DNA of 32,312 nucleotides from Herbinix sp. Lineage in GTDB: Bacteria > Bacillota > Clostridia > Lachnospirales > Lachnospiraceae. The stretch covers positions 1 to 32,312 of the forward strand of contig JAQZBA010000009.1 of NCBI GenBank assembly GCA_029239365.1, written 5' to 3'. Both the position numbers and the translations under genes were made by a program. Shown in pieces: positions 1 to 32,312 of this stretch. A model generated the notes under the pieces. It searched no databases. It worked only from the letters and a program-made list of their open reading frames with translations, and had not been told where the DNA came from. Positions within the stretch are counted from its first letter, which is position 1. Every line of letters starts with the position of its first letter.

Positions 1-291
1 GCCAAATATCAAGGAATACACACTGAGCAGTAACGTATTGCTTAGCAATCGGACAAAATAAATGCTATTAAAAAACCGAATGAAGTGATCAAAACCCACC
101 CATTGGCTTTCCCATATCCCTCGCGCAGGTGCATAATTTTTAAATGCAATAATGGCGCCATACATCGGTTTATAACTAAAAAGTATATAAAATAATAGAA
201 CTGGTAATACAAGAAGATACAAAGAATAATTCTTACTGAAATCCCGCTTAATTCTATAGAGCAAGCCCCTTGGCTTCATAGATGTATACAT
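1..291 (-). CDS. LplB-type (CUT1) sugar ABC transporter permease, N-terminal 97 codons, truncated by window edge
   Basis: Manual reverse-complement translation MYTSMKPRGLLYRIKRDFSKNYSLYLLVLPVLLFYILFSYKPMYGAIIAFKNYAPARGIWESQWVGFDHFIRFF... is typical of LplB permeases; RBS-like GGAAAGG precedes the ATG at 291. Missing from the ORF track because it runs off the window. Confidence 0.85.
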   Translation of the reverse strand, partial: MYTSMKPRGLLYRIKRDFSKNYSLYLLVLPVLLFYILFSYKPMYGAIIAFKNYAPARGIWESQWVGFDHFIRFFNSIYFVRLLSNTLLLSVYSLIFG

Positions 292-400
292 CCTTTCCAA
301 CGATATTCAATCATGTCAGCTTCTATAGCCTAATACTGCCCCAAACCCGGTTTCCCCAAAGGTACCGGATATTGGGGCAGACTTTCATAAGCTGTTAATA

Positions 401-2062
401 TTAACGTGCATTATAACGAGCTAATGCAGCATTCTCAATTTCTAATGCTCGGGCAAGACCCATAGATTCGACATTCTTTACATAATCATCGAAATTATCA
501 AGACTTTCCTCACCAAAGATAAATTTTAAAGTCATTTCATCACGGTAGGTATTGATTTCATTCATGATACTGGAGAATTCCTGGCTCTCATCGGAGGTAG
601 GAGTAATCGGTGGAATCTTGTGAGCTCTTGCATTCGTTGCACCCCAGATACCATTGGTTGCTTTCTGGCTGTCAATCGTATAATACTGCTCAAGATAACG
701 TTTGTCCTGAACAAAAGGTCCATTGTAGTTACCACGGATATATGCGGATAAGGATTGAGCCAAAGGCCATCCCTCCGGATTGTTTAATATCTGTTCGGTA
801 TAGGTAGGATAATCACCTACGATAGAGTAAGATTCACCCTCTATACCAAAGTTAAAGAGCATGTGACCTGCTTCACCATATGCATAATCCAGCAATCTTG
901 CAGCTGCTTCAATATCCTCACAACTAGTGGTAATTGCTACGCCACCCTGATTGGAATAGCGATTTTCAATCTGACCGAACTCAGGCTTATCACCCTTATT
1001 CAAAGTCGGATAAGGAGCTGCCTCAAGCATATAGTTAGGATCCGTAGCGGTTGCTGCTTTGATCCAAACACCCATACGGCTTCCGGCCCAACCGACAGAA
1101 GCACCTGCACTGCCATTGGTCATCTTAGCGCTAACCTGATCCAAGGCAAGAGTCGCAAGATCCTGATCAATAAGTCCCTCCTTGTACCAATTTGCAAATG
1201 TGGTAAGGAATTGCTTATAGCCATCCTCTACCGCACCAAAGTGAATGGTTCCGTCAGAATTCAGATAAAAGTTCTTTGATGTACCAAATGCATAAGTAAA
1301 TGGACTCTCTTCCGTTAAAACACCCATAGTATATTCATAACTGAAAGGAGCGGTTGCACCTTTTTCCTCTTTAAACTTTGTAAGAACTGTATGCCATTCA
1401 TCAATTGTTGTGGGAACCTCAAGACCCAGATCCTGCAACCAGTCCTGGCGAACCATCAGACCGATTGTATTACAAAGGACCTCATCACCTCGGATGAAAG
1501 GAAATACATAATAATGTCCATCATCGGTTTTGATCATCTTGTCAATTTCCGGATTTGCTTTCAAATATGCCATTAAATTAGGACAGTATTGCTCAAAAAC
1601 ATCATTTAGCGAGATGATAACTCCGTCATTGATTGCCTTCTCCGGACCGCCAGGAAAGGTCATCCAAGGATACTCAATTACATCCGGAAGATTTCCGTCT
1701 GCAAGTAATAAGCTGAACTGTTCCTGATCCTGTCCTGTCGGCGGATGCTGGAATTCAATCTGAACACCGGTCCGCTCCATCCAGGCTTTTGCAAAGGGGG
1801 TATCACCAAGATTAGCATAATTTGCTGAGACATTTGCATTCAATCCAGTCCAATAGGTAAGTGTCTTGCCGGATGTCATTGGATATGTAAATTCTGTACT
1901 TGTATTTTCTGCTGCAGGTGCGGCAGCCTCTGTAGGATTACTTGTGTTTGAAGCATCCTTGCTGTCGGTGTCAGCCCCCGTACTGCTATTACTACAACCG
2001 GCAAGCAGGGACATAACCAGTGCTGCTGTTGTTACCATTGCAAACAATTTCTTCTTAAACAT
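401..2062 (-). CDS. Extracellular solute-binding lipoprotein of a CUT1 carbohydrate ABC transporter (LplA-like)
   Basis: 553 aa; signal peptide with lipobox LLAGCS; Ser/Thr/Ala-rich linker then an SBP fold (AKAWMERTGVQIEF...LPDVIEYPW...); located just upstream of an LplB permease. Confidence 0.9.
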   Translation of the reverse strand: MFKKKLFAMVTTAALVMSLLAGCSNSSTGADTDSKDASNTSNPTEAAAPAAENTSTEFTYPMTSGKTLTYWTGLNANVSANYANLGDTPFAKAWMERTGVQIEFQHPPTGQDQEQFSLLLADGNLPDVIEYPWMTFPGGPEKAINDGVIISLNDVFEQYCPNLMAYLKANPEIDKMIKTDDGHYYVFPFIRGDEVLCNTIGLMVRQDWLQDLGLEVPTTIDEWHTVLTKFKEEKGATAPFSYEYTMGVLTEESPFTYAFGTSKNFYLNSDGTIHFGAVEDGYKQFLTTFANWYKEGLIDQDLATLALDQVSAKMTNGSAGASVGWAGSRMGVWIKAATATDPNYMLEAAPYPTLNKGDKPEFGQIENRYSNQGGVAITTSCEDIEAAARLLDYAYGEAGHMLFNFGIEGESYSIVGDYPTYTEQILNNPEGWPLAQSLSAYIRGNYNGPFVQDKRYLEQYYTIDSQKATNGIWGATNARAHKIPPITPTSDESQEFSSIMNEINTYRDEMTLKFIFGEESLDNFDDYVKNVESMGLARALEIENAALARYNAR

Positions 2063-2300
2063 AAAATAATGTACCTCCTCATTAATATTTCATTTTTGTC
2101 TCTGCAAGTTAATGTGTTGCAAGTACACTACTTGAAGAGAAATCTCATATTGCTGTGTGATCACGCAACAACATTATATTCTCACAGTGCTTGCGAATGA
2201 AATATCAAAATCTTTAACTTCATACTCAAAACTTTAAAATTGGTATGTTCAATTTTACCACTCCATACTCAATTCCTAATATTCCCATTTGTGAAACTGT

Positions 2301-4571
2301 TTATATCGTTTTTCTCAACTGTCCGGGAGTGACTCCAGTCTGTTTTTTGAATACGCGAATAAAGGCACCACTATTGCGGAATCCCACTTTCTGAGAAGTA
2401 TCCACGACACTAATCCCTTGTTCAAGCAGTTTTTGTGCTTCCTTAACTCGAACAGAGTTGATATATTCCAAAAGACTGTCTCCGGTCTGCTTCTTAAATA
2501 AGGTAGAGATATAAGCTGGTGTGATATCGAAATGTAAACCGGTCAAAGAAATATTCAGATCCGGATCTTGATAATTTTTATCAATAAATTCCTTAACCCG
2601 GTTACTTAGCTGATTATTACTTTCATTTTCACTAAGCTTATCTAAGATATTCGTACATATCTCGTTAACGATCTCACCAAAACGATCCTTTATCTCTGAT
2701 AGAGGAAGCTTTGCTGACAGCTTTCGTGTTATATCAATGGTCGTCAGAATATCACCGCACCCGATGAGGTCAGTTCCCTTCATTAAAGTACCTAACATAT
2801 CAAAGATCAGACATTTTCTCATATCAATCGCGATATTATTCTCATTGTAATTAGTATCAAGAACCTTAAAGATATACCCTGCAGCGGCTGAGCTGTCACC
2901 TACTTTTATGGCATTAATCACCTTTTGTTCTATTTCAATCGGATAATAATACTTAGACTGAAGATTTTTAATATCATCATACAGAATAATATCCGTATTA
3001 AGCAGCTGAATATATTCTGCAGCTTCTCTGGCTGCCAGATAGGAGCCATGAATTCCTTCCAATTGAAGTTCGATCGTTCCTATGGCACTTACCACCTGAA
3101 AGTCGAAGCTTTCGATTTTCTGTTCCAGATTATATATGGTTTCCTTCAAAAGCTCTACCATTTCTAAGGTATTGCTAGGTAAGTTAATGATGGCTGCTAC
3201 CATATCGCCGATATCTGCAATCTCAACATTAAAATGATCAACGGCTATCTCCGAAAAAATATTTGCAACGACAAATTTGTATAAGCTTAGGCTTTCTTCA
3301 AAGGAAATATCCTCTTTCTTTTGTTCCTCCAAGGGAATTATGGGAAACAGAACGACCACATTGTAATTGGCATTCAGCTTCAGGTTAAACTTATTATATT
3401 CCACCGGTCCGTTTTCTTTATCAAATGGATATTCTAATAACCGAAAGATATAATAATCCTTTAAAACTTTCGAATTATTCCAAAGGATACGATTCGTATC
3501 AGAACGCTCCTTAAATATATGCTGCGCTTCCTCCATAAGCCACCGATATTCATTTTGTTCCGTATTGGTAGCCCAATTGCCCTGTTTACGAAAGAGATCA
3601 ATGATACCCTGCAGCGGATTATAATTCGATTTGGCCAGAAAATACGAAAAGTATGAGCCCATAAAAATACACAAAAACAACCCAACCAGACTAAAATAGC
3701 GAATACTTTTTGCATTCTTTTCAAGCAGAGCATCCGGTGTCATACAGATATATTTCCAATTAATATAGTCCGACTGCGTACTGGAAACCATATAACGTTT
3801 ATTGTTGACTTTTTTGTAGAAATAATCTCCCTCACTGATTTTCTCATACTCCAACTCACTATCCTGAAGATTATCCTCTGTGTTATCAACAATTTCATTA
3901 TTACTGTTCAGGATAAATATCTTTAGACTGTCATCCCACTTCATATTATTTATTGTTTTTTGAAGGCTTCGCATATTGATAGTAATAACAATAGTGCCGG
4001 AATCAATTCCAAAATTAGATTGCAATGTGGTCATTGTAAACAACAGAACATTTTCTCCGTTGAGCTTATGAACCGGAATCACTCCTCTATTATAATTTTC
4101 CTTCATCAACTCCTGGAATTCCGTAAAATCGTATTCACTGTTCTCATAATATAAATGATAGAACAGTTCACCCGACATATTGCCATTTACACTGGACACC
4201 GTTCCCGTATTATTAAAATATATAAATATGTCCTCAATGAAATCATCGACGATATTTAAATTCTTTAAAGAATTCACCAGATGATAGAGCGTAAGTTGCT
4301 CCTTTGCCGTGAATTTACCCTTGATTATGGTTGCCGATTGCACATCGAGATCCAATGCTATCCGCTTAAATAACTTATTGATCTCATTAATATGATTATC
4401 CACCCCAACTTTTACTGAACTCATTAAGGCATCGTTCATTTTATTTGCTTGACCTTTTGTGATCTGTAATGAATAGGCATAAATCCCGATACTTAAGAAT
4501 ATTGGAATGACAAGAATAAAAAGATAAGATAGGAACCATTTTATTAGTAAAGTTTTACGTTTTGTTTTCAT
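2301..4571 (-). CDS. Membrane-anchored AraC-family transcriptional regulator with extracellular sensor region (YtdP/YesS-like architecture)
   Basis: 756 aa; N-terminal TM (FLSYLFILVIPIFLSIGIYAY), second TM (YFSLVGLFLCIFMGSYFSYFLA), C-terminal double HTH (ISLTGLHFDITPAYISTLFKKQTGDSLLEYINSVRVKEAQKLLEQG...VGFRNSGAFIRVFKKQTGVTPGQLR). Confidence 0.9.
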   Translation of the reverse strand: MKTKRKTLLIKWFLSYLFILVIPIFLSIGIYAYSLQITKGQANKMNDALMSSVKVGVDNHINEINKLFKRIALDLDVQSATIIKGKFTAKEQLTLYHLVNSLKNLNIVDDFIEDIFIYFNNTGTVSSVNGNMSGELFYHLYYENSEYDFTEFQELMKENYNRGVIPVHKLNGENVLLFTMTTLQSNFGIDSGTIVITINMRSLQKTINNMKWDDSLKIFILNSNNEIVDNTEDNLQDSELEYEKISEGDYFYKKVNNKRYMVSSTQSDYINWKYICMTPDALLEKNAKSIRYFSLVGLFLCIFMGSYFSYFLAKSNYNPLQGIIDLFRKQGNWATNTEQNEYRWLMEEAQHIFKERSDTNRILWNNSKVLKDYYIFRLLEYPFDKENGPVEYNKFNLKLNANYNVVVLFPIIPLEEQKKEDISFEESLSLYKFVVANIFSEIAVDHFNVEIADIGDMVAAIINLPSNTLEMVELLKETIYNLEQKIESFDFQVVSAIGTIELQLEGIHGSYLAAREAAEYIQLLNTDIILYDDIKNLQSKYYYPIEIEQKVINAIKVGDSSAAAGYIFKVLDTNYNENNIAIDMRKCLIFDMLGTLMKGTDLIGCGDILTTIDITRKLSAKLPLSEIKDRFGEIVNEICTNILDKLSENESNNQLSNRVKEFIDKNYQDPDLNISLTGLHFDITPAYISTLFKKQTGDSLLEYINSVRVKEAQKLLEQGISVVDTSQKVGFRNSGAFIRVFKKQTGVTPGQLRKTI

Positions 4572-4801
4572 AACGCTCCCCCTTGCAACTCTCTAAAGAA
4601 ATCATAGATAAATCAAACTATGCCTTCCCTACTTTATTGTACTTAAGAGTATCCAACTTGTATATTATCATTTTTACGAATTAGTAGCATAATTGTATTC
4701 AATATCTCGAATTATATTGAAATAAGCTCATGCCATAGTTTCAAATTATTCTTAAGAAATTCAATACGAGGAACTATGTACCATTATGAAATCAAGTAAA
4801 G

Positions 4802-4832
4802 GCACCCTATCATTTTTAAAATGATAGAGTGC
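4802..4832 (-). terminator. Rho-independent-type terminator hairpin downstream of the GH31 gene
   Basis: GCACcCTATCATTTT-t-AAAATGATAGaGTGC, near-perfect stem, located between the GH31 stop (4890) and the upstream end of the AraC regulator gene. Confidence 0.75.
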
Positions 4833-4889
4833 TCTATTTTTGTGGTCTTTTGATTAAGGACAGCCTGATACTACAAAAGTATAGTATTT

Positions 4890-6401
4890 TTACATCATTC
4901 TTTCAAATACTAAAGGACAGCCGGGAACAGAATCAATATACATTATTTCTCCCTTACTCATTAGCTCTTCTTCTCCAAATTTCCAATTGCCTTTTGGCAG
5001 ATATACTTCTCTTCCGGTGCAGTTTTTTTGATAAACCGGTGCAACCAGCAGTCTTTCACCTAACATAAATTGATCGATAATCCGTTCCACCGGATCCTCA
5101 GGAAATTCATAGCTCATATATCTTATCACAGGTTCGCCGGTCGCTGCCGCCAATTCAACATAGCGAAGAATTGTGTCAATATATTTATTTCTAAACTCCA
5201 AACTTCTCATAATAGCTTTAAAATTCTCTTCACTAAGAATTCGAAAAGGTGCTGCAGAAAATTGAATTGCCGGCATCAGACATGCTATTTCACAATGTCT
5301 TACAAATAATTCCTGGTCATGGCTTGCTTCGGCTGCCTGTAGAAAATTCATATATTCTCCGCCACCAATCATGTCCGGGCAACTATATGGATGCCCGGTC
5401 AGCCCTTGCAGTAGCGAATCCGGAATCAGCGAATTAATCCCATTGTTTCCCCATGAGTGATCCTTATCACAAAGTCTTTGAAGAAGACCATAGCCACCTG
5501 CATTAAAAGATGCTCGATATTCGTTGAATTCAAATTGCTCACCAAACTTTGACCACAAATTACAATGCTCATCCGGGGTCACCTTCAAGGCGGTCAGATT
5601 ATCTGTTTTATAGTAAATGCTGTCTCCTCCATCAAACTTAAAGCCATCCACTCCCATTGACTGCAACTCTTTTAATTGCTGAATTAACCATTCCTGAGCT
5701 TTCTGGTTGGACATATCAAGGACAGCAGAATATCCATTCCACCATTTTACTATGTAGGGGTTTCCATCCTCTTGCTTAATTAAAATATCTCTGTTCAAAG
5801 CATCACGATAAGCAACTGTATCTGCTGTAACAAATGGGCATACCCAAAGCATGACTTCAAACCCCATTTCATGCAGACGTTCAATCATTTTCTTTGCTTC
5901 GGGAAATTTACCGTTATGAAATCTCCATTCACCATAATTTTCAGACCAACCGTCATCAATCACCAATACACCGGCCGGCATTCCATTCTTTATGATATTC
6001 TGTGCATATTTTAGGATATCCTTTTGATTTTGATCAAAAGTTAACTCTATCCAGGTACAATAGATAATCTTCTGAAACAAATTTCTTGATGGCATTTTCT
6101 GATGAAAAGGAAAATGCGCCTGCATTGCAGATAAATAAGCACCTTTCAGGTTTTCAAAGCCTGATTTGAGTAGAACATCATCAGGAAATTCAATTTCACC
6201 ATTTTGGAAGATAATTTTGAATCCAGCCTTTCTCCAAAGATATCTCCCCTTACTGGATACTAACAAAGGCATCGCCTGATTCGGTGTGGTATTACTACTA
6301 AAATCAAGTATGCACTCACTTTTTTCATGAAAAGGCATATTCAGTCCATACTTAACACAAGCTCCATACCAGTATTCATTCTCTAAAATTTTCTTTTTCA
6401 T
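4890..6401 (-). CDS. Glycoside hydrolase family 31 (alpha-glycosidase-type), cytoplasmic
   Basis: 503 aa; GH31-like stretch WWNGYSAVLDMSNQKAQEWLIQQLKELQSMGVDGFKFDGGDS (candidate nucleophile Asp in KFDGGD), then HSWGNNGINSLIPDSLLQGLTGHPYSCPDMIGGGEY; no signal peptide. Confidence 0.85.
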   Translation of the reverse strand: MKKKILENEYWYGACVKYGLNMPFHEKSECILDFSSNTTPNQAMPLLVSSKGRYLWRKAGFKIIFQNGEIEFPDDVLLKSGFENLKGAYLSAMQAHFPFHQKMPSRNLFQKIIYCTWIELTFDQNQKDILKYAQNIIKNGMPAGVLVIDDGWSENYGEWRFHNGKFPEAKKMIERLHEMGFEVMLWVCPFVTADTVAYRDALNRDILIKQEDGNPYIVKWWNGYSAVLDMSNQKAQEWLIQQLKELQSMGVDGFKFDGGDSIYYKTDNLTALKVTPDEHCNLWSKFGEQFEFNEYRASFNAGGYGLLQRLCDKDHSWGNNGINSLIPDSLLQGLTGHPYSCPDMIGGGEYMNFLQAAEASHDQELFVRHCEIACLMPAIQFSAAPFRILSEENFKAIMRSLEFRNKYIDTILRYVELAAATGEPVIRYMSYEFPEDPVERIIDQFMLGERLLVAPVYQKNCTGREVYLPKGNWKFGEEELMSKGEIMYIDSVPGCPLVFERMM

Positions 6402-6457
6402 TCTTTGCTCCTTGTTTCTTATTGATTTCTCTGTACTTTCGATGTCAAAATAACAAA

Positions 6458-6510
6458 GGCCACCATAATATAAAACAGATACCTTACTCTAGTTTTACAT
6501 TTAGGTGGCC
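6458..6510 (-). terminator. Intra-operon hairpin / partial terminator between SBP and GH31 genes
   Basis: Inverted repeat GGCCACCATAATATAAAAC ... GTTTTACATTTAGGTGGCC (16/19 paired by eye), followed on the minus strand by TTTGTTATTTT. Confidence 0.6.
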
Positions 6511-6537
6511 CGGTTATATTACATATTAATGTTATTT

Positions 6538-8064
6538 TTACTTATTCTTATTCGCTATAAATTCATCAAACTGTCTTTGTACCTCTGCTATATATTCATC
6601 CATTCCTGCGTCCTTTAACTTCTTAATAGCAGTATCGTAGTTCTCATCAAAATCTACAAAACCATTTCTTATCGGTGCTAAATCCTTGGAACATACTTCA
6701 AATACTGCTGTTTCAATCTCTTTTACACTTTCGTTATTAAATACAAAACCGATGGCATTGGATAATTTTGCATCATCATCCCAGTGCTGATACTGCTCGA
6801 TATATTCCTCCGTAACGTTCGGTGTAAATACAGTATAATTTTTATTACGGAACATCCATTCATAGAAGAAATCATTGGTTACTAATCTGTTAATTCTTCC
6901 ATCTACCATTTCATAATCTGTTCCTTCTACACCATAAATTGCAAATAAATAGTTCTCCTGTGAAGAGTACAGCCAATTAATAAATTTCATCGCGCCTTCC
7001 GGATTAGGAGCAGTAAAAGGAACGCATAGAACTTCTCCACCGGTAGCTGTAATGTATCTAGGCTTATCATCTGCTAATATATAATTCATTAATTTAGAAT
7101 CAGGTGCATTTGCTTTTACTGAATCGGCAATCTCTGTATCTTTTCCAAAGGAACCTTCCGTCCATATGTATAAGCCGGTCTGCATACGATTTGTTCTTTC
7201 GTTATAATTAGTTGATAATTCATCCGCATATAGTCCTGAAACATACATATCTCTATTATATTTTGCTACGCTCTTAAAAGCATCTGTTTCATAATAGCTA
7301 TATACTTTACTTGTATCTTCACCGTAAACAGCCATTTCTTCTTTTGCCACAAAGGTATATTGTTCCGGTTGGAAATATCTGGTGAGTGGTTTGAAAATGA
7401 TGTCTCCAGGTCCCTTTAATTCAGGGAACTGTTCATTCACCTTAACTGCATAATCCTTTAAATCCTCCGGTGTGTTTAAGTCCGTTAATCCAACTGCATC
7501 CATTAAATCCTGGCGTACCGTAACGAATTGATACATACCTGAGGAGGAAGCATAGGAAGAAGGAATTCCATAAATCTCTCCGTTTACTTTTGCTCCTTCA
7601 ATGTGGCTTATGGGAATAACCTTAAGCATATCCTGTCCATACTGGCTAATTAATTCATCCAGCGGCATTGCCTGCTTTTCATTTACCATTTGGGAAAGAT
7701 TTGGTAAACCATCCCAATATAAATCAATTGGTTCATTTGCTGCTAGCATAATGTCTTTTTGCTCCCAATAGGAATCCCAAGGTACAAAAATCATTTCGAC
7801 TTTCAAATTAAGATCCGCAGCCATCTTTTCTGCAAATTCATTTTGAATGAATGAGGTCATACGATCTGACTCATCTCCCGGATATAGAATTGTTAAGGTC
7901 TCTACCTTCCCAGTAGAATTCTCTTCTTTGTCATTATCTGTATCACTTGTTTGATTCGTCTTATCTTCCGTTTTATCGGCTTCCTTCTCTTGACTGCATC
8001 CACCCAGTAAGCCCAAAATCATGGAGATAACTAATACAATAACGAATAGTTTTTGTTTTTTCAT
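6538..8064 (-). CDS. Extracellular solute-binding lipoprotein of a CUT1 ABC transporter
   Basis: 508 aa; lipobox LLGGCS; SBP-like body (DLYWDGLPNLSQMVNEKQAMPLDELISQYGQDM...); immediately downstream of two permease genes. Confidence 0.9.
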   Translation of the reverse strand: MKKQKLFVIVLVISMILGLLGGCSQEKEADKTEDKTNQTSDTDNDKEENSTGKVETLTILYPGDESDRMTSFIQNEFAEKMAADLNLKVEMIFVPWDSYWEQKDIMLAANEPIDLYWDGLPNLSQMVNEKQAMPLDELISQYGQDMLKVIPISHIEGAKVNGEIYGIPSSYASSSGMYQFVTVRQDLMDAVGLTDLNTPEDLKDYAVKVNEQFPELKGPGDIIFKPLTRYFQPEQYTFVAKEEMAVYGEDTSKVYSYYETDAFKSVAKYNRDMYVSGLYADELSTNYNERTNRMQTGLYIWTEGSFGKDTEIADSVKANAPDSKLMNYILADDKPRYITATGGEVLCVPFTAPNPEGAMKFINWLYSSQENYLFAIYGVEGTDYEMVDGRINRLVTNDFFYEWMFRNKNYTVFTPNVTEEYIEQYQHWDDDAKLSNAIGFVFNNESVKEIETAVFEVCSKDLAPIRNGFVDFDENYDTAIKKLKDAGMDEYIAEVQRQFDEFIANKNK

Positions 8065-8131
8065 AAACCCTCCTGTTAAAATTAATATTTATGTTAAGCG
8101 TACTGCTTCACATCATAAAAAGATGTATCTC

Positions 8132-9025
8132 TTATTCTTTTACCGCCCCTGTCATAATACCGTTAATAAAGAATTTTTGAACAAATGGGTACAAGAAGAT
8201 AATTGGACCAATGGTTATTACCGTTACCGCCATCTTCACTGTTTCTGCCGGTAATGTTATATTTGCTGCTGCTCCTGAGGGAACTACACCTGAACTGATT
8301 GCGTTTACATTCGATAAGATATTGTATAAATAAAATTGAAGCGTAAATAATTTCTTATCATTGATGAACATCAGAGCATTCCACCAATCGTTCCAGTATT
8401 GCAGAGCATACATTAATCCAACGGTTAAAATTCCCGTCTTACATAAAGGCAAAGCAATTTTATAATACATTTCAAAATAATTCGCTCCGTCTATTTTAGC
8501 TGCCTCATATAAAGATTGCGGTATGTGAGAAAAATAAGTACGTAGCAGGAACATATTCCATACGCTGAAAATAGATGGAATAATCAAGGCAAAAACACTA
8601 TTTCTCAGATTATAATATCTAACGCACATGATATACCAGGGTATTAAACCGGCAGAAAAGATGATGGTAAAATTACAGATAAAAGCTATCATATTTCTGT
8701 ATCTTAATGCCTTAATCGATATTGCATACGAAATCATTGTTGTAATTAGCAGTGCTCCCAACGTTCCAACAACTGTCACAAAAATCGTAAGTCCATAGGA
8801 TTTAAGAATTTTCATACCACTGTGTGCAAAAATATAAATATAGGTATTAAAGGAAAAGCCCTGCGGGAATATGGAATACCCCTGTAATGCTACCTCCCTC
8901 TCCGACGATAGTGAAACACTTAAGGTAAGGATTAACGGATAAAGGCAGATGATTGCAAATAAGCCCATGAATGAGTATGCTATTGTTTTCAGCACTCTAT
9001 CACTGTATGACCTTTTTATCTTCAT
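8132..9025 (-). CDS. CUT1 ABC transporter permease (LplC/YtcP-like)
   Basis: 297 aa; multiple TM helices; EAA-loop signature YEAAKIDGANYFEMYYKIALPLCKTGI; C-terminal FINGIMTGAVKE typical of LplC-type permeases. Confidence 0.93.
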   Translation of the reverse strand: MKIKRSYSDRVLKTIAYSFMGLFAIICLYPLILTLSVSLSSEREVALQGYSIFPQGFSFNTYIYIFAHSGMKILKSYGLTIFVTVVGTLGALLITTMISYAISIKALRYRNMIAFICNFTIIFSAGLIPWYIMCVRYYNLRNSVFALIIPSIFSVWNMFLLRTYFSHIPQSLYEAAKIDGANYFEMYYKIALPLCKTGILTVGLMYALQYWNDWWNALMFINDKKLFTLQFYLYNILSNVNAISSGVVPSGAAANITLPAETVKMAVTVITIGPIIFLYPFVQKFFINGIMTGAVKE

Positions 9026-9026
9026 A

Positions 9027-9971
9027 CTAGAATAACCCCTCCCCGTCGTTTATTTTCTTTACAAACTTATTTGCTAATGTTACCAGTATTAATCCCATGA
9101 TTGATTGATATAAACCAATCGCTGTAGAGTATGAGAACCCTAGAGTCTTCATGGAGGAATATACATAAGTATCAATAACTGAAACTGCGTCGGACAAGCT
9201 TGGGTTATTGCCCACGATGCCGTAAATCATACCGAAGTCACCATAAAAGATACGTCCCACACTCAATAATACCAGGACAACCGCGGTTGACTTTAGCATC
9301 GGCAAGGTTAAATAACAAATCCTTTGTAGTTTGTTGGCACCATCAATTTCCGCTGCTTCGAATAAGGATACATCAAAACTGGACATAGCAGCCATATAGA
9401 TAATGGAATTGTATCCACTCCATTTCCACACATTTGCAAAGATGATAATTCCCTTCCAGTATTGTGGTGATGCATACCAGCTGATTGGCTCATACCCCAA
9501 TGTTTCACGAACTCTGTTTACTAATCCGACATCCGTGGCAAAAAAGCCGTAAATAATCGCTCCGACAACAACCCACGAGAGAAAGTATGGAAAGAACATT
9601 GCACTTTGTGTTATTTTCTTAAATAATTTCCCTTTCATTTCATTGAAGAAGATTGCTATACTGATTGGTACGATTAGACCAAACAGGATACAAAATAGAT
9701 TAATAATTAGCGTATTAAAGGTAACCCTCCAAGCCGTGCTGTTTCCGTTAAAGAAATAAGTAAAGTTATCAAACCCTACGAACTTACTACCAAAAATACC
9801 ATCAACCACATTAAAATCAGTGAACGCCATCCATATACCGGTAAATGGTATATAGCAAAAGAGAATTAATACAATTAACGCCGGTAAACACATTAAATAT
9901 AAAATTCGGTGTTGTTTCAACTCTTTCATAAAACCACTCTTTTTTCGAATACTGTCTCTTATCACTCGCAT
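9027..9971 (-). CDS. CUT1 ABC transporter permease (LplB-like)
   Basis: 314 aa; EAA loop FEAAEIDGANKLQRICYLTLPML; FFPYFLSWVVVGAIIYGFF motif; tightly coupled to the downstream permease (1-nt gap). Confidence 0.93.
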   Translation of the reverse strand: MRVIRDSIRKKSGFMKELKQHRILYLMCLPALIVLILFCYIPFTGIWMAFTDFNVVDGIFGSKFVGFDNFTYFFNGNSTAWRVTFNTLIINLFCILFGLIVPISIAIFFNEMKGKLFKKITQSAMFFPYFLSWVVVGAIIYGFFATDVGLVNRVRETLGYEPISWYASPQYWKGIIIFANVWKWSGYNSIIYMAAMSSFDVSLFEAAEIDGANKLQRICYLTLPMLKSTAVVLVLLSVGRIFYGDFGMIYGIVGNNPSLSDAVSVIDTYVYSSMKTLGFSYSTAIGLYQSIMGLILVTLANKFVKKINDGEGLF

Positions 9972-9977
9972 TTATCA

Positions 9978-11588
9978 TCACCACACTCTTTGTATTCTTT
10001 TATTTCTCTTACCGATTGTTTTGATAAGAGCAATACCTCCTACAGCAATCATCATCATAAGTAGATAGACGAATGTCATTATGTTTCCATCCCCAGTTTT
10101 GGGTAGATCAGAGGAAGCATTCTCTGAATTTACTGATGTTGTATCAGTATTTGAAGCGTTACTTACTGTTATACTCCCTAATACTAACCATCCATCAGCT
10201 CTTTGGCCTGCATTTGCAAAGCCCAGAATATTACCGTTCTCAAGAGGGTTTATTACTTTAATCCCTATGTTGTATGCCCCATTCTCCAGATCAATAGCGT
10301 CTACCGTATATCCAAAGGAACTGATTGTTGCATCTGCCGGTATCGTATTCAGATCCCAGGTAGTATTCCAGCTTTTCACTAGTTCCCCATCCCTCATAAC
10401 ACCGATAGCAACCGGCCACATGGTATGGTTGTAATAGAAGGGTGCAATTCCGATGTTTTTAATATCAATTTTTAAGTACAGGGAATCATCTTCTAAAATA
10501 TCTTTAAAATAAGCTTTATCCACACGGAAATCATAGCCCATCTGTTTCGCTACAGTCTTCGCTGCTTCTAATTCTACGCCTGTATATGTTTTAATTTTCT
10601 CGTTCATCAGCCAGGTAACGTGCGTTTGTTCTAGACAGTCAGCCCAGCTTTGACCGGACTCCCCCTCCCAATTCTCATTTTTAAAGATCATCGGCTGACA
10701 GGAAGGATATATTTCACCGCCGATCACATTTGTTTTCCATTTGTCTTGAACCTTAAGCTCCAATAATTTCTGCATAAAGCTCCATGTCTGGCCACCCGTC
10801 TCAGCTGACAGAGTTGCATAAGCAAAGGAGTCATCATGGAATCCTACATCAGGAGTCTCGTTATCAACACCCCACTTTGGTTCTCTTGCACATAAGAGGG
10901 TAGTGTTAAAAGCTTCATCGTAAGCTTTCAGAACATCGGTATAAAGCTCAGTGGGAATATTCCAATTTGGTTTCTCATCCGAGGTATCTTCATCATAGGG
11001 CCAGGTATGCCATTCACCCCAAAAGCCTAGCAAGCCCAAGGTGATACATCCAATTCTCGGATCTCCATCATACTCTTCCCCAAACGCGTAAATCAAGTTT
11101 ATCATTGAGGTTCTAAGATCTTCATTATTATAATCAGGGCAATATCCATCGCCGCCTAAATTATCCGGTTCATCATAATATCTCATCTCTAATCCGGCAT
11201 CAATTAGGAATTGCGGCACCCCTGAGTCCAAGGAAGGATAATCATAATATAATCGAAACGCTGCCTGGTGTCCCCTTGCTGCCACAGCGTTTAAACGCTC
11301 CTCCAGCTTTGTCCAATCAAAACTATCCATACCGGTTTGTACCTCTTTTACCGGAATATAAAACCATTCCATACTATGAGGAAAATCCGTGGTAATCCCG
11401 GTAGTTAACTCATCATAGGGAACAAATCCCTTTAACGGATTACCATCGAAGGAATCACCCGCCTTAATAAAATGTTCCTTATAACCCGTATTACCTGACT
11501 CATCAGCCAAAGCGATATCATTTGAATGAAACAGGGTGCTTAAGCTCAGTATCGCAGTTAAGCAGATTGAAATAGCCTTTCGTTTCAT
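9978..11588 (-). CDS. Secreted, sortase-anchored DUF4832-domain protein (putative TIM-barrel glycan-active enzyme)
   Basis: 536 aa; signal peptide; NPLKGFVPYDE, GHQAAFRLYYDYPS, DPRIGCITLGLLGFWGEWHTWP, GFHDDSFAYATL and KWKTNVIGGEIYPSCQ match the DUF4832 family pattern as I know it; C-terminal LPKTGD plus TM plus basic tail (KTIGKRNKRIQRVW) is a complete cell-wall sorting signal. Confidence 0.8.
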   Translation of the reverse strand: MKRKAISICLTAILSLSTLFHSNDIALADESGNTGYKEHFIKAGDSFDGNPLKGFVPYDELTTGITTDFPHSMEWFYIPVKEVQTGMDSFDWTKLEERLNAVAARGHQAAFRLYYDYPSLDSGVPQFLIDAGLEMRYYDEPDNLGGDGYCPDYNNEDLRTSMINLIYAFGEEYDGDPRIGCITLGLLGFWGEWHTWPYDEDTSDEKPNWNIPTELYTDVLKAYDEAFNTTLLCAREPKWGVDNETPDVGFHDDSFAYATLSAETGGQTWSFMQKLLELKVQDKWKTNVIGGEIYPSCQPMIFKNENWEGESGQSWADCLEQTHVTWLMNEKIKTYTGVELEAAKTVAKQMGYDFRVDKAYFKDILEDDSLYLKIDIKNIGIAPFYYNHTMWPVAIGVMRDGELVKSWNTTWDLNTIPADATISSFGYTVDAIDLENGAYNIGIKVINPLENGNILGFANAGQRADGWLVLGSITVSNASNTDTTSVNSENASSDLPKTGDGNIMTFVYLLMMMIAVGGIALIKTIGKRNKRIQRVW

Positions 11589-11654
11589 ATAAATCCTCCA
11601 TTCCTACAGATAATGCAAATACTAGCGAACAACATATTAACTGTTTATAGACCG

Positions 11655-11663
11655 ATTATAGCA
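11655..11663 (-). promoter_or_regulatory. Candidate extended -10 promoter (TGCTATAAT) for the DUF4832-permease-permease-SBP-GH31 operon
   Basis: Minus strand reads TTTGATGTGCTATAATCGG about 70 nt upstream of the start codon; no good -35 at 17 nt spacing. Confidence 0.5.
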
Positions 11664-11892
11664 CATCAAATTTCTAATTTATATGAAGTATTGTTTGGCA
11701 AATAAGACGTTTTGTTGTGTTATTTCACCAGATAAAATTACAAAAGAACAAGGTTTATGTGCATTTTAATTATAAGTGACTTCTTTCCAATAATATCTTC
11801 CTATTTTATTCACACAACAAATTAACTTCTTTTCTTATATTGTTTGATTCTGTATTTGCCTATCACTTGAATTGTAAATCTTCATTTTCACT

Positions 11893-13185
11893 TTATGACA
11901 TATCGTTATCGACAACCATCTTAAATTTTTCAATATCTCTTTCCGTTATATAGGGACAATCTCCGATTTTAGCGACATCCTCTTTTAAAACAAACATACT
12001 AAGCGTATTAAACCGTGCTCCTGTCTTCATATAACCTATAATTGCCTTTTGCAAGGAGCTTGTGGCTATTACTTTAGCCAGGTCTACCTCTTTATCTCCA
12101 AAGACTCTCTCCAACAGCATTCGGTCACTGGTTTTGATAGGATATCGATAAAACTGGCTTTGAACTTTCACAATATTGCTTTTCTCATATTCCATAATTA
12201 GAGAAAGTCGGGAGTCATAGAGCCAGCTTTCACTCCAAAACCCTTTGATGTTAAGCTCACTAAAGTAGGTTGCATAGAAATCAAGAGCAAGCTCCATAGA
12301 ATTTCTAACTCTTTGGGGCGTATATCCGGGTCCTTCCGGGATATGAAATGCCAGCAAGATATCTCCCTTCGTCAAGGTTAACTTCCAATCTGATTTCTGT
12401 AATACTACCGGGGTCTGTTCTATATAACCCATAGGATTAATTGCATTTGCTTGTATCGATTGGTCATCTTCGTCCCATTGTGTCAGGAATTTACCCCTAT
12501 CATCATAGATCTCATTCGTACCATTAAACTGCCCATCCCGCCTGATCTCATTGTTTGCATATTGTAGCGCTACTACGCGGTTATTGATCCTGTTTCGATA
12601 TACACTTAATTCTTCTTCAAGCTTGCAGGGAATAAAGTAAAATCTGTCCATCAAGAAAATGGTACATGTATAAAAGTTGATATCCCAAGGGAAGTCACTC
12701 ACTGTGATATCCTCTTGCAAAATCCATTTCTCAAACTGCTTTTTCATAGGTGTATACGGTATCTCTTCATAATACATCAAAGGGACACCTCTATCTTGAA
12801 GCATCTCCATAGAAGGCTTTACGCAAGCCAGTAACAGAATAAACGGATAATAATCCTTGTAATTATGTAAGCAGGTTGGTACTAGGTTATTATAATCATT
12901 GTCTTCAAAACGTTTCTTAGCCAGGCACATATCCCAGATTAAGAACTTGGTAAAATAGCATAAGATAGAATCTTCTTCTATTTCCCTAAGAGCAGCTTCC
13001 ATCTGCTTAATTTTTACTTCCGGTACATTAAATCTTTGAAAACAATTGTTCAGAAAGTTTTTATCAATAATTTCTCTTTGAAGACCCTCCTCATATAAAT
13101 CGAACTGTTTTTCTAACCCGTCGGGTAAGTTATGAAGTCCGCAATGGCTAATACATTCCGATAATTTGTATATTTTATCTCCCAT
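11893..13185 (-). CDS. Acyltransferase-domain protein of the NAT_N/GNAT_C (formerly DUF5596) type
   Basis: Track ORF 11893..13260 opens at a TTG; ATG at 13185 (MGDKIYKLSE...) is preferred because the candidate promoter (-10 at 13266-13271) would place the TSS near the TTG. Motif HIPEGPGYTPQRVRNSMELALDFYATYFSELNIKGFWSESWLYDSRLSLIMEYEKSNIVKVQSQF resembles the GNAT_C domain of this family. Confidence 0.65.
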   Translation of the reverse strand: MGDKIYKLSECISHCGLHNLPDGLEKQFDLYEEGLQREIIDKNFLNNCFQRFNVPEVKIKQMEAALREIEEDSILCYFTKFLIWDMCLAKKRFEDNDYNNLVPTCLHNYKDYYPFILLLACVKPSMEMLQDRGVPLMYYEEIPYTPMKKQFEKWILQEDITVSDFPWDINFYTCTIFLMDRFYFIPCKLEEELSVYRNRINNRVVALQYANNEIRRDGQFNGTNEIYDDRGKFLTQWDEDDQSIQANAINPMGYIEQTPVVLQKSDWKLTLTKGDILLAFHIPEGPGYTPQRVRNSMELALDFYATYFSELNIKGFWSESWLYDSRLSLIMEYEKSNIVKVQSQFYRYPIKTSDRMLLERVFGDKEVDLAKVIATSSLQKAIIGYMKTGARFNTLSMFVLKEDVAKIGDCPYITERDIEKFKMVVDNDMS

Positions 13186-13265
13186 TTTAATAACCCTGCC
13201 TTTCTCAATGTATGCAAGCTTTGGACCGCAGGCATAAAATTTTCGCGTGAACTGAAGCAATTATC

Positions 13266-13294
13266 ATCATAGCATTTACCTTTCGTATCGTTAA
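13266..13294 (-). promoter_or_regulatory. Candidate sigma-A promoter for the acyltransferase-domain gene
   Basis: Minus strand TTAACG-N17-TATGAT with an extended -10 (TGC immediately upstream of TATGAT). Confidence 0.5.
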
Positions 13295-13403
13295 GACGAG
13301 TTTTGATGTTTTTAATTGTCTTTTTGTGTGTATTGCGATGCTATATTTGATCCTTTCTTAAAACCTATAAACAAACTCCAGAATAGCAATATTGAAATAA
13401 TCA

Positions 13404-13412
13404 TGCTATAAT
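13404..13412 (+). promoter_or_regulatory. Candidate extended -10 promoter (TGCTATAAT) for the divergent AraC regulator
   Basis: TGCTATAAT about 45 nt upstream of the ATG at 13457; weak -35. Confidence 0.5.
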
Positions 13413-13456
13413 AATTAAGAAGTTTATGTAGAATACCGTAAGGGAAGGTCTTGTCT

Positions 13457-14377
13457 ATGAGAGTAAAACATTGTGAGCTTTTATCGAATGATGGAGAAAC
13501 CATTAGTAACCTTAATTCCTATTTAAAAGAAATATATACTGATGACACTATGAAAGAGTTACATTTTCACGATAATACCAATTCGTCTGAATTATATATG
13601 TACTATTGCGGCATATCTTCCTGCCTTCCAGGACATACCTGGGGTCCGGCAATACGCGAGCATTATGTTATTCATTATGTGTTATCCGGCGAAGGTACCT
13701 TGAAAGTCAGCGATAAAATATATAGCTTAAAGGAAAATGAAGGCTTTTTATTAAGTCCGAATGAAGTATCCATCTATTCAGCAAGCGTCGAAAATCCTTG
13801 GGAATACGTTTGGGTCGGTTTTCATGGCTTGAATGCTAATAATTACTTGCGTCTTGCAGAGTTAACGAAGGAACAGCCCACCTTCAAATTTACAAGGGGT
13901 GACCAATTAAAGAATTGTTTATTGGAGATGGTCAAGGTAAATAACGAATACACGCATAGCACTAATTTGCGGATTCAATCCCTGCTCTATTCTCTATTTG
14001 CAGAGTTAGTTGAAAACGTACAACAAAGTAATTCTGTAAATCCACACACTGCGAAAAGCCAATACATACGGAAAGCAATCGACTATATTCATACCAATTA
14101 TATGAATCATATCACAGTGACCGACCTTGCTAATTATGTAGGCCTAGACCGCAGTTATTTTACAACTATCTTTAAGGAGTGCTTAAATACTCCTCCCCAA
14201 AAATATCTAACACAGTATAAGATAAATAAAGCCTGCAGCCTACTGAAAGATGACACCTTTTCTATTGCAGAAATAGCCACAATATCAGGCTATAATGATC
14301 CTGTTGTTTTTCAAAAAGCTTTTAAAACCATGATGGGAATTTCACCTTCAAAATATAGATCAAAAACATCGGATTAA
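13457..14377 (+). CDS. AraC-family transcriptional regulator with N-terminal cupin sensor domain
   Basis: Track ORF 13451..14377 begins at TTG; ATG at 13457 has RBS AGGGAAGG at 8-nt spacing. N-terminal cupin (GPAIREHYVIHYVLSGEGTLKVSDKIYSLKENEGFLLSPNEVSIY...) and C-terminal AraC HTH pair (TVTDLANYVGLDRSYFTTIFKECLNTPPQKYL...ATISGYNDPVVFQKAFKTMMGISPSKYR). Confidence 0.92.
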   Translation: MRVKHCELLSNDGETISNLNSYLKEIYTDDTMKELHFHDNTNSSELYMYYCGISSCLPGHTWGPAIREHYVIHYVLSGEGTLKVSDKIYSLKENEGFLLSPNEVSIYSASVENPWEYVWVGFHGLNANNYLRLAELTKEQPTFKFTRGDQLKNCLLEMVKVNNEYTHSTNLRIQSLLYSLFAELVENVQQSNSVNPHTAKSQYIRKAIDYIHTNYMNHITVTDLANYVGLDRSYFTTIFKECLNTPPQKYLTQYKINKACSLLKDDTFSIAEIATISGYNDPVVFQKAFKTMMGISPSKYRSKTSD

Positions 14378-14396
14378 GTTCTACAATGATACAAGA

Positions 14397-14430
14397 ATAC
14401 CTCCAACCATAAAATCATAGTTGGAGGTAT
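14397..14430. terminator. Bidirectional terminator between convergent genes
   Basis: ATACCTCCAAC-cataaaatcata-GTTGGAGGTAT, 11-bp perfect stem between the stop codons of the + strand AraC gene and the - strand histidine kinase. Confidence 0.8.
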
Positions 14431-14438
14431 CTTAAATC

Positions 14439-16205
14439 TTATTCGACCTTCGTATTATTAATTTTTCCAAGATGTAAGGTGACTGTCGTCCCTTGGCCCG
14501 GGATGGAAGCTATTCTCATCCCATACTTCTCGCCATAATATAATTTCAGTCGCTCCTGTACATTAAACAGTCCGTAATGACTTGATTGCTGTGAGTTCAA
14601 TAATTGAGCAACTCGTTCCTGCTCCATTCCTACCCCATTATCCGTTATGATAATCAGTAATTCATCCTCCTGGAATTGTGTTTCAATCGTAATATTACCG
14701 GACTTCTCCGGCTTCTTTAATATACCGTGCAACACTGAATTCTCTACGATAGGCTGTAGTGTAAGCTTTGGAATGCTATAATTCTTGCATTCGGGATCGA
14801 TATTGATTTCATAATCCAAACCGCCGTCGAACCTGGCATTTTGGATTGCCAGATAGGTTTTTATCAGCTCAATCTCATCCTCAATACTTACCAATATTTT
14901 TCCTTTGTTTAAGGAAAGACGAAAGTATTTTGCTAATGTAGTTACTAAGGAACTGATTTCCGGTGCATTTTTACGGATTGCCATCCAATTAATGTTCTCC
15001 AAAGTATTATATAGGAAGTGTGGATTGATCTGTGCCTGAAGTGCCATGAGTTGAGCCTTGCGTTCCTCTAATCTTGATTCATAGCTTTCTTTGGAGAGTT
15101 GATTGCTACGCTCAATCATGCTATATACCATTTCTTCCACTTTCCCCATATCATCTTTCCGATTTACCCTTTGATCTGTAATCACTTGTTCTGCTTTGAT
15201 ACCCTCATTTTCTATCTTCTCAGCAATCAGACTCATCCTCTTCATAATCTCGTTCATGATATTATTAATGATAACAAAGGATGCAGCTACGAATAGTATG
15301 ATAACTAGAATCGTTAGTATGATTAAATCCAGATCTCTCCAGAAGGAGTACCCCTCCAGCATATTCTTTCTGGCAATACGGTCAACTACGATCCAACCGG
15401 TATCTTTGATTGTTGTATAGACAAGATACTCTTCCTGACCGATATCTCCTATCTGAAGAATGTCCTGCTCCGAAGCCCTTATCTTATCCATCAAGGAGGC
15501 TTCCAGATATTCCTGCCCAAGTATCGATTTATCCGCCCCTGACAGTAATCTACCCTCATCATCAATAATGAAGATTCGTTCACTCTTTCTTAAACTGACA
15601 TCATCCATCAGCGAATAAAGATATGCTTCCGTAATGTCCACCGATAAGATACCATTGTTATCATAGATATTATTCGTATTCTTGATTACTCTATGATAAG
15701 AAATCAACCAGGAATCTGATTCTCCTGCAATAGAGACCTCATAATTCACCCCAGACCAAAGTGCTGCTCCATACAGATCTGTTATCTCTGAATACCACTC
15801 TTTATCCTTAATACTATTCACTGAGAAAAAATTGACATGCTCTGTAGACGCCATCTTTTGGTCATCCACAAAGAGTCTTACTTTATATATGTGGTTCTTA
15901 CCTTCATAATTATGAATTTTATTACGTATGTTCTTCAGCTGTTTTAACTGAAGCATGATGTCAGAGTTATTGTCCGTACCTAAGAATTTCTTAATCTCCT
16001 CATCAAAGTATAAACTATCGGATACCAGTGTGGCGTATTCAATGGTGTTATGAATATTATAATTGATTTGCACTAAGGTCTGCATCTTAGCATTATTAAT
16101 ATTCCGATAAGCTAGTTCTGTTGTCCTGAGGTAATTACTGTAGCCCAAAGCGAGGGTTGGTAAGAGTACCAATGTAAAAAAGATAATAAAGAGCTTTCCT
16201 TTCAT
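14439..16205 (-). CDS. YesM-family sensor histidine kinase
   Basis: 588 aa; two TM segments flanking an extracellular sensor; H-box LQAQINPHFLYNTLENINWMAIRK; N-box PIVENSVLHGI; G1 box TDNGVGM; FNVQERLKLYYGEKYGM. Confidence 0.95.
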   Translation of the reverse strand: MKGKLFIIFFTLVLLPTLALGYSNYLRTTELAYRNINNAKMQTLVQINYNIHNTIEYATLVSDSLYFDEEIKKFLGTDNNSDIMLQLKQLKNIRNKIHNYEGKNHIYKVRLFVDDQKMASTEHVNFFSVNSIKDKEWYSEITDLYGAALWSGVNYEVSIAGESDSWLISYHRVIKNTNNIYDNNGILSVDITEAYLYSLMDDVSLRKSERIFIIDDEGRLLSGADKSILGQEYLEASLMDKIRASEQDILQIGDIGQEEYLVYTTIKDTGWIVVDRIARKNMLEGYSFWRDLDLIILTILVIILFVAASFVIINNIMNEIMKRMSLIAEKIENEGIKAEQVITDQRVNRKDDMGKVEEMVYSMIERSNQLSKESYESRLEERKAQLMALQAQINPHFLYNTLENINWMAIRKNAPEISSLVTTLAKYFRLSLNKGKILVSIEDEIELIKTYLAIQNARFDGGLDYEINIDPECKNYSIPKLTLQPIVENSVLHGILKKPEKSGNITIETQFQEDELLIIITDNGVGMEQERVAQLLNSQQSSHYGLFNVQERLKLYYGEKYGMRIASIPGQGTTVTLHLGKINNTKVE

Positions 16206-16242
16206 ATGATTCCCTTCCTCCGATCGGATCCGTTAAATCTGA

Positions 16243-17886
16243 TTACTTTATCCTTCTCATACCAATCAACATCTGCCTGTATTCCTTAGGAGTTAGTGCT
16301 GTATGGCGCTTAAATATCTTACTGAAATAACTTGGCTCTATGTATCCTACCAGATTACCGATTTCAGAAAGTTTAACTGCTGAGTCCTCAAGAAATTTCT
16401 TGGCAGCATCAATACGAACTCCGGTAATATATTGATTTATGGTATTCCCAGTTAACTGCTTAAAGATCCCACAAAGATAATTAGGGCTAAGATATACCTG
16501 CTCTGCAATTGACGAGATAGTGATGTCCTCCTGATAGCTCCTTTGGACTATTTTCTTAATCCTATCAACCGTCTCCTCATTCTGGTCAACAACCTTTTCA
16601 CGGATCAATTGATTTAGCTTTAAACAAAATTCTAGAGTTTCCTTCATCATCTCAGGGATTGTCTCAGTCTTACCAAGCTTCTCATATTCGGATAGAATAT
16701 CGATTTTCTCGATTTTTATATTATCATCCATCGTTGATATATATTCCGCTACTGCTGTAATCAACATTCCGGAGCACTGTATTCCATAGAGCAGATCAAG
16801 ATTAGGACTTGCAGCAACCGATTGAAAATAGCGCTCAATTGCTGCTTCCAATAGCTCCTGATCAGAGGATGCAATAACCGTACGGACCGCACTTAGAGAC
16901 TGGAAGAGGGAATCGTCTTCTAATATTTCATATTCATGATTCTGAATTACTCTGTTTTTACCAAGTACCAGTCTCTTGCATACATTTTCTCTTGCCTTAC
17001 TAAATGTAACCGGTAGCCCTACTATTCCATTGACATAATCGCCGATGCCTACTGTAGCACTGATTCCTGATCCTTTCAGTAATTCAAACAACATCCTAAT
17101 CAACGTCTTAATCTGTTCATGAAATAATTCAGCTTGTTTACTATCCGAAGAGAATTCCTCCCTCATAAGAAGAACAAACTCTCCTCGGTCATATTCAAAT
17201 GCATATCCATCAACATAGATCTCCAACAACTCTTCCAAGAGATTCTGAATGCCATAGTTAAGTATCTTCTCAGCGGGACGGTTTGTACCGCTATACGTTT
17301 CTTGTTTGTTGTCAATACTTACAATGGCTGTACAATAGAAGTCATTCTTCCCGAGTTCAACCTGAAGAAAATCGATACGTTCCGCAAGCTCAGGGGATGA
17401 ATCGGTAATCACTCCGTCCACTAGATCTGCAAAAAAACGAGCGCGCAATAAAAGCAGATTATTCTGCATATGCTTTCTTATCTCTTCTTTCCTGCGTAGT
17501 TCCTCCCGCTCCATGTCGAGCAGTATACGAACCTTCTCAAGAATTGATAGCAGCTCATTGGTATCAATTGGCTTTAAGATATAATCAAGGGCATTTACTT
17601 TAAATGCATTTTTAAAATATTCTACATCATCATATGCACTCATAATTAGAATAGCCGGTTTCTTAGCCAACTGCGCCAAACGCTCAGTTAGTTCAAAGCC
17701 ATTGAGATCCGGCATGCGAATATCGGTAAGCACTAGATCCGGTTCCTTCTCCATCGCAATGGAAAGCGCCGACAATCCTCCTTCGGCAACACCGGCTACC
17801 TCAAATCCACAAGGATTGTTATCGATAAAGTATGCAATTCCTTCTCTTGTCTGCTTTTCATCATCTGCTATTAGAAGCTTATACAT
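16243..17886 (-). CDS. YesN-family response regulator (receiver plus AraC output)
   Basis: 547 aa; receiver MYKLLIADDE...DLVLTDIRMPDLNG...DYILKPI; C-terminal AraC HTH ISSIAEQVYLSPNYLCGIFKQLTGNTINQYITGVRIDAAKKFLED...VGYIEPSYFSKIFKRHTALTPKEYRQ. Confidence 0.95.
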   Translation of the reverse strand: MYKLLIADDEKQTREGIAYFIDNNPCGFEVAGVAEGGLSALSIAMEKEPDLVLTDIRMPDLNGFELTERLAQLAKKPAILIMSAYDDVEYFKNAFKVNALDYILKPIDTNELLSILEKVRILLDMEREELRRKEEIRKHMQNNLLLLRARFFADLVDGVITDSSPELAERIDFLQVELGKNDFYCTAIVSIDNKQETYSGTNRPAEKILNYGIQNLLEELLEIYVDGYAFEYDRGEFVLLMREEFSSDSKQAELFHEQIKTLIRMLFELLKGSGISATVGIGDYVNGIVGLPVTFSKARENVCKRLVLGKNRVIQNHEYEILEDDSLFQSLSAVRTVIASSDQELLEAAIERYFQSVAASPNLDLLYGIQCSGMLITAVAEYISTMDDNIKIEKIDILSEYEKLGKTETIPEMMKETLEFCLKLNQLIREKVVDQNEETVDRIKKIVQRSYQEDITISSIAEQVYLSPNYLCGIFKQLTGNTINQYITGVRIDAAKKFLEDSAVKLSEIGNLVGYIEPSYFSKIFKRHTALTPKEYRQMLIGMRRIK

Positions 17887-17909
17887 GGATGCCTCCTTAA
17901 GATCTAGAT

Positions 17910-19241
17910 TTACTCAAAATATGCTCCATTTTCACGAAGCTTGCTTCGCAGCAATGATACATTAACTTGTCTTACATCCCCTAAATTCAACGCTAGCCAG
18001 GTTGCCATGCCTGCAGCTTGTCCGGTTACGAAACAAACCGGCATAACTCGTACACTTCCTTGGACACGATGATCACAGGAAATTGACCTTCCGGCAACTA
18101 ACAGATTCTCGATATTCTTCGGAATCAAGCTCCGATAAGGGATACCATGGGATTCTCCCGGAGCATACGGCCTCCATTCTTCCTCACCATTGCTCTTACC
18201 GCTTAGTATCTTCTCCACATCCTTCTTAGAATTATGAACATCGAGAAAGTAACAATTTCTGCCTATTTCATCCGAGAATGACTTTCTCTCTATATAATCC
18301 TCAATCGTAATGGTATACTCGCCTATAATTCTCCTTGACTCGCGTATCCCTAGCGCTGCTGCGGTTGATACCAAAAACGATGAAGCATAGGTCTCCGGAA
18401 GAAACTCCTTTAGTCCTTCATGAAATTGATGGGCTAGTTGTCGCCCATTCATCAGGGCTTCTGACACACTGAAGGGGTCCAGGGGATCTACTTGAAATAA
18501 ATGTCCTGCATTAAAACCAAACGTTCGGGGACCTACTTGAGAAATACAGCAATGTGCATCAACCACCAATGGATATTTATCCGACTTAGCTATCTTATAG
18601 ACGGCACTCTGTGGGTTATTCATATGTACGATTGGGGAATGCCGGAATTGATATTCATCCACATTTGCTAGTACAAAACAATGGGTATTCGGCTGTAACT
18701 CGTGTGTCTCCTCATCGCCGATCTCATAGGGAAGACCTGCCATCGCAACCAAATCCGCATCACCGGTACAATCAACGTACATCTTACCCTGATAAGCGGT
18801 TAATCCCCCTTTGTTAGATACTATGATATAGTCAACTTTATGATGATTACTGATGGCAGAAACAAGCTGGGTATTAAATAATACGGTAACGCCTGCTTCC
18901 CTGACCATTTCATCATATACTCTTTTTAAAGCCTCGGCATCGATCGGAGTCCAATCCACATCCTCCGAACTCACATGCTTCATACCTTCTTTTACTCTCT
19001 GGAATATCTCATAGCCGATTCCCTGATAGATTACCTTCTCTTTGTCAGAGAATGGACACCATGCAGGAATCATACCTATCGTTCCCATACCTCCCAGCGC
19101 TCCGGATGCCTCAATCAGAAGAACACTGGCTCCTTCTCGAGCTGCTGAGATCGCTGCTGCACAGCCTGACGGACCACCGCCGGTAATAATAATATCATAA
19201 CGGTTATCCAATGTTATATCTTGTTCAAATTGAATCTTCAT
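17910..19241 (-). CDS. FAD-dependent oxidoreductase (FAD_oxidored / PF12831-type)
   Basis: ATG at 19241 preferred over the track start 19283 because AGGAGG lies just upstream. Rossmann motif YDIIITGGGPSGCAAAISAAREGASVLLIEASGALGGMGTIG; internal YVDCTGDADLVAMAGLP; C-terminal NLLVAGRSISCDHRVQGSVRVMPVCFVTGQAAGMAT. Confidence 0.88.
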   Translation of the reverse strand: MKIQFEQDITLDNRYDIIITGGGPSGCAAAISAAREGASVLLIEASGALGGMGTIGMIPAWCPFSDKEKVIYQGIGYEIFQRVKEGMKHVSSEDVDWTPIDAEALKRVYDEMVREAGVTVLFNTQLVSAISNHHKVDYIIVSNKGGLTAYQGKMYVDCTGDADLVAMAGLPYEIGDEETHELQPNTHCFVLANVDEYQFRHSPIVHMNNPQSAVYKIAKSDKYPLVVDAHCCISQVGPRTFGFNAGHLFQVDPLDPFSVSEALMNGRQLAHQFHEGLKEFLPETYASSFLVSTAAALGIRESRRIIGEYTITIEDYIERKSFSDEIGRNCYFLDVHNSKKDVEKILSGKSNGEEEWRPYAPGESHGIPYRSLIPKNIENLLVAGRSISCDHRVQGSVRVMPVCFVTGQAAGMATWLALNLGDVRQVNVSLLRSKLRENGAYFE

Positions 19242-19350
19242 TCTTCTACCTCCTAGTATACTGTCTAATTCATAGAGAAACAATAATATAATTAAAAATA
19301 TTGAAGAATATAATCGAATTATGTACTATATTACAGCACACTTCGGAAAG

Positions 19351-19378
19351 AGGGGTGCGGCAATAATCCCACACCCCT
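19351..19378 (-). terminator. Intra-operon hairpin downstream of SBP gene
   Basis: AGGGGTGCGG-caataat-CCCACACCCCT, GC-rich stem directly after the SBP stop and before the FAD-oxidoreductase gene; a short CTTTCC follows on the minus strand. Confidence 0.6.
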
Positions 19379-19399
19379 AAGTATTAAACTACAAGACAA

Positions 19400-20986
19400 C
19401 TATCTTGATGTATACCACTCATTATACTTTTCAATTAATTTATCTCCGCCTAAAGACTTCCATTCTGCAATAAAATCCTGATAACTTTCTGCAGTGATCC
19501 CGCTTACCACAGAGTTTACAACGAATTCCTCTGTAAAGCTTGCTGAATTAGTCAGATTTGTTGATATCTGTGCATAGATGGAACAAGGAACATCACTGCC
19601 CGGATTAACATGGATAAAACTGCCATAATCGAAGTTAAGTTGGGAATATGCCTTGAATTGATCTTCATTTTTACGGGCACGGCATAACCAGTAAGTGCCA
19701 TAATCCTCTGTCGTACCGGTAAGGTATATGTTCGCATTTCCTCTATGCTCAAAGAAAGTAGGTAATATTGGAGTAAAGTTTCCTTCTGCATCTACATTGT
19801 GATCTACACCTTCTATACCGATCACCATTTCCTTGAAGGTCTCGGGTACCAGCTTCTTTGCGAAATAATCCATGGTAGCTTCAACGTTCTTAGCATTTTT
19901 GGGGATTACCACATAAAAATCCATCTGATTAATAGACGAGGCGCTCATGCCTGCCTTACCTGCCATTTCAAGTGGCTGCACGTATTCTACCGCTGCCTCC
20001 GGATTGGTGGTTTTAAAAGTTTCAACGAGACTTGGCAATGACCACCAGCCGTCAATTCTGCATAACGCAAGGTCCGTTGTAAACTTCTCCAGGGTCGTTG
20101 CAATCTGGTTGGTAGGCATTTCCGTATCCAATAAGCCCTTCGTATATAATTCGTTCAGATAAACCAGGAAGTCATAAAAGCCATCTTGAAGCTGATACGG
20201 TACCAGTTCACCGTTGACATCCTTCCAATCACTTTCCACCCCGAAAGCACCACCGAGACCGCCGATACGAAGATTATTCAGGTCTGCCATGGTAGCTGAG
20301 AGCGGTGTAGCTGCGCTTCCCTTGCCGGTAGGATCAGTATCTTTAAAGGCTTGAAGCATTGCCGTAAATTCCTCTAAGGTTGTTGGCATAGTTAATCCCA
20401 TCTTCTTGAGAATATCTGCACGAATCATGATTCCGTTACCAACATTAGAGCTATCTTCACGTCCGGTCGGGCTGGCAGAGGGAATACAATAATAGGTCTC
20501 ACCTACCACACATACATCAAACATAGATTGGCTGATGGTAGAAGCAATACTCGGAGCATATTGCTCTATTAGTTCCTTCATATCCATTAAAGCACCTTGA
20601 CTTGCATAATCTGCATAGCGGCTTTTGTCATTCAATACAATAAAATCATAATCGGCACCTGCTGCCACAATAGCGTTCAACTTATCGAACGGATTATCGG
20701 CAGGAAGGATATCATACTCTACTTTATATCCTGTCTTTTCTGTTATCCAGCCATATACCGGATTTGCTTCCGGATCATTCCAAGCAAGTCCACCCTGATT
20801 AGGTACCAATGCTTTTAATACAATTGGCTCATTATTAGCGGTTTCCTCTGAGCTTTCTTTGTTATCGACTTTCGCACCATCTTTCGGGGTCTCGGTAGTC
20901 TCTACCTTTTTACCGCAGCCTGCAAGCATTGTTACGGTAAGGCACAGTGTTAAAATTATTACTACAAAACGTTTCATTTTTTTCAC
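19400..20986 (-). CDS. Extracellular solute-binding lipoprotein of a CUT1 ABC transporter
   Basis: 528 aa; lipobox MLAGCG; SBP-like body (NPVYGWITEKTGYKVEYDILPADNPFDKLNAIVAAGADYDFIVLND...). Confidence 0.9.
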   Translation of the reverse strand: MKKMKRFVVIILTLCLTVTMLAGCGKKVETTETPKDGAKVDNKESSEETANNEPIVLKALVPNQGGLAWNDPEANPVYGWITEKTGYKVEYDILPADNPFDKLNAIVAAGADYDFIVLNDKSRYADYASQGALMDMKELIEQYAPSIASTISQSMFDVCVVGETYYCIPSASPTGREDSSNVGNGIMIRADILKKMGLTMPTTLEEFTAMLQAFKDTDPTGKGSAATPLSATMADLNNLRIGGLGGAFGVESDWKDVNGELVPYQLQDGFYDFLVYLNELYTKGLLDTEMPTNQIATTLEKFTTDLALCRIDGWWSLPSLVETFKTTNPEAAVEYVQPLEMAGKAGMSASSINQMDFYVVIPKNAKNVEATMDYFAKKLVPETFKEMVIGIEGVDHNVDAEGNFTPILPTFFEHRGNANIYLTGTTEDYGTYWLCRARKNEDQFKAYSQLNFDYGSFIHVNPGSDVPCSIYAQISTNLTNSASFTEEFVVNSVVSGITAESYQDFIAEWKSLGGDKLIEKYNEWYTSR

Positions 20987-21032
20987 ACTCTTTCCTCCTT
21001 AAATAATTATGATAAGCATTTTCCCTATGCAT

Positions 21033-21920
21033 TTATCCTTTTGTTGATCCGATGGTCATACCCTTAACGAAATAACGCTGCATGAAAGGGTATACGCACA
21101 GAATTGGAACTGTTGCTGCCACGATAGCCGCCGCTGTTATGCTTTCCTCTGACACTTCCTGCATCATGGCTATTTTGGCTTGAATATCGGTTGCCTTTGA
21201 TATCATATCTCTCAGATACAAAGGTAGTGTCTGAAGCTCAGGACTATTTACATACATCATCGGGCCAAAATAATTATTCCAAATCATTACCGAAGTAAAT
21301 ACCACAATGGTGGCATATACCGGTTTGCTTAATGGTACAATAAAACGCAGGAATATGGTTAAATTCGATGCTCCGTCCACCTTCGCCGACTCTATAATGC
21401 TCTCAGGGATATCCTCATAGAAGTTTTTAATAATCAGTAAATGAAATACATTAATCAATCCCGGAACGATCAAGACAATCCGTGTATCCAATATGCCATA
21501 AGCATTATAAAGCAAATAGGTAGGAATGATTCCGCCACTGAAGTACATGGTAAAAACAAAAAACAGTAATATTTTTTTCATATGGGGAAGGTTGCGCAGG
21601 GATAAAGGAAATGCAGTAAATGCTGTTACGACTAGGGTACAAATCGTGCCAAGCACTGTAATTAAGACTGAATTCCCAAAAGCAACCAAGAATCTCTGTG
21701 AACCAATTATGGAATTCATTGCATCAAATTGAAATCCAACCGGGAAAATTCCAACGGATCCGGAACTGATCGCCCACTCCTCGCTGAAGGCTTTCGATAC
21801 AACATGCATCAAAGGAAATATGATCAGTAAAACTAATATAGTAATAAACAAGTAAGCAAAGGCGGTTACTAAAATTGCTTCCTTCCCTTTTTTTATCTTT
21901 GAAGATGGCTTTATTCCCAT
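21033..21920 (-). CDS. CUT1 ABC transporter permease (LplC-like)
   Basis: 295 aa; EAA loop IESAKVDGASNLTIFLRFIVPLSKPV; C-terminal FVKGMTIGSTKG; start codon overlaps the stop of the upstream permease by one base (TAATG). Confidence 0.93.
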   Translation of the reverse strand: MGIKPSSKIKKGKEAILVTAFAYLFITILVLLIIFPLMHVVSKAFSEEWAISSGSVGIFPVGFQFDAMNSIIGSQRFLVAFGNSVLITVLGTICTLVVTAFTAFPLSLRNLPHMKKILLFFVFTMYFSGGIIPTYLLYNAYGILDTRIVLIVPGLINVFHLLIIKNFYEDIPESIIESAKVDGASNLTIFLRFIVPLSKPVYATIVVFTSVMIWNNYFGPMMYVNSPELQTLPLYLRDMISKATDIQAKIAMMQEVSEESITAAAIVAATVPILCVYPFMQRYFVKGMTIGSTKG

Positions 21921-22876
21921 TACCAGATACTCCTTCCTGTCGTTCTTTTACTCGTGAAATTACCGGTCAGTACCAGAAGCAATCCTACAAGGGATTCAAA
22001 TAAACCGATTGCGGTTGCGTAACTGTAATTCATTTGTGATACACCCGTACGATAAATGAAGGTACCTAATACATCACCTGATTTATAAACCGTAGGATTG
22101 TACATTAGAAGTATCTCTTCGGTATTCGCATTGAGTACATTGCCGAGATTCAAGATGAACATCAGTAATATAATCGACAACATGCCTGGTAATGTTATAT
22201 GTATGATCTGCCTTAGTTTTCCGGCACCATCTACTTTTGCTGCTTCATACAGCTCCGGATTGATTCCTGTAAGAGCAGCGATAAAGACGATTGCACTATA
22301 CCCGACTTCCTTCCAAGCTTCTGAGGCAATAACCACGGTACGGAACCATTGATTATCCATTAAGAAGGAGATTGGTTGCCCGCCTAATCCTACAATCACT
22401 TGATTGATAATACCGGTTGAAGGAGAGCAAGCAGCCGTAACAAGTCCACTCACGATTACCCAAGATAAAAAGTGGGGTAGATATAGAACCGTCTGATAGG
22501 TTTTCTTAAGGAAGGTTCGTCCTATCTCATTAATCAGAATGGCTATAAAAATCGATAACGGAAAGGTGAATAATATCTTGCCGAAGCTTATAAATAAGGT
22601 ATTACGGAGCACGGAGTAAAAATTCCTGGAGGTAAACAGCATATTAAAGTTCTTAAAGCCTACCCATGGACTTTCTAAAATTCCGGAGAAAATATTATAT
22701 TCCTGAAACGATGTTGTCAAACCATACATCGGCATATAACGGAATACAATGATAAATAGGATACCCGGTATCAAGAACAGATACAAATCCAAATTTTTCT
22801 TAATGAGTCTGCGGTTTACCGCTTTCTCTGCTTGTCTAATATCTTTATTGCGTAATGCACTTGACTTTCTCATCAA
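21920..22876 (-). CDS. CUT1 ABC transporter permease (LplB-like)
   Basis: 318 aa; YEAAKVDGAGKLRQIIHITLPGM EAA loop; LYLPHFLSWVIVSGL motif. Confidence 0.93.
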   Translation of the reverse strand: MMRKSSALRNKDIRQAEKAVNRRLIKKNLDLYLFLIPGILFIIVFRYMPMYGLTTSFQEYNIFSGILESPWVGFKNFNMLFTSRNFYSVLRNTLFISFGKILFTFPLSIFIAILINEIGRTFLKKTYQTVLYLPHFLSWVIVSGLVTAACSPSTGIINQVIVGLGGQPISFLMDNQWFRTVVIASEAWKEVGYSAIVFIAALTGINPELYEAAKVDGAGKLRQIIHITLPGMLSIILLMFILNLGNVLNANTEEILLMYNPTVYKSGDVLGTFIYRTGVSQMNYSYATAIGLFESLVGLLLVLTGNFTSKRTTGRSIW

Positions 22877-22911
22877 TTAATCAACATCCTTTATTCTCAT
22901 TTGTTAATCAA

Positions 22912-22940
22912 ATTATACAAAAACAAACATCTCAATTCAA
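22912..22940 (-). promoter_or_regulatory. Candidate sigma-A promoter of the permease-permease-SBP-FAD oxidoreductase-RR-HK operon
   Basis: Minus strand TTGAAT-N17-TATAAT, the best -35/-10 match I found in the window, about 36 nt upstream of the permease start. Confidence 0.7.
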
Positions 22941-23032
22941 TGTTCATACCACCGCTCTCTGGTGCAATCTTCCGATGTTTACGTGGGAATTGTTTTATGA
23001 GATTGAAAATGCTATCAATTTAAATAAGAATT

Positions 23033-23066
23033 GCCTCCTTAGGTAGGATGTTAACCCTAAGGAGGC
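23033..23066 (-). terminator. Terminator-like hairpin downstream of the response regulator gene
   Basis: GCCTCCTTAGG-taggatgttaac-CCTAAGGAGGC, 11-bp perfect stem; downstream tract on the minus strand is only moderately T-rich (AATTCTTATTT). Confidence 0.6.
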
Positions 23067-23136
23067 CTTCCGTTATTCTTGTCTTATTTGTCTATTGTTA
23101 ACATAGTTCAGTATGATTGAGCTATGCTCTCCTTAC

Positions 23137-24717
23137 CTACTTTTCGTATTTGCTACGGTATTCTGTAACTGTCATTCCAACATACTTTTTGAAGGTTTTG
23201 CTAAAATACTGGGCATCGTTGAATCCAACCTCATAAACAACGTCATTTATTGTTGTCTGGGGATTTTTCAACAGCTGTTTCGCTTTTTCAATACGTACTG
23301 AGTTCAGATAAGAGGAAAAGGTAATATCCTTTTCTTTCTTAAACAGAACGGAGAAATAATACTTTGAAATTCCCACATATCCCGCTATATCATCCAATGT
23401 AATCTTCTTATTGTAATTATCATTTATATATTGGACAGCCTTCTTAATCAGTATTTCTGTATTATCAGCCCGATTACTGGAATTCTCAATGATCAGGTTT
23501 TTGATGAAATCACGGATGATATCAATTACTTCCTTCAGTTCTTCTGAATTAATGACTTTCTTTTGAAACGCAAACACATCACTGTCATCTTGAAAACAAC
23601 TGTCGAAGCGTTTGAATATATCATTAATCATATGAGACAATTCCAACTTAACCTCCAAGGAATTCCCTCGTTGTTTGTCCAATAATTTCTCCAGGGCATC
23701 GATTTTCTGATAGATAGCCTCACTATCCGCATCTTCGATATACTGGCAGAAATCCTTTACCATTGCTATATCGTATATAAAGTGATAGTCGTGTGGCCTT
23801 ATCATATTATCCTTGGTCAGATGCTCTCCATCGGATAAATAAAACAGATAATCCGAGGCTTCATAAATCCAATCCAGATATTCTCTCGCTTCTTCAATGG
23901 ATGTAGTGATCGGAGAATTCGCGCTTTTAAATCCAATGCTGAAATATTGCTTGATGGAGCTCTGTAAATATTCGATACATTTTTGAATTTTGAGATCACT
24001 GATATTTTTAACCATTAGAAAACAAGTAATTGATTTCCCAAACTGTTTCGAAAAGGCGTCAATCGCCTCATCCTGAAATTTATTCATAATTAATTCCAAA
24101 GAGGCTGCAATGATGTTAGTAACGTGATACTCTGAATTCTTAACATTGTTCAGACTAGCCCGGAAATCAAAGGTAATAAAGCAGTATTTTTCAGTATTCC
24201 ACTCTACATGAGCTTTATCAAACTCTTCATGGATAAGCTCATTACTTCGATTATCGCTTAATAAAAGCCCCAGTAGATACTCCTGTTGCCTCCTTAAAAG
24301 AAGCTTATCGTTTTGCGTATCCGTAACCTGTCCGATGGATAAATCTAATTTTTTCTTCTTTTCTAAAATTATTTTCTTAAGCTCTTCTTCTTCCATTTCA
24401 GCCTTAAGTATATAATCGGATACTTTTAATTTAATTGCTTCCTTTGCAAAGGAAAAGTCATCATAGCAGGTCAGAAAGATAATTTCCGTGTTTGGGTTAT
24501 ATTCTTTGATTTTCTTTGCAAGCCATAGCCCGTCCTGCTTCGGCATCTTAATATCCGTTATCACAAGATCCGGTTTCAAGGCTACATACTTTTCGTAAGC
24601 ATTCTGCCCATTGCTGGCTTCTGCGACAATTTCAAACCCAAGCTCCTGCCAATTGATCAAGGACTTAACACCAATCCGAACGAGCATTTCATCATCTACA
24701 ATCATTATTTTATACAT
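23137..24717 (-). CDS. YesN-family response regulator (receiver plus AraC output)
   Basis: 526 aa; receiver MYKIMIVDDEMLVRIGVKSLI...DLVITDIKMPKQDG...DYILK; AraC HTH TLDDIAGYVGISKYYFSVLFKKEKDITFSSYLNSVRIEKAKQLL...VGFNDAQYFSKTFKKYVGMTVTEYRSKY. Confidence 0.95.
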   Translation of the reverse strand: MYKIMIVDDEMLVRIGVKSLINWQELGFEIVAEASNGQNAYEKYVALKPDLVITDIKMPKQDGLWLAKKIKEYNPNTEIIFLTCYDDFSFAKEAIKLKVSDYILKAEMEEEELKKIILEKKKKLDLSIGQVTDTQNDKLLLRRQQEYLLGLLLSDNRSNELIHEEFDKAHVEWNTEKYCFITFDFRASLNNVKNSEYHVTNIIAASLELIMNKFQDEAIDAFSKQFGKSITCFLMVKNISDLKIQKCIEYLQSSIKQYFSIGFKSANSPITTSIEEAREYLDWIYEASDYLFYLSDGEHLTKDNMIRPHDYHFIYDIAMVKDFCQYIEDADSEAIYQKIDALEKLLDKQRGNSLEVKLELSHMINDIFKRFDSCFQDDSDVFAFQKKVINSEELKEVIDIIRDFIKNLIIENSSNRADNTEILIKKAVQYINDNYNKKITLDDIAGYVGISKYYFSVLFKKEKDITFSSYLNSVRIEKAKQLLKNPQTTINDVVYEVGFNDAQYFSKTFKKYVGMTVTEYRSKYEK

Positions 24718-24782
24718 AAGTATCTCCCCTTTCAGTCCTGCAGAGCATCTGATTTAAAATTCACTGACTTACCGGCAGGACT

Positions 24783-26454
24783 TTAAGCAACATTATCGGG
24801 TACACTGATAATAACCGTTGTTCCAACTCCTACGGTAGATACGATCTGTATACCATAAGCATCTCCCAGATACAACTTTAATCGTTGGTTTACATTATTT
24901 AGACCGACCTTACTGAACCGGTTAATGTTCTGTTCCTGCTTGAAGATATTATCCAATACCGCTTTCTCGATACCACTACCGTTATTCGTCGATTCCATAG
25001 ATTAATGAATTTTCCACAATAGGTTGAAGAATCAGCTTCGGGATATTGAGACTTCTATGTTCTTCTTGGATGTCATAATGGACTTCAAATAATTGATTAA
25101 ACCTTAATCTTTGAATTAGAATATAATTCTCGATATATTCGATTTCCTCTTTCAGAGAAATCATATTGTTACCAAAGCTGATACTTACTCTTAAAAGCTT
25201 TACCAGAGCAACCAAGGCTTCTGCGATGCTATCCTCTCCTTTGATCTTCGCCATCCAACGGATTGTATTTAAGGTATTATAAAGAAAATGCGGATTAATC
25301 TGTGCATGCAGCACCTCCAGCTCCAACTCATTTTTATTGTGCTCTACCGCTACGATATCTTCCATCAGATTTTTAACCTGATTAACCATCTGATTAAAGC
25401 CTTCACTCAGATCGTCCAGCTCATTATATACATTGGATTCCACCCGGACATCGAGATTACCGGCTTCTACCTGCTTCATCTGATACATCATCAGTTCAAT
25501 GGGTTGCGTAATTTTTCTGGTATAGATTAATGCAACGAAAAACAATATAATCAGGGAGATAATACTACCTGCAATGAAATATAACTGCATACGATTAATC
25601 TCTGCATATAAAATAGCCTCAGGAACCGTCTTTACCACATACCACTTGTCATAATTAAAGGAGGAATATATCGCTACATATTTCTTGCCATGATCGATAT
25701 AGCTGACATAGTTTGGTTGAGAATCCTTCAACATCGTTTTAAAATAGCTGGAGCTTTTTACATCAACGGGTGTAAAATCATCATCCGAGCTGGCAATGAT
25801 ATTACCCACTGTATCGCATATAATAATCCTGCTGTTCTCTTCCTGGATATTGGTAAATGCTCCTGTCAGTATACTTTCATCGACCTCCATGGTAATAAAA
25901 CCCAATTCTCTTAAGGAATAAATATCGATTATCTTTCTGCCCATGGATAAATACTTCTTAACCATACTCCCAGAAAGGATCTTCACATTCTTCTCTGTCG
26001 TGGGGAACCAGACAATCTCACCCGAGGTAGCATCCAATTCATATCTTGGAAAGCTTTTCACACCATCCTGAAGCTCCGCACCTACCTGTTGAAATCCACT
26101 GGGGGTGATCATATAGATTCCTTCAATGATATTACTTGAAATATAATAATTGTATAATTTATCTACCAGCTGATCGGTGTCTCCGCTTTTGATGCTTTCT
26201 ATCAGCTCCTGGTTTGAGATAATGGAATTTGACATATTCTCAACATCATTTAAGATGTAATCAATATTGTTACCGATAACATCTACGGACTGCTTCTCCG
26301 ACTCTCCATATTGTTTTTTGAGAGTTTGCCTGAAATTCTGGAACATAGCCATAAAGATGATAAGGGACACAATGATGATAAAAGAGGTCGCTCTAAAAAA
26401 CTGCTTTCTGAAACTATGCTTTTCATTCATACCTTTCATATTCTTCCGCTCCAT
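24783..26454 (-). pseudogene. YesM-family sensor histidine kinase interrupted by a frame-changing deletion in the ATP-binding domain
   Basis: ORF 24982..26454 has TM/sensor/HAMP, H-box LHAQINPHFLYNTLNTIRWMAKIKG and N-box PIVENSLIYGI, then stops at DE*. ORF 24783..24998, in another frame, resumes with NNGSGIEKAVLDNIF...FSKVGLNNVNQRLKLYLGDAYGIQIVSTVGVGTTVIISVP. The approx. 26 residues between N-box and G1 box seen in the intact paralog (14439..16205) are absent. Confidence 0.85.
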
Positions 26455-26472
26455 CCGTACCCTCCGGCTGAG

Positions 26473-27933
26473 TTAATGATGCTCATTCCATTGGCTCCTC
26501 ATACTGATTGCAACAAATTTAACATCCGAATCCTTCTGTACCATTTGAAACAGATTTGTTATGATGATATTTTCAAATTCATAACCGTTCTCCATCTTCG
26601 GCCGGTAATAAGCATATTCCTTTTCCTGGGACTTAACCATAGCCGGTACCTGCGGTATCCCCTTAGAATACTCCTTTTCAATAGAAGCTCTCAATGCTGT
26701 CCTGGTAGGAAGTGTCCCACCTGCTTTTTCCGTAAAGGATTTCATCTGAACAGTAGGTGAGGTAGCCCAAACAATAAACATCCAAGCTGCAAGTTTCTTT
26801 TTACTGCTTGAATAGCTGTTAATTCCAATTCCGGAGCCTCCATAGATATTAGCGCTACGTTGATTGCCCTTCGGCAATACATGATACCCTACCTTACCGG
26901 CCACAACCGAGTTCTCAACCGCGGATACGTTCTCATCCCAATTTATCATCATTGCTACCTCCCCCTGGGTAAAGGCGTTTGCTGCTTCGTCCCAGGTAAA
27001 GCCCTGTTTGCTTTCCGGATTTAATGCAATAATTTCTTTAAATCTCTTTAATGCTGTCTTGAATTCAGAGGTACCCGATTGTATCTCCGGTCCGGTGACC
27101 GTCCCTAAGCTTACGATTTTCTCATTTGTAAAATAATCACCGCCATAAGCACTTAAGACAGAAGAAAATGCTGTGTAAATCGAATTATGATTGGCTGACA
27201 TCGTGATACTTCCATACTTAACTTTAGAATTTTCTACATTGCCATCAATCCACCTGGATACTGCGATGAATTGCTCCCAGGTAAAATCACCGCTACCGGG
27301 ATCCGGTTCAAAGCCAAGGTCTTTTTTCATTTGCACTTTATATTGATCAAAAATATCCTGACGGTAAAATAAAATCATCGTTGTGGAATCAAAGGGTATC
27401 GCATAAAGCTTGTCCGTGTCTCCGAAATAGGAGCATACCTCCAATTGTTCTTTGGAGAAGCTATCCATCCCTCCTACTATATGAGGTAATGTAGGATCAT
27501 TCTCGTATTGATTCAAATCTTCCAGCCCGTCAGAAAAACGATTTAATGTCTTATAAGGATCAACATAAATTAAGTCATACTGCGCGGTCTTCGATATAAA
27601 TTCCATATTAATCTTTTCTTCCAACGTATTGAAATCCATTCTTTTAATATTGACCTTAATACCGGTGACTTCTGTGAATTTTTCACATTCCTGAGACAAT
27701 ATATTGGCATTTATGTTATCTTCACAAATAAAATTAAGGATGGTACCATCACAACTCTTCCAGTCAAAGGTTTCAGGTGCTTCTACATTGCCAAATTTAC
27801 TCTCCTGTTCTCCAAACAACTCCGTATTAACGTCAACTTGCTCCTCTGTCACTGAACAGCTGCATAATAGCATGGCTAAGATTAGTATCACAGCGATAAA
27901 ACAATAATTTCTACCGAATTTGCGATTCTGCAA
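26473..27933 (-). CDS. Extracellular solute-binding lipoprotein encoded with a two-component system (sensory SBP)
   Basis: Lipobox MLLCSC; SBP body (LNFICEDNINANILSQECEKFTEVTGIKVNIKRMDFNTLEEKINMEFISKTAQYDLIYVDPY...). Track start at 27951 includes the RBS (AAAGGAGG); a TTG at 27933 is the better start. No permease adjacent. Confidence 0.88.
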   Translation of the reverse strand: MQNRKFGRNYCFIAVILILAMLLCSCSVTEEQVDVNTELFGEQESKFGNVEAPETFDWKSCDGTILNFICEDNINANILSQECEKFTEVTGIKVNIKRMDFNTLEEKINMEFISKTAQYDLIYVDPYKTLNRFSDGLEDLNQYENDPTLPHIVGGMDSFSKEQLEVCSYFGDTDKLYAIPFDSTTMILFYRQDIFDQYKVQMKKDLGFEPDPGSGDFTWEQFIAVSRWIDGNVENSKVKYGSITMSANHNSIYTAFSSVLSAYGGDYFTNEKIVSLGTVTGPEIQSGTSEFKTALKRFKEIIALNPESKQGFTWDEAANAFTQGEVAMMINWDENVSAVENSVVAGKVGYHVLPKGNQRSANIYGGSGIGINSYSSSKKKLAAWMFIVWATSPTVQMKSFTEKAGGTLPTRTALRASIEKEYSKGIPQVPAMVKSQEKEYAYYRPKMENGYEFENIIITNLFQMVQKDSDVKFVAISMRSQWNEHH

Positions 27934-28163
27934 TTGATTACCTCCTTTCAATCACTAGACAAGTCAAATATCTATTTTACTATGTTTTAAAATACTGCAT
28001 GGCTATGGAATTTCACTATATTATGCATTTCATATAGTTTATTATTACTTGTTTCTGGTTTTTTAGCATATGATTCGTCCTGATTTAATCATAAATCACT
28101 GTCGAAGATTCTGCAATTTGTTTTTAACTGCACATCAGAAGCTCATTTTTTAAACGAGAAAAG

Positions 28164-28179
28164 CGCTCCGACAGGAGCG
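28164..28179. terminator. Bidirectional terminator hairpin
   Basis: CGCTCC-gaca-GGAGCG flanked by GAAAAG on the left and TTTTTCTT on the right; lies between the dehydrogenase stop (28240) and the upstream end of the SBP gene. Confidence 0.7.
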
Positions 28180-28239
28180 TTTTTCTTATTCTATGAAATT
28201 AATCTACAATATAGCTTCCACTTTTTACTGTGATTGCTA

Positions 28240-29280
28240 TCATCCTATTTTAATAACTGCTTTTACAACATCATTCTTATTGTTGATAACGAAATCAAAG
28301 GCTTTCGCTGTATCTTCAAACTCAAATTCATGGGTAACAATACCGGATACATCGATGATACCCTTTGCAATCGCATTAATTGCCTTCGGATAAATATTTC
28401 TGTAACGGAATACGGAGGTGATGGTAGCTTCCTTAGCCATAATCTTTGCAAAATTGTATTCAATGATATCTTCCGGAGCCATACCTACGAGAACGATGGT
28501 TCCTCCACGCTTTACAAGATATGCGGTCTGTTTGATTGTAATTTTGCTACCTGCTGTTTCGATAACAACATCAACACCCTTGCCCTTAGTAATCTCATCC
28601 ATCTTAGCAACTGCGTCTTCTTCTCTTGCATTGATTACTCTGGTAGCTCCTAATTTCATAGCATAAGCAAGTCTCTTCGGCATTACATCAACTACGGTGA
28701 TATCAGTTGCACCATATGCTTTACAAGCGAGTAGAGTTACAAGACCGATACATCCGGAGCCAAGAATTACAACAGAATCACCTAATTTAACATTTCCCTG
28801 CGCTGCTGCATGCATACCAACAGCAAGTGGTTCAACAAGAGCACCTTCTTTGGAAGTGATATTATCCGGTAGTTTAAAGCACATATTTGCAGGGAACGCT
28901 ATATAATTTTCTAGGCAGCCATGGTAAGGAGGGGTAGCAAGAAATTCTACATCGGGGCAGAGATTGTATTTACCGGTCTTACAGAATTCACACTGTCCGC
29001 AGGTGCAGCCGGGCTCTAAAGCCACCTTATCACCAATACTCAGCTCTGTTACCTTACTTCCTAACTGAACGATTTCACCGGCACATTCATGTCCGAGGAT
29101 GAAATCCCCATTCACAATGAAATCACCAATGGAACCATGCTCCAGATAATGTACGTCGGATCCGCAGATACCTACGTATTCCAGCTTAACCAATACCTCA
29201 TTGTCTTTAATCTGTGGAACTGCGATATCTCTGATTTCCATCTTGTTTAAACCTGTCATGTATACTGCTTTATTCTTCAT
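28240..29280 (-). CDS. Zinc-dependent medium-chain dehydrogenase (polyol/sorbitol/L-iditol dehydrogenase-like)
   Basis: 346 aa; YVGICGSDVHYLEHG, GHECAGEI, structural-Zn cysteines CTCGQCEFCKTGKYNLCPD, and Rossmann GSGCIGLVTLLACKAYGA. Confidence 0.9.
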   Translation of the reverse strand: MKNKAVYMTGLNKMEIRDIAVPQIKDNEVLVKLEYVGICGSDVHYLEHGSIGDFIVNGDFILGHECAGEIVQLGSKVTELSIGDKVALEPGCTCGQCEFCKTGKYNLCPDVEFLATPPYHGCLENYIAFPANMCFKLPDNITSKEGALVEPLAVGMHAAAQGNVKLGDSVVILGSGCIGLVTLLACKAYGATDITVVDVMPKRLAYAMKLGATRVINAREEDAVAKMDEITKGKGVDVVIETAGSKITIKQTAYLVKRGGTIVLVGMAPEDIIEYNFAKIMAKEATITSVFRYRNIYPKAINAIAKGIIDVSGIVTHEFEFEDTAKAFDFVINNKNDVVKAVIKIG

Positions 29281-29393
29281 ATAATTTTCTCCTTTTTCTA
29301 TGTTATTAGGGCATATTAACTATCTGCATTTAATTTATCGTTATATTCTCTTATCGATTTTGTAAGGAATTACTTTATTACGTTCCATGTGAA

Positions 29394-30374
29394 TTATGCT
29401 GCTTTCTTCTCTTCAACAAGAATAACCTTCTTCGTCTTCTTTGATTTGGATTTGATATCCCAGATAACCGCAAGTGCAATAATACAAGCTTTTACGATCT
29501 GCTGAATATATGAATCCACACCAACCAGGTTCATAATGTTATTCAAACATCCGATTATGAACGCACCGGCTAAAGTTCCAAAGGCTGTACCAACACCACC
29601 GGAGAAGCTTGTTCCACCAACAATTGCTGCTGTTAAGCCTTCCATTTCATATCCGATTGCACCATTCGGTAACCCTGCATTTACACGGGACATGAAGAGG
29701 ATACCTGCGATACCAACCAATACACCATTGATTAGAAATACGATGTATTTGTTTTTCTTAACCTTAATACCTGCTGCCACGGAAGCTTCTTCATTTCCAC
29801 CGATGGCATATAAGGAACGTCCCAGTCTCGTGTGTCTTAAGATATACCAGATAATAACTGTTATAACTGCAGTAATCAGGATGGAGATCGGAATGGGTCC
29901 AATGCTTCCCTGGCCGAAGATTACATAATCCTTTAATTGTAAGATATTCTGCCCATCGGTGATGAGTAATGCCACACCACGCGCGACCTGCATCATTACT
30001 AGGGTAGCGATAAAAGGCGGAGCATTTAATTGGGTAATCATAAATGCATTTACTAAGTTACATGCGACTGCAACTACAATAGCAACGATTACTGCGAGTA
30101 AAAGTGAACCCGTTGTCTTATAGGTGATGATCGATATTACACCGGATAGTGCAAGCACAGCACCGGATGACAAGTCCAGCATACCGCTGATAATCAATAA
30201 CATTTCGCCATAAGCCAAAATTGTACTTACAGCCAACTGTTTCATAATGTTAGAAACATTGTTTGGTGATAAAAAGTTCTTATTTAAGAAACTGCATAGA
30301 AAAATCATGACAAATAAAACTATAAATATGGAATACTTCTCCTTAGCTGAAGTATTTTTAATCTTCTCTCTCAT
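29394..30374 (-). CDS. RbsC-type (CUT2) sugar ABC transporter permease
   Basis: 326 aa; FLSPNNVSNIMKQLAVSTILAYGEMLLIISGMLDLSSGAVLALSG; GGNEEASVAAGIKVKKNKYIVFLINGVLVGIAG; GGTSFSGGVGTAFGTLAGAFIIGCLNNIMNL. Confidence 0.93.
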   Translation of the reverse strand: MREKIKNTSAKEKYSIFIVLFVMIFLCSFLNKNFLSPNNVSNIMKQLAVSTILAYGEMLLIISGMLDLSSGAVLALSGVISIITYKTTGSLLLAVIVAIVVAVACNLVNAFMITQLNAPPFIATLVMMQVARGVALLITDGQNILQLKDYVIFGQGSIGPIPISILITAVITVIIWYILRHTRLGRSLYAIGGNEEASVAAGIKVKKNKYIVFLINGVLVGIAGILFMSRVNAGLPNGAIGYEMEGLTAAIVGGTSFSGGVGTAFGTLAGAFIIGCLNNIMNLVGVDSYIQQIVKACIIALAVIWDIKSKSKKTKKVILVEEKKAA

Positions 30375-30385
30375 TTCTTACCCTC

Positions 30386-31879
30386 CTATTTCGTGCTAGT
30401 TGCAAATTTCATGATCGCTTCCTGGCTGAACTCATCCTTCCTTAATTCACCTGTGATTTTTCCCTGGTTCATAACATAGATTCTGTCACACATACCGATG
30501 AGCTCCGGAAGCTCGGATGAAACCATAATAACTGCTCTTCCCTGTTTAGCTAACTCAACCATCAGCTTGTAGATCTCAAACTTTGCACCTACATCAATAC
30601 CCCTGGTCGGTTCATCAAGTATTAAAATCTGCGGATCCCGAAGCATCCACTTGGCAAGTAATACCTTCTGTTGGTTACCGCCGCTCAAGGATTGAATTGG
30701 CGTATCCAGTGTAGGAGTCTTAACATTCATCTTCTTAAAGTACTCCCCAACCATCTTGCGCTCTTCCTTCTCATGGGCATAGCCGCTGTAAATTACCTTT
30801 TCCAAGCTTGATATGCTGGCATTTTCCATAACACTTCGAATCGGGATAATACCATATCTTCTTCTGTCCTCGGAGAGCATTACCATCTTATGCTTGATGC
30901 TGTCGGATACTTTTTTAATGATAACCTTCTTATGGTTAATCAATATGTCTCCGGTGGTGATCGGATCCAGACCGAATACGGCTCTCATAACCTCAGTTCT
31001 TCCGGCTCCTACGAGTCCGGCAAATCCGACGATTTCACCTTTTTTAACGTTGAAATTAATATTTTTAAATATTCCGGTACTACCTAAGTCTTTTACCTCG
31101 ATCAGCTTCTCGCCGATCTCTATGGTCTCCTTCGGATATACATTATCCATTTTACGGCCAACCATGAGGGAAATCACCTGATCCATGTTCATCTCGCTGG
31201 CCGGATGGCTTTCCACTACGGCACCATCACGGAATACGGTGATATCATCTGCAATACGGAATACTTCATCCAGCTTGTGGGAAATGTATACGATGCTAAC
31301 CCCCTGCTCCTTTAGCTTAGCTATTTTCCTAAACAGCATCTCAACTTCTCGATGGGTTATGGATGAGGTAGGTTCATCCATCACGATAATCTCTGCATTA
31401 TTGGAGATTGCCTTGATGATCTCTAGCATCTGGATATCCGATACGGTTAAGGTCTTTAATTTCTGAGTAGGCTTGTAAGGTAAATTCTCTGCTTCCAGAA
31501 ATTCAAGAGTCTTCTTTCTTAATTGCTTCCAATCAACCTTTCCAAGCTTGGATACCGGCAACCTGCCTAAGAATAAATTCTCTTCTATGGACATCTCCGG
31601 AACATAATTTAACTCCTGTGCTATCATAGCTATACCATGCTGTCTGGCATGAATTGGACTTTGGATTTTAACCGGTTTCTCATCGATAAAAATCTGCCCG
31701 GCATCCGGTTTATAAATACCATTGATGATTTTCATCAGTGTGGATTTGCCTGCCCCATTTTCTCCACATAGAGCATGAACCGTACCTCGTCTAACTGCAA
31801 AATCAATTTTATTCAAAGCTTTCACACCAGGAAAGGATTTGTCTATCTGGGAGACCCGAAGCTTAATATCTTGTCTCAT
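30386..31879 (-). CDS. RbsA/MglA-type (CUT2) sugar ABC transporter ATP-binding protein, tandem ATPase domains
   Basis: 497 aa; Walker A GENGAGKSTLMKI; Walker B IIVMDEPTSSIT; second domain GLVGAGRTEVMRAVFG, LSGGNQQKVLLAKWMLRDPQILILDEPTRGIDVGAK; RBS GGGAGG upstream. Confidence 0.95.
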   Translation of the reverse strand: MRQDIKLRVSQIDKSFPGVKALNKIDFAVRRGTVHALCGENGAGKSTLMKIINGIYKPDAGQIFIDEKPVKIQSPIHARQHGIAMIAQELNYVPEMSIEENLFLGRLPVSKLGKVDWKQLRKKTLEFLEAENLPYKPTQKLKTLTVSDIQMLEIIKAISNNAEIIVMDEPTSSITHREVEMLFRKIAKLKEQGVSIVYISHKLDEVFRIADDITVFRDGAVVESHPASEMNMDQVISLMVGRKMDNVYPKETIEIGEKLIEVKDLGSTGIFKNINFNVKKGEIVGFAGLVGAGRTEVMRAVFGLDPITTGDILINHKKVIIKKVSDSIKHKMVMLSEDRRRYGIIPIRSVMENASISSLEKVIYSGYAHEKEERKMVGEYFKKMNVKTPTLDTPIQSLSGGNQQKVLLAKWMLRDPQILILDEPTRGIDVGAKFEIYKLMVELAKQGRAVIMVSSELPELIGMCDRIYVMNQGKITGELRKDEFSQEAIMKFATSTK

Positions 31880-32013
31880 TTATTTTTCTACCTCCCTATT
31901 CTTTTTTAACATTCGTCAGGGTTATATCTTGTTGCTGTATAAACTATACCATCCCTGACTTTTATTCTGAAGAAACAGAATTTCTGTGTTGATGTACTTT
32001 ATTATCAAAAACT

Positions 32014-32031
32014 TTGTTAATATCTTAACCA
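32014..32031. promoter_or_regulatory. Candidate Rex-type (redox repressor) operator
   Basis: TTGTTAA-TATC-TTAACCA; one mismatch from the commonly described TTGTTAA-N4-TTAACAA pattern; upstream of the rbsA/rbsC/dehydrogenase operon. Confidence 0.4.
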
Positions 32032-32072
32032 TGTAAAATATTGCGATAAGGATGCAAAATATTGTGATAATC
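32031..32072. repeat. Tandem 21-bp direct repeat (two units)
   Basis: ATGTAAAATATTGCGATAAGG followed directly by ATGCAAAATATTGTGATAATC; first 19 positions match 17/19. Confidence 0.75.
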
Positions 32073-32154
32073 CGAAGGTTTCACCTCACCCATAGATTGA
32101 CATGATCCTTGCAACACACCTATAGAGTAAGTGGGTTCCTATTACTGCAAGAAC

Positions 32155-32178
32155 AAAGTGTCAGCATGCTGACACTTT
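32155..32178. repeat. 24-bp perfect palindrome
   Basis: AAAGTGTCAGCA|TGCTGACACTTT, each half the exact reverse complement of the other. Confidence 0.9.
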
Positions 32179-32224
32179 CGCGCCTGAGCGGGTTGCGAAG
32201 CAACTACTTCCTATCCGCGAAGTG

Positions 32225-32256
32225 CGCATCCCAAAGTGAACTACGTTCACTATGCG
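32225..32256. repeat. Nested hairpin
   Basis: CGCAT-cccaa-AGTGAAC-tac-GTTCACT-ATGCG: 7-bp inner stem with a 5-bp outer stem. Confidence 0.75.
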
Positions 32257-32262
32257 GAGCGA

Positions 32263-32301
32263 TTTTTATCGTATAGGACGCAATTTCCTATACGATAAAA
32301 A
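32263..32301. terminator. Bidirectional terminator-like hairpin
   Basis: TTTTTATCGTATAGGA-cgcaatt-TCCTATACGATAAAAA, 16-bp perfect inverted repeat with A/T tracts at both outer ends. Confidence 0.75.
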
Positions 32302-32312
32302 ATTATCCGACA

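Follow-up and report, generated by a model that had tools for sequence, protein, structure and literature searches.

Histidine kinases of the YesM type combine a His_kinase domain (PF06580) with a HATPase_c domain (PF02518), with a kinase core as in 6swj and 6swk. In the CuaDSR system of Ruminiclostridium cellulolyticum, the gene for a solute-binding protein (SBP) adjoins those for a sensor kinase and an AraC-type response regulator, and overproduction of the regulator alone neither replaced the sensor nor restored growth on cellobiose (PMC10384115). The 32,312-nucleotide stretch of Herbinix sp. DNA analysed here, referred to as the window, resembles CuaDSR in gene arrangement, but its likely targets differ (a CUT2-type transporter and a zinc dehydrogenase) and its kinase is broken. 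The window kinase follows other YesM-type kinases in domain order and in sequence up to the N box, whereas it lacks the stretch from the N box to the G1 box and its ATP lid is out of frame. Sequence comparison favours, at a probability of about 0.75, the reading that this histidine kinase gene is a pseudogene created by a recent 80-nt deletion in the sequenced cell or population.

The kinase gene (24783–26454, minus strand) lies between two genes on the same strand that are intact, as the sequence-only reading had suggested. The lipoprotein-like SBP (SBP_bac_1; 26473–27951) has 492 aa, and the adjacent response regulator (Response_reg and AraC HTH domains; 23137–24717) has 526 aa. As expected of an SBP–kinase–regulator three-component system, these adjacent genes were conserved as a block in each of the six relatives for which flanking sequence was retrieved (G027, G024, G030, G012, G132 and G203; the SBP gene of G012 is cut by a contig end). 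Beyond the SBP gene the minus strand carries a zinc dehydrogenase (28240–29280), a CUT2-type permease (29394–30374) and a CUT2-type ATPase (30386–31879). The block likewise adjoins a CUT2-type ABC transporter and a zinc dehydrogenase in G027, G024, G132 and G203, these genes being on the regulator's side of the block in G132 and G203; the contigs of G030 and G012 end within or at the SBP gene, and the side that would match these genes lies outside them. Family matches of the 28240–31879 genes indicate uptake of monosaccharides and a dehydrogenase of the polyol/sugar type, and these genes are likely targets of the SBP–kinase–regulator system. Gene order suggests that the SBP binds the outer domain of the kinase. 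The other genes of the window look whole by length and domain content; a 553-aa frame at 401–2062 gave no Pfam match at E <= 1e-5.

The CUT2-type ATPase, permease and zinc dehydrogenase are 90–95% identical to those of same-genus relatives and the adjacent SBP, kinase and regulator only 75–81%; judged from these identities, the sensory block is evolving faster than its likely targets. At L026 (G203:C22) the sensory block is beside CUT2 genes in another gene order, and the dehydrogenase is only 55% identical.

The kinase gene is open up to PIVENSLIYGIDE*; the final 66 codons lie in a different frame. The 5' part (24982–26454) comprises 490 codons that specify a dCache_1-like sensor, HAMP, a His_kinase domain with the QINPHFLYN motif and the N box PIVENSLIYGIDE, followed by a premature TAA, such that the frame terminates as YGI-D-E-TAA. 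Its ATG is preceded by GGAGGG, a good match to a ribosome-binding site. The rest of the kinase (NGSGIEKAVLDNIFKQEQNINRFSKVGLNNVNQRLKLYLGDAYG...) is found directly 3' of this frame but in a different one, with the continuation (NGSGIEKAVLDNIF...) running to position 24783. This out-of-frame 3' remnant (24783–24983) consists of 66 codons and a stop, contains the NGSGI remainder of the G1 box, the ATP lid and the G2 region, and is 76–85% identical to same-genus orthologs. Both halves match a single ortholog, at 80% and 78% identity, in the same order and orientation, which excludes chance. Both the YGI-DE* terminus with the remainder in another frame and the 7 nt (24984–24990) separating YGI from NGSGI had been read correctly from the sequence at the outset.

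DNA-level alignments with four same-genus orthologs (G027, G024, G030 and G012) established the size of the lesion, as each contains exactly 80 nt extra at the break. The junction is at 24984–24986 on the minus strand, where the A at 24985 can be assigned to either flank of the break. Microhomology amounts to 1 nt, or to 2 nt should the ancestral flank have read GAAT like that of G027, and no repeat of note was seen at the junction. The missing segment covers the 26 codons that follow YGIDE and two of the three bases encoding the G1-box Asp; the G027 ortholog reads YGIDE-(26 residues)-DNGSGIE at this site, and the other same-genus orthologs differ slightly from it, two having YCIDE. The internal deletion proposed by the sequence-only reading is supported, but its size of ~74 nt has to be corrected to 80 nt, since the loop is two codons shorter in the paralog from which that figure was derived. 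The accompanying frame-shift argument (a remainder of 2 on division by 3) holds, since 80 mod 3 = 2.

The 490-residue product keeps the sensor, HAMP and His_kinase domains, the last with its phospho-acceptor motif (PF06580, E = 3.5e-26, residues 378–454), and has lost most of the ATP-binding domain. A domain search did not detect HATPase_c in the 490-aa frame, and the out-of-frame remnant gave only a partial match (profile positions 41–109). A functional YesM-type kinase would carry HATPase_c as a contiguous domain, its N, G1 and G2 boxes all in the same frame, and the window copy does not. The intact G027 ortholog matches 6swj across the whole kinase core, and in this alignment the deleted segment maps between the N box and the G1-box DNG. 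From what is known of the HATPase_c (Bergerat) fold, a kinase that lacks the N-to-G1 region and the G1 Asp would be unable to bind ATP, and so unable to phosphorylate its regulator.

Full-length kinase frames of 582–610 codons were found in 19 of 19 relatives from the genus, family and order. This set comprised the four same-genus orthologs (76–80% identical), three more distant members of the genus (38–40%), two family members (50–55%) and ten more genomes sampled from the order (37–51%), a draw in which G132 recurred; the kinases of the more distant relatives may be paralogs, and the truncated form was present in none of them. In G580 a single flagged TAA leaves the 582-codon frame unbroken, with the whole ATPase end inside it. 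The disabling change is therefore absent from the orthologs, and a conserved split or programmed event, to which, in the sequence-only reading, a truncated form shared by many species would have pointed, is excluded. A literature search for broken YesM kinases returned nothing specific.

At sites where the compared same-genus orthologs agree, the window alone differs at 31 of 347 positions before the lesion and at 4 of 51 after it (Fisher P = 1). The same measure gave 22 of 352 for the response regulator and, with three orthologs compared, 32 of 332 for the SBP. Amino acid identity to the same-genus orthologs after the lesion (0.76–0.85) was no lower than before it (0.75–0.80), and no extra stops have arisen in the 3' remnant. 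For most pairs dS had reached saturation or could not be estimated, so dN/dS was left out of the age argument. Older decay of the kinase gene was rejected, as no relaxation was seen. Because the remnant, the upstream half and the partner genes are without decay or loss of constraint, the lesion appears recent; on these comparisons it is either young or not real.

The second of these options is the main rival. The genome is a 3.8-Mb draft in 433 contigs and 81% complete, so the lesion might reflect misassembly or a minority variant. If the gene were intact in the organism and 80 nt had been lost during draft assembly, the remnant would be expected to be as constrained as the rest of the gene, which is what was observed. 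Assemblers do not readily join sequences with only 1–2 shared bases, however, and the junction offers no repeat to collapse. Moreover, the window copy is the sole case of an internal stop among the listed kinases of this genome, and the apparent wholeness of the window's other genes also speaks against an artefact. The 1–2 shared bases and the lack of internal stops in the other listed kinases favour a junction that truly exists, if perhaps not in every cell, and we consider an artefact unlikely.

Explanations in which the truncated gene still functions fare worse. The 490-residue protein could, for instance, form dimers with a different YesM kinase and serve as an ATPase-less receptor, or it could restrain the regulator; its sensor, HAMP and phospho-acceptor domains are intact, its start has a ribosome-binding site and the genome (G000) has ~30 other matches to such kinases, a large sensing repertoire. 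The form is nevertheless absent from all relatives found, the other kinases are only 20–36% identical to the broken one (next best about 27%), which makes pairing unlikely, and the still-constrained remnant suggests too little time for a new role. We regard a working truncated protein as very improbable, and its retention as a receptor that reroutes the SBP signal via another kinase of the same genome as slightly more so. Production of a working kinase by programmed frameshifting, a split gene or reinitiation is hardly credible. An ATG at 24996–24998 begins a frame of 71 codons overlapping the stop, but no ribosome-binding site precedes it, the architecture is not conserved among the 19 relatives, and the missing 26 residues and G1 Asp cannot be supplied, being absent from the DNA. 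Unless the deletion itself is false, a split or programmed architecture is rejected.

No second copy of the broken kinase was found in the assembled genome (81% complete), and a backup copy elsewhere was rejected for the assembled part. A separate scan of genome contigs yielded no ortholog. A short kinase of 366 aa (C13) was rejected as a parallel case, as its frame ends normally, its ATPase domain is intact and a regulator gene follows it.

The best-supported reading, given the missing 80 nt and the still-constrained remnant, is thus the one first proposed from the sequence, in which a deletion within the ATPase domain has recently inactivated the kinase. The deletion strips the N-to-G1-box stretch and the G1 Asp codon and puts the ATP lid out of frame, leaving a 490-aa product probably incapable of ATP binding or autophosphorylation. 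The SBP's signal would then fail to reach the intact response regulator, and this input would be lost to the adjacent CUT2 transporter and dehydrogenase genes. By analogy, the insufficiency of the CuaDSR regulator alone (PMC10384115) supports such a loss of signalling. Since the assembled genome contains no close copy of the kinase, the regulator probably lies idle, barring input from a different kinase. The significance is mostly confined to this genome, which would provide a clean case of very recent loss of one sensor, and regulation of the nearby genes for sugar uptake may be disturbed in this strain.
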